In this document: positions 1 through 64,000 of the stretch, in pieces
Numbering within the stretch: position 1 is the stretch's first letter
How the letters are laid out: the number at the start of each line of letters is the position of its first letter
Made by a program: the position numbers and the translations under genes
NCBI RefSeq assembly: GCF_016772475.1
Contig: NZ_CP068595.1
Coordinates: forward strand, 1,550,001 to 1,614,000
Direction of reading: 5' to 3'
Length of the DNA stretch: 64,000 bases
DNA from: Paenibacillus sonchi
GTDB taxonomy: Bacteria; Bacillota; Bacilli; Paenibacillales; Paenibacillaceae
The notes under the pieces: model-generated
Told to the model about the DNA's origin: nothing
Seen by the model: the letters and a program-made list of their open reading frames with translations, nothing else
The model's database searches: none

Positions 1-35
1 ATGTTACCGAATACTCACGATTCTGGAGGAAATCT

Positions 36-743
36 ATGAAACCTGACCCTGCCGTGCTGCAGGCCTGTCTGCTGTTCCGGGGACGGTCTGTGGAAGAGAT
101 TGAATCTCTGCTGCAAAAGATGATCTACACCGTCAGCGAGTATCCGAGAAAAACAGTAATCCTCGCGGAAGGCGACAAGGCGGACCGCCTCGGTATCGTG
201 CTCTCGGGACGGGTGGAAGTACAGAAGAACCACCCCACGGGCAGCGGTGTAACCATTGCCCATCTGAATCAAGGCCAGACCATTGGCGAAGCCGTGCTGT
301 TCCGCAGAAACAACAGTGTGCCCGCCACGGTTACCGCCTCTGATCCCTGCACCGTTATGTTCATCGGCAAGCAGGAGCTGCTGCGGATGTTTTCGGCAGA
401 TACAGAGCTGCTGACCCGTTTTATTGAGAATCTGTCCGAGCGGCTGGTGCTGGTCAACCGGAAGATTGAAATCCTCTCAGCCGGACCGCTGCGGCGGCGG
501 ATTGTCGATTTTCTGCTGGAGCAGTCGGAGCTGCAGTCCTCCGCTCTTGTCCGGCTTCCTTTCAGCAGAAAGGAATGGGCAGAGCATTTAAATACGGCAC
601 GGCCCTCGCTTTCCCGTGAAATGGGGAATCTGCGCGACCAGGGCTGGATTCTTTTCAAGGGGAGGGAAATCACCCTGCTGGAAGTGGATCAGATGAGGGA
701 TTTCATTCACAGTGACGAAGCGGATTCCGGGGGCAAGAGCTGA
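36..743 (+). CDS. CRP/FNR family transcriptional regulator
   Basis: A 235-residue transcription factor with the CRP/FNR layout. Residues about 30-120 form the cyclic-nucleotide-binding beta-roll (motif GQTIGEAVLF), and residues about 175-210 form the winged helix-turn-helix (KEWAEHLNTARPSLSREMG). The N-terminal cysteine cluster of oxygen-sensing FNR is absent, so an iron-sulfur switch is unlikely; the effector cannot be told from sequence. The ATG at 36 follows GGAGG by six bases. It lies 45 bp upstream of an aldehyde dehydrogenase on the same strand, so it may regulate or be co-transcribed with that gene. Family assignment is firm; the regulon is unknown. Confidence 0.9.
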   Translation: MKPDPAVLQACLLFRGRSVEEIESLLQKMIYTVSEYPRKTVILAEGDKADRLGIVLSGRVEVQKNHPTGSGVTIAHLNQGQTIGEAVLFRRNNSVPATVTASDPCTVMFIGKQELLRMFSADTELLTRFIENLSERLVLVNRKIEILSAGPLRRRIVDFLLEQSELQSSALVRLPFSRKEWAEHLNTARPSLSREMGNLRDQGWILFKGREITLLEVDQMRDFIHSDEADSGGKS

Positions 744-788
744 AGTTTGTGCACCAACAGATGACAGATTATGGAGGAAGGGTAGAGA

Positions 789-2180
789 ATGCTCGAAGCA
801 ACATCACAGAACGTAGAACAAATGCTAGAGGAAACCCGTGAATTTTTCCACACCGGAGCTACAAGGGCTGTTGCCTTCCGGCTGGAGCAGCTGCAGAAGC
901 TGAAGAATGCCATCAAACGCTGCGAAACACAGTTGATTACCGCTCTGAAAAAGGACCTGCGCAAAAGCGAGTTCGAAGCCTATGCTACAGAAATCGGCTT
1001 CACACTCGATAGCATCGGGTACATGATGAAGCATCTGAAGCGCTGGGCGAAGCCTGTCAAGGTGAAGTCACCGCTGCATATGTTTCCGGCCAAAAGCCTG
1101 ATTCTCAGCGAGCCCTACGGAACTGTACTGGTTATCGGGCCCTTCAATTATCCGTTCCAACTGCTGATTGAACCGCTGATCGGTGCCATAGCTGCCGGCA
1201 ATTGTGCCGTTCTGAAGCCTTCCGAGAGTACACCGGCCGTTTCGGGAGTCATAGAAGACATGATTAGGGAGACCTTCGAACCATCGTATATCCGTGTGGT
1301 TCAAGGCGAGAAAGAGATGACCACTCTGCTGATCCATGCCAAGTTCGACTACATTTTCTTTACGGGAAGTGTCCCTGTCGGCAAAATTGTGATGGAAGCC
1401 GCCGCCAAAAATCTGGTGCCGGTCACGCTGGAGCTCGGCGGCAAAAGCCCGGTAATCGTCGACAAGACGGCCGATCTGGAGGCTGCGGCCAAGCGGATCG
1501 TCTGGGGCAAACTGATCAACGCCGGGCAGACCTGCATTGCCCCGGATTATTTGCTGGTCCACAGCTCAGTTGCGGCAGAACTGATCCGCCGGATCAAACA
1601 TTATGTTACTGTTTTTTACGGCAGCGATAGTCAGCGCAGCCCGGATTACGGCCGGATCGTCAATGAACGGCAGCTGCAGCGGATTCGCGGAATGTTAGAG
1701 AAGGATCAGGCCAAGATTATTCTGGGCGGCAGCGTTCTGGCGGAGGATCTGTACATTGAGCCAACCCTGATTCACCCGGCTGCCTGGAGCGACGCTTCCA
1801 TGGCGGATGAGATCTTTGGACCTGTCCTGCCCATTATGGAATACAGCCGCCTGGAAGAGGCCATTCAATCGGTGAATGCGCACCCCAAACCGCTGGCCCT
1901 CTACTTGTTCACAGAGGATAAGCAGGTGGAGCAAGAGGTGCTGGGCCGTGTTTCGTTCGGCGGCGGCTGTGTCAATGATACCATCACCCATGTCGCCAGC
2001 ACCCATCTGCCATTCGGCGGCGTCGGCGGCTCCGGGATTGGCGGGTATCACGGCAGGCACAGCTTTGATGTTTTTTCCCATCGGAAAAGCATCGTGAAGC
2101 GGAGCACCCGAATTGACTTCGGGATTGTCTACCCGCCATACGGCAATAAAGTCAAGCTGGCGCGGAGGCTGCTGAAATAG
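789..2180 (+). CDS. aldehyde dehydrogenase, class 3-like
   Basis: A 463-residue NAD(P)-dependent aldehyde dehydrogenase that oxidises an aldehyde to the acid. The general-base glutamate lies in VTLELGGKSP (about residue 215) and the catalytic cysteine in GQTCIAPDY (about residue 249). The Rossmann region shows FFTGSVPVGK. The compact length (450-465 rather than about 490) and the E/C spacing fit the class 3 fatty/aromatic aldehyde group, such as Bacillus YwdH. GGAGG precedes the ATG. It follows the CRP-like regulator by 45 bp and precedes a RidA gene. The substrate cannot be predicted. Confidence 0.93.
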   Translation: MLEATSQNVEQMLEETREFFHTGATRAVAFRLEQLQKLKNAIKRCETQLITALKKDLRKSEFEAYATEIGFTLDSIGYMMKHLKRWAKPVKVKSPLHMFPAKSLILSEPYGTVLVIGPFNYPFQLLIEPLIGAIAAGNCAVLKPSESTPAVSGVIEDMIRETFEPSYIRVVQGEKEMTTLLIHAKFDYIFFTGSVPVGKIVMEAAAKNLVPVTLELGGKSPVIVDKTADLEAAAKRIVWGKLINAGQTCIAPDYLLVHSSVAAELIRRIKHYVTVFYGSDSQRSPDYGRIVNERQLQRIRGMLEKDQAKIILGGSVLAEDLYIEPTLIHPAAWSDASMADEIFGPVLPIMEYSRLEEAIQSVNAHPKPLALYLFTEDKQVEQEVLGRVSFGGGCVNDTITHVASTHLPFGGVGGSGIGGYHGRHSFDVFSHRKSIVKRSTRIDFGIVYPPYGNKVKLARRLLK

Positions 2181-2232
2181 CAGCCGGTTACGATTCAACT
2201 GCATAAACTTGCTTAGAATGGAGAGGATTTGT

Positions 2233-2616
2233 GTGGAGCGGAAACAGGTGTTTACAGGCTCCCCTTGGGAGTCAACCGTGGGATACTGCCGGGCCATCCG
2301 CATCGGAGACCGGATTGAAGTGGCCGGAACAACAGCGATGAAGGACGGGAAAGTTTTCGGCAAGGGAAGCCCTTATGAGCAAACCCGGTTTATTCTGCAA
2401 ATGATCGAAAAGGCACTTGGGGAACTGGGCGCCGGCCTGGACAATGTTGTCAGAACCAGAATGTTCGTTACGGACATCTCCAAATGGGAGGAATTCGGAA
2501 AAGCCCATGGGGAGTTTTTCAAGGAGATCCAGCCGGTTGCGACCATGGTTGAGGTAAAAGCGCTGATCGACCCCGATCTGCTCATTGAAATCGAAGTGGA
2601 GGCTGCTGCACCGTAA
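2233..2616 (+). CDS. RidA/YjgF family protein
   Basis: A 127-residue RidA-superfamily protein. RidA proteins hydrolyse reactive enamine/imine intermediates released by PLP enzymes. The signature is present: VVRTRMFVTDISKWEEFGKAHGEFF contains the arginine used to bind substrate carboxylates, and the chain ends in the usual IEIEVEA strand. GTG at 2233 is chosen because GGAGAGG (2220-2226) lies six bases upstream; starting further upstream would place that site inside the gene. It follows the aldehyde dehydrogenase by about 50 bp on the same strand, so the two may share a transcript. It could belong to an Rid subgroup other than archetypal RidA. Confidence 0.88.
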   Translation: MERKQVFTGSPWESTVGYCRAIRIGDRIEVAGTTAMKDGKVFGKGSPYEQTRFILQMIEKALGELGAGLDNVVRTRMFVTDISKWEEFGKAHGEFFKEIQPVATMVEVKALIDPDLLIEIEVEAAAP

Positions 2617-2676
2617 AATTGCTTCTGTACCATTCCGCACGCTACAATCACAGAGCCATCGGGCCTGCGGCGCTCT

Positions 2677-2856
2677 AACAACGGTATTTTTGCCGTTGTT
2701 TCGGGGCAAACCGGCCTGCGGTGCTTCAACAACGGTATTTTTGCCGTTGTTTCGGGGCAAGCCGGCCTACAATGCTCCAACAACGGTATTTTCTGCCGTT
2801 GTTTTGGTGCACGCCGGCCCGCGATGCTTTAACAACGGCATTTTTGCCGTTGTTTT
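2677..2856. repeat. four-unit 51-bp palindromic repeat array (family A)
   Basis: Four copies of an inverted repeat, AACAACGG-yATTTyTr-CCGTTGTT, begin at 2677, 2728, 2779 and 2831, spaced 51, 51 and 52 bp. Each could form an 8-10 bp hairpin with a short T-rich loop. The 27 bp between hairpins is also similar from unit to unit (GGGGCAAGCCGGCCTGCGGTGC type). The same family recurs at 38197-38478. Because 51 is a multiple of three, an open frame crosses the array, but it has no ribosome-binding site and is not called a gene. The array fills the gap between the convergent RidA and GGDEF/EAL genes. Confidence 0.9.
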
Positions 2857-2931
2857 GCCAACGCTCAATTTGCGCTGGGTCAGAGGTATTGTTACCTCTC
2901 ATTTCGCCCCAGCCCCAAACTAAACTCCAGC

Positions 2932-5897
2932 TCAGCCCGCTGGTCTGCCGGAAATCCAGCCGGCCACTTCTTTTTCCGGGATCGGTCGGCTAATGAAGTA
3001 GCCTTGGATCTTGTCACAGCTTGTCCGCTCCAGAAATTCCAGTTGTTCCCGCGTCTCTACACCTTCGGCGGTTACGTTCAGCCCCATGTCATGGCCAATG
3101 GTGACAATGGAGCTGGCCAGCGACATGTTGTTCGGGGTGTCAATGCTGTCGATAAAGGATTTATCGATCTTCAGCGTGGTAATTGGCAGCTGCTTCAGAT
3201 AGCTTAGCGAAGAGTAGCCTGTCCCGAAATCGTCAAGCGCAATACCGATTCCTCTCTGTTTGAGGGGTTCCAGCTTAGAGCTGATCGCCTCGAAGGATTC
3301 CATAAAAATCGACTCAGTAATCTCCAGCTCCAGATACTCCGGCGCAAGTCCGGTATCCTCCAGTACAGCCAGCACCATATCCGTGAAGTCATCAAGCATC
3401 AATTGGACCACTGATATATTCACCGAAATGTGATAGCCTTCGTATCCCTGTGCCTGCAACTCCCTCATGAAACGGCAGGCCTTGCGCAGCACCCATTCCC
3501 CAATCGGAACAATCAGGCGGCAATCCTCGGCGATGGTGATGAACGACAGCGGAGACACAACGCCAAGCACCGGGCTGTTCCAGCGGATCAGGGCCTCAAA
3601 GCCCCAAATCCGGCCTGTGCCGGTATCCACCAGCGGCTGATATTGCAGCGATAACTCATTGTTTGCAATCGCATTCCGTAAATGATGTTCAACAATCATC
3701 CGTTCATCAAAATGCTGCTGCATCTCTTCTCCATAGATGACATAGGTGCCTTTCCCCGCCTCCTTCGCCTTATACATCGCAATATCAGCATTTTTCAGCA
3801 ATTCCCCGGCATCAGTCCCGTTCTCCGGATAACTGGCGATTCCGATACTAATCGAGATATGTACACTGCTGGCATCAAGCTCAAAAGGCGCACTGAAGCC
3901 CTGCACCAGAGACTCCGCATAGTAAATTACCTCAGCATATCCGTCCACCTCCTTAATCAGAATGACAAATTCATCCCCTCCAAAACGGAAATGCCTGCAC
4001 CGCCCGTCTGACAGCTCCAGCAGCCGTTCACCAGCCTTCACCAGCAGTTCATCGCCAAAGGTATGGCCCATCGTGTCATTAATGTATTTGAAGTTATCGA
4101 TATCCAGGAAAAAGAGTGCGGCCTGCCCGCCCGGATGCTTATCAATAAAATCCGTCAGCTCCTCGGACAGCGACAACCGGTTCGGCAGACCGCTAAGAAC
4201 GTCGTTATAGGCCAGCAGCCGGTATTTTTCTTCACTGGCCTGCAGCAGCGCCTGGTTCTCCACAACCTTGTTATACTGCTCCATAAGCTCATCCTGCAGA
4301 GCAGTCAGCTCCTCATAGGTGGACTCCAGTTCCTGGTAGCTGATCTGCAGTTTGCTCTCGTAACCCTTGCGGTCCGTCACGTCCACCATCGATCCCGCAA
4401 AACGGATATACCCTCCGCCTGCACTGCGCAGTACCTTGCCCCGGGCCTGAAACCATAAGTATTCCCCGATTTGCTGCGCATCCGGTACTCGGCATAATAA
4501 TATGAAGACCGCCCCTCCAGATGCTGTGTGCGCAGCCTGTCCTCCTGCTCGGCATCCTCCGGATGGACAATCTCCCTCCACCCGCCATGGCTTTCATTCA
4601 CCTCACCCCGTTCGTAGCCCAGCAGCTCGTACCAGCTGTCCGAGAAATAGTAGATCATCGTAGACATATCCACATCCCAGATCACCGCATCCGAGCCAAA
4701 GGCTGCCAGACTGAAACGCTCATTGCTCTTTTCCAGGCGGCTTCGCATCCGTTTCACCAGCTGCACATAGAACAACAAAAGGAGGATGAAGACCACCAGA
4801 ACAGCAAAAGCTGCACTAATGCCCAGCACCAGCGTCCTATAGGTTTCGTAGAAGGAAAAGGGCTTGTTGATTATCTCGCTGCCCTCCGGCAGCTTGTTAA
4901 GGGGAATCCCAAAATGCCGAAGCTCGTTATAGTCATACACAATCCGCATTGTGCTGTCCGTAACGACCGGCAGCTCATCGGCGCGTTCCCCCTGCAGAAT
5001 ACGCAGTGCCAGTTCCGCTGAGGTCTGGCCCTGGATTTTGCCGCTGATCAGGCTTCCGCCGAAGGCCCCGTGGTTGAGGGCAAAATCATAGAGATGATAG
5101 ACCGGTACACGGCTGCTTTTACCCAGCTCGCTTGCGAACCGTTCAAATTCGATAATTCTTCCGGTAGAATCACTGTAGTATGTAGTCATGAGCACAATGC
5201 TGTCTGATGAGAGGCCCGAGACGGTGTGAACAATCTGTTCACTGGAGAGACGGTTTAGGGGAATGAGCTCAAGCCCCTGATTCAGCGAGGCAATCTGGTC
5301 CATGGCCAGCTTACCCGTAGAGAGTCCGCTTTCAGAGTTGTCAAATACAACATACACTTTGCGGATGGAAGGATTAATTTGCAGTGCCATTTGTATGGTG
5401 CGGGTGGGGTCGATCTTTTCGATCACACCGGTTATATTGCGCTTGTCCGGGATGTTCTCCACACCCAGTTCATTTACTCCGCTGAATATAATAGGCGCGT
5501 CGTCCAGGATTTCCTGCCGGTATTTCAGAGCGAAGCTGAGTGCGGCATCATCCGTGGTAATAATGGCATCAACATGGATGTTGTGATATTTGAGCTTAAT
5601 CGTCTGATACAATTGCCGGAGATTCTCCTGGCTGGGATAACGTTTCCAGTCCATATACTCCGTATAAATCACCGGGGCATTCTCCGCGCCTTTGAGACGT
5701 TCTTCAATGCCGCCGCTTTGCTCATCCGTCCACACAAAACCCTTCTGGTAGGAATGCAGCACCAGCACATTCTGCGGAGGCTGACCCTCGGCCTTGGCCG
5801 TCAACGCCGGAAACAGGAATGCGCTCAGCATAGCAACCAGAAGAAGAGGCATCCGCCAGCTTTGTAACACTTTGAGATAAAATCTCCCTGCAACCAT
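2932..5897 (-). CDS. membrane sensor with ABC-substrate-binding-like, PAS, GGDEF and EAL domains (frameshifted)
   Basis: Read across one frameshift, this is a ~990-residue c-di-GMP turnover protein. In order: signal/TM; an extracytoplasmic ABC-substrate-binding-like domain (NVLVLHSYQKGFVWTDEQ); a TM helix (LVLGISAAFAVLVVFILLLLF); PAS/PAC; GGDEF (HFRFGGDEFVIL); EAL (FEALIRW, SVNIS, LEITES, DDFGTGYSS, LKIDKSF, AEGVET). Both catalytic signatures look intact, and the GGDEF lacks an RxxD I-site. The N-terminal frame (4377-5915) and C-terminal frame (2932-4581) are joined if one base is added to the CCCC run at 4464-4467. Start ATG 5897 has GGGGG seven bases upstream; 5915 is an alternative. It is divergent from the LacI gene at 6182. 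Confidence 0.85.
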
Positions 5898-6181
5898 TAG
5901 CATACCCCCATGCATCTATCTCAAAGTCTGCCCCATCACTCTCAATAGTGAAAACCTTGTACTCATGAGCCATAAAATATACGGGAAGTTTCGACAATAT
6001 ATTAATTCGTTGACCGTCTTCCGCTTCCCTCTTTATGGCGCTATTTTCACTGAATTATAAGGAGAACAACTTTAACCGGACCATCTATCAGCAGGTATAA
6101 CCATAACCGGCTTTGTGGACAGTTCAGGTCAGACGGGATAGAATAAATTTGCAGGAACCGCTTAGACAGGAGAGCTTTATT

Positions 6182-7159
6182 ATGCCTACCATAAAAGACG
6201 TAGCACTCAAAGCCGGTGTTTCGGCTACCACGGTATCCAGAGTGCTGAACAACAGGGGTTATTTAAGCGAAGCGCTGAAGCAAAGGGTCTATTCCGCGAT
6301 GGAGGAGCTGAACTACAGGCCCAATGAGCTGGCCCGCTCACTAAGCCGTTCCAGATCCAATATTATTGGACTGATCATCCCCCTTGTCTCGCTTCCTTTT
6401 TTCAGTGAATTAACCAGCTATATAGAGGAGCATGCCTACCTGAACGGGTACAAGCTGCTGCTCTGCAACTCCCAGCAGGACAAAATCAAAGAGCTGGAAT
6501 ATATCGATATGCTGCGTTCCAGCCGGGTCGACGGCATCATTATGGGCAGTCACACGCTGGAGGTCGAAGCCTACCGGCAAATGAATCTGCCCCTGGTCAC
6601 CTTTGACCGGCAAATCTCCCCGGCTATTCCTTATGTCTGTTCGGACAACTATACCGGCGGACAACTGGCTACCACATTATTAATTGAAAAAGGCTGCCGG
6701 AAGCTCGCCCATATCGGCGGTCACCCGGAGCTGAATCTCTTATCCAACCTCAGGTATGAGGCTTTTGTGGAGACCGCACGGCAGGCGGGTATATGGCACA
6801 CCTCTCTGCATACGGACAATAACAGCTTTGATGTTCTGGCGTATGAACGGCTGCTGGAGCAGCTGTTCCGGGAACATCCCGGGATCGACGGCATCTTCGC
6901 CGGCAGTGATCTGATCGCCGCCTATGCGCTGAAGGCCTGCCGCGAGAGCGGGCGGCGCGTGCCGGCGGATGTGCGGATTGTCGGCTATGACGGCACCGCA
7001 CTGTGCAGCCTGAATCATCCGTCCATCACCACCATCCGGCAGCCGATGGAAGAGATGGGCCGGCTGGCGGTAGAGCTGATTCTCAAGCAGGTGGAAGGCA
7101 CGAGCGTCCCCTCTGCGAATATTTTGCCAGTGAAGCTGCAGGAAGGCTCTACGACTTAA
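6182..7159 (+). CDS. LacI family transcriptional regulator
   Basis: A 325-residue LacI/GalR regulator. The N-terminal HTH is MPTIKDVALKAGVSATTVSRVL with the hinge helix LNYRPNELARSLSRSRS, followed by a periplasmic-binding-type effector domain (NIIGLIIPLVSLPFFSEL, GIDGIFAGSDLIA, VGYDG, TTIRQPMEEMG). The ATG at 6182 is chosen for its AGGAGAG site; the frame opens further upstream without one. No sugar genes follow directly and the gene stands alone, divergent from the GGDEF/EAL sensor, so the regulated genes and ligand are unknown. Confidence 0.9.
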   Translation: MPTIKDVALKAGVSATTVSRVLNNRGYLSEALKQRVYSAMEELNYRPNELARSLSRSRSNIIGLIIPLVSLPFFSELTSYIEEHAYLNGYKLLLCNSQQDKIKELEYIDMLRSSRVDGIIMGSHTLEVEAYRQMNLPLVTFDRQISPAIPYVCSDNYTGGQLATTLLIEKGCRKLAHIGGHPELNLLSNLRYEAFVETARQAGIWHTSLHTDNNSFDVLAYERLLEQLFREHPGIDGIFAGSDLIAAYALKACRESGRRVPADVRIVGYDGTALCSLNHPSITTIRQPMEEMGRLAVELILKQVEGTSVPSANILPVKLQEGSTT

Positions 7160-7360
7160 CTCGCGGAGACCGGGGGCGACCGGCGGTACGGTCAATGCGT
7201 GGTGCTGCGCGTATGGCGGCAGCACGAAGTCGCGGCAGAGGCGGGCGGCTCTGTGCGCGGCAACGCAGACAGGCGGCTCCTCCACTCCGCTTATTCCTTT
7301 TCCTTTCCTTGCAGTTACCCAGCCCAATTGGAGAGACATCTCTGCGCTAATTGCACTTTC

Positions 7361-7535
7361 TACAATTATTCGGAACAAACGAGCTCCAAAATGAGCAATA
7401 AGTGTATTTCGTACAATTAAAGATCAGCTTTTCCCTCCAAATCGGTTTTTTCAAAGAAAATAACTGTACAGAATACAATTAAACTAGTAACTAAGAAGAA
7501 ACCCTGCATTGTAGTTGTACGAAATACAACTCCCC
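7361..7535. repeat. TACAATT-type intergenic repeat cluster (family D)
   Basis: Related elements with core TTTCGTACAATTAAA occur at 7361 (TACAATTATTCGG), 7412 (CGTACAATTAAAG) and 7474 (ATACAATTAAAC), with an inverted copy near 7511-7530 (GTTGTACGAAATACAAC). The first two cores are 51 bp apart, the same step as the other intergenic arrays here. The cluster lies between the LacI and DinB genes. No coding potential or known element is recognised; 7160-7340 shows nothing else. Confidence 0.6.
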
Positions 7536-7576
7536 CCTGGCGCAACTGTCATTATGTAAAATCGCCCCCCTTTTCC

Positions 7577-7624
7577 GGGCGTTCGGGCGTTCGGGCGTTC
7601 GGGCGTTCGGGCGTTCGGGCGTCC
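7577..7624. repeat. GGGCGTTC octanucleotide tandem repeat
   Basis: Five perfect head-to-tail copies of GGGCGTTC (7577-7616) are followed by a sixth with one change (GGGCGTCC) and a degenerate seventh. The tract ends about 45 bp before the DinB start codon, where a promoter or 5-prime UTR would be. Its 8-bp unit makes it prone to slippage. Confidence 0.9.
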
Positions 7625-7669
7625 AGGCGTTCCGGCATTTCTAAATAAATCGAAAGGCAGTGAAGGCGA

Positions 7670-8134
7670 ATGGTACAGACCACAATTTCGGGCCTGCAAT
7701 CACTCTTGAAGGAGGTTCCTGCGGCGTTCATCTCTATTTCTCCTGAAGAAGCGGCAGCTCCGCGTCCGGGAGGCAAATGGTCCAAGCTCCAGCTGCTTGG
7801 ACATCTGTGCGACTCCGCTGTGAACAATCTGTCGCGCTTCATCAAAGTGCAATACGAACCGCAGCCGCTGCGTCTTGCCCTTTATGACCAGAACGAGTGG
7901 ATGACCGCCCAGCACCACGGCAGCGCCACCCAAGAGGAAGTGTTAGCTCTCTGGATCAGCCTTAACCAGGCTATCCTGCGGGTCATTTCCGGCCTCACTT
8001 CAGAGCAGCTCCGGCTTGTCTTCCTGCAAGAGAGCGGCGAAACCGTGACTCTGCAATGGCTGATCGGGGATTATCTGGAGCACATGAAACATCATTTGGG
8101 GCAGATCTTCCCGGACGCTTCCCGGACGATATAG
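7670..8134 (+). CDS. DinB/YfiT-like metal-binding hydrolase-fold protein
   Basis: A 154-residue four-helix-bundle protein of the DinB/YfiT superfamily. The three-histidine metal site is visible as LLGHLCDS in the first half and EHMKHHLGQ near the C-terminus. Family members include thiol transferases of the bacillithiol/mycothiol type and uncharacterised DNA-damage-induced proteins; nothing here separates these. The motif GGKWSKLQLLGHL is the usual N-terminal region of the group. Starts at ATG 7670 with a modest AAGG site. The gene stands alone, with a repeat-rich region upstream and a strong terminator downstream. Confidence 0.82.
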   Translation: MVQTTISGLQSLLKEVPAAFISISPEEAAAPRPGGKWSKLQLLGHLCDSAVNNLSRFIKVQYEPQPLRLALYDQNEWMTAQHHGSATQEEVLALWISLNQAILRVISGLTSEQLRLVFLQESGETVTLQWLIGDYLEHMKHHLGQIFPDASRTI

Positions 8135-8211
8135 ATTGAGCTTTTCGACCGATTTATGGGATATCTGCTGCAGAAACTGCAATAGATATCGCATGCCGTG
8201 GTTCTAAATGC

Positions 8212-8257
8212 AAACACCCCGCCTCTTCTCCAGCAATGGAGAGTAGGCGGGGTGTTT
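8212..8257. terminator. bidirectional Rho-independent terminator
   Basis: A 13-bp perfect inverted repeat (AAACACCCCGCCT at 8212-8224, AGGCGGGGTGTTT at 8245-8257) runs into TTTTTC on the plus strand. It sits between the convergent DinB and GH65 genes and can serve both. Confidence 0.88.
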
Positions 8258-8262
8258 TTCGT

Positions 8263-11200
8263 TTATGGCTTGATCAGCTCCAGCAGCTTCTCTGCGCTCA
8301 GCTCCGCGGCCCGGGGCAGCAGCAGATCGGCATCGCCCAGCTGCGCCGGGCTTCCGATGCCTACGGCCTTCATGCCCGCGGCCTTGATCGCGGCGATGCC
8401 CGCCGCCGCGTCCTCCACGCCGATGCAGTTGCCCGGCGTGACCCCAAGCAGCTCCGCCGCCTGCAGGAAAATCTCCGGATCGGGCTTGCCCTTCCGGAGA
8501 CCGGCCGGGTCGGCGATCGCCTGGAACCAATGGGCTGCGCCGAGACGCTCCAGAATGACTGGAGCGTTCAGGCTCGCCGAGGCCAGCCCCACCAGGATTC
8601 CCCGCTCCCGCAGGGAATCCAGCAGCTCCGGGACCCCCGGCAGCAGGTCCGCCGGGGTGATGCGTCCGATCATTTCCCTGTAATGATCGTTCTTCTGCTC
8701 CGCCAGCCGCAGCTTCGCGGCTTCCGGGAGGCTCAGGCCGCTGTCCTCCAGCACGATGTCCAGCGACTCCATGCGGCTGACGCCCTTCAGCCGTTCATTC
8801 TTCTCCCGGCTGAAGGGCACGCCCAGCTCATCGGCCAGCGCCTGCCAGGCCAGATAGTGATATTCGGCCGTGTCGGTGATCACGCCGTCCAGATCGAAGA
8901 TCACCGCTTCCAGCCGCTTCGCCAGCGGAACCCGCACCGGCTCCTGCGGAGACAGGCGCAGCGTCTGCTCCTTGTGCCGGATCTCTAGCCCCTCCCCTTC
9001 AAGCAGCGTATACACCGCTGCCTCCCGGCCGACATAGATGTCCAGCAGCTGTCCGCTGAACGTAATTTTGAACCGGTAGCTCTCCCACTGCTCCGGCAGC
9101 GCCGGGCTAAAGCACAGTTGTCCGTTATATTGGCGCATGCCGCCGAAGCCGTTCACAATCGACATCCAGGAGCCTGCCATCGCGGCCATGTGCAGCCCGT
9201 CTTTGGCATTGCGGTTGATATCATCCAGATCCATCCGTACCGTCCGGTCGAAGTAGGCGTAGGCTCCGGCCAAATCACCGATTTCGGCGGAGACAATACT
9301 GTGAATGCACGGCGACAGGGAAGAATCGTGAGTCGTCAGCGGCTCATAATACTGATAATTGCGGATTTTATCGGCCAGGCTGAATTGATCGCCGAGCAGG
9401 AACAAGGCCATGACCAGATCGGCCTGCTTCAACACCTGGTGGCGGTAGATGACCAGCGGGTGATAGTGCAGCAGCAGCGGATATTTATCTGCCGGGGTCC
9501 GCCCGAAATCCCATTTCTGCTTGCTCAGGAACGTATCATCCTGCGCGTAAATGCCCAAAGCCTTGTCAAAAGGAATAAACATCTTCTCCGCAGCTTCCAG
9601 CCAGCCATCTGCCTCCTCCGCACTTAGCCCCATCTCATGCTGGAGCCGTGCATAATCACCGGGATATTCGCGGCGGAGCCAGTCCGCCGCCTCATAGGCA
9701 TACAGAAGCTGCTCCCGCACCATAAGGTTCGTATAGGCGTTATTGTTCACAATGGCCGTATATTCATCGGGCCCGGTTACAGCGTCAATACAGAAGGCTC
9801 CGCCACGTGCCGGATTGTAATGGCCAAGGTCTGCCCAGAAGCGCGACGTTTCGAACAGCATTTCCGCACCCTTGGCGGCGAGAAACTCCACGTCCCCGGT
9901 CGCCTGTACATACTGCTTGATGCCATAGGCAATATCGGCATTGATATGCGCCTGGGCTGTGCCTGCCGGGAAATAGGCCGAGTTCTCCGCGCCGTCGATC
10001 GTGCGCCAGGGGTACAGCGCCCCCTTCTGCGACATGACCGCCGCCCGCTCCCGCGCTTTGCCGAGCGTGGCATAGCGGAACTCCAGCAGCGCCCGGCTGA
10101 CTGCAGGCTGGGTGTAGGTAAAAAACGGCAGCATATACATTTCCGTATCCCAGAAATAATGGCCCTCATACCCTTCGCCGGTCAGGCCTTTGGCGCCGAT
10201 ATTCGTCACGCCGTCACGGCCGGCAGACTGCAGCAGCTGGAAAGCATTGAAGCGGATTCCCTGCTGCAGCGCCGGATCACCGGCAATCTCTACATCCGTA
10301 TGGCTCCAGAAAATATCCAGGTAGGCCTGCTGTTCAGCGGCCAGCCCGGCAAAACCGCATTTCCCGCCATGTCCAGCACAGAGGCGCTCCGGCTAAGGAG
10401 CTCCGCTTCGTCATAATCCTTGGAGGTATGGTACGTAATATATTTGCTCAGCGTGACGCTCTCCCCGCTGCGGACGGCAGCGGCATAACACACCGAAACG
10501 CGTTTCCCTGTCCGTTCGCGGCTCATCTCACGCCCGGACTCCGCCTGCAGCTCATGACCCATCGCTGTCACCAGCGCGAACCCTGTATGCCGCGTCCGCT
10601 GCTTCATCCACAAAAAGCCGCCGGCCCCCTCATCCCCAGTGTCCTCCAGCAGCAGGCTGGACTCCGTACGGCCCGCCCCCAACCGGGGATCACCGCTGGC
10701 CTCCGGCCGGGCGATCTCCCCGTCCATGGCGGAATCCAGCTTCAACGTCCCGTCAAAATTCAGCGCCGTTACCCGGTATTCAATGGCGGCAAGATGCTTA
10801 TGCTGCAGAGCAACCATCCGCCGGATCTTCAGGAGCACCCGGTGGCCCGCAGGCGATTCCCACTCCACCTCACGGTGGAGAATACCGCTTTTCATATCCA
10901 GCCTGCGCGCGTAGCGGTGTACCGTACCACTGTTCAGATGGAAGGCATGGCCTTCAACACTCAGCTTAATGATCCGGGCATCGGTCACATTCAACATCGC
11001 CTGATTGCGGCCGGGATACCCGTACGCCCCTTCGGGATATACAATCGGCTCCGAATCAAAGAAGCCATTCAGATAATTCCCGGCAACCGCAGTTCCCGCA
11101 AGGCCGTGATAGCCTTCCTCGAAATTGCCGCGCATGCCGATATATCCATTGCCCAGCGCGAACACGCTCTCGCTCCTCTGGTTATATTCATCCTGATAGT

Positions 11201-11270
11201 AGTCTTCGTCAAGACTCCATTCCCGGTAGGGATACAGCGCCGCCGGGTGCTCATAGGGCTTCATCTTCAT
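8263..11270 (-). CDS. GH65 disaccharide phosphorylase fused to beta-phosphoglucomutase (frameshifted)
   Basis: A ~1000-residue bifunctional enzyme. The first ~770 residues are glycoside hydrolase family 65: FALGNGYIGMRGNF near the start, GYEGHYFWDTEMYMLPFF in the catalytic barrel, and the acid glutamate in TGPDEYTAIVNNNAYTN. The last ~220 residues are a HAD beta-phosphoglucomutase (FDLDGVITDTAEYHYLAW, GLASASLNAP, KPDPEIF, GVEDAAAGI). Phosphorolysis of an alpha-disaccharide would release beta-glucose-1-phosphate, which the fused mutase converts to glucose-6-phosphate. The frame breaks at 10360-10365, where one extra base rejoins 10290-11270 with the downstream frame. It is the last gene of the LacI-ABC operon. 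Maltose, kojibiose, nigerose or trehalose are possible substrates. Confidence 0.87.
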
Positions 11271-11390
11271 CGCTAAGTCTCCTTCTCATCGCGGACTTCT
11301 TCCGGACCGGCCCGCATGGGCGGTCCAGACCTCCGCTTTATAGATTTGCCACCGGAACCGGCATTGCGTGCGCACCGGTCCGGCCAACCG

Positions 11391-12482
11391 TCAGCCCTTC
11401 ACCGAACCGCCCATAAGCCCTCTGACGAAATACTTTTGCAGCAGGAAAAAAATCGCCAGCGGCATCAGCATCGAAATAAAAGCTGCGGAGGTCAGCAGAT
11501 GCCAGTCGTTGCCGCGTGAACCGACCAGGTCGGCGATCTTCATCGACATGACCTGCACCGAAGGCTGGTTGCCGATAAAAATCAGCGATACCAGATAATC
11601 ATTCCACACCCAGAGGAACTGGAAGATCCCGATGGAGGCCAGGGCGGGCACAGACAGCGGCAGAATCAGCCTGCTGAAGATCGTAAAATGGCTGGCTCCG
11701 TCAATAAAAGCGGATTCGAACAAATCCTTGGGCAGCTGGCTGATAAAGTTGTACATGAAGTAGGTGACCAGCGGCAAACCGAAGGCGGTATGCGCCAGCC
11801 AGATCCCCAGATAGCTTCCGTTCAGACCAAGCGAAGTATAGTCCTTAAGCACAGGGATCAATGCGACTTGAATCGGAATCACGAGCATAGCGATAATGAT
11901 AACGAACAGGGTTTTGCGGCCCGGGAACCGCAGCCAGGCGAAGGCATACGCGGCAAAAGAGGCGATCAGCACCGGAATGACCGTAGCCGGGACCGCAATC
12001 GTCAGCGTATTCCAGAAGGCCTGCGACAGCCCCGTACCCTTTTGCACCGTTTCACTGCCGTCAGCTTCCGTGAGTTTGTATTCTTTGCCGGACAACACAT
12101 TATTGTAATTATCCATAGTGAAATCAGGAATGGTCTTCCAGCCCTGCTCCTGGACATTAATCGTGCGCGCTCTGCGGTTCTCCCACATCAGACGGCTGTC
12201 GTCCACCTTCACGCCCGCCTTCAGCTGGTCGTCCGTGTAGGTCTGGCCGTTCACCTCAATCGGCTGGCGCAGATCGGTATCCTTGGACAGCTGCAGCGTC
12301 TCGCCCTGCGTCCACTCCTGATGGGGGAATACCTTCCACCAGCCGGTCTGCAGAATATCCGCTGCGGGACGGAACGAGGAAATAAAGAGGCCCAGCGTCG
12401 GGAGCAGCCAAATGAAGCAAATGACGCCCAGCACGAGATTGACGATGGTTTTGCTGCCTTTTCTTTTCTTTTTGCCGGCCAT
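11391..12482 (-). CDS. carbohydrate ABC transporter permease (MalG type)
   Basis: A 363-residue inner-membrane permease with about six TM helices. The ATPase-docking EAA loop is ESAFIDGASHFTIFSRLILPLSVPA. It carries an unusually long extracytoplasmic insertion (residues about 50-150) between TM1 and TM2, rich in charged residues. It ends in the MalG-like FVRGLMGGSVKG. It abuts the partner permease stop codon (gene boundary 12482/12483), showing co-translation. No ATPase is encoded here, so a shared MsmX/MalK-type ATPase elsewhere is inferred. Expected to import the disaccharide cleaved by the neighbouring GH65 enzyme. Confidence 0.92.
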   Translation of the reverse strand: MAGKKKRKGSKTIVNLVLGVICFIWLLPTLGLFISSFRPAADILQTGWWKVFPHQEWTQGETLQLSKDTDLRQPIEVNGQTYTDDQLKAGVKVDDSRLMWENRRARTINVQEQGWKTIPDFTMDNYNNVLSGKEYKLTEADGSETVQKGTGLSQAFWNTLTIAVPATVIPVLIASFAAYAFAWLRFPGRKTLFVIIIAMLVIPIQVALIPVLKDYTSLGLNGSYLGIWLAHTAFGLPLVTYFMYNFISQLPKDLFESAFIDGASHFTIFSRLILPLSVPALASIGIFQFLWVWNDYLVSLIFIGNQPSVQVMSMKIADLVGSRGNDWHLLTSAAFISMLMPLAIFFLLQKYFVRGLMGGSVKG

Positions 12483-13598
12483 TTAGAATCCCCCCTGCTT
12501 GCGGAACTGCCGCAGATTAATAAGAATTACAGGCAAGACGGCAATCAGGAGTACAATAGCCAGCGTTGAACCGTACCCGAAATTGCGGTACATAAAGAAC
12601 TGCCGGTAAAACTGTGTCGCTACCACTTCTGTATCGTATTGACCTCCTGTCATTACCATGACAACGTCAAATATTTTCAATGTAAAGACAATAATAGTGG
12701 TTGTAACCGTCAGAATCGTTGCGGAAATGAACGGAATCATAATGCCGAAGAAAATTTTCACCTCACCTGCACCATCCACACGCGCGGCCTCCAGAATATC
12801 GTCGGGAACCCCTTTGATAGCTGCGGAGAAGATCACCATTGCAAACCCTGTCTGCATCCAGATCAGAATCACAATGAGAAAAAAGTTATTCCAGGGCTGC
12901 AGCATACTCGTCCAAGCCTGCGGTTCGCCGCCAAAATAGGTCACAATCGCATTCAGCAGTCCGATTTGCTCGTCGCCTGGCTGATAATAATAGACAAATT
13001 TCCAAATTACCCCTGCGGCTACAAAAGAGATGGCCATAGGCATGAAAATGATCGACTTGGCGATTTTTTCGTAGCTGCTGCGGTCGGCCAGAATGGCGAT
13101 AAGCAGCCCGAAGCAGACACAGGCCAGCGTTCCGATGAATACCCACAGCAGATTGTTGCGCAGTGCGGTCGCCATGAGGTGGTCGCTGAAGATCGCAGCA
13201 TAGTTGCTGAGTCCGACAAACTTCTCCGAGGAAGCATTAAAAAAGCTCAGGTACAGCGTCCGCAGCGCAGGCAGCACCAGCAGCCAGCCCAGAATGATTA
13301 CCGCCGGCCCGATAAAAATATACGGCAGCACCTTCCTGCGGATATGGTCAGGATACCGCTCCGCCGCCCAGGTCAGCGTATAGTAAATCAGATACACGCC
13401 AAGGACGCCCCACAATACGGCAAGAACCGCAGTCAGCAGCGGGTTCAGCGTAGAATCCCGGAAAAACACAAAAATCAGGCCATTGATTACGATATTGGCA
13501 AGCAGAACCCCAAGGGACAGGAGCACCGCCTTGATGCTGATGGACTGTTTCACTTGTGCACCGGGGTCACTGGATTTCGGCTTCATTTGTGCATCCAT
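12483..13598 (-). CDS. carbohydrate ABC transporter permease (MalF type)
   Basis: A 371-residue permease of the MalF/GanP type, with about eight TM helices and the EAA loop DILEAARVDGAGEVKIFFGIMIPFI. The ATG at 13598 is chosen because AGGAGG lies just upstream; the open frame extends to 13694 but that part is intergenic repeat. A partial AAAAGCTTT operator-like element lies at 13612-13620, just before the ribosome-binding site. It pairs with the MalG-type permease immediately downstream and receives substrate from the lipoprotein encoded upstream. Confidence 0.92.
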   Translation of the reverse strand: MDAQMKPKSSDPGAQVKQSISIKAVLLSLGVLLANIVINGLIFVFFRDSTLNPLLTAVLAVLWGVLGVYLIYYTLTWAAERYPDHIRRKVLPYIFIGPAVIILGWLLVLPALRTLYLSFFNASSEKFVGLSNYAAIFSDHLMATALRNNLLWVFIGTLACVCFGLLIAILADRSSYEKIAKSIIFMPMAISFVAAGVIWKFVYYYQPGDEQIGLLNAIVTYFGGEPQAWTSMLQPWNNFFLIVILIWMQTGFAMVIFSAAIKGVPDDILEAARVDGAGEVKIFFGIMIPFISATILTVTTTIIVFTLKIFDVVMVMTGGQYDTEVVATQFYRQFFMYRNFGYGSTLAIVLLIAVLPVILINLRQFRKQGGF

Positions 13599-13673
13599 AT
13601 TGACTCCTCCTAAAAGCTTTGTGAGCTTAAGCATCCTCCGAACCGCTTCGTACAAAACTGGCTTCGGAAGCAT

Positions 13674-13750
13674 AGGCTTAAGTTTTGTGCGCAAAACCTT
13701 TTTTCGTACGCATACGCTTAGGTTTTGCGCAGCAAAACCCTTCGTAAGCC
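13674..13750. repeat. two ~40-bp units with GGTTTTGC/GCAAAACC hairpins
   Basis: CATAGGCTTA and CATACGCTTA (13671, 13711) mark two units 40 bp apart. Each is followed by an inverted repeat: GTTTTG/CAAAAC at 13682-13697 and the perfect GGTTTTGC-GCA-GCAAAACC at 13721-13739. They lie between the binding-protein and permease genes of the operon and might stabilise or process the mRNA; function is not established. Confidence 0.65.
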
Positions 13751-13794
13751 TTGCAAACTGTCCATTCGGGCAGTCAGCGCGCCTTTGACAGGCA

Positions 13795-13837
13795 AAAAGC
13801 GGGACAGGCTATTCTCGCTGCTCACTGCCCCGCTTTT
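13795..13837 (-). terminator. intercistronic stem-loop after the binding-protein gene
   Basis: AAAAGCGGG (13795-13803) pairs with CCCGCTTTT (13829-13837), downstream of the binding-protein stop in the direction of transcription. Such partial terminators after the binding-protein gene are common in ABC operons and give higher expression of the binding protein than of the permeases. Confidence 0.7.
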
Positions 13838-13869
13838 CAGATAAATCTATGACTTAAGAAAGTCCAGGC

Positions 13870-15297
13870 TTAATTGTTCCAGCCTGACTGAATCTGCTCC
13901 AGCGCCTGATCCAGTGTGGCCGTTCCGCTTACATAGTCGGTCATGCCTTTCCAGAACGTGCCCGCACCCACTTTGCCCGGCATCAGGTCAGAGCCGTCGA
14001 AGCGCAATGTGGAAGCATCCTGCACCAGCTTCGCCATCCGGCGGTCGGATTCGGAGGTATACCAATCCAGGGAAGCATCATTCATTGGGGCAATCACGCC
14101 GCCGGACTGTACCCAGGTTTTGATCGATTCACCTGTGGTGAAGAACTCCATGACTGCACGCACTTCAGGACGGTCATTGAACATGGCGTAGATATCGCCC
14201 GCTACCAGCACCGGCTTGCCGTATTGCGGATCAATCGGCGGCAGATAGAACCAGTCGTAATCCTGATCCACCTTAGCTGTTTCCGGGAAGAAGCTGGTAA
14301 TGAAGTTCCCCATCAGATTGAACCAGGCTTTTGGCGGGTTCTCGAACATCGGTTTTGGCGCATCCCCGAAAGCTGTGGTTACGATCGATTTGGTTCCGCC
14401 ATAGACGTAATCCTTATTGAGCCAGATCTTGGACATCACTTCTACGGCATTCTTTACTTCAGGCGAGGTGAACGGCAGCTCGCCTTTGACCCATTTATCA
14501 TAGTTTTCAGGCGTAGTAGTACGCAGCATAATGTTCTCTATCCAGTCGGTTGCCGCCCAGCCCGTTGCCGCACCGCTCTCAATTCCGATGGTCCAGGCCG
14601 GGTCGCCGTCCTTGGCGATTTGTTCGGTCAACGCCATCATGTCATCCCAGGTTTCAGGAACGGTATAGCCGGCATCATCAAATTGCTTCTTTGGATACCA
14701 GACCAGACTTTTCACATTGCTGCGGTTCCAGATTCCGGCCATGATCTTGCCGTCTTTCCCGTCCATGGTGGACATATCCAGCCAGCTTTTGTTGTAGTTC
14801 GCTTTGAGTTTCTCCTGGTCCAGTACCCCGGTCAGATCGACCACCTTGCCGGTTTTGGCAATGGAGGCCAACAGGCCCGGCTGCGGGAAGTCGGCGATGT
14901 CCGGCGCATTGCCGCCGTCAACGCGGATGTTGATCGTCGCTTCGAATTCCTTCGACCCTTCATATTGGATATCGATTCCGGTTTTTGCCTCAAACTCCTT
15001 AATGCTGCTCTCAAACTTCACCTGGTCAGCATCCACGAACGGTCCGAACATGGTTACCTTGGTGCCTTTATATTCACCTTTCATGGCCAAATCCAGCGGC
15101 GAGCCCGCAGCAGCGGCTTCCGAAGCTTCCGGTGAAGCCTGGCTGTTAGATGCAGCCGGTGCTTCTGTAGCCGCTGGCGGATCGGTCTTGGCCGCATTGT
15201 TTGTGTTATTATTTCCGCCGCATCCGCTAAGCATCATGGTGAAGGATAAGCACAGCACCATGGCGAGTGACAGTTTCCGTCCCGTAGCCTTTTTCAT
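13870..15297 (-). CDS. carbohydrate ABC transporter substrate-binding lipoprotein
   Basis: A 475-residue extracytoplasmic solute-binding protein (family 1). The signal peptide ends in a lipobox (MMLSGCGG), followed by a Asn/Thr/Ala/Pro/Ser-rich linker typical of Gram-positive lipoproteins. The mature domain has the two-lobe pattern: GTKVTMFGPFVDADQVKFE at the start, EAKTGIDIQYEGSKEFEATINIRVDGG, and GAGTFWKGMTDYVSG near the end. It follows the LacI repressor gene, separated by a 270-bp region holding candidate operators. It delivers sugar to the two downstream permeases; the GH65 gene suggests an alpha-linked disaccharide. Confidence 0.93.
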   Translation of the reverse strand: MKKATGRKLSLAMVLCLSFTMMLSGCGGNNNTNNAAKTDPPAATEAPAASNSQASPEASEAAAAGSPLDLAMKGEYKGTKVTMFGPFVDADQVKFESSIKEFEAKTGIDIQYEGSKEFEATINIRVDGGNAPDIADFPQPGLLASIAKTGKVVDLTGVLDQEKLKANYNKSWLDMSTMDGKDGKIMAGIWNRSNVKSLVWYPKKQFDDAGYTVPETWDDMMALTEQIAKDGDPAWTIGIESGAATGWAATDWIENIMLRTTTPENYDKWVKGELPFTSPEVKNAVEVMSKIWLNKDYVYGGTKSIVTTAFGDAPKPMFENPPKAWFNLMGNFITSFFPETAKVDQDYDWFYLPPIDPQYGKPVLVAGDIYAMFNDRPEVRAVMEFFTTGESIKTWVQSGGVIAPMNDASLDWYTSESDRRMAKLVQDASTLRFDGSDLMPGKVGAGTFWKGMTDYVSGTATLDQALEQIQSGWNN

Positions 15298-15534
15298 TCG
15301 TCATACATCCCCTTTAATATGGTTTTAGAGACTGCATTCCTTATGTCTTCTTCCGGGTATTGCCTCCGCTTGCCTGCGGGATCACCTCCTTGTAAAGCTT
15401 TTCATAAAGAATGGGAATTAGAATCCGGCATTGCTTGTATGCGTTTTCAACATTCTAATGGCGATGTCTGCCGGAGGTTATTTATGCTGCTGAATTGTTT
15501 AAATGAAGCTTTCCAGCGTGTTGCACAGTGCTTT

Positions 15535-15546
15535 GAAAAGCTTTTC
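15535..15546. promoter_or_regulatory. candidate LacI operator upstream of the binding-protein gene
   Basis: A perfect 12-bp palindrome, GAAAAGCTTTTC, identical to the one in front of the LacI gene at 16597-16608. Weaker matches follow at 15505-15514 (GAAGCTTTCC) and 15394-15402 (AAAGCTTTT). Placement between repressor and transporter genes suggests the repressor binds here. Confidence 0.6.
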
Positions 15547-15570
15547 AGAATGTTAGAAAATGAGCAGCGC

Positions 15571-16574
15571 TCATCTTTCCCGTGAGGATTCTCTTACAAT
15601 CAGCTTATGCTCCATTTTTTCCGTGGGAACTTCAACCTTCCCGGTGGTCAGCAGTTCATGCAGTTTCTCCGCTGCCCGATAACCCAGTTGATAAATGGGT
15701 TGTGCAATAGTCGTCAGCTTCGGAATGAACATGCCTGACATCCGCAGATTGTCGAACCCGATGACGGATACCTGACCCGGTACCAGAATATTGCGGTCCT
15801 TCAGATACGAAATGGCTCCCATTGCGAACTCATCGGCTACACAGAACAGGGCTGTCACTTGCGGATAATCTGTAAACAGCTCATGCGCTGCCTGATAGGC
15901 ATGCTCAAAGCGGTGATTGGCGTATTTGACCTGCTCTATACTGTGTTCAAGCCCGGCTTCATTCAGCGCTCTGACAAATCCTTCATAACGCGGCGGGCCG
16001 GACACGGAGTTGTCATGATTGAACCCGATCATCCCGATCTCGGTATGTCCCAGCTCAATCAGGAACTTCACGGCGTCATATGCCGCTCTCTCATCATCAA
16101 CCTCCACTGAAGGCACATCGAATTCTTCCGAATGGGAAGACACCAGTACAAAAGGGATTCTGCAGCCCGTCAGCTTCTCATAACATTCCGGATACAGAAC
16201 ATCACTGGCATATACAATCCCATCCACCTGCTTCTCATGAAACGTGTCAATGTAGCTTAGCATCCGTTCCTTGTCGCGGTCCGTATTGCAGATCATCAGA
16301 CTGTAGCCCAGCTTAATGCAGGCATCCTGCATCCCCGGATCACTCCGGCAAAGTAAAGGTTCTCAATATCAGGTATAAGCAGTCCCAGTGTATTGGATTT
16401 CTTGTAAATCAACCCCCTGGCAAAAGCATTCGGCTGATACTTCAGCTTCTCAATGGCTTCGATTACACGGCTGCGCTTGCTCTCTACTACAGTCTGGGGT
16501 GCATTCATCACACGCGACACGGTGCTGATCGACACCTCTGCCATTTTGGCGACATCTCTGATTGTTGGCTTCAT
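15571..16574 (-). CDS. LacI family repressor of the disaccharide operon (frameshifted)
   Basis: A ~334-residue LacI/GalR repressor when read through one frameshift. The HTH is TIRDVAKMAEVSISTVSRVMN and the hinge helix LKYQPNAFARGLIYKKSN. The effector domain contains GLLIPDIENLYFAGVIRG, then MQDACIKLGYSLMICNTDRD in the other frame, VIGFDNLRMSG and TTIAQPIYQLG. Adding one base to the CCCC run at 16333-16336 joins the two frames exactly in the expected family order. Start ATG 16574 has GGAAG upstream. It is first in the operon, so the sugar it binds is probably the transported one or a product. A perfect palindrome 23 bp upstream suggests autorepression. Confidence 0.86.
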
Positions 16575-16596
16575 TTGGGTGACTTCCTTTGTTTTA

Positions 16597-16608
16597 GAAA
16601 AGCTTTTC
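16597..16608. promoter_or_regulatory. candidate LacI autoregulatory operator
   Basis: Perfect palindrome GAAAAGCTTTTC, 23 bp before the repressor start codon and identical to the site at 15535-15546. Two copies of an exact 12-mer flanking the repressor gene are very unlikely by chance in 64 kb. Confidence 0.6.
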
Positions 16609-16808
16609 ACAGCGATTATAACAAGGGTTCACAACTTTGACAAGAGATTTTTTTAAACGCTTACATTGGAAAATCACGGTCAAGATACACCCATCCTGTA
16701 CCAGCTTATACTATCCAGATGTTATATGATTCCACCGGAAAGTGAACCCGGCAGTTAGCATTGTCCATTTTTGAAAACCTTACCGGCACCCATTCTTCAT
16801 CGACTTGC

Positions 16809-16858
16809 GGATTTATGGACTTGAGGATTTATGAACTTGAGGATTTATGGATTTGCGG
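16809..16858. repeat. 16-bp tandem repeat in intergenic region
   Basis: GGATTTATGGACTTGA-type units start at 16809, 16825 and 16841, with a partial fourth. They lie in the 460-bp gap between the divergent LacI and flavin oxidoreductase genes. The rest of the gap is AT-rich and shows no gene; promoters for both genes must lie there. Confidence 0.8.
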
Positions 16859-17036
16859 AATCGGAATCCCTCTTCTCATACAACCTATAATACCTAAAGG
16901 AAACTGCCTTCTCCAAGATATCTGCTTACTTAAAGTGTGTAAATAATAATATTTCATGTTATAATGGCCGGGTAGATTACTTCCGCACTGCAAATACTGG
17001 TTATTCATAGAAATATTCATTCAGGAGGGATTGTTG

Positions 17037-18050
17037 GTGAAAAAACTGCAGGATATTCCGTTTTCCGTACTGGATCTGGCCCCCATTGTGGAGGGGGGAA
17101 CGGCAGCGGACTCTTTTCATAACACGCTGGATCTGGCCCGCCATGCCGAGGCTTGGGGCTATCACCGCTACTGGCTCGCGGAGCATCATAATATGCCGGG
17201 CATAGCCAGCTCCGCCACTTCGCTAGTGATTAGCCACGTGGCTGCAGGCACCAAGAGCATCCGCGTAGGGTCAGGAGGCATCATGCTCTCCAACCATGCG
17301 CCGCTGATGATTGCCGAGCAATTCGGCACGCTCGAATCTCTTTATCCCGGCCGTATCGACCTCGGGCTGGGCCGGGCTCCCGGCTCTGACCAGGCAGCGG
17401 CCCGGGCCATGCGCCGCGGCCTGGGCCAGGACGGCAGCGAATTCCCTGAGCAGCTCAGCGAGCTAAGAGCTTACTTCGATCCGGACGGTGCCGGATCACG
17501 TCCGCTCGGCGTGCGCGCGGTACCCGGCGAAGGGCTGAATGTGCCCATCTGGCTGCTCGGCTCCAGTGGCTTCAGTGCCCAATTGGCGGGGCAGCTGGGT
17601 TTGCCCTTCGCTTTTGCCAGCCATTTCGCACCCGATTATCTGCTGCCTGCCCTACACCTGTACCGCACCAGCTTCAAGCCGTCGGCAGTGCTCGATAAAC
17701 CGCATGTCATGGTGGGACTTGGCATCACGGCTGCCGAAACAACTGAGCAGGCCCGCTGGCTGGCCACCTCGCAGCAGCAGCAGTTTCTGAATATTATCCG
17801 CGGCCGGACCGGCAAGCTGCAGCCGCCGGTAGACAGCATGGAGGGACTGTGGTCCCCTCAGGAAAAAGCCATGCTGCTCAGCAAGCAGCTGTACTCCATC
17901 GCCGGAGATCAAGCGGCCATTAAAGAAAGGCTTTTGCAGATCGTGGAAGAAACACAGGCTGACGAATTCATTGTCGCCTCGCAGATTTACGACCATTCTG
18001 CACGCCTGCATTCCTATGAGCTTGTTGCCGAGTTGGTTAAGGGAAGCTAA
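17037..18050 (+). CDS. LLM class flavin-dependent oxidoreductase
   Basis: A 337-residue luciferase-like monooxygenase homologue with a TIM barrel that binds reduced flavin. Typical features are SVLDLAPI near the start, [69 protein letters not shown] and [25 protein letters not shown]. These match the MsnO8/YceB-type subgroup, whose substrates are mostly unknown. GTG at 17037 is chosen because AGGAGGG (17023-17029) is seven bases upstream; two TTG codons nearer the site are too close. It is followed by a terminator at 18089. Confidence 0.9.
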
Positions 18051-18088
18051 TCTAATCTATTCAAAGTAAGAATGGAACAAGGGAAAGG

Positions 18089-18137
18089 GATTGCGCCGGT
18101 CAGGGAAGCATTCAGGCCGACTGCGCAATCTCTTTTT
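18089..18137 (+). terminator. Rho-independent terminator
   Basis: GATTGCGC (18089-18096) pairs with GCGCAATC (18123-18130), followed by TCTTTTTTT. Terminates the flavin oxidoreductase gene. Confidence 0.85.
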
Positions 18138-18370
18138 TTGCATCATTACCCAACGGGCAGACAGCCACAGTTTAGTTAATGAAACACTTTGTGGAATAAA
18201 ACAGGTCCGGCTGTATATTCAACTTCCTCTCTCCTACCACGCTTTAACCCGCATAAAACCAGGGTGGGATCATCACCGGGTATGTTTTTTAGCCATACAC
18301 CTCCACGGCAGCTCAAAGAATCCAAAATATTCTCCCGCTGCCGCAATGAAGCTCATCAAAAACTGAAGCT

Positions 18371-18760
18371 AAGTGGAAAAAGTAAAACTAATTCGCTGAA
18401 ATCCGGGCTTCTGGCGGTTTTAGTTGGATTTTGTCCACCTAATTCATGCCAATTGGCCCCACACGGCTGCTTTTGGCCGAATTAGTGGTACTTTTTCCAA
18501 CATAAGATACTCCATACGCTGAATGGGTTCGATTAGTGGTACTTTTTCCAACATAGGTTACTCCATACGCCAAATGAGTTCGTTTTGTGGTACTTTTTCC
18601 AACATAGGTTACTCCATACGCCGAATGGGTTCGATTAGTGGTACCCTTTTCCAACATAGGTTACTCCATAAGCCGTATGGGTTCGTTAAGTGGTACTTTT
18701 TCCAACATAGGATACTCCATAAGACGAATGAGTTCGATTAGTGAACCTTTTTCCCGCTAA
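18371..18760. repeat. 51-bp repeat array, mixed families B and C
   Basis: Two forward units with core TGGAAAAAGTAAAACTAATT or a variant start at 18374 and 18425 (51 bp apart). Six inverted units with core GTGGTACTTTTTCCAACATA follow at 18485, 18536, 18587, 18638, 18690 and 18741, spaced 51, 51, 51, 52 and 51 bp. The remainder of each inverted unit (GGTTACTCCATACGCCGAATGGGTTC) is also conserved. The reverse complement of family B shares GGAAAAAG-N4-ACTAAT with family C, so the two are related. No gene is credible in it. Confidence 0.9.
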
Positions 18761-19219
18761 TAGAGACTGCTCTCTTCGTCAATTATTTAAGTTCAATCTA
18801 TATCGTTGAAAAGCTAACGGGTATACTCCAGATGAAGTGAAACCGGCGCCGGAATAATGCTATGTTTGTTCTTTATAAAATACATTCTTCCTTTATAATA
18901 TCGAGAAATAATCAATTATAGGAAGCTATCCATAAATAAAGGCATATTAAGTTAACTATTTGATCCTATATAATCCCTAAAGTCGATTTTCAGCGTTTTT
19001 GTTTATCTTGAAATTTGATTATACTGATGTTATTCGTTATAACGAACATACATAACCCGTCCTCACTTAACTCATTATTAACCGCTCTATTTTATATTTA
19101 GTAGTCCTTCAAAAAACCACTCTTTTCGACAAGGTTTGAGCAAATCACTGAATAAAGCAGAGCTGGTACCGGATTTCCCCGGTGTCAGAATTGATTTCCC
19201 ATGAGAAAGGAGCGGGCAA
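18761..19219. other. AT-rich non-coding region
   Basis: About 460 bp, clearly more AT-rich than its surroundings, between the repeat array and the surface-protein gene. No open frame with a ribosome-binding site is seen until the GTG at 19220. It probably contains the promoter of the surface protein-sortase operon, but no box is clear enough to place. Confidence 0.5.
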
Positions 19220-20257
19220 GTGAAGAAAAAATACCATAAGGCAATACTAGGCTTGTATATTCTGATTGTTCTGGCCGGGGTAGTCTGGCATGCCGGGGGA
19301 GTAAGTGCAGAGGACACGATAAAGCTTACGGTGAATTCGCACACAACCAGTATGGCTAAGATGGCCAACATGCAGCCGGGAGATGTGACCACTTCCGGCT
19401 ATACAGTGATTAATGAGGGCAATGAACCGTTCAACTACTATGTAGATTTCAAATTCATGTCCGGAGACCGCGAATTGTACAATATTCTGCAAATGACCCT
19501 GCAAAAAGAGGGAGTCATCCTTTATTCCGGAGTGATGAGCGAGGCAGAGGGGCGAGTGGCTGTGGGAAGACTGGCCGGGGGAGGCCAGGAAGCCATTCAG
19601 ATGGATGTAACTTTTCCGTATGAGGCGGGCAATGAATATCAGGCGACAACGGCCAGTGTAGCCTTTGTGTTCTCCGCTTCCGGTGAGCCCGGACCATCGG
19701 CTGAACCTAGCGCTACTCCTTCGGCTTCTACTACACCGAATCCGTCGGCTGAGCCTAGTGCCACGCCTTCGGCTTCCACTACACCGAACCCGTCGGCTGA
19801 TCCGAGCGCTACTCCTTCGGCTTCCGTTACGCCGAACCCGTCGGCTGACCCGAGCGATGCACCGAATCCGCCGAGTGGTCCAACGGCCTCACCAGCAGGC
19901 AGCTCGGTGCCGGGTACAATCGCCACACCGTCCGCTTCACCTTCGGCAGCCGCATCACCGGGTCCTGAAGAGGCTACTGTAACCGATCCGCCGGTTCCGC
20001 TCGGAGGCCACAACAGCAGCGGGGGCAATGCACCTTCAGCTTCACCGGGTCCCGGCAGCACCGGAACCGGCACTGAAGCTGCCCCGTCGCCAGACCATGA
20101 AACACCGCTGAATGACAATGAGCTTCCGCTTGGAGGACCGGATGGCGGCGATAAGCTGCCGGACACAGCGGAGCCGTGGTATAACCTGGTTCTGCTCAGT
20201 TTGGCCGTAGCGGTTGTGAGTGTAATTATCCTACGCAGACTGAACTCGAAGAAATAG
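19220..20257 (+). CDS. LPDTA-anchored surface protein, TasA/camelysin-like N-domain
   Basis: A 345-residue cell-wall-anchored protein. It has a signal peptide (LGLYILIVLAGVVWHAGGVSA); a ~110-residue beta-rich domain (GDVTTSGYTVINEGNEPFNYYVDF) that resembles the TasA/camelysin fold in layout; a long Pro/Ser/Ala/Thr stalk; and a C-terminal sorting signal LPDTA, then a TM helix and RRLNSKK. The stalk has a 16-residue repeat, PSAEPSATPSASTTPN, in three near-identical copies plus a partial. LPDTA/LPNTA motifs are used by class D sortases, and one is encoded 32 bp downstream. GTG 19220 follows AAAGGAG. The N-domain assignment is tentative. Confidence 0.85.
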   Translation: MKKKYHKAILGLYILIVLAGVVWHAGGVSAEDTIKLTVNSHTTSMAKMANMQPGDVTTSGYTVINEGNEPFNYYVDFKFMSGDRELYNILQMTLQKEGVILYSGVMSEAEGRVAVGRLAGGGQEAIQMDVTFPYEAGNEYQATTASVAFVFSASGEPGPSAEPSATPSASTTPNPSAEPSATPSASTTPNPSADPSATPSASVTPNPSADPSDAPNPPSGPTASPAGSSVPGTIATPSASPSAAASPGPEEATVTDPPVPLGGHNSSGGNAPSASPGPGSTGTGTEAAPSPDHETPLNDNELPLGGPDGGDKLPDTAEPWYNLVLLSLAVAVVSVIILRRLNSKK

Positions 20258-20288
20258 GACTATTCCATCACAGGTTGGAGGAGAGAGT

Positions 20289-20954
20289 ATGAAGAAGCGT
20301 TCCGGGCTGGTCATTGCCGTGAAGCTGGTCTTCGTACTCTCTTTGTGTGTCCTGCTCTATTCAGCCTTCCAAATCCTCAAAGCACCGATAGAAGCACGCC
20401 AAGCCTTGCAGGAATGGGAGAAAAAGAGGGAGGAAGCTCCCAATTTATACCATGCAGAGGAAGAAGCACCACTGCCTGACGGAATGGCCACTCCATTGGA
20501 GGGAACCGCTCCGTCCAAGCCCGCCTACACCATAGGCGACATTATTGGTGAAATTTATCTGCCCAGGCTGGATAAGCGGATTGCCATTGTGGAGGGCACA
20601 GAACGCCCGCAGCTGAAAAAGGGAGCCGGACATGATCCGGGCAGTGCCCTAATCGGCGCAGCCGGCAACAGTGTGCTGGCCGGCCACCGTGACACGGTGT
20701 TCCGGGGACTCGGTGCTTTGCAGAAAGATGATCTGATCGAGGTGGAGACTGCCGAAGGCAGATTCATCTATAGCGTTACAGGCAGCACAATTGTAGACGG
20801 GGACGCCAGAGGGGTTATCAAGCAGAGCGATGAGGCAGTACTCACGCTCATTACCTGCTATCCGTTTACCTATGTCGGCTCCGCACCGGACCGCTATCTG
20901 CTCTCAGCTGTTCTTCTCCGCAAAGAGCCTGCTTCTCTATCCCGGCAGCCCTAG
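20289..20954 (+). CDS. class D sortase
   Basis: A 221-residue sortase with an N-terminal TM anchor (VIAVKLVFVLSLCVLLYSAF). The catalytic triad is visible: His in VLAGHRDTVF, Cys in LTLITCYPF, and Arg in DRYLLSA. The TLITCYPF signature and size fit class D. It should cleave the LPDTA motif of the protein encoded just upstream and link it to peptidoglycan. ATG follows GGAGGAGAG. The pair forms a self-contained operon with no other pilus gene, suggesting a monomeric surface protein rather than a pilus. Confidence 0.93.
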   Translation: MKKRSGLVIAVKLVFVLSLCVLLYSAFQILKAPIEARQALQEWEKKREEAPNLYHAEEEAPLPDGMATPLEGTAPSKPAYTIGDIIGEIYLPRLDKRIAIVEGTERPQLKKGAGHDPGSALIGAAGNSVLAGHRDTVFRGLGALQKDDLIEVETAEGRFIYSVTGSTIVDGDARGVIKQSDEAVLTLITCYPFTYVGSAPDRYLLSAVLLRKEPASLSRQP

Positions 20955-21051
20955 AGCCGCTGGCTTGCCCGGTTCTCCCGCTAAGGGATGAGACATTGTA
21001 TAGAAAGTGATACTATAGACATATGATGACACAGAGGAGATGACCTGTTTA

Positions 21052-22284
21052 ATGAAGGAAAAGCTGATAGAGCGGTTTATTTCATATGCCCAAATGGACA
21101 CCCAATCGAATGATGACAATGAAGCCTGCCCTTCCACACCCGGACAGATGGACCTGGCCCGCAAGCTGGAAGCTGAGCTGCAAGAGCTGGGGCTGGTGGA
21201 GGTTACCGTAGACGAGCATGCTTATGTCATGGCCACCTTGCCTGCCAATACCGACAAGGAGGTTCCTGTCATTGGCTTTCTCGCGCATCTGGATACCGCG
21301 ACAGATCTCACCGGTGCGGGGGTGAAGCCGCAGCTTGTCGAGAACTATGACGGCAAGGATATTGTCCTCAATAAAGAGCTGGACATTGTACTCTCCACGG
21401 AAAGCTTCCCCGAGCTGGCCGGATATAAAGGCCACACCCTGATTACCACGGACGGGACAACCCTCCTGGGCGCGGACAACAAAGCGGGAATCGCTGAGAT
21501 TATGACCGCCATGGCCTATCTGCTGGAGCATCCGGAAATCAAACACGGCAAAATCCGGGTGGCTTTTACCCCCGATGAGGAAATTGGGCGCGGACCGCAT
21601 AAATTCGATGTCGCACGCTTCGGTGCTTCCCATGCCTACACCGTGGACGGCGGACCGCTCGGGGAACTGGAGTACGAAAGCTTCAACGCTGCCGGAGTCA
21701 AAATCAGCTTCAAAGGGGTGAATGTGCATCCCGGAACCGCCAAGGGTAAAATGATCCACTCCGCCAAAATCGCCATGGCGTTCCATCTCAGACTGCCGTC
21801 CGGTGAAGCCCCGGAATTCACTGAGGGCTATGAGGGCTTTTACCATCTGATCTCCATGCAGGGTACAGCGGAGCAGAGCAAGCTGCAGTATATCATCCGC
21901 GATTTTGACCGCGAGGCCTTTGAGAACCGCAAGGCGTATATCGCTGCAATTGTTGAGGAATTCCAGTCCACCTATGGGGCGGAGAATATCGTGCTGGAAA
22001 TGAAGGATCAATACTATAATATGCGCGAAAAAATCGAGCCGGTGCGCCACATCGTCGACATCGCCCAGGAAGCCATGGAAAACCTCGGCATTACACCGGT
22101 GATCCGCCCGATCCGCGGCGGTACAGACGGTTCGCAGCTGTCGTATATGGGGCTGCCTACGCCGAATATTTTCACTGGCGGCGAGAACTTCCACGGCAAA
22201 TTCGAGTACGCCTCGGTAGATGTCATGCTGAAGGCCGTTCAGGTTATAGTCGAGATTGCCAAGCTGACTGAACAGAAGGCCTAA
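21052..22284 (+). CDS. pepT: peptidase T (tripeptide aminopeptidase)
   Basis: A 410-residue M20B metallopeptidase that removes the N-terminal residue of tripeptides in the cytosol. Zinc-site motifs appear in family order: [60 protein letters not shown], and [13 protein letters not shown] near the C-terminus. The ATG at 21052 ([19 protein letters not shown]) matches the usual PepT N-terminus and is 12 bp from AGAGGAG; an upstream ATG at 21040 directly abuts that site. It stands alone with a strong convergent terminator downstream. Confidence 0.95.
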
Positions 22285-22323
22285 CTGCTGCGGATTCCGT
22301 GTTGCACAGGCCCGCAGAAGACA

Positions 22324-22370
22324 ACAAATATCCCCGGCTAGGAGCAGTAGCCCTAGCCGGGGATATTTGT
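22324..22370. terminator. bidirectional terminator
   Basis: A 19-bp perfect inverted repeat (ACAAATATCCCCGGCTAGG at 22324-22342 and its complement at 22352-22370) with a 9-nt loop. It serves the convergent pepT and HxlR genes and overlaps the end of the HxlR coding sequence. Confidence 0.88.
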
Positions 22371-22784
22371 GTCCGTTTTAGTCGCCGGGTCTGCGGCTGG
22401 AGAAGGAGACTGGTACCCGGGAAGCTGAGGAGGCGCCTTGCCGAATTCCTCGCGGTAGGCCTCGCCCCAGCTTTTGATGCTCAGAATGGCTGCTTCCAGA
22501 CCTCTGCCCCACTCTGTCAACGAGTACTCCACCTTCCGGGGAGCCTGCGGATACACCTTGCGGTGAACCAGGCCGCCCCGTTCCAGATCTCTGAGCTGAA
22601 GCGACAGCATCCGTTGGGTGATCTCCGGGCACAGCCTGCGGATTTCATTGAACCGCTTCGTGCCGCTGATTAGATGATAGAGCAGGACCCCCTTCCACTT
22701 GCCGCCGATCAGATCAAGTGTGCTCTGAAGGGACTCCTGGCTGTCCTTTGAGTTGGCTGCTCCGCGGCTCCGCTGTATGTTCAT
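22353..22784 (-). CDS. HxlR family winged-helix regulator
   Basis: A 143-residue HxlR-type MarR-like regulator. It has the hallmark LDLIGGKWKGVLLYHLISGTKRFNEIRRLCPEITQRMLSLQLRDLERGGLVHRKVYPQAPRKVEYSLTEWG; the N-terminal cysteine found in some redox-sensing HxlR proteins is absent. The ~30-residue C-terminal tail is Pro/Ser-rich and probably disordered. It is the first of two HxlR genes on this strand, 250 bp apart, with hxlBA located beyond the second. Which of them controls hxlAB, if either, cannot be decided from sequence. Confidence 0.9.
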   Translation of the reverse strand: MNIQRSRGAANSKDSQESLQSTLDLIGGKWKGVLLYHLISGTKRFNEIRRLCPEITQRMLSLQLRDLERGGLVHRKVYPQAPRKVEYSLTEWGRGLEAAILSIKSWGEAYREEFGKAPPQLPGYQSPSPAADPATKTDTNIPG

Positions 22785-23033
22785 AAGCTGTGGTCTCCTT
22801 CGCCCAAATTATGTATATCGCTATTAACACGATTGTATCACATATCCCTTGGAAACTAAGCAAATAACCTCTCACTGCTGGAATAGGCGGCAGCGGGAGG
22901 TTATGAACAGACAGGTATTTCAGGCCAGTGTCCGGGTTAAGACTTCACCGGAAGCCAGTCCGGCGTCGGATACCGTTCCAGCCTCATCTCCGATTATTTA
23001 TTGTTTTATTAAAAAGTAGTATTCAGCAGGGTG

Positions 23034-23408
23034 CTACCGTTCACCGGGAGGGATGTCCTTCCAGATTACATTCTCGCCATAGTTTTTGCCCCAGTCATAC
23101 ATCATGCGCAGCACTGGCAGCAGACTTTGGCCATATTCTGTCAATGAGTATTCTACTCTCGGGGGAACCTCCGCATACACTTGCCTGAATACAAGCTGGT
23201 CTTCCTCCAGTTCGCGGAGCTGGTTGGTCAGCATTTTTTGGGTGATATGGGGAATCAGCTTTTTCAGCTCACTGAAGCGTTTCGTCCCTTCCAGGCCCAG
23301 ATGCCACAGAATAATCAGCTTCCACTTCCCGCCGATGACAGCAAGCGTAAGTTCCTTCTCACAGTTGATTTCCTTCAGGTTAATGCGGTCCTTAATCTCC
23401 GTTGCCAA
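23034..23408 (-). CDS. HxlR family winged-helix regulator
   Basis: A 124-residue HxlR protein. Residue 19 is a cysteine ([25 protein letters not shown]) at the position where redox- or formaldehyde-sensing HxlR members carry their reactive Cys. The recognition helix region is [24 protein letters not shown] and the wing [13 protein letters not shown]. Founding HxlR activates hxlAB in response to formaldehyde, and hxlBA lies 0.8 kb away. The conserved cysteine makes this the better candidate regulator of the two HxlR proteins here; that link is inference. Confidence 0.9.
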
Positions 23409-23772
23409 TCTGAATCGGCCCCCTTCCCTCCTTAATCATACTACAGAACACCGGTGAAACGCACATGGCAGGCGGAGCCGAAGGACTTTTGAAATTTCCG
23501 GCGAAGCCGTAAGCACGGGTGTTTTTACCCGCTGCTGTACTTTTCTTGGCATCTTCCACCCTCTCTGCCACCGTTGGGGGAGAAGTTCAGCTTTTCAGTT
23601 GATTTGTCCCCTTTCTACCCTTGGTTTATCTATCCCACCCTTCGTGGAAGCAAGGTTATACTATTAAATGAAAGGTATCCCGGCGAAACATGACAACTTT
23701 ACAAGGAGGTCCGAACGGCTGATCAAGTCCCGGGTATTACAACACACTATATAGATGGAGGCAGATTAGAAT
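23409..23772. other. intergenic region without a recognised gene
   Basis: About 360 bp between divergent HxlR and cupin genes. It has a small inverted repeat (GGGT-GTTTTT-ACCC) near 23520. A strong but geneless Shine-Dalgarno AAGGAGGT at about 23702-23709 is followed only by a possible 11-codon CTG-started frame. No structured element is recognised. Confidence 0.4.
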
Positions 23773-24093
23773 ATGAGCAAATTGGGAGTATGGGAACCCG
23801 CAGAACCGGGAGTCAAACGCTGTATCCTGAATGCGGCAGGCAGTCTGATGATGATGGAGGTTCATTTCGAAGAGGGAGCCGAGGGGTATGAGCACAGCCA
23901 TCCCCATGAGCAGATGAGCTACTGTCTGCGCGGAAGTTTCGAATTCCGCATTGACGGCAAGAAGCATAAGGTACGCGCAGGCCAGAGTATTGCCATACCG
24001 CCAAATGCCAAACATGGCGTAACCGCACTGGAAGCAGACTCAGCACTGCTCGATGCCTTCACGCCTATCCGTGAAGATTTGCTAGAGCGCTAG
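23773..24093 (+). CDS. small cupin-domain protein
   Basis: A 106-residue single-domain cupin. Motif 1 is HSHPHEQMSYCLRGSFEFRIDG, containing the two His and one Glu metal ligands; motif 2 is AIPPNAKHGVTALE with the final His. Such proteins bind a divalent metal and act as isomerases, dioxygenases or sugar/lipid-binding modules; no substrate is evident. It is preceded by GGAGG-like GATGGAGGCAG and followed by a strong terminator shared with the convergent hxlB. Possibly related to carbohydrate metabolism given its neighbours, but this is only proximity. Confidence 0.85.
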   Translation: MSKLGVWEPAEPGVKRCILNAAGSLMMMEVHFEEGAEGYEHSHPHEQMSYCLRGSFEFRIDGKKHKVRAGQSIAIPPNAKHGVTALEADSALLDAFTPIREDLLER

Positions 24094-24139
24094 AACCGCT
24101 TATCTCAGGATTTATGCCGAATCCCGCCAACCGCTGAAC

Positions 24140-24185
24140 AACCAAGCACCGCCTGTCCGGTCTCCCGGGCAGGCGGTGCTTGGTT
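24140..24185. terminator. bidirectional terminator between cupin and hxlB
   Basis: ACCAAGCACCGCCTG (24141-24155) pairs perfectly with CAGGCGGTGCTTGGT (24170-24184), extended by an A/T pair on the flanks. It lies between convergent genes. Confidence 0.88.
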
Positions 24186-24741
24186 ATTCCAGATTCGCAT
24201 GGTTGCCGAACATCCGGGTGGAGGTCTGGCCGGTCTCTTCCATTATCCGCAGAATCACGGCATCATAGAAGAGCAGCAGAGTCTGCTCAAACAGCGAGGC
24301 CATTGGCTGGATAGTAATCCGGCCTCCGTCCGCCTGCTCCTTGGGCGCACCCGGCAGCTTGACGACATGATCGGCCAGCAGTCCGATGGACGACTCCGGG
24401 GAGAGGGTCACCGCCACAACGGCGGCTCCCACAGCCCGGGCCTTCACTGCCATGGACAGCAGGCTTGCCGTCTCGCCGGACCCGGTGCCCAGCACCAGCA
24501 CATCGCCCGGTCCAATCCCCGGCGTTACCGTTTCGCCGACTACATAGGCATCCTTTCCGGCATGCATCAGCCGCATGGCGAAGGCCCGGCCCATGAGCCC
24601 GGAGCGGCCGGCGCCTGCGACAAAAACCCGGCCGGAGCGCAGCAGCAGCTCCGCCATCTGCTCAGCCTCCCCTGCCCCGAGCTGCGCGACCGACCGCTGC
24701 AGCTCATTCACAATTTCCTGTGCATAGCTGAATGTATTCAT
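24184..24741 (-). CDS. hxlB: 6-phospho-3-hexuloisomerase
   Basis: A 185-residue SIS-domain isomerase that converts D-arabino-3-hexulose-6-phosphate to fructose-6-phosphate in the ribulose monophosphate pathway. SIS motifs: VFVAGAGRSGLMGRAFAMRLMH for phosphosugar binding, GPGDVLVLGTGSGETASL, and the C-terminal FEQTLLLFYDAVILRIMEE. It follows hxlA by 7 bp, so the two form an operon, as in Bacillus subtilis. Together they fix and detoxify formaldehyde. Confidence 0.95.
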   Translation of the reverse strand: MNTFSYAQEIVNELQRSVAQLGAGEAEQMAELLLRSGRVFVAGAGRSGLMGRAFAMRLMHAGKDAYVVGETVTPGIGPGDVLVLGTGSGETASLLSMAVKARAVGAAVVAVTLSPESSIGLLADHVVKLPGAPKEQADGGRITIQPMASLFEQTLLLFYDAVILRIMEETGQTSTRMFGNHANLE

Positions 24742-24748
24742 AAGCGGC

Positions 24749-25381
24749 TCAGGCTTGGCTGACCAGGCGCTTCATTTCCGCCGCCGCTGCCTTCTGATCG
24801 CTTTCGCCGGTAATCCCGCCGCCAACGATGACCAGATCAGGACCGGCTGCAATCACTTCAGGCAATGTGTTCAGCTTGATGCCGCCGGCAATCGCTGTTT
24901 TGGCCTGTTTCACTACACTTTTGATGGCCTGCAAATCAGCAAAAGAGTTTTTCCCCTCCGCCTGATGGTCATAACCGGAATGCACGCAGACATAATCCAC
25001 ACCGAGCGCGTCTACTTCGGCAGCTCTGGCCGCAATGTCCTTGACGTTGATCAGGTCCACCAGAATTTCCCGGCCGCTTTTCTTCGCTTCCTCAACGGCC
25101 CCTTTAATCGTCGAGTCGTCAGACACGCCGAGTACGGTTACGATGTCTGCGCCTGCTTCAGCCGCCTTCATCACCTCGTACCCGCCGGCATCCATAATTT
25201 TCAGGTCAGCCAGCACGGTCAGGGCCGGAAAGGCTTCCTTAATTGCCTTCACAGCATGCAGGCCTTCATTAATGACAATCGGTGTGCCGATCTCCACGAT
25301 ATCAATAAATCCGGCGACTTCCGAGACAATTTCCTTGGCTCCATCAATATTTACAAGGTCCAGCGCTAATTGCAGCTTCAT
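24749..25381 (-). CDS. hxlA: 3-hexulose-6-phosphate synthase
   Basis: A 210-residue TIM-barrel enzyme of the orotidine decarboxylase superfamily. It condenses formaldehyde with ribulose-5-phosphate to give 3-hexulose-6-phosphate. Family motifs: MKLQLALDLVN, EIGTPIVINEGLHAVKAIKE, LADLKIMDAGGYE (the DxKxxD metal/catalytic motif), VCVHSGYD and AVAGGIKL-like AIAGGIKLNTLPEV, with the phosphate loop VIVGGGITGESD. It is first in the operon with hxlB. A palindromic candidate operator is found 95 bp upstream. Confidence 0.96.
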   Translation of the reverse strand: MKLQLALDLVNIDGAKEIVSEVAGFIDIVEIGTPIVINEGLHAVKAIKEAFPALTVLADLKIMDAGGYEVMKAAEAGADIVTVLGVSDDSTIKGAVEEAKKSGREILVDLINVKDIAARAAEVDALGVDYVCVHSGYDHQAEGKNSFADLQAIKSVVKQAKTAIAGGIKLNTLPEVIAAGPDLVIVGGGITGESDQKAAAAEMKRLVSQA

Positions 25382-25474
25382 CTATTCAAGCCCCTTTTCA
25401 ATAGTTTTAAGTAAGTGCTTCACCTATTGTAGGTTCATAACTTTAGCAAGGGAAGTAGGCACTTTGCCGTATTG

Positions 25475-25494
25475 TAGTTACCTGAAGGATACTA
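25475..25494. promoter_or_regulatory. candidate regulator-binding dyad upstream of hxlA
   Basis: The 20-bp element fits the perfect dyad pattern TAGTnnCCTnnAGGnnACTA. It lies in the 270-bp intergenic region between hxlA and the divergent MATE gene. The dimension suits a winged-helix dimer such as HxlR. No footprint or second copy supports it, so it is a candidate only. Confidence 0.4.
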
Positions 25495-25652
25495 TTGTGC
25501 GGGTACGGGACTGCCTAAGGGGAAGGCATTCAGAAAATCATGTACATTTTTTTCAGAATTTTCGTAAAAACACTGCATTTTCATTAAAGCTGTGCTAACA
25601 TACACCTTGTTTACAGATTGGAGCAACCTGAAATCACTAAAAGAGGTGTGTA

Positions 25653-27038
25653 ATGAACCAAACGAAACACCAGGAGTTTAATTTGGTTAAGCTGACCTGG
25701 CCTATTTTTCTGGAGCTGTTTCTCTTCATGCTGATGGGAAGTGTGGATACGTTCATGATCAGCTCCGTGTCTGATGATGCGGTGTCCGGCGTGGGCGCAG
25801 CCAATCAGATTATAACTATGGCTATACTCGTGCTCAGCGTGATCGGCAACGGGGCGGCCATTGTCGTTTCGCAATATCTCGGATCTAGGAAGCCCAAAGA
25901 GGCGGCGGAGGTCACGGGCAATGCCGTTACACTCAATCTGGCCGTAGGCATTATTCTTAGTACAGCCATGCTGGTCTTCGGGGAAGCGCTGCTGAGAGCG
26001 CTGAACGTGACAGGGGATATTCTCATCCATGCCAAGGTTTATATTCATATTGTCGGAGGCGGAATTTTCCTGCAGGCGCTGATCAATGCCCTGGCTACGA
26101 CCATACGCACCTACGGATTCACCAAACAGACGATGCTGGTCTCCCTGCTGATGAATCTTATTCATGTAGCCGGCAACTATCTGCTGATCTTCGGTCATTT
26201 CGGTTTGCCTGCGCTGGGTGTACAGGGAGCGGCGATTTCTACAGTAGCCAGCCGTTTGATCTGCCTCGTTATTTTTTTCCTGCTGCTCTATAGAATTATG
26301 GAGGTGCGGGTGAAACTGGCTTATTACATTCATCTTTCCAAAAAATATGTGCTGCAAATTCTCAAGATCGGCATCCCGTCGGCTTTTGAATCGGTGATTT
26401 ATCAATCCTGCCAGCTGATTTTCACCTTATATATTACGTATCTGGGCGCAGAGGCTATGGCCACCCGCCAGTATGCACTTAATATTTCTAACTATATTTA
26501 TCTTTTCAGCGTAGCGGTATCTATGGGCACCTCGATTATCGTGGGGCATCTCGTCGGGGCAAGACGGCCGGAGGAGGCCTACAAGCGGGTGTTCAACAGT
26601 GTGAAGTGGGCGCTGCTTGTCACGGTCATCATTGATGCTGCCGTCATTTTCTTCCGCGTGCCGCTGATGGGGCTGTTCACGGATAATCTGGAGATTATCG
26701 CTTTGGGCGCACAGGTGATTCTGCTCAGTATTTTTCTGGAGACGGGCCGTACCTGCAACCTGGTCATTATCAACTCGCTGCGCGCTTCGGGCGATGCCAA
26801 ATTCCCTGTCTATATGGGACTCATTTCGATGGTCTGCATCAGTCTGCCGCTCGGCTATGTGCTGGTGTTCCAGCTTCATCTGGGCCTGGCCGGAGTCTGG
26901 CTGGCTACCGCTGTTGACGAATGGCTCCGGGCGGTGATCATGTATTTCCGCTGGAAGAGCCGGGCTTGGGTGAAGCATCGCCTGATTGAACACGAGACGG
27001 CAGAGCCTGCTGCCCCAACCGCCACACCGGCGCATTGA
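25653..27038 (+). CDS. MATE family efflux transporter
   Basis: A 461-residue polytopic membrane protein with about 12 TM helices in two homologous halves, as in the multidrug and toxin extrusion family (Na+ or H+ driven). Characteristic segments: LTWPIFLELFLFMLMGSVDTFMIS in TM1, GVGAANQI, VSQYLGSRKPKEA, and in the second half ALNISNYIYLFSVAVSMGTSIIVGHLVGARRPEEAYK. GAGGTGTG precedes the ATG. The substrate is unknown. It is divergent from hxlAB and followed by a terminator-like stem-loop. Confidence 0.93.
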   Translation: MNQTKHQEFNLVKLTWPIFLELFLFMLMGSVDTFMISSVSDDAVSGVGAANQIITMAILVLSVIGNGAAIVVSQYLGSRKPKEAAEVTGNAVTLNLAVGIILSTAMLVFGEALLRALNVTGDILIHAKVYIHIVGGGIFLQALINALATTIRTYGFTKQTMLVSLLMNLIHVAGNYLLIFGHFGLPALGVQGAAISTVASRLICLVIFFLLLYRIMEVRVKLAYYIHLSKKYVLQILKIGIPSAFESVIYQSCQLIFTLYITYLGAEAMATRQYALNISNYIYLFSVAVSMGTSIIVGHLVGARRPEEAYKRVFNSVKWALLVTVIIDAAVIFFRVPLMGLFTDNLEIIALGAQVILLSIFLETGRTCNLVIINSLRASGDAKFPVYMGLISMVCISLPLGYVLVFQLHLGLAGVWLATAVDEWLRAVIMYFRWKSRAWVKHRLIEHETAEPAAPTATPAH

Positions 27039-27050
27039 TCTACGGAAACG

Positions 27051-27099
27051 AAAAAGCGGTTCAACCTGATCTCTCCAGATCCGGTGAGCCGCTCTTTTA
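27051..27099 (+). terminator. probable terminator of the MATE gene
   Basis: AGCGGTTCA (27055-27063) pairs with TGAGCCGCT (27085-27093, one G-T pair) with an inner GATCT/AGATC stem, followed by CTTTTAC. The surrounding sequence is also open in one plus-strand frame up to 27185. Confidence 0.65.
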
Positions 27100-27248
27100 C
27101 TCTTCTGGCTGAAAAATATGATTTTGACCAGATTTCCTTTGCCGATGAGGAATTCTTCTGCTTCACCTGCCGCAGCAAGGGCTAGGCTCCTTCTCCGGTG
27201 CAGCGCTCACTTGCAGGAGGCTTCCATATCGCCAATCGCCTGAACCCC

Positions 27249-28586
27249 TCAGTTTTGTTTGTCTATCGCTTCTTTATGCTTGGCGGCGAACTGCTCCGGT
27301 GTCACCGCTTTGCCGAACAGCGCCTGAATCATATCCAGGTGGACCTGTGCGGCGCCTGGCTTCATCTGCACATCCGCAAACAGGGTGAGGCTGCTGGCAT
27401 GATTGAGTTCGTTAAGCAGATCCACGTAGAGGTGCGGCAGCTCGGAATTTGAAGTATCGACTTTCGTTGCCGGAATAACGCCTGCGGTGGTTACAGAATC
27501 CTGTCCCCACTTGGTTACAAAGTACTCGACAAATGCTTTGGCTTCTTCCTTGACCTTGGAGGATTCTGCTACGAACAGGCCCACACCGGGTCCGCCCACC
27601 CAACTGTTGATGTCCCCTTTGCCGCCGTCTACAGTAGGGAACTTGAAGAATTTAACCTTGTCCTTGAACTCCTGCCGGATATCCGGGTTGGTGGTAAAGT
27701 TAGGCAGCTCCCATGTTCCTGTCAAATACATGGCCGCTTGTTCATTCACGAACTCCGACTTGCCTTCATCGTTGGACAAGCCGTTAAAGCCCTTATTGAA
27801 GGCGTTCATATCCACCAGCGTCTGCACCTCAACCGCCGCCCGGATCAGCCCCGGATCATCAAATGAGCCTGTCCCATTCGTCGCTCTCTTCAAGGTATCG
27901 CTTCCCGCGATCCGGTCAGCCAGATACATGTACCACAGCGAGCCGGTCCAGCGGTCTTTGTTGCCCAAGGCGATCGGGGCTACACCGTTATCGGAGAGTT
28001 TTTTCACAACATGCTTGAATTCATTATAGGTTGCCGGAACTTGCAGATTGTATTTAGCAAAAATGTCTTTGTTATAATAAACCGGCGAGATATTCAGCTC
28101 GATGGGCAGGGCGTAGGTCTTGCCATCCACCACAAAAGCTTCGGTAGTACCGGGAACGAATTTTTCTTTAAGCTGTTCACCGCCCAGGACATCATCCAGC
28201 GGGGCGAACAATCCGCCTTTTACATAAGGCTCCATGAAGCCCGCCGCCCAGGTGATACCTACATCCGGCAGCTCGTTGGAGGCCGACAGCACCTTCAGCT
28301 TGCTCTTGTACTGCTCGTTTTCTAATACTTCCTGCTTGATCGTGACGTTCGGATAATCCTTTTGGTATTCATCTATTATCTGTCCAACCAGTTTATTCTG
28401 CTGGGCCGAGATTCCCGCCGGCCATAAATGCATCATTGTAATGGTAACTTTCTGTGCCTGTGTACCAGTGGATGCCAAGGCATTGGCCGGGGAGCCTGTA
28501 CTGATCCCGGCCCCGCTGCAGCCTGACAGAACGAGTCCCAGCATATACATTAATACCAGGTTTTTGATTATCTTGTTCCTTGGCAT
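27249..28586 (-). CDS. ABC transporter substrate-binding lipoprotein (sugar type)
   Basis: A 445-residue extracellular solute-binding protein with lipobox VLSGCSG. Motifs of family 1: TITMMHLWPAGISAQQNKLVGQIIDEYQKDYPNV, ALPIELNISPVYYNKDIFAKYNLQVPATYNEFK, AAMYLTGTWELPNF and a C-terminal FGKAVTPEQFAAKHKEAID. ATG 28586 is chosen because GGAGG lies eight bases upstream; the frame opens five codons earlier. No permease or ATPase is nearby; instead the gene follows a YesM/YesN two-component system. It may be a sugar receptor feeding a transporter encoded elsewhere, or part of the sensing system itself. Confidence 0.92.
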   Translation of the reverse strand: MPRNKIIKNLVLMYMLGLVLSGCSGAGISTGSPANALASTGTQAQKVTITMMHLWPAGISAQQNKLVGQIIDEYQKDYPNVTIKQEVLENEQYKSKLKVLSASNELPDVGITWAAGFMEPYVKGGLFAPLDDVLGGEQLKEKFVPGTTEAFVVDGKTYALPIELNISPVYYNKDIFAKYNLQVPATYNEFKHVVKKLSDNGVAPIALGNKDRWTGSLWYMYLADRIAGSDTLKRATNGTGSFDDPGLIRAAVEVQTLVDMNAFNKGFNGLSNDEGKSEFVNEQAAMYLTGTWELPNFTTNPDIRQEFKDKVKFFKFPTVDGGKGDINSWVGGPGVGLFVAESSKVKEEAKAFVEYFVTKWGQDSVTTAGVIPATKVDTSNSELPHLYVDLLNELNHASSLTLFADVQMKPGAAQVHLDMIQALFGKAVTPEQFAAKHKEAIDKQN

Positions 28587-28701
28587 TCCTACAACCTCCA
28601 TAATTTTTGTTATACGGTTAATGTAAACGCCATCATTTACATTTTAGCATCGCGGCCGGAGGACTATAAGATCACGATTATTGGTTATAATTCCACTTTT
28701 A

Positions 28702-29499
28702 TTAGATTTCGCTGCGACCCTCCTTCATTTGATGGCGGTAGCGGCTGGGACTCATGTCTTCCAGGGACTTGAATACCTTGATAAAATATTTATCCGTACG
28801 GTAGCCCACCCGTTCACCGATCTCTACAATCGGCAAGCTGGTCTGCAGCAGCAGCTCCTTGGCCCGCTGAATTCTCAGGCGTGATAAATATTCGCTGAAC
28901 GGCACTCCGGTCTGCTCCTTGAAAAGCACGCTGAAGTAGCTCGCATTCAAGTGAATCCTTCCGGCCACCTCAGCCATGGTCAGCTGCTCATGCAGATGCT
29001 GCTCCACATAGGCCAGGGCTTCTTTTACCGGCTCACCCATCCCCGCTGTATCGGGATCGATCTCCAGCAGCTTATGGTCAACCAGCTTTTCCAGCTTCTC
29101 GCGGCGCTGCTGCTCTTCTTCCTGCTTCAGAGCAGCTTCGACTACCTGCACCAGTTCCTCTTTGTCCAGCGGCTTCAGCAGATAATTGACCGCCCCCAGC
29201 CTAAGCGCCTGCTGCACATAATCAAATTCAGCATAGCCGGAAATAACAATAATGACCGGCTTCCGCACTTGCCCCTCCAGCGAGCGGATCAGATCCAGTC
29301 CACTGACCTCAGGCATGCGGACATCCGTAATCAGCAGATGTACCCGCCCATGCAGCAGCCGCTCACGCGCATCAATTCCATTCTCCGCCGTTTCTACGAT
29401 ATACCGGCCAGCCGCCCACACCTCCAGTGTCTGCCTGATGCCCTGCCGCGTTCTCGGCTCATCGTCCACGACCAGAATCGTTCTGTTGCCCAGATTCAT
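28702..29499 (-). CDS. YesN-type response regulator with AraC DNA-binding domain
   Basis: A 265-residue response regulator. The receiver domain (residues ~1-120) has VVDDEPRTRQGIRQTLEVW, the phospho-acceptor Asp in LLITDVRMPEVSG, and the lysine in YLLKPLDKEELVQ. After a charged helix (EEQQRREKLEKLV), the C-terminal AraC/XylS domain shows VEQHLHEQLTMAEVAGRIHLNASYFSVLFKEQTGVPFSEYLSRLRIQRAKELL and the second HTH IVEIGERVGYRTDKYFIKVFK. ATG 29499 has GGAGGG seven bases upstream. Its start overlaps the end of the kinase gene by about 40 bp, so the two are translationally linked. It probably controls the downstream binding-protein gene. Confidence 0.93.
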   Translation of the reverse strand: MNLGNRTILVVDDEPRTRQGIRQTLEVWAAGRYIVETAENGIDARERLLHGRVHLLITDVRMPEVSGLDLIRSLEGQVRKPVIIVISGYAEFDYVQQALRLGAVNYLLKPLDKEELVQVVEAALKQEEEQQRREKLEKLVDHKLLEIDPDTAGMGEPVKEALAYVEQHLHEQLTMAEVAGRIHLNASYFSVLFKEQTGVPFSEYLSRLRIQRAKELLLQTSLPIVEIGERVGYRTDKYFIKVFKSLEDMSPSRYRHQMKEGRSEI

Positions 29500-31255
29500 A
29501 GGTATGCCCTCCATTGTTCGGAATTTCAAAAGTAATTACGGTCCCCTCGGACAGCTTGCTCTCAATATTCAACCCTTTCACTCCTGTTCCTTCCGCTTCG
29601 TAGTACAGCCTGATCCGTCGCTGCACATTCACAAGCCCTATTCCCGTTCCCTTGGCGGAGATGGATGGACCGCCTTCAAGCGCACTGTACAGTGAATGCA
29701 GGGTATTGGCATCCATTCCTGGCCCGTTGTCCTGTACGGTGATTTGCGTCCAGCCTTTACGCTGGGCCGGAGCAACAATTACACTGACCGTTCCGCTGCC
29801 CACCCGGCTCTCCACCCCATGGAGAATGGCGTTCTCGACGATGGGCTGAATAAGCAGCTTAGGCACCGGTACAGCAGCCTCCTCCGGACCAAGCTGAATA
29901 GTCCAGGATAAGCGGTCCCCCATCCGCATCTCCATAATTTTCAGATACCGCTGTACCTGCTCCATTTCCTCCCCTAGCGTAACCCACTCATCCTTGTTCG
30001 GATTTCCGATAATGTACCGGAACAGCCTCGACATGACAACAACAAGCCCGGCTAGCTCCTCTTCGCCCTTCTCCTCAAGCGACCAGTTGAAGGCCTCCAG
30101 CGTATTGAACAGGAAATGGGGATTGATCTGCGCCTGCAGCGCCTTAAGCTCCGTCCGGCTCTGGAGCACTTCTTTTTCATACACGACCCGGATCAGATCA
30201 TTCATATTGGCAATCATGCCGTTATAGGTATTATTCAGCTCTCTAAGCTCAATCGTGGATACCGACTCCGGGTTAGGCGTGAGCACCCCAAGCCTGGACT
30301 TGCGCATCGCCCGGATCAGCTGGATAATCGGCCTCGTGATCATCGTGGACAGCACAAAAGACATAATCAAAAAGAGCAGGGTTCCGAACCCGCCAGAGAC
30401 GAGCAGCACCGTTCTCAACACAGAGAGACCTCTGGTAACATAGCTTACCGGAGTTAGCACCAGCAGCGTCCAGTTTGTCTTGTCTGAGCGCAGCTTCACC
30501 TGCACATATTCCTTGCCCCGGAAGCTGACCGTCTGGTCCTTGCTGGCAAGCAGCGGCAACAGCTCCGCCTGCGGTTCCTCACTGCTGCCGAGCAGCTCGC
30601 CTTCGTCATTCACCAGCAGCACAGACTCGCCCCCGTCGCTGCCGGACAGCGGATCATCGAGCTGGAAATAGCTGCGCTGGATCCGGGCCATCAAATAGCC
30701 GCCCCGTGAGAACCAGCGGTCCATCAGACTGACCTGGCGGATGGCCAGCAGGCTCTCTTCGTCGTTGGGATCGACACCGATCCACACCAGTCTGCCCTTT
30801 TTGGTATTGGCTGAGGTGATATAGGCACTATTGATCCTTGTCTCCAGGCTGCCGTCCTTGATAGGGAACAGCAGCCGGTAATCCGCTGTGTACAGCTCCA
30901 GAGAACCCACGCTTGGCATGTATGCCTGATAGCTGGAGATAATCTGCAGCAGAGACTGCCGCTGGTTGAACGTAACGGATTTGCCGTCAAGCTCTTCCGT
31001 CAGCAGTTGTTGAATGGTCGGATGATTCGCCACCTGCTCCATCAGGCTGTCGATCTGGCCGATCAATGCATCGAGCCTCCCGTTCGCTTGCACCGCAGTC
31101 TGCTGGATATGCCGTTCCGCATTGTTTTTCAGCAAATAGGAGACCCTGTTGTACACGAATGCACCGGACACAGCAATAATAATCAGCATGACCAGCAGGA
31201 AGCCAATGAATATTTGATTGCGCAGCGTATTCAATTCTTTGATTTTCCCATACAC
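29459..31255 (-). CDS. YesM-type sensor histidine kinase
   Basis: A ~598-residue membrane kinase. TM1 is FIGFLLVMLIIIAVSGAFVY, followed by a ~250-residue extracytoplasmic Cache-like sensor, TM2 (TVLLVSGGFGTLLFLIMSFVL), a HAMP linker, and the His-kinase core with phospho-His in INPHFLFNTLEAFNW, N-box PIVENAILHG, DNGPGMD and GTGIGLVNVQRRI. GTG 31255 is preferred because GGGAG lies eight bases upstream; a TTG at 31303 is the alternative with a weak site. Partner is the overlapping YesN-like regulator. The signal is likely extracellular sugar, given the downstream binding protein. Confidence 0.92.
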   Translation of the reverse strand: MYGKIKELNTLRNQIFIGFLLVMLIIIAVSGAFVYNRVSYLLKNNAERHIQQTAVQANGRLDALIGQIDSLMEQVANHPTIQQLLTEELDGKSVTFNQRQSLLQIISSYQAYMPSVGSLELYTADYRLLFPIKDGSLETRINSAYITSANTKKGRLVWIGVDPNDEESLLAIRQVSLMDRWFSRGGYLMARIQRSYFQLDDPLSGSDGGESVLLVNDEGELLGSSEEPQAELLPLLASKDQTVSFRGKEYVQVKLRSDKTNWTLLVLTPVSYVTRGLSVLRTVLLVSGGFGTLLFLIMSFVLSTMITRPIIQLIRAMRKSRLGVLTPNPESVSTIELRELNNTYNGMIANMNDLIRVVYEKEVLQSRTELKALQAQINPHFLFNTLEAFNWSLEEKGEEELAGLVVVMSRLFRYIIGNPNKDEWVTLGEEMEQVQRYLKIMEMRMGDRLSWTIQLGPEEAAVPVPKLLIQPIVENAILHGVESRVGSGTVSVIVAPAQRKGWTQITVQDNGPGMDANTLHSLYSALEGGPSISAKGTGIGLVNVQRRIRLYYEAEGTGVKGLNIESKLSEGTVITFEIPNNGGHTYESGQQNDSGRGR

Positions 31256-31491
31256 TTCGGATACTCCCTTTCCCGTGGCAGCGTTTCCAATCTTATTCTC
31301 CAAAAGTTCCGCCGATTGTCAAGACGAATCATTCCCCTTAGCCCGGCACGGTAAAAAGACCCTGAGCCGTCCCCCTTGTATGGGTTACGTTAAGGGCCAT
31401 CGCTTGGATCAGATGAACATGAAGCGGGGCCTTGCATGGAAGCTGATCCAGGCAATTTGCCGGGACCCTAATATATCCTTTCTGAAAAACA

Positions 31492-31531
31492 AAAAAAGCC
31501 GCCCTTAACTTGTGTTAAGGACAGCCTTTTT
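31492..31531 (-). terminator. terminator of the cold-shock gene
   Basis: GGCTGTCCTTAAC pairs with GTTAAGGGCGGC around a TTGT-type loop, followed by TTTTTTT on the minus strand (31492-31498). The plus strand also ends in six T. Confidence 0.88.
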
Positions 31532-31536
31532 TCAAA

Positions 31537-31737
31537 TTACAGTTTTACAACATTTTCGGCTTGTGGTCCACGAGCGCCTTCAGTTACGTTGAACTCAACG
31601 CGTTGGCCTTCGTCCAAAGTCTTGAAGCCTTCGCCGGTGATTGCGGAGAAATGTACGAATACGTCGCTTCCGCCTTCAACCTCGATAAAACCGAAACCTT
31701 TGTCTGCATTGAACCATTTAACTGTACCTGTTTGCAT
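31537..31737 (-). CDS. CspA-family cold shock protein
   Basis: A 66-residue single OB-fold cold shock protein that binds single-stranded RNA and DNA. RNP1 is KGFGFIEV and RNP2 is VFVHFSAI; the full length [19 protein letters not shown]...ENVVKL is typical. ATG follows TTGGAGGT. The ~130 bp upstream is very AT-rich and probably an untranslated leader, as for other csp genes, where it mediates temperature response; the leader role here is inferred from the family. Confidence 0.97.
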
Positions 31738-31943
31738 GATAGTACCTCCAATATTTTATTTAACACATGTCCTTTTATTTCTACGTATTGTACGAACAAA
31801 TAAAAATTCACACATTGTAAAAGGATTCATACGCACAAATGATAACCCTTTACAATATGTGAATTAAGGTTTACTTTATGTTGAAATTTATTGTAGCACA
31901 CTCCTTATGCGAAAGCAAAGGAATAACTAAAAATAAAAATATT

Positions 31944-31985
31944 CTGCCCGGTCCGTGCACCTCCGTAAAGGCCCTAACCGGGCAG
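31944..31985 (-). terminator. Rho-independent terminator
   Basis: CTGCCCGGT (31944-31952) and ACCGGGCAG (31977-31985) pair; the minus-strand product runs into AATATTTTTATTTTT. It follows the 92-residue gene. Confidence 0.8.
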
Positions 31986-31994
31986 CCGCAAGGT

Positions 31995-32273
31995 TCAGTC
32001 GATATAACCAGCCAGCCCTTTATCCATTAAATAATCCATTTCCGCATCGAGAATGCTCTCCACGGCCAGTTCATCCAGCTTCACATCACGCTGGGCGACG
32101 ACGTAGTCCACCAGATCATCATTGTCGATGTCCACCTCGCCTTTGGCATTTGCCTTGGCCTTATTAATAAAGGTCTGCTCATGCTTCAGCACCAGCCGGA
32201 TCAGCTTCGGGTCCACCTTCGTCTGCGCGGCCAATACATCCACTAATTCCTGCTCGTTTACTTGATCACTCAT
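31995..32273 (-). CDS. small acidic protein of unknown function
   Basis: A 92-residue, strongly acidic and charged cytosolic protein (MSDQVNEQELVDVLAAQTKVDPKLIRLVLKHEQTFINKAKANAKG...). It has no signal peptide or TM segment. The predicted helices and the ELVDVLAAQTKVDPKLIRLVLKHE stretch could be a small helical domain, but no family is recognised. It has its own ribosome-binding site (GAGGAG about ten bases upstream) and terminator, and codon use like its neighbours, so it is likely a real gene. No functional clue comes from the flanking cold-shock and metallo-hydrolase genes. Confidence 0.75.
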   Translation of the reverse strand: MSDQVNEQELVDVLAAQTKVDPKLIRLVLKHEQTFINKAKANAKGEVDIDNDDLVDYVVAQRDVKLDELAVESILDAEMDYLMDKGLAGYID

Positions 32274-32377
32274 ACTATTTCTTCAGCTCCTCGGCATTTA
32301 TGCTCAGCTAACCTGAAATAACGGTCTCCGATTCTTACGGCATTATTGTACCCTAACTCCCCGCTCAGCCGCGCCCC

Positions 32378-33481
32378 TCATTTCCACCATGCAAGTGAGG
32401 GTACCTCTGCCGAACCGGCATAGACCGGCTCGCCGATGCGCGGGGTAGCCAGCCGGACGCCGTGCGCCTTAGCCGCTGCGAAGACACGCTCCACCGGATC
32501 GGTCCAGTCATGCATCGACAGGGTAAACGCCGCCCAATGAATGGGAATCATCAGTGCCCCGCGGACATCCAGATGCGCCTGAACCGACTGCTCCGGGAGC
32601 ATATGAATATCCGCCCAGCGGGGATCGTATTGGCCGCATTCCATCAGCGTCAGATCAAAAGGGCCATATTTCTCGCCAATTTCAGCAAAATGGGGGCCAT
32701 ACCCGCTGTCGCCGCTGAAAAAGATCTTCGTCTCTGCTCCCCGGATAATCCAGGAGCACCAGAGCGTGGAGTTGCGGTCCAGCAGGCTGCGTCCGGAGAA
32801 GTGCCGTGCCGGAGCACTGGTCAGCGTAAGCCCCGCATACTGGAACTCATCCCACCAGTCCTGTTCACGGATCTTCTCCCGGCTCACTCCCCAGCGCAGC
32901 AGATGAGCGCCGACGCCCAGCGGCACAATGAACATGCCTACCTTGTCCTTTAACTGCTTGATCGAGCCGTAATCGAGGTGGTCATAATGGTCATGGGAGA
33001 GCAGCACAGCATCTATGCGGGGAAGCTCCGAAATCTCCATCGGCAGCTGCTTGCTGTAACGCCGGCCGCCAACGAACGGAAACGGGGAAGGGGAGCGGCC
33101 CAGCATAGGGTCCAGGAACAACGTCACTCCATCCATCTCCAGCAGCACAGCGGAATGCCCGAACCAGGTCACGCGGGTATCCCCGCTCTCCTGAATCGAA
33201 CCGGGCAGCAGCTTCTCAGGAATCAGGGGCTGCGGAGGCCGCGAGCGGGGGTTGCCTTTGATGAAGTCCTTGAGAATGGAAAGGCTGCTTCCCGCGCTGT
33301 TCTCCATCATCACGGTTGCAGCCGGATAGACAAACTTGCCGTCCTTATAGTTCAGGGAGCGGCTTATGATTTGCTTCTCCTTCCTGGAGGCCCGTCGTCC
33401 AAAAGCGGGATAAAAGGTCATTACAATGTAAGCCACTGCAGCCAGCACCACAAGGGATACAGCGATGATTATTAAGGTCAT
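32378..33481 (-). CDS. membrane-anchored MBL-fold metallo-hydrolase
   Basis: A 367-residue protein with an N-terminal TM anchor (LIIIAVSLVVLAAVAYIVMTFY) and a metallo-beta-lactamase-fold domain. Metal motifs: VTWFGHSAVLLEMDGVTLFLDPMLG, the HxHxDH signature in LLSHDHYDHLD, GDSGYGPHFAEIG, and PIHWAAFTLSMHDWTDP with the last histidines. The layout resembles the UlaG/NAPE-PLD-like group (YtnP-like lactonases are more distant), often annotated as Zn-dependent hydrolases or phosphodiesterases. Substrate unknown. It stands alone between two unrelated genes. Confidence 0.88.
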   Translation of the reverse strand: MTLIIIAVSLVVLAAVAYIVMTFYPAFGRRASRKEKQIISRSLNYKDGKFVYPAATVMMENSAGSSLSILKDFIKGNPRSRPPQPLIPEKLLPGSIQESGDTRVTWFGHSAVLLEMDGVTLFLDPMLGRSPSPFPFVGGRRYSKQLPMEISELPRIDAVLLSHDHYDHLDYGSIKQLKDKVGMFIVPLGVGAHLLRWGVSREKIREQDWWDEFQYAGLTLTSAPARHFSGRSLLDRNSTLWCSWIIRGAETKIFFSGDSGYGPHFAEIGEKYGPFDLTLMECGQYDPRWADIHMLPEQSVQAHLDVRGALMIPIHWAAFTLSMHDWTDPVERVFAAAKAHGVRLATPRIGEPVYAGSAEVPSLAWWK

Positions 33482-33578
33482 GGTCCAGCCCTTCTCTCCA
33501 GCATAGTCATTCTATGGACATATTATAAGGCGGTCCAGGCCAGCGGGGCAAATGTCGCGCGGGAACCCACTGTGAAAG

Positions 33579-34292
33579 CTACAAATTCCAGCCGGGAATT
33601 TTGCGCAAATCGCCATCCCAGATCTGGACGGTGCTCTGTACCGGCACATCAGCCGGTGAAGAGGCGGTGCGGATATAACAGGAATCTATTCCCACCGCCG
33701 CCGCACCGGCCATATCGGTACGCGGATCGTTGCCGATCATGATCGCCGAGCTTAGATCCGCCCCGTATTTCTCCGTCAGGTAGCGGTAGAACAGCGGGTC
33801 CGGCTTGCTGATCCCTGCCTCTGACGAAATCGCCACACCGTCGAATAAATGCAGGATGCCCAGCATGGTGAGCTCGGCTTCAATGAAGGTTTTCTGCCCG
33901 TTGGAGAGCAGAAATACTTTTTTGCCGCGTGATCTTAAGGCCCGGAGAATTTCCTCCACCCCGCTGTATAAGGAGATCTTAATCATCGACAAGGTGCGCA
34001 GCCATCTTACGGTTTCATGCAGCCAGGCCTGCCCCGGATTTCCGCCCAAATCGCGGGCCACCGCGCGGAACACCTCCTCCATCACGAAGTCCGGATATGC
34101 ACAGTGCTGCCCAGCGGCAGCCAGCTGCCCGTCCCGCTCCCGCAAAAAACACTGCTGCAGCTCCACTCCGGAAATATTCAGCCCATGATAACTGAAATGG
34201 AGCGACAGCCGCTCCCAGAGTTCAGGCCGCTCCTCATCTGTCTCAATATCAATCAGCGTGCCATACAGATCAAAAATGTAAGTCTGATACAT
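33579..34292 (-). CDS. HAD family hydrolase (YjjG/PpaX-like)
   Basis: A 237-residue haloacid-dehalogenase-type phosphatase. Motif I with the nucleophile Asp is YIFDLYGTLID, motif II is KKVFLLSNGQKTF, motif III lysine is in SKPDPLFYRYL, and motif IV is MIGNDPRTDMAGAAAVG. A helical cap lies between motifs I and II (subfamily IA). ATG 34292 is chosen for the perfect AGGAGG site; the frame opens 15 codons upstream. The substrate is probably a small phosphometabolite such as a nucleotide or sugar phosphate; it cannot be specified. Confidence 0.9.
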   Translation of the reverse strand: MYQTYIFDLYGTLIDIETDEERPELWERLSLHFSYHGLNISGVELQQCFLRERDGQLAAAGQHCAYPDFVMEEVFRAVARDLGGNPGQAWLHETVRWLRTLSMIKISLYSGVEEILRALRSRGKKVFLLSNGQKTFIEAELTMLGILHLFDGVAISSEAGISKPDPLFYRYLTEKYGADLSSAIMIGNDPRTDMAGAAAVGIDSCYIRTASSPADVPVQSTVQIWDGDLRKIPGWNL

Positions 34293-34437
34293 CTTTCCCC
34301 TCCTGACCATTTCTGAAGCGATTGTTAATATTTTCATTTTAAACCGATCCGGAGTTTATGCAACATATTCGCAGGCCATAACGTTTAGAAGTTTAATAGA
34401 ATAGGCAACCGGAAAACTAAATCAAAGGAGCATATCC

Positions 34438-35471
34438 ATGAACGCTGCCCTGAAAACAAGTGCAATCCTGCTAACCTTATCACTCGCTCTCACAACCGGA
34501 GGGGTCTCGGCAGCCCCCAGCGCTGCGTCCACCCCCAATCACAGCACTATACACGCCCCCTCTGCCGGGGCTGCAGTATTCTCCATATCCATTAACGGTT
34601 CTGCTCTTTCCGAGCCCGGCTTCCAGTCCCCCGGCAGCAAAGAGCCTCTGCTTCCTCTGCGCGCCGTTGCCGGTGCACTCGGCTTCACTGTGGCCTGGAA
34701 TGCGCAGACGAAGGCCGTAGACCTGAATAAAGGCAGCATCTTCACCTCTGTAAAAAACGGCAAGGACCGCTATGCCGTCAATAAGATGTATATCCAGCTC
34801 GGAACAGCTCCGCAAACGAAGCAGAACAAGCTGTATGTCCCCGCCTCCTTTGTAAGCAAAGTGCTGCGTCAATCGCTTAGCGCGGAGGGACAGCGGATCG
34901 TGATCAACCCGGCAGCAGAGCATATCAGCGAGACCGGTGTTATCACAGCCATTACCGATGCGGACAGCTACCAGTCGGTACGTATCCGGGGCATCGGCAC
35001 CGAAGGAATGATTCTGAATGTGGGGAAGGATACCAGGCTTAACCGCCAAGACGGCTCTGAGCTGGCCTTCAGCGAGCTTCATATCGGCATGACCGTGGAA
35101 GCGCAGCACTCCCTGATCTCCACCCGCAGCCTGCCCCCCAAACACCGGCCTACCAAATCACTGTACTGGACGGGGAGACACAGGATAACCTGCTTGGCAC
35201 GGCAGGTACGGTCCAGCAAGTCACTTCAGGAGAGGATGGCACGGTCAGCTTTCGCATCCGTGGCAGTGCACTGAGCGAGAAATCGCAAAACGAGGTTGTC
35301 CTTCGCCTGGCAAAGGACACGATAGTCATTAATGAGAACGGTGAGACTGCGTCGCCGGCCGATGTGATCCAGGGAGCCGAAGTGATCAGCTTCTATAGCC
35401 CTTTGCTGACCCGCAGCCTGCCTCCATCAGGCACAGCTTTGAAGGTAGTTTTGAAGGCGGACAAGCTGTAA
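34438..35471 (+). CDS. secreted copper-amine-oxidase-N-type domain protein (frameshifted)
   Basis: A ~344-residue exported protein when read through one frameshift. The signal peptide is SAILLTLSLALTTGGVSAAPS. Residues ~50-150 form a copper-amine-oxidase-like N-terminal domain (FSISINGSALSEPGF, EPLLPLRAVAGALGFTVAWNAQTKAVDL, LYVPASFVSKVL), which in Paenibacilli is a common extracellular or wall-binding module. The remainder has repeated beta-rich segments (GVITAITDADSYQSVRIRGIG; GTVQQVTSGEDGTVSFRIRGSAL). Adding one C to the run at 35134-35139 joins the frames; stop at 35469-35471. Function unknown. AAGGAG precedes the ATG, and a strong terminator follows. Confidence 0.82.
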
Positions 35472-35488
35472 GAAAGGCTTCCGACTTA

Positions 35489-35532
35489 TACAACAGCCGC
35501 GCCCCTGCAGATAGAGGGTCGCGGCTGTTGTA
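35489..35532 (+). terminator. Rho-independent terminator-like hairpin
   Basis: TACAACAGCCGCG (35489-35501) pairs perfectly with CGCGGCTGTTGTA (35520-35532). The T-run is weak. Between it and 35905 nothing else is recognised. Confidence 0.7.
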
Positions 35533-35905
35533 CTGTGTGAACCGCACTTGGCCTGGCTCCATCCTGGCGCCAACACAGCGAAGACCCTGCAGGCAGCCCG
35601 CAGAGTCTTCAAAAGGTGAGAAGTGAATATTTAGTTATGCCAGGTTCCACAGGCTAGGGTACTTTTCCGGTAAACAATCGACGCCATCTCGATTTGTTTT
35701 TGCCTTTCAGATAGTACATGGGTGAAATCAACTACCTTTCGGAATACACATTACATGCCGTTCCAATCGCTATAATTGACACCTTCCACTTCCCACCTAC
35801 TTATTAATACCCGTTATCCGTGCGCGATAAGCAGCCTGTACAAAAAAGAGGACTTCCCGTATACCATCTGCATGGCTGCGGAATATCCTCTGTGCGGTAA
35901 AACTA

Positions 35906-36154
35906 TTATTTCTTCTGCGCCAACCGTTGTTTGAACTTGTCCACACGGCCGCCAGTTTCGGTATCTCTTTGTTTACCAGTGTAGAACGGGTGGGATGCGG
36001 AGCTGGAGTCCACACGGATCACCGGATAAGTGTTGCCGTCTTCCCATTCCATAGTTTCATTGGACGATTTGGTGGACGAGCTCAGGAATTTGAAACCTAC
36101 GCTGGCATCCAGAAAAATCACCTGGTTGAATTTAGGGTGTATGCCTTCTTTCAT
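35906..36154 (-). CDS. rpmE2: 50S ribosomal protein L31 type B
   Basis: An 82-residue ribosomal protein L31. It is the type B (YtiA-like) form: [46 protein letters not shown]...[13 protein letters not shown], with no CxxC zinc motif. Type B L31 replaces the zinc-containing form under zinc limitation in Bacillus, releasing zinc. ATG 36154 is chosen for the GGAGG site; the frame opens ten codons earlier. No clear Zur box was found upstream. Monocistronic. Confidence 0.96.
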
Positions 36155-36287
36155 TGTAGTAACCTCCTTCCCGTACATATACAATCTCTATGGCAAAATG
36201 AAGCGATCTCTTGGGAGATAACTAAATCCACAGATTTACACGCCATACTATCATACGCTATCCGGGGCGCTGAGTCAATCACCTAAA

Positions 36288-37184
36288 TTAATCCAACACC
36301 CGCTCCATGTGTACAAGCTCACTCCGTACGCTGAATCCGGCGGCTTCCAGCCAGCCCCGCGTTCCAGAGTCGGCAGCCGGGGTATGCACCGTGCTCAGGC
36401 TGACCCCGCTTCCGCTATAGCTGAAGATACGGCTAAGCAGCAGATGGATAAGCTTCCCCCTCTCAGGGAGGTCATCGCGCAGCTTGCCGGGATACAGCTG
36501 AATCCCGCTGAGCTGCCCCGTCCCCGCATATCCCCGCCGGAACTGGACATACCCCAGTGCGGCTCCGTTCTGCTCGGCAATCAGACAGCGTCCGTCCTTG
36601 AGGCTGGGCCAGTGAGTCTGCCAGGGACCGGAATAGTCATAGAACGGCAGCACCGCCGCTTCTGCAGCCGCACACTCACGAATCTGCAGACCGGCTTCTT
36701 CACCGCTCCCCCAGGCTTGTTCCGGCGCCGCCGGGAACGAAGGCTCTCCGTCCAATGCGTAGAACAGCGTAGTTCCTTGCCCACGGTAGCCGTGCTTTTC
36801 ATATAGGGCAATCGCAGGCTCGTTCTGTACAAAGGCTTCCAGCCTGGCTGTCTGCGCTCCGGCGAGCTTGTATCTGCGGATGTTCTCTTCCAGCAGACGT
36901 CCGCCCATGCCCTGGCCCCTGTAGGCCGGAAGGACGGCAGTCCCTCCGTTCCAGGCCATGGTTTCCCCGTTCACCGTACGCAGCCCGTTCAGTGTGAAGC
37001 CCACCGCCTGCCCGTCTGCATAGAGCATGATGGATTCTTCCGGCAGCAGATCCTCGCGGTGGAACCTGCCCAGAAACGTCCGGCAGTCCATCTGCAAATT
37101 CGCATAGTAATCCTGAAACCCTGCATTCCAGGCAGCGAGTGTGTCCTGCAGCGGAATTTCGCTGAATGTTCTGAACGTAACCAT
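36288..37184 (-). CDS. GNAT family N-acetyltransferase
   Basis: A 298-residue acetyltransferase. The acetyl-CoA pyrophosphate loop is VLPAYRGQGMGGRLLEENIRRYKLAGAQTARLEAFVQNEPAIALYEKHGY (first GNAT domain, residues ~1-150). The C-terminal half has a weaker, second GNAT-like fold. Acceptor unknown. It starts at ATG 37184, overlapping the SDR stop codon by one base (TAATG), so it is translationally coupled to the upstream SDR gene. Confidence 0.9.
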   Translation of the reverse strand: MVTFRTFSEIPLQDTLAAWNAGFQDYYANLQMDCRTFLGRFHREDLLPEESIMLYADGQAVGFTLNGLRTVNGETMAWNGGTAVLPAYRGQGMGGRLLEENIRRYKLAGAQTARLEAFVQNEPAIALYEKHGYRGQGTTLFYALDGEPSFPAAPEQAWGSGEEAGLQIRECAAAEAAVLPFYDYSGPWQTHWPSLKDGRCLIAEQNGAALGYVQFRRGYAGTGQLSGIQLYPGKLRDDLPERGKLIHLLLSRIFSYSGSGVSLSTVHTPAADSGTRGWLEAAGFSVRSELVHMERVLD

Positions 37185-37972
37185 TACAGTGACTTCACCA
37201 TCCCGCCGTCGATCAGCAGAGACTGGCCGGTAATATAGGTATTGGCAAAAGACCCCAGGAACACGGCTGCCTTGCCGAACTCCTCCGGCGTTCCGCTTCG
37301 TCCGGCCGGAATTTGGGCCAGCGCCTCCTGCTCAACCTGCTCACGGGAGATGCCGCGGGCATCCGCCCGCTTGCCGTCCAGCTGCAGAATCCGGTCAGTG
37401 CCGATGCGCCCGGGAGCAAGCGAATTAATCAGGATGCCCTCCGGGGCAAGCTCCGTCGCAAGCGTCTTGAACAGCGCGCTCACACCCGCCCGGAAAACAT
37501 TCGAGAGGATCAGGCCGCCAATCGGCTGCTTGACCGAAACCGAGCTGACGCCCACAATGCGGCCCCCGCCGCTTGAACGCAAGTAAGTCAGCGCCTCGCG
37601 GATCATGCGCACCGTGCCCATCAGCGTAAGCTCATAGCCGCCGCTCCAGTCCGCGTCGGTCATCTCCTCAAAGCCGCCGCCCGGAGGACCTCCGGCATTG
37701 GTAACCAGCACATCCAGCCCGCCTCCGTATTCGGCGGCGGCTTCAATCGCCCGTCCGATCTCCTCCGGGCGGTTCACATCCATCCGCACCACGGCCACCT
37801 CACGACCGGTTGCCTCAGCAATGGCCCGCCGGGCCGCTTCAAGCTGCTCCAGGTTCCGGCTGGCGATGGTCACCTTCGCACCTTCGCGTGCGAATTCCAG
37901 CGCAGTAGCTAGTCCCAGCCCCTTGCTGGCTGCAGCGACAAATACCGATTTCCCTGTAAGACCCAAATCCAT
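37184..37972 (-). CDS. SDR family oxidoreductase with altered active site
   Basis: A 262-residue short-chain dehydrogenase/reductase-fold protein. The nucleotide-binding loop is VAAASKGLGLATALEFAREG, and NAGGPPGGGFEEM and SSVSVKQP follow in place. The catalytic YxxxK is missing: where it should be there is ILSNVFRAGVSALFKTLATEL, placing Ser for Tyr and Arg for Lys. This variant recurs in a known SDR subgroup with unclear chemistry. ATG 37972 has a GGAGGCGGAG site. The gene is first in a two-gene unit with an acetyltransferase. Confidence 0.9.
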   Translation of the reverse strand: MDLGLTGKSVFVAAASKGLGLATALEFAREGAKVTIASRNLEQLEAARRAIAEATGREVAVVRMDVNRPEEIGRAIEAAAEYGGGLDVLVTNAGGPPGGGFEEMTDADWSGGYELTLMGTVRMIREALTYLRSSGGGRIVGVSSVSVKQPIGGLILSNVFRAGVSALFKTLATELAPEGILINSLAPGRIGTDRILQLDGKRADARGISREQVEQEALAQIPAGRSGTPEEFGKAAVFLGSFANTYITGQSLLIDGGMVKSL

Positions 37973-38196
37973 TCTCTCCGCCTCCTTGTTCCGATACCCC
38001 GGGGGCCGGTTGCCTGAGTAACCGGCCAGCACAGCCGAGGCCCAGGTTTCCGTACCGGTAGTTCCGGTAATGCTAGTTTCCGTGCTGCCAGTAATCGGCA
38101 GCCGATAAACTAATTGTAGTATAGCCCGGACCCCGGGTCCAGACTCCCGCCCTTCAGCTTGAGCATGGGCAAAAGCAAACCGGCCACTAATTCTTC

Positions 38197-38478
38197 AACA
38201 ACGGCATTTCTACCGTTATTTCCAAGCAAACTGGCCGCCGCACCTCCAACAACGGCATTTCTACCGTTATTTCCAAGCAAACTGGCCGCCGCACCTCCAA
38301 CAACGGCATTTCTGCCGTTGTTTCCAAGCAAACTGACCGCCGCACCTCCAACAACGGCATTTCTGCCGTTGTTTCCAAGCAAACTGACCGCCGCACCTCC
38401 AACAACGGCATCTCTGCCGTTGTTTCCAAGCAAACTGACCGCCGCACCTCCAACAACGGCATTTCTGCCGTTGTTTCC
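38197..38478. repeat. six-unit 51-bp palindromic repeat array (family A)
   Basis: Inverted repeats AACAACGGCATTTCTGCCGTTGTT or close variants begin at 38197, 38248, 38299, 38350, 38401 and 38452, exactly 51 bp apart. The intervening sequence (TCCAAGCAAACTGACCGCCG type) is almost identical between units. One unit of the same family is found in the array at 2677-2856. A 17-residue repeat (TTAFLPLFPSKLAAAPP) is encoded in one open frame, but there is no start signal, and the opposite frames are open too, so it is read as non-coding. It occupies most of the gap 37973-38508. Confidence 0.92.
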
Positions 38479-38508
38479 AAGCCGCCTCCTTAAGGGCAAA
38501 CAAACCAA

Positions 38509-38542
38509 ATAGCGGTGAGCCCGCCAGCGCGCTCACCGCTAT
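38509..38542 (-). terminator. terminator of the exopolysaccharide operon
   Basis: ATAGCGGTGAGC (38509-38520) pairs perfectly with GCTCACCGCTAT (38531-38542), followed on the minus strand by TTGGTTTG. It is downstream of the last gene of the operon. Confidence 0.8.
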
Positions 38543-38568
38543 CTATACAGATACAGACTATTTAACGG

Positions 38569-39423
38569 CTACACATCATACTCCAGCTGTTTCTTGGCCT
38601 GCAATATGAAATCGAACGGGTTCTCAACCGTTTCTGCCTCATATTGCACAGCCCCGATTTTCAGCCCCAGATTCACCTTGTATTTGGCCGAGAACTCTGT
38701 ATCATTCAATTCCTGAAGCTTGAATTTGATCCGCTCAATGACAATCTTGGCCCCCTCGCGGTCCGTGAACAGCAGCAGCCCCCAAGTGGCGTCCTCCTTG
38801 TCCAGCAGATACAGCGCATCATTGGTGCGGATACTGGACTGGCTGAGCTGGGACACATCGTAGATCGCCTCGGACAATTGCTCCTCCGGGATCAGGCGGC
38901 GAATTTCACTCCAATACTTTACCTTGACCACCAGCAGTGTCAGCGGAATGCTGTAGCGGGTGGAGATTCCCGTGAACAAGCTGGCATCCTTTTGAAAAGA
39001 AATAATGTTCCGCAGATCGGTGTTCTCGTCGACGGCGGCAAGATTGGCCGTTCTTATCTCCAGCCGCTCATTCTCGGCCTGAAGCTCCCGGGTTCTGGAT
39101 GCAAAAACCCAGATTACTACTGTAAGCAGCGGGGTCATAATCAGCCAGAAATACGTATTGACGCCAATAGTCCCGCCCTCCGACACCGTCTGGTAGAGGA
39201 CGAAGAAGCCGTAACCGAAAATAAACGCCAGATTCAGCACCAGCCCCGCAGTCACGGTAGTGAAATAGGTAACCAGCGCCAGCAGAAAAGCAATATTCAA
39301 AATAATAATGTTCTGGATGTATTGATCGGGCGAACCTGCGATAAAGACGATACATATGAAGTTCAGCACCAGGAACACCAGAAAAGCGAGATCGGAAAAA
39401 AGGCTGCTGCGGTTACGTCTCAC
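38569..39423 (-). CDS. YdaK-like membrane c-di-GMP receptor with degenerate GGDEF domain
   Basis: A 284-residue protein with about four TM helices (residues ~8-110), a short coiled linker (RTRELQAENERLEIR) and a GGDEF-fold domain. The catalytic GGDEF is replaced by DKEDA, so cyclase activity is not expected, but RTND lies exactly five residues before it, matching the product-binding I-site (RxxD). This is the pattern of Bacillus subtilis YdaK, a c-di-GMP receptor controlling exopolysaccharide synthesis. It starts at GTG 39423 after a G-rich site and overlaps the BcsB-like gene. Last gene of the operon. Receptor role is inferred from family and motif. Confidence 0.85.
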   Translation of the reverse strand: MRRNRSSLFSDLAFLVFLVLNFICIVFIAGSPDQYIQNIIILNIAFLLALVTYFTTVTAGLVLNLAFIFGYGFFVLYQTVSEGGTIGVNTYFWLIMTPLLTVVIWVFASRTRELQAENERLEIRTANLAAVDENTDLRNIISFQKDASLFTGISTRYSIPLTLLVVKVKYWSEIRRLIPEEQLSEAIYDVSQLSQSSIRTNDALYLLDKEDATWGLLLFTDREGAKIVIERIKFKLQELNDTEFSAKYKVNLGLKIGAVQYEAETVENPFDFILQAKKQLEYDV

Positions 39424-41512
39424 GCTTATCCCCCCGTTTCTTCATATGTTTGCGGAACAGCAGAAGCAGCGAGACAAGCACCAGCGTGACCGCAAGCACA
39501 ACCGCCACCACGAAGCCCAGCACCTCGCTGCGTTCCGTGATTTGCGAAATCACAGAGTCCTTGCCGGCTCCTGTAATCGTTTTGAAGCGGTATGCGCTGA
39601 CGTTGCCGTCCTTGTCAGCGGTCACCCCGTCGCCATATACCTTCCATTTGTCCTTATCGCTCGCGATCAGCTTAGAGACCAGATACATATCCTCCGTGCT
39701 GACTCCGGTTACTGCCATGAAGCCCCGCCCGTTCTCATACGGGGATTCCAGCAGCTGCAGCGTGCCGATCTCCGCCCCATACTGTTCATCGATGCTGATC
39801 TTCTCATTGGAGAGAATCGTGGACCCATCCTTGCTGTACCGGAAATACAGCTTGTCATTGTTGTCACGGATCACCTTGTTATCTTTATAGGAGCCGATGG
39901 CGATTATATTGTTGTTCTTCAGATTCTCTGCACTGACAGCATCCGTGTAAAAGTGGACATCCCCTGTATTGCCGCCTGCATATTGACCCAACAGATTGAA
40001 AATATTCGCCAGGCTCCGGTACGTGTAGTTGTCCATTTTCTGCGGAAGCACCACCGCCACATGGTTGTAGATCTCATCCCGCAGGAACGGATACGGATAA
40101 TTGTTGAACAGCAAATCCGTGCGGTCCTTGGTGTTCAATTGCATCGCAGTTTCCTTGCTGATGTAGGCCCAGGGCATTTCCCCCGTATTCGGGGTACAGA
40201 TGGCATTGTTCATTTCCAGATCAAATGCCACGGTCACCGAGAAATTGCCGGAGATATTCAGGCTCTGCGGGATCGCCAGATTCAGTATATCGCCGTTTGC
40301 CAGCTCCTTGGTCAGCCGCTTGCTGCCGATCGGTGTATCGTTGATGCTTACCGTCACCAGCGAGCGGCCGAAGTCCAGATTCTCCGCATAGCGGAAATCA
40401 AGGCTGATTTTGCCGGAATCGGCAATCGAACGGTTCGAAGGCAGCGTGACGAAGTAGGTCTGTTCCTGATGGTTCGGACCGGTCAGCTTATCTCCGGTTT
40501 CGGTAAAGGTCACATTGGAGCTGATAGCCAAAGCCGGTGATGACACATCGGTGGCATCATCAATGACCTTCTTGTCGCTGCTGATCTGGCTGACCAGCTG
40601 ACGGTTGGCGAGCAGCCGCCCGGCCTTGATCAGCAGGCTCTCATCTTTGGAAGTGACGACCAGCGTAGGCCGGCTATCCTTGTCCAGCAATTGGATAAGG
40701 GCATGCTCTTCCAGGTCTACGGAAGCATCAAGCTGATGCTTCAGCCCACCCGGTATATGGTCCGCCAGGGCCAGCAGCACCACAAGCCCCCTGTCTCTGA
40801 CGGCTTCTTCAGTGTAAGGCAGCAGCGGAAGCGTTTTGTCAGCTAAGGTATTGGCCTTGGCGAAGCCTGATAAGGCATAGGTGGCCGCCTCCAGTTCAGA
40901 ACCGCTGGCATGGCCCGGCACACTCAGGAGGCTTTGGCCTCTTTTCACGTAATCCATACCGGAGAACCGCTCGCTGAAATCGCTGATTCCCCCATCCAGG
41001 GCTTTGGGCATATAGGCTACCGCAACACTGGAGGTGTTGAACAGATGCAGCCAATTATCCGGTGTGTTGTCCACGTAGCAGACCTGGTTATTCTCTGCGG
41101 CTGTCCGCAGGTAGCCCTGAATGCTTAGCGTATTCACTCCTTGCTTCAAAAAGCTCTTTGGTGCCGGAATGGTCACACTCTGCTCCCCGTTGTTTTGCAA
41201 AGAAGGCCTGAAGGAGTAGAAAGGACTGCCGTTCAGGGACAGTGTGACACTGGAAATCTGGTCTTCGGTGATTTGTGAAACCTGAAAATGCAGATTGACC
41301 TTAAGGTCCTGCACATTCCAGTAATCCATTACTGTGAAATACTGCTGCTGCTGCGAGCTTGTTCCCGTAAGTGAACTGTCGCTGCCGGTAAACGTTGTCT
41401 CGTACGTCAGCCTTCCGTCGCCCGGGACCGCCGCTGCTGCGGAAGCCGCCTGGAGCGGGATCAGGAAAAGGGAGAGGCAGAGCGCCCACATCATGATCTG
41501 TTTTTTGTTCAT
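39413..41512 (-). CDS. BcsB/YdaN-like exopolysaccharide synthase partner
   Basis: A 699-residue exported membrane protein. Signal peptide (MMWALCLSLFLIPLQAASAAAAV), a long extracytoplasmic beta-rich region with repeated carbohydrate-binding-like modules (VNLHFQVSQITEDQISSVTLSLNGSPFYSF; KISLDFRYAENLDFGRSLVTVSINDTPIGS), and a C-terminal TM helix (GFVVAVVLAVTLVLVSLLLLF) before KHMKKRGDKRET. The layout matches BcsB, which guides glucan from BcsA, and Bacillus YdaN. ATG 41512 has AGGAG upstream; the frame opens earlier inside the synthase gene. Its end overlaps the YdaK-like gene start. Confidence 0.88.
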   Translation of the reverse strand: MNKKQIMMWALCLSLFLIPLQAASAAAAVPGDGRLTYETTFTGSDSSLTGTSSQQQQYFTVMDYWNVQDLKVNLHFQVSQITEDQISSVTLSLNGSPFYSFRPSLQNNGEQSVTIPAPKSFLKQGVNTLSIQGYLRTAAENNQVCYVDNTPDNWLHLFNTSSVAVAYMPKALDGGISDFSERFSGMDYVKRGQSLLSVPGHASGSELEAATYALSGFAKANTLADKTLPLLPYTEEAVRDRGLVVLLALADHIPGGLKHQLDASVDLEEHALIQLLDKDSRPTLVVTSKDESLLIKAGRLLANRQLVSQISSDKKVIDDATDVSSPALAISSNVTFTETGDKLTGPNHQEQTYFVTLPSNRSIADSGKISLDFRYAENLDFGRSLVTVSINDTPIGSKRLTKELANGDILNLAIPQSLNISGNFSVTVAFDLEMNNAICTPNTGEMPWAYISKETAMQLNTKDRTDLLFNNYPYPFLRDEIYNHVAVVLPQKMDNYTYRSLANIFNLLGQYAGGNTGDVHFYTDAVSAENLKNNNIIAIGSYKDNKVIRDNNDKLYFRYSKDGSTILSNEKISIDEQYGAEIGTLQLLESPYENGRGFMAVTGVSTEDMYLVSKLIASDKDKWKVYGDGVTADKDGNVSAYRFKTITGAGKDSVISQITERSEVLGFVVAVVLAVTLVLVSLLLLFRKHMKKRGDKRET

Positions 41513-41555
41513 AGTCCGTATCTCCTGTTTCACTGATTTCTTGGCCTGCAGAGGC

Positions 41556-42806
41556 CTAGTAGCGTTCCGTCTTGTACCATTTGGCTTCCCGTTTGAAGAT
41601 GACATCTTTGAGATAGTTGTATAGCCCGTAAGCGGCAACGACCATCCACAGCTGGCAGTAGGATACATACATCAGCAGAATGATCCAGAGATTGGACAGG
41701 CTCATCTCGCCCTTCTCTGTCGTCAGCGTGACGAAGATGCCCACTACAAACAGGATGATCGCAAGCAGCCACAAGAAGCTGCTGAGTCCGGCAATGGTCG
41801 TATGCACATAGCCCATCGCATGCAGCACAAGCAGCAGGTCCGAGGTGACCAGCGAAATCAGCAGCAGGAAGTAGATGGACAGATAGTACAGGATATCGAA
41901 ACGGATTTTGGCCGCCGAGCGGTCGAACAGCAGCGGAATGTTTTTGACAATGACATAGATATTTCCCTTGGCCCAGCGCGTTCGCTGTTTGAACCAGACT
42001 TTCACGGTCTGCGGCTCCTGCTCCCAGGTGACGGATTTCGGCTGGAATTTGATCCGGTAGCCCATCATGTAAATGCGGAAACTGATCTCCGTGTCTTCAG
42101 CGATTGCTTTGACATCCCAGCCGCCGATGCTCTCCACAATCGACCTGCGCATAATGAAGTTGGTGCCGGGGATCGTGCACAGCTTGAACAGCTTCCAGCG
42201 CCCGGCCTGGGCCATCCATTGAAACGACAGCGTCTCAATATTAATAAACCGGGTGAGCAGGCTCGCATCACGGTTGCGGGTCCGGAATTTGCCGATCACC
42301 GCACCGAGCGTGGCATCATTCATGATCTCGGCGACCAGATACCTCAGCGCGGTCCGCTCCGGCGTATTGTCCGCATCATAGATTGCAATCAATTCTCCCC
42401 GGCTGCGGGTGAAGCCGATGTTCAGCGCATTGGACTTTCCTTTGCCCCCCGTGACCGCATCCGTGTTGATGATAATCAGATTGCGCTCCGGCTGGCGGCT
42501 CTGAATGCGGCCCAGCAGCTCAGCGCTGTTGTCGGAGGAGTTGTCATTGATCACAATAATCTCGTACCGGTCATGCGGGTAATCCAGCGCCAGCAGGGAT
42601 TCGACGGTTTTGCTGATCACAACGCCCTCGTTGTGTGCAGGCACCATAATCGTAACAAACGGATACTCGCCCTTAATCTCCGGGACATTCTCATTTTCGG
42701 TTTTAATATAGTACAGATAGCCCGCTATAATCAGAGCCACGTTGACCAGCAGCAGGGACCAGATGCAGATCACCGCAATCACCATCAGCACATCCGAGAT
42801 CGTCAT
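41556..42806 (-). CDS. family 2 polysaccharide synthase (YdaM/BcsA-like)
   Basis: A 416-residue processive glycosyltransferase. N-terminal TM helix (LMVIAVICIWSLLLVNVALIIAGY), GT2 domain with VTIMVPAHNEGVVISKTV, DxD-type AIYDADN, acceptor TED-like AIAEDTEISF, and the processivity motif QRTRW (KQRTRWAKGN), followed by about four TM helices. This matches the cellulose/hyaluronan-synthase type. No PilZ domain is fused, so c-di-GMP control would have to come from a separate protein, such as the YdaK-like receptor at the end of the operon. Product not predictable. Confidence 0.93.
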   Translation of the reverse strand: MTISDVLMVIAVICIWSLLLVNVALIIAGYLYYIKTENENVPEIKGEYPFVTIMVPAHNEGVVISKTVESLLALDYPHDRYEIIVINDNSSDNSAELLGRIQSRQPERNLIIINTDAVTGGKGKSNALNIGFTRSRGELIAIYDADNTPERTALRYLVAEIMNDATLGAVIGKFRTRNRDASLLTRFINIETLSFQWMAQAGRWKLFKLCTIPGTNFIMRRSIVESIGGWDVKAIAEDTEISFRIYMMGYRIKFQPKSVTWEQEPQTVKVWFKQRTRWAKGNIYVIVKNIPLLFDRSAAKIRFDILYYLSIYFLLLISLVTSDLLLVLHAMGYVHTTIAGLSSFLWLLAIILFVVGIFVTLTTEKGEMSLSNLWIILLMYVSYCQLWMVVAAYGLYNYLKDVIFKREAKWYKTERY

Positions 42807-42831
42807 TTTGTTCTCCTACATCCAATTTTCA

Positions 42832-44397
42832 TTATTTCAAATATTTCTTCCGGTACAGCCTGTACCCGATAGAGAGCAGGCCTCCGAACAGCAGCAGGGT
42901 CACAATAATCACTATGATAAAAAATTTGCTCTGCACACTGAACAGCTTCGTGAAGCTGCGGACCTGCTCTTCCTTGTATTGATAATCACTGCTTATGGCC
43001 TCCGGGGCATAACCGACATTCAGAGGGGTGCCGTTCACCAGAACCACCCCATCCTCCGAGACCACCGTATTCTCATCCGTAACGGTTTGGTGCCCTCCCT
43101 GCTTATAATCGGCAAAAGAGATCCACTGCCGTTCCAGTGTCTGCAGCAGCGCATCCAGGCCGGCTTCATCTTCAGGAAGCTCTGCGGTTACTGCTGTATT
43201 CAGCGGCAGCTGCGGCATGGCATGGCCGTGGTGCTCCAGCCGCTGCAGGTACTCCGGTGTCAGACTGTAGAGAGAGGAAGCGAATGCCTTGGAGACATTC
43301 GTCTGTTCCATATGCAGGACAGTCTCGTCCGGGAACAGCACAGCGGAGTCGAAAAAGCCCATGCCCGCTTCCGCATACTCCCTGTCATACGCCCAATATA
43401 GGTTCGCACCGATGCCAAGCGGCGCAATGCCGTTCTTCACCAGCAGATTCACAAATCCGCTCATCTTCCGCCCGAGCGTATGATCACTGCTGTTAATGGA
43501 GGGCATTACCTCCGGCGCATTCACCAGAATGCTGCCATTCCGCGACTGAACCACCTTCAGGGCGTCCAGGTAGCGCTGCATCGCCGGAAAATCGGTGTTA
43601 CTGAACACCGGGCGGATACTGGCGATAAACGGAATCCCCGACTTGTATAGACGGTCTGCCGCCGCCTCCAGCAGGTCAAGGTCGGAGAACGGATAGATCT
43701 CTCTCAAGACAAGAAAGGTCTGCGGTACAGTCTTGTTCCCCAGCCATTCCCTAAGCACAGAGGCCATGCCCACGACACTGGCATTGTCCCGCTCCAGATA
43801 AGGGACATACGTATAGCTTCCGGCCGAGGCCGCAAAAGGCAGCTTCCGGCCGCTGCTCTTCAGGGTAAAGCTGCCATAGGTGCGTTCCGCCTTCACGGCC
43901 GCGATATAAGCCATCCCCCTTACCTGAAGATCAGAAGCAGTGAACTCCCCAACCGTGAGATCGGCAAGGTCTTCATCTGCGGTTCCTGCAGTCAGCTGCA
44001 TGTCCTTCAACAGCCTGGCGGGAGGATGATAGCCTACATGCAGTGCCTGCCCCGTATAGCGCTCCGCATCCTCAAGATAACTCCGGTCCGCAGGAGCAAG
44101 ATCCGCAGCATTCATTACCGTGATGACCCGGGTAAAAGAATCCATAGTCCCCGGCTCGTAATGATCGAGGCTGAGAAGTGTCACCTGGCAGCCCATGGCG
44201 GACAGCAGCCGCTGCAGCTCACTTACATTGCCTTCCCGAACAGTGCCTTTGCCCAGGCTGTCGTATAGAAGCAGCACCCTCTGCGGAGCGGAGGCGTCCT
44301 GCGCAGCCCGGGCCTGTACCGGCGGAGCGGCAGACAGCAGTACAAGAACAGTAACGATCAGCGGCAGCAGCAGACGGGCAATCCTCCGTTGGTTCAA
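42832..44397 (-). CDS. YdaL-like DUF2334 membrane-anchored protein
   Basis: A 521-residue protein with a signal peptide (LLLPLIVTVLVLLSAAPPVQARA), a NodB/deacetylase-like DUF2334 domain (RVLLLYDSLGKGTVREGN; TFLVLREIYPFSDLDLLEAAADRLYKSGIPFIASIRPVF), and a C-terminal TM helix (SKFFIIVIIVTLLLFGGLLSIGYRL) with a KKYLK tail. DUF2334 belongs to the polysaccharide-deacetylase-like superfamily; the standard HxxxH metal motif is not evident, so activity is unsure. Starts at TTG 44397, overlapping the stop of the upstream gene (TTGA). Probable modifier of the exopolysaccharide outside the membrane. Confidence 0.85.
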   Translation of the reverse strand: MNQRRIARLLLPLIVTVLVLLSAAPPVQARAAQDASAPQRVLLLYDSLGKGTVREGNVSELQRLLSAMGCQVTLLSLDHYEPGTMDSFTRVITVMNAADLAPADRSYLEDAERYTGQALHVGYHPPARLLKDMQLTAGTADEDLADLTVGEFTASDLQVRGMAYIAAVKAERTYGSFTLKSSGRKLPFAASAGSYTYVPYLERDNASVVGMASVLREWLGNKTVPQTFLVLREIYPFSDLDLLEAAADRLYKSGIPFIASIRPVFSNTDFPAMQRYLDALKVVQSRNGSILVNAPEVMPSINSSDHTLGRKMSGFVNLLVKNGIAPLGIGANLYWAYDREYAEAGMGFFDSAVLFPDETVLHMEQTNVSKAFASSLYSLTPEYLQRLEHHGHAMPQLPLNTAVTAELPEDEAGLDALLQTLERQWISFADYKQGGHQTVTDENTVVSEDGVVLVNGTPLNVGYAPEAISSDYQYKEEQVRSFTKLFSVQSKFFIIVIIVTLLLFGGLLSIGYRLYRKKYLK

Positions 44398-45930
44398 GCG
44401 CTCACACCCTTCTGCACCTCAGGATATTGCCCTGCCTTGCTGGCCGCAGGATGGCGGCCGGCCGACACCTTGCGGCCAATCACATCAGCCGCCAGCATGA
44501 AGGTGACCAAATCGAAGCATAAAGTGAACAGGAATTCATGCTTCGAAATGTCGGCGTCCCCCGCTCCGATAATCGAGACGAAAATCCCCGACAGGCCGAC
44601 CCCCATGCTGGCCAGAATCAGCACCATCCGCTGTAAGGCCCGCATATTCCGGGCTTTGACGGCCTTCACGAAGGAAGGCATATAGAGGCCAATAACCAGC
44701 GCCATCCAGAGCAGGATGAAGCCGAAGGTTTTGGGTGCAAGCTTTTGCTTAAGCAGGCTGTAGGCCGTAAAAAATGGCTCTGGGCCCGGAAAGCCTTGCC
44801 TTCCGACTCTTCATAATTGCCCATCGCCGCAGGCTTGATCGAAAAAGCGCTGCGGGCCGCCACATTCAGAATGGAACCAAGCTGGTCGGGATTCGTTGCA
44901 TAGTATTTGAGGATAGAGCCAAAACCGTAGCGGCTGTAGAAATCCTTTTCAAGCATTGGCGAATTCACATCCACCGTCCCATATTGCTCGTAATAGATGC
45001 TGCCCTTCAGAATGGCGTACTGCTCATCGATTCCGAATGATTTCAGCGTTGTTTCCGGATTGGAGGATTCCTTCAGCACCCCCGGGTCATGGCATGATAT
45101 TGGTTGATATTCACAAATTCTTTGGAGATGTTCAGGTAGGTAGCTATTCCGGCCAACATCAGCAGCGCCATGGAGACAAGCGTCAGGCTGCGGAACAGAC
45201 GGTCCCGCCGGATCCAGACGAGCGATATTCCGAGCACAGCAATAATCATCCCCACCGGGGCATTCTGCTGCTTCGAGGTCGTCAAAATGATGCTGCTGAG
45301 GACGAACAGGCCGAGAAGAGCATAGTCGTTGTATCTTTTGCGGTAGAGCAGCAGCCAGGAGGCGAACACGAAGATCATCATGATCATGACGACACTTTCA
45401 CTGTAAAAAGAGTTGAAATAGGCGGTGTATCCCGTATCTCCGAACACCAAAACGGCGATAACGGCAATAATCATGCCTTGCTTGCGCGACATTTTGCAGG
45501 TGACCGCCTCGATTAAAAGATAGATGGCAGCAACATAAAGAACCGTGTAAATGGCTGCCTGAAAACGGATGTCGAACACGGTGCTGCTGAAGACCAGCTT
45601 ATTCAGACCCATAGACAGCTTGATGAACAAAGACTGGGAGGAATCCAGGGTCGCGCCATTCTCGTTATAGTACTGATAGATTCCAAAATGCTTCACGAAA
45701 TAGCCAAAATACTTGCTGTCATAGTCAGGCAGGTTGAAATAGAGGCCATTGCTGTAAATGTTGCGGAAAAAGTCGCCGTTGTCGGCCATTCCTATGTAAG
45801 GAGCTGTAAACAAAGCAATAACCGTAACCAGCAGTACACCGAAGGCTGCTGCAAAAGCGGGCGAGACCCGCAGTCCGGCGGGCATGATCTGCTGCCGCAG
45901 CGTTGTTTTTACAAGGTTGTCTTCAATCAT
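44394..45930 (-). CDS. polytopic membrane protein, WsfD-like glycan transferase candidate (two frameshifts)
   Basis: A ~512-residue multi-TM protein once two frameshifts are repaired. The first part has TM1 (FAAAFGVLLVTVIALFTAPYIGM) followed by DNGDFFRNIYSNGLYF, a large loop, and about seven further helices; the C-terminal part adds three more. The arrangement of an acidic DNGD loop after TM1 is typical of GT-C transferases that use lipid-linked sugars, and the pattern recalls WsfD-type hexose transferases; this match is from memory and tentative. Frames join if one base is added in CCCCC 45079-45083 and one in AAAAAA 44769-44774. It sits between the GH8-like and DUF2334 genes. Bacillus subtilis ydaJKLMN has no such gene. 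Confidence 0.75.
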
Positions 45931-45955
45931 GCGGGCTCACCTTCGTTACTGTGGT

Positions 45956-47107
45956 TTAGAGTGAATAAGAATAGGCCAATAAAGCCATAAGATTGTCAAA
46001 AGAATAGGCCTGTCCGGTGTCCGTATTGCCGAATCCCCCGGACAGCGGACTGTCCGCATCCCGAATCTGGAATTCATTCATTCTCGCAATCGCTGCTTGA
46101 TAGAGTGAGTCGTCTCCGGCCTCAGCGCCGATCATGGCCGCCAGAGCGTAAATCGCGGTGGAGCGGATATCGTTCAGCGGCTTCCCGTCACGGGAGTATT
46201 GCCCGTACAGGGTTCCGGCCGCGACCTGTTCCTTGATATAGCGGATACTCGCAGGCTTCTGCTGGCCTGTCTCGGTCAAATGCAGAATGCTCAGCAGGGA
46301 TTCCACCGTATTGATATTATCAGAGCTGTAAGCTCCCGTATGATAATCGAATCTTGTCTCATAGAAAGGGAAAGCATCCGAGAGGTAGCCTTCCTCCAGA
46401 ATTCCATCCATGTTATGCATTAATATACCGCGTAATTCGCTGGATATCGATAGTTTTCGCAATATGCCCAAATCAATATAACACAAAGTTACGAAGTTGT
46501 TCGTAGTTTTGTAAACATTGTCGTAAAAATCATACATATATCCTTCTTTTACATTATTGTCATAGAATCGCTGGCCGTATTTATCTGCCTGCTCCGTATA
46601 AGCCGGCTCATCAAAAACTGCCCCCGCCTCATACAGGGCGCCAATCAGCCGCAGGTCATCCACCGCAGCATTCACAGGATACCGCTTCTGCTGCCTGGGG
46701 CTGTAGCGGTAGCTGAAGCCGCCTTCCATGTCAAAGGTTTGCTGCGCCAAAGCCCACTGGCCGGCAAACTGCTGCTTATCACCGGCAAGCGCAGCTGCGC
46801 TCATCAGGAGTGAGGCAGACTCGCTCAGCACCTCATGACCGGTGGCCGCTTCCCCGGATTGGTCTGTCTCCAGCAGGTTCGTATACACGCCGTAGGGACC
46901 GGTAAGCTGTTTCGCAATAAATGTGCTCAGCTCCTGCCGCTCTTTCCGGTGATCCATACTCCGGCTGGTAACGGCCGATGGCGATGGCGATGCGGTTAGC
47001 GTCTCCCCCGCTGTGGCGGCGGGTCCGGTAGCAGCTTCTTTGCCGCTGCAGGAAGCCAGCAGGAGAGAGAGTACAAGTAAGGTTGCTGCGCTGCGTTTGC
47101 TTGTCAA
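45956..47107 (-). CDS. GH8-like lipoprotein (YdaJ-like)
   Basis: A 383-residue lipoprotein (lipobox LLASCSGKE) with an (alpha/alpha)6-type glycosidase domain. GHEVLSESASLLMSAAALAG resembles the GH8 proton-donor region (the Glu in SE), and VDDLRLIGAL resembles its downstream Asp motif. It is the first gene of the operon and matches Bacillus YdaJ in position and type; in cellulose operons the analogous BcsZ is an endoglucanase that trims the polymer. The start is a TTG with AAGGATG upstream. Activity is uncertain, as many members are divergent. Confidence 0.82.
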   Translation of the reverse strand: MTSKRSAATLLVLSLLLASCSGKEAATGPAATAGETLTASPSPSAVTSRSMDHRKERQELSTFIAKQLTGPYGVYTNLLETDQSGEAATGHEVLSESASLLMSAAALAGDKQQFAGQWALAQQTFDMEGGFSYRYSPRQQKRYPVNAAVDDLRLIGALYEAGAVFDEPAYTEQADKYGQRFYDNNVKEGYMYDFYDNVYKTTNNFVTLCYIDLGILRKLSISSELRGILMHNMDGILEEGYLSDAFPFYETRFDYHTGAYSSDNINTVESLLSILHLTETGQQKPASIRYIKEQVAAGTLYGQYSRDGKPLNDIRSTAIYALAAMIGAEAGDDSLYQAAIARMNEFQIRDADSPLSGGFGNTDTGQAYSFDNLMALLAYSYSL

Positions 47108-47301
47108 TCCATCACATCCTTAAGAAAACCATATGTTTTCTATATAATATAACGGTAATATAAGTCACAGAATTAAGCATACAATTGATCATTATGTGTC
47201 AAATTCAATGAAAGATGCAATTTTTTCTGGAACAAACGGCTGCGCCGTGCTTCACTGGACGGTGTAGCCGTTTTCCCCTTCCCGCTCCCCCGCAAACGCT
47301 A
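47108..47301 (-). promoter_or_regulatory. leader/promoter region of the exopolysaccharide operon
   Basis: On the minus strand a TTGACA box (47202-47197) is followed 17 bp later by a weak TGCTTAAT -10 (about 47179-47172). Upstream of these, at about 47231-47272, is a strong imperfect hairpin (AAACGGCT...AGCCGTTT). Whether the hairpin is an upstream terminator or a regulatory leader is unclear. No c-di-GMP riboswitch pattern is recognised. Confidence 0.35.
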
Positions 47302-47485
47302 GCTGGAAAAAGGTTAACTAATTCGCCCCAGCGCACCTATTCTCCGGTGATGAAGTGGAAAAAGGTACACTAATTCAGCTCATTTCGCCCCAGACGGAGA
47401 AAAGCAGCACAATTAAGCTCCCTTTTTCCACTTAACTCTCACAACTGTTGATTTTTCACAAAAATAAGCTCCCTTTTTCCAACTA
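47302..47485. repeat. 51-bp repeat array in inverted arrangement (family C)
   Basis: Two forward copies of TGGAAAAAGGTTAACTAATTC or a variant (47304, 47356; 52 bp apart) face two reverse copies of TAAGCTCCCTTTTTCCA (CTCCC at 47418 and 47469; 51 bp apart). The pattern is repeated almost unchanged at 58493-58678, upstream of xpt. Located between the exopolysaccharide operon and the K+ channel operon; no gene is present in 47302-47587. Confidence 0.85.
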
Positions 47486-47587
47486 TCAACAGAAAACGCT
47501 TGGAACTCCGGTCACTGCCCATCTGCAATTTTCATGTTTATACCACCGTCACGGCTGAAATCGGCATTGTTTCCCAGATAACAAGAA

Positions 47588-47622
47588 AGAGCTGCCCGGG
47601 CCAGCCTGACCCGTACAGCTCT
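47588..47622 (-). terminator. terminator of the K+ channel operon
   Basis: AGAGCTG (47588-47594) pairs with CAGCTCT (47616-47622), with inner CGGG/CCCG pairing; the minus strand continues TTCTTGTT. Confidence 0.72.
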
Positions 47623-47652
47623 CTAGTTATAATAAGATTTGAGGCCTGTCTC

Positions 47653-48666
47653 CTAACCCTTGATCTGCCGGTAAGTCTCCTCATCCGAGACGATATAGAG
47701 CCTGGCGTCCTGCGGGATCGGCTGATCCAGCTTGCGGTTGATGCCCATATCTCCCCGGTCTGACAGCAGCGTCGCCCCCCGGCGCAGCAGGGCCTGAAAA
47801 GCATCGCCATAGGTATGCCAGGCGGCATCCCGCGGAATCTCATAGATGTCATCCCCATGCTCCCGGCTGAGCAGTTGGGTGATGACCTCGGAGTTCCCTT
47901 CCTGCAGCGCGGAGCGGACAGCCAGTCTTGAAATAGCATCGTGCGACAGCACGAATTCATTGACATGGACATGGCGGAAGTTTTGGATGTTCTTCTCCTG
48001 CATAATCTCAACAGTGGTATGTACCTGCGGGGCAATCCGCTCAATACTGGAGGCGATCAGCAGGGTTTTGCCGTCCGTCAGGGAAGCCTCGTCGATCCGC
48101 GTATCCCCGAATACAATGGCAGCCTTGGCTCCTTGAATACCAGCCTTCAGCAGGATATCGTCGCTGGAAGGGTCGCCGCTGATGAAGTGGACATGCTCCA
48201 TCTGCTGCAGCGGATGCTGGCCGCTCTCGTCAATAATGACAATCCGGCAGTCCGGCGTATAGCAGAGAATCTCGTCAACAGCGGCTTGCGTTTTGCGGTT
48301 CCAATTGATCAGTACCACATGGTCTTTCCCGTGAAAGCTCAACGTCCCGGCTCCTCTCCTTCTTTGCAGTTCCCCCATGGCATCAATAATCTTCCCGATA
48401 ACCAAACTGAGCAGCCCTATGCCAAAAACATACAGAAACATGGTAAACAGCTTACCCGCCACCGTGGCGGCAAAAAAGTCGCCGTAGCCCACGGTGGACA
48501 TCGTTGTCATGACCCAATAAAAAGCATTAAACCAGTTACTAAAGGTTCCCGGCTCCAATAAAAAGGCAATAGTTGCGCTAATTAATACAAAAGCCAGGAT
48601 TATCAACCCAATGGACTTCTTCTTCAGACGCATCAGCTTGCCGGACAAACGCAGCAGAAAATGCAT
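47653..48666 (-). CDS. potassium channel with cytosolic NAD-binding (RCK/TrkA-N) domain
   Basis: A 337-residue two-TM K+ channel. TM1 is SIGLIILAFVLISATIAFLL, the selectivity filter is TMSTVGYGDFF, TM2 is LFTMFLYVFGIGLLSLVIGKIID. The rest is an RCK/TrkA-N domain (HVVLINWNRKTQAAVDEIL, VIIDESG, ISGDPSSDDILLKAGIQGAKAAIVF). This matches Bacillus YugO-type channels, which have been tied to biofilm electrical signalling. It is the last gene of a six-gene unit; its ATG at 48666 follows the DUF350 stop by 5 bp. Confidence 0.94.
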   Translation of the reverse strand: MHFLLRLSGKLMRLKKKSIGLIILAFVLISATIAFLLEPGTFSNWFNAFYWVMTTMSTVGYGDFFAATVAGKLFTMFLYVFGIGLLSLVIGKIIDAMGELQRRRGAGTLSFHGKDHVVLINWNRKTQAAVDEILCYTPDCRIVIIDESGQHPLQQMEHVHFISGDPSSDDILLKAGIQGAKAAIVFGDTRIDEASLTDGKTLLIASSIERIAPQVHTTVEIMQEKNIQNFRHVHVNEFVLSHDAISRLAVRSALQEGNSEVITQLLSREHGDDIYEIPRDAAWHTYGDAFQALLRRGATLLSDRGDMGINRKLDQPIPQDARLYIVSDEETYRQIKG

Positions 48667-48670
48667 CAGC

Positions 48671-49063
48671 TTAAATGATCAGACTGCTGACGGCAAAGGC
48701 CGTACCGACGAACACCAGGCAGAGCATCACGCCTACGGCAACATTCCCCTGCTTCAGATGATCCGAGATCTTGAAGCCCGGCGTGAACAGCTCGAAGATC
48801 CAGTAGGCGGCAATCAGGCAGACATAGCCTACCGCGAACCAGAGCATCATGAACCAGATCGAGGTATTTGTATATGCCGCCACACCAAGGATAATCGCCG
48901 TAGCCAGAAACTTGCCCCCTAGGGCCAGGGCTACAGCCACATTGCCTTTCTTCAACTCGTCCATGTCCTTGAACGGAGTCATCAGGGTGAATACAACCAT
49001 CCCGAGTACCTGCAGCAGAATAATCGTCAACACACTCACTACCAGATTAATAACAATCGTCAT
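48671..49063 (-). CDS. DUF350 membrane protein
   Basis: A 130-residue integral membrane protein with four TM helices in two repeated halves, each with a KKGNVAVALALGGKFLATAIILG or KQGNVAVGVMLCLVFVGTAFAV motif. This internal duplication is the hallmark of DUF350. DUF350 proteins are of unknown function and often sit near ion channels and GspS-like ligases. ATG 49063 overlaps the upstream lipoprotein stop by four bases (ATGA). Confidence 0.92.
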   Translation of the reverse strand: MTIVINLVVSVLTIILLQVLGMVVFTLMTPFKDMDELKKGNVAVALALGGKFLATAIILGVAAYTNTSIWFMMLWFAVGYVCLIAAYWIFELFTPGFKISDHLKQGNVAVGVMLCLVFVGTAFAVSSLII

Positions 49064-49722
49064 TTTGCCCACCCCCGAAATTTTGCGTAGGCCGAATCAT
49101 AATCGGCGAAATCATGCACTTCCTCCAGCACCACGGAGGCTTTCTTTTGTTTCTCCAGCGCTTTATACCGCTTATCGTCGATCGGCTGCTTGATCCGGTT
49201 GCCGGAAGGCAGCTCAACCACGGCAAAATTTCTGGTTTTGTTCTTGTACTCTGTCTTGTACACGCCGACAAGATCCACATCTGTCGTAATGGACACCTTC
49301 AGACGGGTCAAATCTTCGGCAGCCGTCTTCTGGTCAGCATACGATTTGATCGTGGTCCAGGAAGACAGGCGGATATCGTTCTTCTGATCCGCGTCCGTTA
49401 CCAGTTCGGCATCCATAAACTGCAGGGTCCATATCTTGTCGCCGGTGGCATAATTGCCGTCGTTCGGAAGCATCTCATTATCCGGAAGTACCGTCATGTC
49501 GCTGCCGATTAGGTCGCCCACCGTGCCTTCCACCACCCGGTAGTCCCACGGCACGCGCGATACGCTGTCGGTCGATTCCGTATCCGTATGAAATACACTG
49601 TCCGGGTTGCCGGAACATGCGCCAAGCAGCAGCACTGCCATCAACAGCATGCCAAGCATTGCTCCAGCACGAACTTTGCTGTACGTCCCGCTCCAGCGGT
49701 TTCTATCCCTCTTCATCTTCAA
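49060..49722 (-). CDS. lipoprotein of unknown function
   Basis: A 220-residue lipoprotein (lipobox LLLGACSGN) with a ~190-residue extracytoplasmic domain beginning DSVSRVPWDYRVVEGTVGDLIGSDMTVLPD. The domain has mixed alpha/beta pattern with a conserved-looking DADQKNDIRLSSWTTIKSYADQKTAAEDLTRLK. I recall DUF4247 being annotated in this context, but cannot confirm. It overlaps the upstream ligase gene by 20 bp and the downstream DUF350 gene by four. Probably an accessory of the channel/DUF350 system. Confidence 0.8.
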   Translation of the reverse strand: MKMKRDRNRWSGTYSKVRAGAMLGMLLMAVLLLGACSGNPDSVFHTDTESTDSVSRVPWDYRVVEGTVGDLIGSDMTVLPDNEMLPNDGNYATGDKIWTLQFMDAELVTDADQKNDIRLSSWTTIKSYADQKTAAEDLTRLKVSITTDVDLVGVYKTEYKNKTRNFAVVELPSGNRIKQPIDDKRYKALEKQKKASVVLEEVHDFADYDSAYAKFRGWAK

Positions 49723-50926
49723 GCTCCCTCACTCCTAGCGCGATAAAATGGCTGGCGTTGCCTGTAATCGGTCCGCCTGCGCGGCCCAAAAGCCCGCAAG
49801 GCACGCCGTTGATCACGAACATGCCGGTCAGCAGGTGAAGCTCCCCTTCCGGGGTCTGGATACGGGCCAGCTCCGCCCGCTTCTGATATACCGTCGGGAA
49901 CAGCACGCTGCTGTCGAAGCCGTCCTCATCGGCAAGCTCCAGCGCCCCGCTGTCATCGAAGATCCGCACCGAACCGCCTTCACGGCCGAAGACGGATTTG
50001 GATACAAAGCTGCCGGAGAATACCGGCTTGTTGTAGGTTGGAAGAATGTAGCTGGCTATCGCCCGGCGTTCGTCCTCGCTGAAGAGCAGCCCCAGCTCAT
50101 ACATCCCCCATACGGCGGCGATCAGCCCCTTGGACTGCAGCAGGATGCTGTGCGGACCGTTGAACAGCTGAAGCTGTCCGCTCTCAATGGCATAGGCAAG
50201 CGCCTCTCCGCCGTCGTCCACCGCCATCCATTCCTTCGGATAGAGGGCGAACATCCGCCTGATGATCCGGTTCTCCGCATCCCTGACCGTGCCTTCGTCG
50301 ATCCACAGATCCAGACAGTCGACGCAGCGGATGTCCAGACCGCTGTGCGCCACCAGCGCTTCAATCGTTCCGGAATCCTCCTGATGGGTTCCGTAAGCGA
50401 CACAAGCCGCCGTATCCGGCTGTTCGATGCTCCAGGCAGCGGCCAACCGTTCCTTCATGCCGTTGTTCCGGCTTGAAATACCGGCTTGCCCGCAGATCCA
50501 CGGCGTAGCAACCGATGCTTCCACATAGCCGGTGGGTGTATCCGCATTCAGCTCCAGCAGCTTGATCGTGCCGTCGCCGGCTACGGCGAAATCGAATCTG
50601 GCGTACCGGCTGATCAGCCCCGGCTCCGGCAGCGGAGTGTCATCCAGCATCTGCCACAGTACCGGAGGAATGCCCAGCAATTCATACAAATCATGCCGCC
50701 GGTGCACATAGCGGACGGCCTTGTCGAGGATGCTCCAAAGCTTAACGGAAGCCTCCTCCAGCTCCTTATAGGTCTCAACGCGCATCACGGCAACCGCGTC
50801 AAGCCAGTACTCCTCATCTTCCAGGTCAGCCCAGGTAAATCCGAGCTTATGCAGCTGTTCAACACGGGGTGCCCGTTCCAGCCCCGACTGGTCAAGGTAT
50901 TCAAAGACGCTGTCTGCAGGACTCAT
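49703..50926 (-). CDS. glutathionylspermidine synthase-like ATP-grasp ligase
   Basis: A 407-residue ATP-grasp-type peptide ligase of the glutathionylspermidine synthase family (like YgiC/YjfC of E. coli, which lack the amidase domain). Motifs: YARFDFAVAGDGTIKLLELNADTPTGYVEASVA in the acceptor region, KEWMAVDDGGEALAYAIE, and SKSVFGREGGSVRIFDDSG in the ATP-grasp core, ending GMFVINGVPCGLLGRAGGPITGNASHFIALGVRE. True glutathionylspermidine is unlikely in this phylum; the acceptor is unknown. ATG overlaps the stop of the upstream gene (ATGA). Confidence 0.92.
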   Translation of the reverse strand: MSPADSVFEYLDQSGLERAPRVEQLHKLGFTWADLEDEEYWLDAVAVMRVETYKELEEASVKLWSILDKAVRYVHRRHDLYELLGIPPVLWQMLDDTPLPEPGLISRYARFDFAVAGDGTIKLLELNADTPTGYVEASVATPWICGQAGISSRNNGMKERLAAAWSIEQPDTAACVAYGTHQEDSGTIEALVAHSGLDIRCVDCLDLWIDEGTVRDAENRIIRRMFALYPKEWMAVDDGGEALAYAIESGQLQLFNGPHSILLQSKGLIAAVWGMYELGLLFSEDERRAIASYILPTYNKPVFSGSFVSKSVFGREGGSVRIFDDSGALELADEDGFDSSVLFPTVYQKRAELARIQTPEGELHLLTGMFVINGVPCGLLGRAGGPITGNASHFIALGVRELEDEEG

Positions 50927-51675
50927 CCGCCAAAACCGCTTTTGCCGGAGCTGCTCTTGCCGGCACTTGATCTTGAGGTAGAGCCTGATTTGCTGCTGGA
51001 ACTGCCGCTCTTGGACGAGCCCAGACCGCTGGATTTGCCGCCGACTCCGCCTGCCTTGCTCGAAGTGTTCCTTCTGGTGATCGAGCCGGTGGACGAGGTG
51101 GAGGTACGGGGCTTAACCACTGAACCGGCTACAGGCTTGTTCTGGAAGCTGCCGCTGTTATAGCTTGGAGCCTTGTACTTAGTCCGTGTGCCGCCATAAT
51201 AAGTTGGACGGTCGTTGTACCAGCTTCTTGACGAATAAAATGAGCCGCTGTTGAACAGCATGTGGTACAGCAGCAGATCATCCCAGCCGAAGCCGGAATT
51301 ATAGCCGCCGTAATTGTTAATAACCGTTGTTCCGCCTGAGGTGACTACTCCTTGTCCTTCCTGCAGCACCTCTCCGGCGTTTTCTTCCGGGTAAGGGATG
51401 TTCCAGTCTACATTTTTGTCAAAATAAGCTTTGACTTCCTCCGTGGACCAGGACACCAGTGTCGGTTCCTCAGAGCTGCCGCTTGCCGCGGCGGTTCCCC
51501 CCGGAATAAATAAGGCATTGGCCAGCAGGGCAATGCCCAGCGACGTAGACAATACCCGGATCGGTTTGCCGTCCGGGGTGAATAGTCTGGATGCCGCCGA
51601 TTCCTTCACTGGTGCTTTGGCTGGTTCCTTTGCTAGTTCATCTTGCGCCAATTTGAGATCCTCCTCTTCTGACAT
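50923..51675 (-). CDS. Gly/Ser-rich membrane protein in the ligase operon
   Basis: A 250-residue protein with a charged N-terminus (MSEEEDLKLAQDELAKEP), one hydrophobic segment (STSLGIALLANALFIPGGTAAASG) that can be a signal or anchor, and a long low-complexity C-terminus rich in Gly/Ser/Tyr (YNSGFGWDDLLLYHMLFNSGSFYSSRSWYNDRP, then SSKSGSSSSKSGSTSRSS). No family is certain; it resembles YgiB-type partners of YgiC ligases by context and composition, which is inference. Starts overlapping the upstream stop by one base (TAATG). Confidence 0.78.
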   Translation of the reverse strand: MSEEEDLKLAQDELAKEPAKAPVKESAASRLFTPDGKPIRVLSTSLGIALLANALFIPGGTAAASGSSEEPTLVSWSTEEVKAYFDKNVDWNIPYPEENAGEVLQEGQGVVTSGGTTVINNYGGYNSGFGWDDLLLYHMLFNSGSFYSSRSWYNDRPTYYGGTRTKYKAPSYNSGSFQNKPVAGSVVKPRTSTSSTGSITRRNTSSKAGGVGGKSSGLGSSKSGSSSSKSGSTSRSSAGKSSSGKSGFGG

Positions 51676-51893
51676 TATTCTTCTGTCCGCATGGGAACGA
51701 GCAGGAGCTCAAGCTTTCCCGCATCCACATTCAGCCGTCCTTCCACAGCTTCGTACTCCCGGCTGCCGACCACAATATAATTGACATGCTCCAGAGCCGC
51801 AACCATGTTCATGCTCCAGGTGCGCTCCTCAATCACACGCAATTCGCCTTCCGGCATCTTTTCAAACAGGATGACATTCATGCCATTATCCAC
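51675..51893 (-). CDS. small protein, first gene of the ligase/channel operon
   Basis: A 72-residue protein: VDNGMNVILFEKMPEGELRVIEERTWSMNMVAALEHVNYIVVGSREYEAVEGRLNVDAGKLELLLVPMRTEE. No family recognised; predicted alpha/beta and cytosolic. GTG 51893 is chosen because GAGG lies just upstream; ATG 51881 is an alternative. It is coupled (TAATG) to the Gly/Ser-rich protein gene, so all six genes down to 47653 probably share one mRNA. Confidence 0.7.
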   Translation of the reverse strand: MDNGMNVILFEKMPEGELRVIEERTWSMNMVAALEHVNYIVVGSREYEAVEGRLNVDAGKLELLLVPMRTEE

Positions 51894-52105
51894 TTTTTCC
51901 TCATCCTTCCTGATCACTATTATGCTTCTGATACGCTCTTAGCGCCATTTCGTTTCATTTCTATCCTGCAGGAAGCACAGGTACCCGAACTAGAGCACAA
52001 GCGGGGAAATCCGGTTAGCCGCGAGCAGACTCCCGGCATTGATAACCGTCAACGCTGGTAGGTCCCACTAAATTCTATGCCCTTACAATATAATTGGCAA
52101 TATCT

Positions 52106-53230
52106 TCATAGAACTCTCTGAACCCAGCTGTCCATGAGGCTGCCGGGATGGATGCCCAGTTCATTATGCAGAAGCGCTTTGAATTTCTCGTAGTGTTTCC
52201 TGAATCCGACAAAATCACCCAGGTCGGCATAGCTCCGGAGCGCCAGCCGGCAAATCTCTTCCGAATACGGGTCGGCCTCCTGCAGGGACAACAGCCGGGC
52301 CAAAGCCTCACGCGGCCGTGCCGAACCCAGTTCATATTCGGCAGACCGGAGAGCCATCTGCACATAGGCGGTCTGCAGCTCCTTGCGCTTCGGCTCGGCC
52401 CAGTCATAGTGATGCTCATCCAGATAATCTCCCCGGTACAAGGACAGCACTTTATCCCGGCTGGCCCACTCCTGATCCGTCTCCACAGGAGTTCCGCGCC
52501 AGCCCCGTACGAAGTCCTCCACATCAAAGGACACGTCCTCATAGGTTAGACGGTACCGCTCCTGCGAGAACTCGACAAGCACATTCATCCCCCAGATCTT
52601 CAGCAGCTTGCGGATGTGGTAGACCGTTGTATGCAGATTAGTAACCGCTTTCTCCGGCTTGAAGTCCGGCCAGACCAGATCCACAATGGTATCCTTAAGT
52701 ATCCATTGCCCGCGGTTATGGAGCAGCAGGGCAAATACCTCCTGCGCTTTGCTGGTCCGCCACTGCAGCTTCCTTCCAGGTTCGCTGGTGTCCAGAAATT
52801 CCAGCCGCCTGAAGCCGAGAATGGAGAGGGCCCGCGCTTCTGCAGCGGACTCCGCCTCCTTCGCCGACTGCTTCTCACGGCTCTCCAGCCGTTCCAGCGT
52901 TTTGCCTAACCGCTGCGAGGTTACCGGCTTCAGCAGATAATCAATCGCGTTCAGCTCAAAAGCCTCAATGGCATACTCGCTGTAGGCTGTAATGTAGACG
53001 ATACGGATGCTGCGGTCCAGGACCGCGATATGCTCCGCTGCCTCAAGCCCGTTCATCTCCGGCATGCCAATATCGAGAAAGACAATATCGGCCCGCTCCT
53101 GCTGCAAGTGCTGGAGGCCCAGCCGTGCCGAGGTATACTTTCCGCTGATCTCCAGCCGTCCATCCTTGGCCAGGAGGCGTTCAAGGTGCTGCAGCGCAGG
53201 TTTCTCATCGTCGATCAATATTGCCTTCAT
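52106..53230 (-). CDS. response regulator with BTAD (SARP-like) output domain
   Basis: A 374-residue response regulator. Receiver residues ~1-120: ILIDDEKPALQHLERLL, phospho-Asp in IVFLDIGMPEMNGLEA, Lys in YLLKPVTSQRLG. The middle is a winged-helix DNA-binding domain (WRTSKAQEVFALLLHNRGQWILKDTIVDLVWPDFKPEKAVTNLHTTVYHIRKLL). The C-terminus is a BTAD/TPR domain (GDYLDEHHYDWAEPKRKELQTAYVQMALRSAEYEL...). Follows a hybrid kinase by about 20 bp and is its probable output. The end may be frameshifted: another frame continues FREFYEDIANYIVRA to 52075. Confidence 0.9.
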   Translation of the reverse strand: MKAILIDDEKPALQHLERLLAKDGRLEISGKYTSARLGLQHLQQERADIVFLDIGMPEMNGLEAAEHIAVLDRSIRIVYITAYSEYAIEAFELNAIDYLLKPVTSQRLGKTLERLESREKQSAKEAESAAEARALSILGFRRLEFLDTSEPGRKLQWRTSKAQEVFALLLHNRGQWILKDTIVDLVWPDFKPEKAVTNLHTTVYHIRKLLKIWGMNVLVEFSQERYRLTYEDVSFDVEDFVRGWRGTPVETDQEWASRDKVLSLYRGDYLDEHHYDWAEPKRKELQTAYVQMALRSAEYELGSARPREALARLLSLQEADPYSEEICRLALRSYADLGDFVGFRKHYEKFKALLHNELGIHPGSLMDSWVQRVL

Positions 53231-53253
53231 GGGCCAGATTCACCTCTTGTTTC

Positions 53254-56200
53254 CTATTCTCGGGCTGTTCCCGTTCTCGGTATGGTATAAGAAATCGTCG
53301 TCCCCTGGTCCGGCATGCTTATGACAGACAGGCCTGCCCCGTACATTTTGAGCAGCCGGCGCTGAATGTTGCGGAGGCCGATGCCTCCTTCGGACCGCTC
53401 TTCCGACAGAATATCAGCGATCCGCTCCAGCGTCATGCCGATGCCATCATCCGTTACGGCAACAACCAGATGACCGGGAAGCTGTCTGATGGACAAGGTT
53501 ACAGTACCGCCGGATTCCTTCTGCATCAGCCCGTGGTTCACGGCATTCTCAACAATCGGTTGAATGGAGAGCGGCGGCACCAGCGCCATCGTATCCTGCG
53601 GCAGATCAAAAACAATGTTGAGACGGTCATCAAAGCGTGCTTTTTCCAGGGCAAGGTACGATCTTACCAGCTCAAGCTCTTTCTCGATTGGCACGGTCTG
53701 TCCGCGGTTCTGGAAGTCGAAGCTGCTGCGCAGATACTGGCTTAGATCCAAGAGCAGCTCCGTTGCCATATCAGGATCATCGGGGCAGACCGAAATAATG
53801 GCATTCAGCGCATTGTACAGAAAATGCGGTTTGATCTGGGCCTGCAAAAAGGCGATTTCCGTCTGTACCGAGGTGCGGATGGATTTGCGCATATCCAGCA
53901 GCGTACGCACACGCGCCTTGAATTCGCGAAGATCTACCGGTGTACTCAGGTAATCATTGGCACCCGCCTCAAAGGCAGCCTGGATGTCCTCCGGCCGGTT
54001 GCTGGCTGTAAGCACCAGAATAGGCAGCTCTGAAAGGACAAACCGTTCGCGGATCGCCTTGCATAAAACAAAGCCGGACATCCCGGGCATGACCCAATCG
54101 GTAATAATCAGATCCAGTTCAGGAAAATCCCGCATTTGCAAAAGCGCCTCGGGACCGCTCTCCGCTGTGATGACCGTATGATTCTCCAGACGCAGCGCAT
54201 TGGCCAGCACCTGGCGGTTGACGGGATCATTATCCACGATCAGAATGAAGCAGCATTCTTCTCCGCCAAGGAGATGGGGCAGCCCGTCTTCCATTTCCAT
54301 AGCGGCTGCAGACTCCCATCCTGTAGGCTCCAGAATCTCCTGATCCGTAAAGGCTGTTTTCTCCTTTAATATCGGCAGTGTAAAGGTAAATTCCGAGCCT
54401 TCCCCGGGGTAGATTGCACTTCAATCCTTCCGCCGTTCAGCTCCACCAGCTTCTGGGTAATGCTGAGGCCCAAACCGAGCTCATGATAGGTTTTTTTGGC
54501 GTCCGCAGCATCTGGATCATAGGCATCAAAAATCGTTCCCAGACGTTCAGGCGCAATCCCCTGTCCGGTATCCGCCACGATGACGGCCACATACTCTTCT
54601 ATAACCCTGGCAGAGAGTGTTATCACACCTTTATGGGTATGGTTCACAGCGTTTGCCAGCAAATTGAACAGTATCTGGGACAGGCGTTCCTCGTCCGTCT
54701 CCAGCAGCGGCAGCGGCTCCGGCAGCTCCAGCCTGAACTCCAGGCCCCTCCTTGCGGATATGTGGCTGGTAACCTCCATGACAGAGGAAGCAACCATACG
54801 CAAATCCACTGCCTGCCGCTTCAGAAACAAATCCCCGTGGTTCAGCTTGGCGAAATCCGCCATGTCGTTGATTAACGAGCCCAGGCGTTTGCCCGTCGAG
54901 ACAATCATGGACAGCTGTTCCTTTTGCTGCGGACTTAGTGATCCTGAAGCGCCTTCACCCAGTGTCTGGGCCATATTCACAATGCCCTGCAAAGGCTTGC
55001 GCAGTTCATATGAGGTATCCGCCATGAAATCGTCCTTCAGGCCATCCAGGGTTACCAAACGGCGGGACAGCTGCTCTACCTCAAGAAACGAGGACTTGTA
55101 TTTGCGGGTCATTACTATGGCTTGAACGAACCCGAACAGGACGATCTCGTAAGAAACCACATTATAGCTGAGGTGCACACGGGATATGCTGATCAGATAA
55201 TACAGAATCACTACACTCAGGCTCTCAATGCTGACCATCATGAGAAACATATTTTTGGGTTGCTGCTTGGTGCCCTTGACCATGACATAGAGCACAAAGC
55301 TGAGGCTGACAGAACCCCAGGTGAGCAGCAGAGTCTCCAGGAAGCTGAAATAATAGGCAGGTACGCATACCGCGATAACCAGCAGCAGGGAAGTAATGAA
55401 CTTGGAAGCCTTCATCACAGCCTGGGGCATCGGATAATTAATGGAGTTGGCCACGTACCGGAGCAGATAATAGTAGACCAGCGTGGAAGAGATTAGCTGC
55501 AGCTTTAGTACGATTTCATAAGGCAGGCCGGGCAGGCCGCTGGCAATCAGCTTTTCTCCGTGGGTCAGAATATACACGAACGCCGACATGCAGAACAGGC
55601 CCAGATGCAGCGTGATTCCCCGGCCTTCCCTGACTCTGGAGAACATCAGCAGAAATATGGATAGAATGAAAAAACCGCACATCGCCGCGCCATCCGCAAT
55701 CAGCGCAAATTCCCGGTGCTTCAGAATGGCGGTCTGGTCTCCAATGATGACCGGCTGGACAATCCCGCCCGAAGAGTAGCTGTAATTGGACACTTGCACA
55801 ATGATCTCCAGCCTGTCCCCGGCGACAGAAGCAAAGCCCATATAAGGAATGTTATTCTGCTTGCCGGCGGAGACAGAACTGGACGGAATACCGCTGCTTC
55901 CAATTTCCTGACCGTTCATAAACACTTTGCTTGCCGTACGGATATTGCTCGTCCTCAGGCCGTATACGGCGGTTTCTCCTGGCGTGATCAAGGCCTGCAT
56001 CCGGTATGTGGCGTAGCCTTTAGCCGTCCTTTTGCCGCTCGCGGAAATATAATCATTCCATTTATCCGGGACATTGATCATTGTGGAGGCAGCAGGCGGC
56101 GGCCCGTCCCCCGGCTGGAAATCTTCGGGATCAAGCAGCATATTGCGGTAGAACTCCCACTCCCCGTTAAGCCTGACCAGACCATCCGATCCAAAGTCCC

Positions 56201-56336
56201 AATCGCGCAGATCCATAAGTCCATGCCGCAAAACCGGCTTATTCTGTGCATCCGTTATCAGTTGAACGGTTGAGAACAGCGGAAGAATGAGAACCAGCAG
56301 CAGGCTGCCTGCAATACTCAGCCAATATTTCTTCAT
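53254..56336 (-). CDS. 7TMR hybrid sensor kinase with two kinase cores and a receiver (frameshifted)
   Basis: A ~1027-residue sensor when one frameshift is repaired. Signal anchor; an extracytoplasmic jelly-roll 7TMR-DISMED2-like domain; seven TM helices (FALIADGAAMCGFFILSIFLLMF onward); a HisKA-like segment; HATPase (FNLLANAVNHTHKG, ADTGQGIAPERLG, GLGLSITQKLVE); a receiver (LIITDWVMPGMSG); and a second, LytS/YesM-type kinase core (QIKPHFLYNALNAI, PIVENAVNHGLMQ, DDGIGM, GGIGLRNIQRRL). The first phospho-His is Tyr (TSYELRKPL) and the receiver Lys is Thr (YLSTPVD). Adding one base to CCCC 54402-54405 joins the two frames. ATG 56336 has GGGAGGGG. Operon with the BTAD regulator. Confidence 0.88.
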
Positions 56337-56398
56337 CCTCTCTCCCCTCCCATCCGCGATTAGCAAATTATACCGTGGAACACTTTAATAGATAAAGC

Positions 56399-56434
56399 AA
56401 AAAAAGCCGATTCCAATTATATTTCGGAATCGGC
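56399..56434 (-). terminator. terminator of the xpt-pbuX operon
   Basis: GCCGATTCC (56406-56414) pairs with GGAATCGGC (56426-56434), followed on the minus strand by seven T. Confidence 0.88.
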
Positions 56435-56469
56435 CGATGGACTTTTTAGCGTTCAGGACTTGCAATATT

Positions 56470-57774
56470 TTACTTCACATGGACCTCGGGTACAGTGGCA
56501 GCCGGGGCTGCATTCTCCTGAGTTCTGGAGAGGAAGATATTCAGGATAATGGCCGTCAGCGAGCCGGAGACAATTCCGTTCTGAAGCAGCATTCTGGCGA
56601 ATTCCGGCAGCTGGTCGAACATGGAGGGCAGCACTGCTGACCCCAGCCCCACAGCGATACTACAAGCCGCAATCAGCAGGTTGCCGTCCTTGCGCAGGTC
56701 GACCTCAGAGAGGATCGACATCCCGGACGCCGCCACCGAACCGAACATGACAATCATCGCGCCGCCAAGTACGGCATTCGGCACCACGGTCGTCAGCGCC
56801 GCCAGCTTGGGCAGCAGTCCGAGCACGACCATAATTCCGCCCGCCGCAAAAATAACATTGCGCGTCTTGACGCGAGTCAGCGACAGCAGGCCGACATTCT
56901 GGGAGAACGCTGTATACGGGAAGGCGTTGAACAGACCGCCCAGCATGATCGCAAGCCCTTCGGAGCGCAGGCCGTTCACGACTTGTTTCTGCTCAACCTG
57001 CTGGTCCGTAGCCTTGCCCACGGCGAAATACACACCCGTTGATTCTACCATAGAGACGATGTTGACGATAATCATCGTGAAGATGGCGGCAATGCTGAAT
57101 TCAGGCCACCCGAAATAGAATGGCTGGGCAATGCTGACCCACGAGGCGCTGCCCACGGTAGAGAAATGAACGATACCCATCGCATAACCGATCACGGTTC
57201 CGGCCACGAGCCCGACCAGGACCGATACCGAGCGCATGAAGCCTGTCGTGAACCGGTTCACGGCCAGAATCACAAGCAGCGTGATGAGGCCCAGCAGCAG
57301 ATTGCGGGGCGCTCCGAAATCGGCGCTGCCCTGGCCTCCCGCCACATTGTTCATGGCTACCGGAATCAATGACAAGCCGATGATCGTGACTACAGAGCCG
57401 GTAACTACTGTAGGAAAGAACTTCAGCAGCTTTCCGTAGACCGGGGCTGCCAGAACGACGAACAAGCCGGAGATAATAATCGCGCCGTAGGCCGTCGCCA
57501 GATTAGAGCCTGAAGCGATGGCGATGATCGGGCTGACCGCAGTAAATGTGCAGCCCAGCACCACCGGAAGCCCGCTGCCGAAATGCTTGCTGCTGATAAT
57601 CTGCAGCAGGGTAGCCAGGCCGCAGGTGAACAGATCCGCCGCGATCAGGTAGGCCATTTGTGTTCCGCTTAGATTCAGCGCCCCTCCGACAACAAGCGGC
57701 ACAATGACCGCCCCGGCATACATCGCCAGCACATGCTGCAGCCCGAGGGCCAATATTTTCTGTTTGCTTAACAT
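56470..57774 (-). CDS. pbuX: xanthine/purine permease (NCS2 family)
   Basis: A 434-residue NCS2 nucleobase:cation symporter with about 14 TM segments. Family motifs: LGLQHVLAMYAGAVIVPL in TM1, GLPVVLGCTFTAVSPI, STGVYFAVGKATDQ, and the substrate-site QNVGLLSLTRVKTRNV. Follows xpt by 16 bp; the pair xpt-pbuX is the classical guanine-riboswitch-controlled xanthine salvage unit of Bacilli. ATG 57774 has AAGGAGAG; the open frame extends upstream into xpt. It imports xanthine (possibly uric acid or other oxopurines). Confidence 0.94.
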   Translation of the reverse strand: MLSKQKILALGLQHVLAMYAGAVIVPLVVGGALNLSGTQMAYLIAADLFTCGLATLLQIISSKHFGSGLPVVLGCTFTAVSPIIAIASGSNLATAYGAIIISGLFVVLAAPVYGKLLKFFPTVVTGSVVTIIGLSLIPVAMNNVAGGQGSADFGAPRNLLLGLITLLVILAVNRFTTGFMRSVSVLVGLVAGTVIGYAMGIVHFSTVGSASWVSIAQPFYFGWPEFSIAAIFTMIIVNIVSMVESTGVYFAVGKATDQQVEQKQVVNGLRSEGLAIMLGGLFNAFPYTAFSQNVGLLSLTRVKTRNVIFAAGGIMVVLGLLPKLAALTTVVPNAVLGGAMIVMFGSVAASGMSILSEVDLRKDGNLLIAACSIAVGLGSAVLPSMFDQLPEFARMLLQNGIVSGSLTAIILNIFLSRTQENAAPAATVPEVHVK

Positions 57775-57790
57775 TCCACACTCTCCTTGA

Positions 57791-58381
57791 TCATTTCTGC
57801 TGTATCCGGATTTCCGATGAAATGGATTTCCCCGGCGACATCGACGAGATTCTGGCCAGTGCATGGACAGCAATACCCCTGTCTTCAAGCAGGCTCCGGC
57901 CTTCCTGAAAGCTTTTCTCGATTACACAGCCCACGCCCAGCAGCTCTGCCCCCGATTCGTTCACAATATCCGCCAGTCCCACCAGCGCTGCCCCCGTAGC
58001 CAGAAAGTCATCGACAATCAGCACTTTATCCCCCGGACCCAGGTACTTCCGCGAGATGCTGATCCGGTAATCCTCCTGCCGGGTGAAGGAATGCACCGGT
58101 GCCGAATAGACGCCTTCGGACTGGGTAACAGCTTTCTTTTTCTTGGCATAAATGAACGGCACTCCCAGCGCAATTCCGGCTGCCATGGCGAACTGGATGC
58201 CGCTGGCCTCAACGGTCAGCACCTTGGTGACTGGCAGATGCCCGAAGATGCGCCCGAACTCCTCCCCAATTTGCAGTGCAAGCTGCGTATCCACCTGATG
58301 ATTCAAAAAGGAGTCCACCTTAAGCACTGTATCCGACAGAATGAGCCCCTCTTCCCTTATGCGTTCCTCTAAAACTTTCAC
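57791..58381 (-). CDS. xpt: xanthine phosphoribosyltransferase
   Basis: A 196-residue type I phosphoribosyltransferase: xanthine + PRPP to XMP. The PRPP loop is VLIVDDFLATGAALVGLADIV; substrate/PRPP motifs VTKVLTVEASGIQFAMAAGIALGVPFIYAKKKKAV. Family proteins begin MKVLEERIREEGLILSDTVLKVDSFLNHQVD, which fixes the start at GTG 58381; GGGAGGGG lies nine bases upstream. The open frame continues upstream to 58477 without such a signal. It is preceded on the same mRNA by a purine riboswitch. Confidence 0.95.
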   Translation of the reverse strand: MKVLEERIREEGLILSDTVLKVDSFLNHQVDTQLALQIGEEFGRIFGHLPVTKVLTVEASGIQFAMAAGIALGVPFIYAKKKKAVTQSEGVYSAPVHSFTRQEDYRISISRKYLGPGDKVLIVDDFLATGAALVGLADIVNESGAELLGVGCVIEKSFQEGRSLLEDRGIAVHALARISSMSPGKSISSEIRIQQK

Positions 58382-58492
58382 GCTGTAAATCCCCTCCCTT
58401 TTCAAGAACTGAACGGCTACGCCATCCTTGACTGAATAAATTTTTAGTTTAGCTATGCCTGGATAACCCTTTATCAATCCTTCGCCGACTCT

Positions 58493-58678
58493 AAGTGGAA
58501 AAAGGTTAACTAATTTGCCCCAGCACCCTGTTCTCCGCAGGTTAAGTGGAAAAAGGTTAACTAATTCAGCTCATTTCGCTCCTGACGAAGGAATATGACC
58601 TCATTAAGTTCCCTTTTTCCACTTAAATCTCTCAATTGTTGATTTTTAGGAGGAATAAGTTCCCTTTTTCCACTTAGC
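58493..58678. repeat. 51-bp repeat array in inverted arrangement (family C)
   Basis: Two forward copies of AAGTGGAAAAAGGTTAACTA (GTGGA at 58495 and 58546, 51 bp apart) face two reverse copies of TTCCCTTTTTCCACTTA (CCC at 58611 and 58662, 51 bp apart). It is nearly identical in layout to 47302-47485. It lies inside the presumed riboswitch-xpt leader mRNA, between the intrinsic terminator at 58837 and the xpt start, so it should be transcribed whenever xpt is on. Confidence 0.9.
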
Positions 58679-58836
58679 ATTGCTCACCTGCGTCTTACAA
58701 GTGCTAGTTGGAAAACGGCTATCGAATTGGCTAATTTTCATCCTTTTGGGTGAATCCGCTGAATTCGCGTCTGCTTATCCCCAACTTTACAAATATCTAA
58801 TCAACAAGAAAGGGAAATCATCATTTCCTAAACGGC

Positions 58837-58880
58837 AAAAAAGACAGATCTCCTTGAGGCTTCTCTCAAGTGAATCTGTC
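58837..58880 (-). terminator. riboswitch expression-platform terminator
   Basis: GACAGATTCACTTGAG and CTCAAGGAGATCTGTC pair (58841-58858 with 58865-58880, small internal bulge), followed on the minus strand by seven T. It lies about 110 nt downstream of the purine aptamer and before xpt, as expected of a premature terminator. Confidence 0.85.
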
Positions 58881-58992
58881 CTTCTGGGTTTTTGTCCCTT
58901 AGCGGTGTAACACATACCTGTGTCCGCATCGCTTGGACCAGCCTCTCTTATGCCATGGCATAAAAAAACGGAACCCTAGATGCGCTATTTCA

Positions 58993-59061
58993 CTCATAGT
59001 CGGATAATTGCAATGGTTATCCGGTAGAAACTTATGGGCCTTATTCCCAAGATTATATGAG
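58993..59061 (-). promoter_or_regulatory. purine (guanine-type) riboswitch aptamer
   Basis: The minus strand carries the complete purine aptamer: 5-prime CTCATATAATC, the J1/2 region, AAGTTTCTACCGGATAACC, and GACTATGAG closing P1 with CTCATA. The base before TATGAG in the specificity position is C (CCGACTATG), which pairs with guanine, xanthine or hypoxanthine; adenine riboswitches have U. It is about 610 bp upstream of xpt. Binding of guanine should favour the terminator at 58837-58880 and shut off xpt-pbuX. Confidence 0.92.
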
Positions 59062-59305
59062 TTATATGATAGTCTTTTATTAAAAACCTTCGTATATCTT
59101 ACACGCTCGGTACGATCCATACAAGCAAAATTTTAAATATTTTCAGGAGTTTTCCCTTCCTTTCATAGGAGTTTCATTTTTGTTCAAAAATCAGGGCCGC
59201 TGGGCTTCTGCTGGTTTATCTTCCTGCGGCACCCGGATTGCTCACCCTTCCCGGCTGAACGCATTAATGGTAAGGGAACCTATATTTACGGGAGGAATGA
59301 GGCGG

Positions 59306-59860
59306 ATGGCTAGACCGACACAGAAACGGCAGGACCGGATCATCGTCATTATCCAAAAAGGATCACGGAAGATCATTACCCGCACCCCGCTGGCGGGAGT
59401 AGACCGGCTGGTGTTCGTCATCAACAACCAGTATACCAATGCGGCGAATACCACACAGATTGCCAGCGGAGCCGGAAGAAGCAGCGCCAGCGGGAGCAAC
59501 GCAGCCATTGCATCACCCTTTACCCGCCAGCAGCAGAGTGTCGGGGCCGGAGGGGATGCAACAAATCTGGGAAGCAGAGGACAGCGCGGCAGCAAACCGT
59601 ATTTCCCGCTCCCCTGCTTGCACGGCAAAGAGGTAGTCGTTGTCATTAATAACCAGACCGTCAAGCTTCCCAAAGGCAGCAGGACCTCCTCAGCGACTCA
59701 AGTCGGCAGCGGGGGAGGAACGTACAGTGCAGGGGGAACCAACGCAGCCATCGACAGCCCTGCAACAAGACAGCAGCAGGCAGTCGGCGGCGGAACGGGC
59801 GGTCATGCCTTGAACAAGGCTGCCGCCAAGCGGCGGCGGAGCAGCAGCCGCCTCCGTTAG
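59306..59860 (+). CDS. Gly/Ser-rich protein with internal duplication
   Basis: A 184-residue basic, low-complexity protein with no signal peptide. Its centre contains two similar blocks: VFVINNQYTNAANTTQIASG ... SNAAIASPFTRQQQSVGAGG, and VVINNQTVKLPKGSRTSSATQ ... TNAAIDSPATRQQQAVGGGT. Each runs from a INNQ strand to a Gly/Ser/Asn-rich TRQQQ stretch. Such composition is found in spore-coat and surface matrix proteins, but no family is recognised, so the role is unknown. ATG 59306 is chosen with GGGAGG ten bases upstream; an earlier ATG at 59297 directly abuts the site. Codon use is like its neighbours. Confidence 0.72.
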   Translation: MARPTQKRQDRIIVIIQKGSRKIITRTPLAGVDRLVFVINNQYTNAANTTQIASGAGRSSASGSNAAIASPFTRQQQSVGAGGDATNLGSRGQRGSKPYFPLPCLHGKEVVVVINNQTVKLPKGSRTSSATQVGSGGGTYSAGGTNAAIDSPATRQQQAVGGGTGGHALNKAAAKRRRSSSRLR

Positions 59861-59899
59861 CCGCTTGCTGGACACAAACTCACGAATTTTCATAGACTG

Positions 59900-59942
59900 C
59901 ACCGGAAAGCCGCTGTAAATCAGCAGCTTTTCGGTGTTTTTT
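59900..59942 (+). terminator. Rho-independent terminator
   Basis: CACCGGAAAGC (59900-59910) pairs with GCTTTTCGGTG (59926-59936, one mismatch) with an inner CGCTG/CAGC stem, followed by TTTTTT. Confidence 0.8.
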
Positions 59943-60020
59943 CAGTGTTATGCTTTCATCGCCCCTCTATTAAAAGTATACTTAATCTCTATTGACAATA
60001 ACTGAACAAAGGCGGTAGAC

Positions 60021-63000
60021 ATGAAAATAAAACACCAGGTTTGGTTAGCGGCATTGCTTTCGATACTGCTGTTTGGCGGCATGATTACTATATCCATTAT
60101 GTATTTGGGAGGAATCCCGCAGGTGGTTGCGTTGGGGCTCGGCTTGGCTGGAATGGGACTGTCTATTGTCCTGATCATCAGCGTACTCGGGAATATTAGA
60201 CGCGGCATGGCCCGGATTCTGCAGATTTCCCGTGATATCTCCAGGGGCAACGTGGATACTTCGGTGCAGACGGATACAGCGCAGGATGAATTTGGGCAGC
60301 TGGCCGCTTCCTTCCACGCCGTAGCAGTGGATCTGCACCACAAAACTGCAGAAGAGCGCCGCCTGAGACTGATGGCTGAAGAGCAGGCCTGGATCAATGA
60401 CCAGGTTTCCGCAATGACCCTGCTGCTTCAAGGGTCTGTGCAGCTGCAGGCTGCGGCACGCATCTTCATCAGCAGGCTGGCGGAAGCGGTCCGCGGCAGC
60501 TATGGCGCCTTTTATTTGAAACGTCAGGACAAGCTGGTCTTTACTGCCGGTTACGCCTTCGATGAGGCCGCAAGCCAGCGTGAATCTTTTACCCTCGGCA
60601 GCGGGCTCATTGGTCAATGCGCGCTCGATCAGAAAGTCATTCTGCTGCAGGATCTGCCTCGGAATTACGTCAAAGTACACTCCGGGTTAGGCGACTCCCC
60701 GCCCTCCACGCTGATTGTGGTGCCTATTCTCTATGAGAATGACGTTGTCGCGGTAGTCGAGCTGGCGGCGATGGGTGAATTTTCGGCCAAAGAGCGCCAG
60801 TTGATTGAACGGAGCGGCCAGAACATGGGCATCTTGATTAATACCCTGGCCGATGTGGCCAGAATTGCAGAGCTTCTGGGTGAAACCCAACAGCAGAAGG
60901 AAGAGCTGGAGGCTCAGACCGAGGAGCTGCTGGCACAGACCCAAGAGCTCGAAGCACAAACCGAAGAGCTGCGTTTGCATACCGGGAAACTGCAGGAGCA
61001 GCGCGAAGAGCTGCATATGCAGGCAGACAGCCTGCTGAGCTCAAATGAACAGCTTCAACAGCAAATGGAGCTCACGGAGCAGCAGAAAGCAGAGATAGAG
61101 GCTCAGGCGGATGAACTGCTCGCCCAGACGAACGAGCTTCAGCAGCAGAAGGAAGAGCTTCTGGCACAGACTGAAGAGCTGTCCGCCTCCAACGAGCGGC
61201 TCCAGCTGCAGATGCAGCTGACTGAGCAACAGAAGATAGAGATCAAAGCCCAGGCGGAAGAGATCTTCAGGGCTGCCCAATACAAATCTGAATTTCTCGC
61301 CAATGTGTCCCATGAGCTGCGCACACCGCTGAACAGCCTGCTGATTCTGTCACAGATTCTCGCGGAGAACAAAGAAGGCAATCTGGGCACGAAGCAGCTC
61401 GAATATGTGCATACCATCTTCTCGGCAGGCAAGGACCTGCTGCAGCTGATCGATGAGATTCTGGATTTGGCCAAGCTGGAGGTCGGTAAAATGACACCGG
61501 TGATCGAACTGGTGTCATTGGCTGACCTCAGCAGCCATCTGTACCGCCATTTCGAGCAGCAGGCCAAAAAGAAAGAGATCCGCTTCGATGTCCACTGCGA
61601 CAGCAGACTGCCGGAACAGCTCCTGACCGATGGCCACAGGCTCCAGCAGATTATGAATAATCTGTTGTCCAATGCGGTCAAATTCACAGCGGAGCACGGC
61701 TCGGTCTCCCTCTCGATCCGCACCAAGGGAGAAGATGTTATCCTGGCTGTCAGCGATACCGGAATCGGCATTCCGGCGGCCAAGCTGGAGAGCATATTCG
61801 AAGCTTTCCAGCAGGCCGACGGCACAACCAGCCGCAAATATGGGGGGACCGGCCTCGGCCTGACCATCTGCCGCGAGCTGGCGTCCTTGCTGAATGGCCG
61901 GATCGAGGTGGATTCCACCGAAGGCAAAGGCAGCACCTTCTCCCTGATTCTGCCGGTGGTGGAGCCGGGAGAAGATGACCGCGCCCTGCCAGCCGCATCC
62001 TTTGAGGCGGCGGCAGGCGGAGAAGCCGCCGCATCCGGCAATACAGGGGCCGCTGTGGTACAGGGTTCTGCCTTCCGTGAATCCTTTGTTCCCGACATTT
62101 CCATCTCCAATCCCAAGCTGCTGCAATACGCAGAAATGGAGGATGACCGCGATAATCTGCAGAATGGAGATACCCTGCTGCTCATTATTGAAGAGGATGC
62201 CGAGTTCGCTGGAATTCTGCTGCGGCTGGCCTCAAGCAGAGGCTTCAAAGCCATTGTCGCCTTCAAGGGTGACCAGGGTCTGGCCTTGGCTCATGCATAC
62301 AAGCCGGATGCCATCCTGCTGGATCTGCATCTGCCTGTCCTCGACGGCTGGGCGATCATCAGCCGCTTGAAAAGCCGCCCGGAGCTGCGGCATATTCCGG
62401 TGCATGTCATCTCCGCTACCGGCCAGAACCAGCAGAGCCTTGCCATAGGGGCGCTCGCATTCTGGAAGAAGCCGGGCGACCAGGCTGAACTGGAGGCCGC
62501 ATTCCTGCAGATTGAGAGCTATATCCGGCGTCCGGTCAAAAGCCTGCTGATCGTCGAGGACGACCAGACCCTGCGAAGCAGCCTCGTAGAGTTCATTGCG
62601 CATCCGGATGTGCACATTGTGGCCGTAGAGACTGGCAGGGAGGCCTTGGAGCAGCTGTCCAGCCATCATTTTGACTGCATGGTGCTGGATCTTGGCTTGT
62701 CGGATATCTCCGGCTTCGGCCTGCTGGAGCAGATCAAAACCAACCGTAAGCTGCAGACTCTGCCGGTCATCATTTACACGGGCAAGGATCTCAGTAAAAA
62801 TGACGAGCAGCGGCTGAAGCATTACGCGCAGAGCATTGTGATCAAGAATGTGCGCTCAATGGAACGCCTGTACGACGAGACAGCGCTGTACCTGCACCGC
62901 AAGCATGCCGATCTGCCGCCGGATAAGCAGCAGCTGATTGAGAAACTGCATAATCCGGAGGCAGCCTTTGCCGGAAAAAGCATTTTGCTAGTGGATGATG

Positions 63001-63341
63001 ATATGCGTAATATTTTTGCATTATCGAGTGTTCTGGAAGGCTATAATATGGATATCAGCTTTGCCCAGAACGGCCGGGAAGCCTTGGAGCATTTAGAAAG
63101 TCATCCTGATGTCGAGCTTGTGTTTATGGATATTATGATGCCGGAAATGGACGGGTACGAGACGATGGAACGGATTCGCGCCATACCGCAGTATGATCAG
63201 GTTGTCATCATTGCCCTGACGGCACGCGCCCTGGAGGAAGACCGGGCTAAATGCCTCCGGGCGGGCGCTTCAGACTATATTTCCAAACCGATTAATACCA
63301 CACAGCTGGTCACAGTACTCAAGATATGGTTAATTAAATAA
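60021..63341 (+). CDS. hybrid sensor kinase: HAMP, GAF, coiled coil, HisKA-HATPase, three receivers
   Basis: A 1106-residue hybrid kinase. Two close TM helices (residues ~7-56: LAALLSILLFGGMITISIMYL; VVALGLGLAGMGLSIVLIISVLG) leave almost no external loop, so the signal is probably internal. Then HAMP, GAF (SYGAFYLKRQDKLVFTAGYAF; VPILYENDVVAVVELA), and a long Glu/Gln coiled coil (repeats of ELLAQTEEL type, residues ~290-415). HisKA is intact (SHELRTPLNSLL), with HATPase (NLLSNAVKFT, DTGIGIP, GTGLGLTI). Three receivers follow: LLDLHLPVLDGW; VLDLGLSDISGF; VFMDIMMPEMDGYE. A two-component gene follows 51 bp later. Confidence 0.92.
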   Translation: MKIKHQVWLAALLSILLFGGMITISIMYLGGIPQVVALGLGLAGMGLSIVLIISVLGNIRRGMARILQISRDISRGNVDTSVQTDTAQDEFGQLAASFHAVAVDLHHKTAEERRLRLMAEEQAWINDQVSAMTLLLQGSVQLQAAARIFISRLAEAVRGSYGAFYLKRQDKLVFTAGYAFDEAASQRESFTLGSGLIGQCALDQKVILLQDLPRNYVKVHSGLGDSPPSTLIVVPILYENDVVAVVELAAMGEFSAKERQLIERSGQNMGILINTLADVARIAELLGETQQQKEELEAQTEELLAQTQELEAQTEELRLHTGKLQEQREELHMQADSLLSSNEQLQQQMELTEQQKAEIEAQADELLAQTNELQQQKEELLAQTEELSASNERLQLQMQLTEQQKIEIKAQAEEIFRAAQYKSEFLANVSHELRTPLNSLLILSQILAENKEGNLGTKQLEYVHTIFSAGKDLLQLIDEILDLAKLEVGKMTPVIELVSLADLSSHLYRHFEQQAKKKEIRFDVHCDSRLPEQLLTDGHRLQQIMNNLLSNAVKFTAEHGSVSLSIRTKGEDVILAVSDTGIGIPAAKLESIFEAFQQADGTTSRKYGGTGLGLTICRELASLLNGRIEVDSTEGKGSTFSLILPVVEPGEDDRALPAASFEAAAGGEAAASGNTGAAVVQGSAFRESFVPDISISNPKLLQYAEMEDDRDNLQNGDTLLLIIEEDAEFAGILLRLASSRGFKAIVAFKGDQGLALAHAYKPDAILLDLHLPVLDGWAIISRLKSRPELRHIPVHVISATGQNQQSLAIGALAFWKKPGDQAELEAAFLQIESYIRRPVKSLLIVEDDQTLRSSLVEFIAHPDVHIVAVETGREALEQLSSHHFDCMVLDLGLSDISGFGLLEQIKTNRKLQTLPVIIYTGKDLSKNDEQRLKHYAQSIVIKNVRSMERLYDETALYLHRKHADLPPDKQQLIEKLHNPEAAFAGKSILLVDDDMRNIFALSSVLEGYNMDISFAQNGREALEHLESHPDVELVFMDIMMPEMDGYETMERIRAIPQYDQVVIIALTARALEEDRAKCLRAGASDYISKPINTTQLVTVLKIWLIK

Positions 63342-63392
63342 TAACAGCAACGATGCTATCATCAGGTTACTTTACTCGCCGTGGGAGGAATT

Positions 63393-64000
63393 ATGGAATA
63401 CCCTGTTCATATTTTAATTGTGGATGACCGCCCGGATGAGTTCCTGTCCATACAGGCACTTCTGGCCGGCTCATCTTATAAGCTAATCCACGCGAGTTCA
63501 GGCATGGAAGCTCTGAAATACCTGTTGGAGAATGAGTACGCGCTAATTATTATGGATGTGCTTATGCCCGAAATGGACGGCTTTGAAACGGCCAAACGAA
63601 TCAAAATGCGCCGGAAGTCACGGGATATCCCGATTATTTTCTTAACGGCGCTCACCTCCGAGCTGGAGAACCACATGATGGCCTATTCGGCTGGAGCGAT
63701 TGACTATCTGACCAAACCGTATCACCCGCTTATACTCAAGAGTAAGATCGACGGGTTTGTCCGTCTCTACCAGACTAATAAGGAGCTGCAGTTCAAGTCA
63801 CAGGAGCTGGAGGCAGCCAACAGGGTTCTGACTGAGCTGAAGGATACCGCCGAGGTGGCTCTGCGCATCAAAAGCGGCTTTCTGGCGATGATGAGCCACG
63901 AAATCCGCACACCGCTGAATGGCATCATTGCCATGTCCGATCTGCTGCGAACCTCGGACCTCAGCAAGGATGACCAGGAAATGGCCGAGATTATCCATAC
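63393..64000 (+). CDS. receiver-histidine kinase hybrid, truncated by the window edge
   Basis: The N-terminal ~202 residues of a signalling protein, open to the window end. It begins with a receiver domain (ILIVDDRPDEFLSIQALL; phospho-Asp in ALIIMDVLMPEMDGFE; Thr/Lys in FLTALTS and YLTKPY), then a coiled linker (KELQFKSQELEAANRVLTELKDTAE) and an intact HisKA phospho-His (MMSHEIRTPLNGII). GGGAGGAA precedes the ATG at 63393. HATPase and probably further domains are expected beyond 64000. It follows the three-receiver kinase by 51 bp, so the two probably form one phosphorelay unit. Confidence 0.9.
   Translation, partial: MEYPVHILIVDDRPDEFLSIQALLAGSSYKLIHASSGMEALKYLLENEYALIIMDVLMPEMDGFETAKRIKMRRKSRDIPIIFLTALTSELENHMMAYSAGAIDYLTKPYHPLILKSKIDGFVRLYQTNKELQFKSQELEAANRVLTELKDTAEVALRIKSGFLAMMSHEIRTPLNGIIAMSDLLRTSDLSKDDQEMAEIIH

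Follow-up and report, generated by a model that had tools for sequence, protein, structure and literature searches.

Intergenic dyad arrays on a common 51-bp step in Paenibacillus sonchi: possible phased sites for dimeric DNA-binding proteins

Introduction

Several gaps between genes of Paenibacillus sonchi hold short repeat arrays with different core sequences and the same distance between units, 51 bp. Why would arrays with different cores share one period? The question arose in a 64-kb part (1550001-1614000) of the 7.78-Mb chromosome, hereafter the window, whose xpt-like protein has its closest relative, among the matches listed, in Paenibacillus jilunlii (95%). The original prediction, made from the window alone, described six such arrays with unrelated cores and proposed a common amplification or binding process rather than ordinary tandem duplication. 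In this study, we analyzed the arrays in the window, in samples of the chromosome and in related genomes. We give about even chances to the reading that they are REP-like intergenic arrays of putative dimer-binding DNA sites held in phase.

Results

Arrays of the window

All six arrays were found in the window, and the spacing of dyad centres confirmed a step of about 51 bp in each. The family A array at 2662-2855 (minus strand) has four dyads, AACAACGG..CCGTTGTT, at steps of 51 and 52 bp; its centre spacing was 51 and then 103, the latter covering a dyad with one extra base. It lies between convergent genes with its GAAA-type centre on the minus (leading) strand. A single D-type dyad (TCAGAGGTATTGTTACCTC) at 2880-2898 marks the site of D arrays in relatives. 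The other family A array, at 38196-38482 (minus strand), has six dyads in five steps of 51. A K element at 7347-7533 consists of four 23-bp dyads spaced 51/62/51, two sites followed by two inverted sites (D D I I). A leftover single K dyad at 8164-8186 has a fuller K element at the equivalent place in the related genome G048.

Three B elements were present. The one at 18371-18754 has extra units, two D and then six I sites, with centre spacing of 51/62/51/51/103/51, in which 103 covers a weaker site; seven of its eight sites (five of the six I sites) scored above the matrix threshold. The elements at 47302-47485 (52/62/51) and 58491-58679 (51/62/51) are both D D I I. Like the K sites and the D dyad, the B elements are given without a strand. 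The element at 58491-58679 is missing at the equivalent place in the related genome G026 and in P. helianthi. It sits in the leader between a purine riboswitch (58977-59080, minus strand) and the phosphoribosyltransferase gene (57791-58405) downstream of it.

All arrays of the window are intergenic, save for a doubtful 107-codon call of a simple gene caller over the 38196 array. Of the site centres, all 169 of family B (169 of 169) and 82 of 87 of family A fell outside called genes, so a 17-codon meaning of the 51 bp has no support. Other repeats were also seen. A further family, intergenic according to the simple gene caller, with AAGTTTTG/CAAAACTT arms and a period of 40 or 65-66 occurs at 13663-13749 of the window and at L066:8141-8419 and L134:990-1120. 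At 7576-7636 and 16802-16859 there are short tandem repeats with units of 8 bp (CGGGCGTT) and 16 bp. At window position 27098, the G048 equivalent has about 560 extra bases inside a methyltransferase-like region (judged by eye), which the window genome is without.

Dyad families and the 62-bp joint

At least four dyad families have the 51-bp step: A (AACAACGG..CCGTTGTT), D (AAAGGTA..TACCTTT), B (GGAAAAAG) and K (TGYA-N5-TRCA). The period is thus kept when the cores differ, and in family C the spacing is mostly 52. In family A, 59 of 61 same-strand pairs were at 51 bp, the others at 46 and 103. Family D, counted in this genome and in the G048 and G026 stretches, was spaced by 51 in 47 cases, 52 in 4, 50 in 2 and 101 in 1. 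Family B gave 80 same-orientation pairs, 59 at 51 and 18 at 52. For family K, 116 intergenic sites of this genome showed pair distances of 51 (26), 52 (18), 62 (16) and 113 (20); with the G048 and G026 stretches there were 145 sites, against 22 sites and no pairs for a reversed control pattern. The first matrix seeds for D and F were discarded since both converged onto A and B. A first K matrix was also discarded because it had lost the core (109 sites vs 16-31 in a permuted control), and a regular expression with the reversed control was used instead.

In B and K, the four-dyad element consists of two sites 51 bp apart, an interval of 62 bp, and two inverted sites again 51 bp apart. The 62-bp interval had been taken for an oddity of the cluster at 7.4 kb; it is instead standard at the D-to-inverted junction of both families. 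Each of the three B elements in the window has it, and 35 of 39 convergent B pairs were at 60 start-to-start, which equals 62 between dyad centres; only 2 B pairs were divergent. Of 57 B loci scored at the matrix threshold, 28 were exactly D D I I, and the rest had missing or added sites. K pairs at 62 stood out in an open distance histogram. Among 18 assembled K elements (3 from G048 and G026), 16 had a centre of 62, with only centre spacings of 58 and 61-63 accepted in the assembly; 30 of 32 more K loci from this and related genomes had it too, these being top-scoring matches and so biased in length. Some K elements, such as L057:13423, have loop directions other than D D I I, which counts against a phased array.

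The cores are not all unrelated, as had been supposed. By eye, B reads TTA-NN-TGGA-N5-TACC-NN-TAA and K reads TTA/TCT-NN-TGYA-N5-TRCA-NN-TAA/AGA. This common 23-bp skeleton makes B and K probable relatives; families A and D look distinct. The skeleton (TTA-NN-TGxA-N5-TxCx-NN-TAA) and intermediate sites in a sister genus (L277, L278) would be expected if an ancestral MITE-like 51/62/51 element had spread and diverged, so that the period was inherited rather than selected. We regard such common descent as improbable, since A and D are without an obvious B/K skeleton and since, at the indel rate measured below, the spacing should have eroded. One B locus does have a clean empty site in G026, with a 3-4 bp overlap, which favors descent from a spreading element; K gave no clean empty site. 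Arrays of A and B adjoin at L136, L049, L067 and L075, with a similar linker in some, which suggests a larger composite element.

The 51-bp period across the genome

The genome was sampled as 20 stretches of 20 kb (18 on an even grid) and as 40 stretches of 20 kb, some on known matches. Self-similarity over 1.264 Mb, coding DNA included and placed partly on known matches, gave 60 clusters at 51 bp, 27 at 102 and 18 at 52, compared with a median of 1 cluster for periods 30-300; the top unrelated period, 180, had 20. Over 464 kb (20 stretches, 18 of them on the even grid, plus the window) there were 19 clusters at 51 and 6 at 52, and most remaining periods had 0-2. With TRF, period 51 accounted for 38 of 92 intergenic arrays with a period of at least 15 in 1.474 Mb, a set that included a further 20 stretches placed on family A arrays, and every other period had at most 5 arrays. 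On the mostly even-grid 400 kb (20 x 20 kb, 18 on the grid), 3 of 13 TRF arrays were at 51 and 1 at 52, so the density of 51-bp arrays is lower away from the chosen places. The observation made in the window thus extends across the genome, with self-similarity in the 1.264 Mb peaking at 51 bp.

Copy number changes in 51-bp steps

Copy number differed between the window genome, G048 and G026 at several loci. The 18371 element has eight sites in the window and five each in G048 and G026, and its length is 154 bp off that of G048. At the 2662-2898 locus, A units number four in the window, eight in G048 and three in G026; the single D dyad of the window corresponds to a 51-bp D array of 13.6 copies (TRF) in G048 and to 4.5 copies at period 52 in G026. 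At L014:16077, there is one D dyad in this genome, nine in G048 and four in G026, and the length is 407 bp off G048, about 8 x 51. The 38196 array is 83 bp off G048, so the differences in length are not always multiples of 51. Copy number thus moves in 51-bp steps, and the arrays do grow or shrink by local tandem duplication or deletion, the very process that the original prediction had set aside. The unusual point is that the step is identical everywhere.

An identical step could come from the copying itself. If an enzyme or replication complex stalled at a dyad duplicated about 51 bp, this fixed-length copying would yield the same period without selection, and the spacing would need no later function. 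At L014:16077 the 51-bp unit of G048 matches the local left flank, the dyad and the local right flank, as such copying would predict, and the length difference there also agrees with it. Since both relatives have arrays at this locus, loss of units in the window genome is no less likely than gain of units in the others. The inverted B and K elements are more than simple duplicates, and copying alone leaves the 62-bp joint unexplained. We consider this the main rival, and an unlikely one.

Array length is kept better than sequence

The spacers between dyads were compared with the dyads themselves. Over 41 A arrays, spacers of different arrays were 51% identical (shuffled, 30%) and those within arrays 87%, and dyads were 91% identical between arrays; the units of this set were picked for a next dyad at +51, the unbiased spacing count being the 59 of 61 given above. 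With a measured intergenic indel:mismatch ratio of 0.105-0.123, each pair of A spacers, if homologous, should differ by 2.3-2.7 indels, against 59 of 61 spacings at 51. In 11 of the 41 arrays the spacers were at most 48% identical to the consensus, and their homology is doubtful; that these still have a dyad at +51, in a set chosen for it, favors the copying of a fixed length.

One orthologous element points the other way. The K element at 7347 is spaced 51-62-51 both in the window and in its ortholog in the related Paenibacillus sp. HW567, with no indel, and the dyads are identical at 81 of 92 positions and the spacers at 59 of 95, so that 38% of spacer bases changed; it is the one well-diverged orthologous K locus. 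This argues against a period set by copying alone. The same element is decaying in G026. When 44 four-site elements were compared, 8 pairs had similar flanks, two of them being the 7347 locus (window/HW567 and G048/HW567) and one a pair of neighbouring L062 elements that are not orthologs. Site and spacer identities were 0.85 and 0.62 for the 7347 locus against HW567, 0.95 and 0.88 for L286/L287, and 0.96 and 0.90 for L263/L264, the last with one 51-to-50 change; the latter two pairs agree with sites being kept better. L265/L292, aligned on one flank only, gave 0.72 and 0.31, and L293/L295 were nearly identical. The close pair window/G048 showed the opposite (sites 86/92, spacers 93/95), which counts against the phased array. 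These results indicate that the geometry is real and is kept better than the sequence.

Duplex sites or hairpins

The dyads could be read as duplex DNA or as single-stranded hairpins. Inner Y/R positions of K showed no covariation (CG 33, CA 16, TG 29, TA 22; P=0.31). In A stems, G.T and A.C were about equally frequent, 29 and 28 in 128 units and 10 and 11 in array consensuses. On folding, the B site that was tested formed no fold alone, and A, D and one of two K sites folded well. Two outer K positions paired above chance (71 and 67 of 100 vs 39 and 49 expected), which could reflect two site subfamilies. The lack of covariation in K, the equal G.T and A.C counts in A and the unfolded B site favor the duplex reading. 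Against it, the strong A and D hairpins and the outer K pairing leave a possible single-strand role.

One form of that role would be as RNA hairpins, transcribed from the arrays and acting at the 3' ends of mRNAs. A and D do fold as hairpins, and 48 of 54 A loci have a leading-strand gene upstream of them. However, A follows replication even where both neighbours are opposed (5 cases) and in all 26 convergent gaps, the K inner positions are without covariation, and Rfam gave no match at gathering score over the arrays. The only such match in the window, the purine riboswitch, does not overlap an array; at 18370-18471 there are two matches far below threshold, which look fortuitous. Covariation, the G.T/A.C counts and the orientation relative to flanking genes all disfavor RNA hairpins, which we judge the least probable of the readings, hardly to be expected.

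Strand and gene context

The sign of GC skew changes in two intervals, 1.63-1.95 Mb and 5.30-5.65 Mb, and leading strands of Firmicutes are G-rich. All 54 family A loci (213 units; 12 single-dyad loci) had one orientation relative to replication, including the 5 with both neighbours opposed and 1 in a divergent gap; two of the 54 (1.65 and 5.40 Mb) lie within the uncertain skew intervals. With the first A matrix, 1 of 87 units was opposite. The A arrays in the G048 (6) and G026 (4) stretches were oriented as in the window genome. In HW567, where replication direction was taken from synteny, 2 of 5 A arrays were reversed, so the rule is not universal. In a hand count of 100 of 205 places, 55 of 59 B sites of type GGAAAAAGG were co-oriented, and type GGAAAAAGT or C showed no bias (20 vs 21).

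Strand-specific centres and hairpin-forming A dyads in one replication orientation at 54 of 54 loci would suit REP/RAYT or IS200/IS605-like single-strand elements mobilised on the lagging-strand template, and the placement resembles that of REPs in the accessible part of PMC3733652. The Y1 transposase family PF01797 was found in 15 of 26 genomes searched and does not track A, B or K elements. It is absent from the K-rich genomes G006, G008, G037, G039 and G074, and only a broken copy was found in G030, which carries A, B and K. The stems show no G.T preference, and the reversed HW567 arrays also disagree. Mobilisation by Y1/RAYT was rejected because PF01797 does not track the elements, and we hold this origin to be very unlikely.

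Placement was intergenic and mostly at gene 3' ends. Gaps with family A were convergent in 26, tandem in 27 and divergent in 1 of 54, compared with 69, 264 and 88 of 421 background gaps longer than 150 bp (simple gene caller in both). K loci of this and related genomes lay in 12 convergent, 13 unidirectional and 4 divergent gaps of 29. A link to one type of gene was dropped because no Pfam family recurred in more than 3 of the K-adjoining proteins (52 of 59 listed proteins scanned).

Distribution and loss in relatives

Family B matched in 24 of 100 genus genomes, six with many sites (24 to 338) and the rest with 1-4; one genome with two B matches (G041) has 51-bp arrays of C type. Family A was found at up to 2 mismatches in 5 of 40 genomes including the window genome (G000), with hundreds of sites only in G000 and G030. 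A arrays also occur in the G048 and G026 stretches, outside these 40, and with altered dyads in HW567. The K model matched in 56 of 100 genus genomes, 51 of which reached 26 scored candidates, and 44 had none; a palindromic element can match once on each strand, and the number of distinct elements is therefore below that of matches. In Bacilli, K matched in 29 of 398 genomes, 12 in this genus and 5 in one other genus of the family; the others comprise one relative from the same order and weak matches, and a few of the printed loci look unrelated. K loci keep 51-62-51 with varied cores. Two CRISPR-like arrays with a period of 64-70 bp were seen in G008 (L100, 3530-8050 and 17062-19900).

With relatedness taken from marker-protein identities, 15 of 15 K-rich genomes tested had the marker at 78% or more. 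Among 11 genomes without a K match, the exceptions were G001 (85%) and G018 (78%). P. helianthi (G027, 96%) had 4 weak matches only. K presence thus mostly tracks relatedness, which common descent would also predict.

In 80 kb of P. helianthi P26E syntenic with the window, periods 51, 52 and 62 were all absent (mean 84% identity over 47 kb aligned, the 38196 place lying outside the alignment). One A dyad and one K dyad were left at two window-array places, three B places were empty, and 24 B sites occur elsewhere in the genome. Since the K element is present in HW567, it is the older state, and P. helianthi has probably lost it. Loss of a maintaining factor may be one explanation. The absence makes those copies look dispensable, which counts against the phased array.

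Discussion

In this study, we found that arrays of several dyad families keep one period and a common layout. A phased array with selection on spacing fits these observations best. The unit would be a 21-26-bp dyad, read as duplex DNA by a putative dimeric DNA-binding protein; alternatively, related proteins of different specificities may read the different families. Neighbouring dyads are separated by roughly five helical turns (51 +/-1 bp), or by roughly six (62 bp) where the direction flips. We propose that dimers bound on one face would bind cooperatively, bending or wrapping the DNA, with a possible effect on genes or the nucleoid. Local tandem duplication or deletion of 51-bp segments would add or remove copies, and selection would hold 51 and 62 while spacers drift. 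That 51 and 62 differ by about one turn fits a helical-phase reading. Against it, 51 bp is 4.86 turns at 10.5 bp per turn, not exactly 5, and our analysis identified no binding protein for the dyads. Of the original interpretation, one period across different cores and the keeping of length over sequence stand, and the exclusion of tandem duplication does not.

The arrays share features with known systems. Like REP, BIME and REPIN elements, they are short, high-copy intergenic palindromes in direct and inverted groups; they are palindromes of 20-40 bp in many copies, and A and K lie in convergent and unidirectional gaps with few divergent ones. REPs carry a GTAG or CGTC tag at one end, according to the available part of PMC3733652. 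By eye, no such tag was found in consensus and unit lists of A, B, D or K sites, and the arrays differ from REP/BIME by fixed distances of 51 and 62 bp across families and by the four-dyad layout. They resemble MITEs (Bcr1, RUP, ERIC) in being small, non-coding, present or absent at orthologous places and inverted in arrangement. No consistent terminal repeats or target duplication were found; the arrays also differ from MITEs in changing size in 51-bp steps, and one K locus is old and conserved while another has only remnants. MIRU and VNTR loci likewise consist of tandem units near 50 bp that lie between genes and vary in copy number, but here several spacers and cores follow one step, the units are dyad-centred and halves are inverted. 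In multi-site dimer arrays such as resolvase res sites and transposon end sites, dyads also lie fixed helical turns apart; the dyads described here are dispersed, many per genome, and no linked recombinase was found.

A CRISPR array was rejected because spacers within arrays are near-alike (identity 0.87, family A) rather than different. A phage or plasmid origin for B was rejected on finding no match in phage or plasmid records for one B element and one B pattern. In titles and abstract starts of an open-access subset of the literature, we found no such arrays described in Paenibacillus, and the accessible parts of PMC3733652, PMC12306157, PMC6006769 and PMC5670726 do not mention them.

More broadly, and only tentatively, related putative DNA-binding proteins may use a rigid 51-bp repeat with a 62-bp two-fold joint, keeping the geometry while their specificity evolves, in Paenibacillus and a sister genus. 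The arrays would then belong to an undescribed, dispensable chromosome-binding system. P. helianthi, with arrays lost in the compared 80 kb and few B sites, offers a natural comparison for a missing factor. The 51-bp copy steps could serve as strain-typing markers. Intergenic palindromes are widespread and their purpose is debated, and a geometry that is kept better than sequence gives a direct experimental handle on them through spacing.
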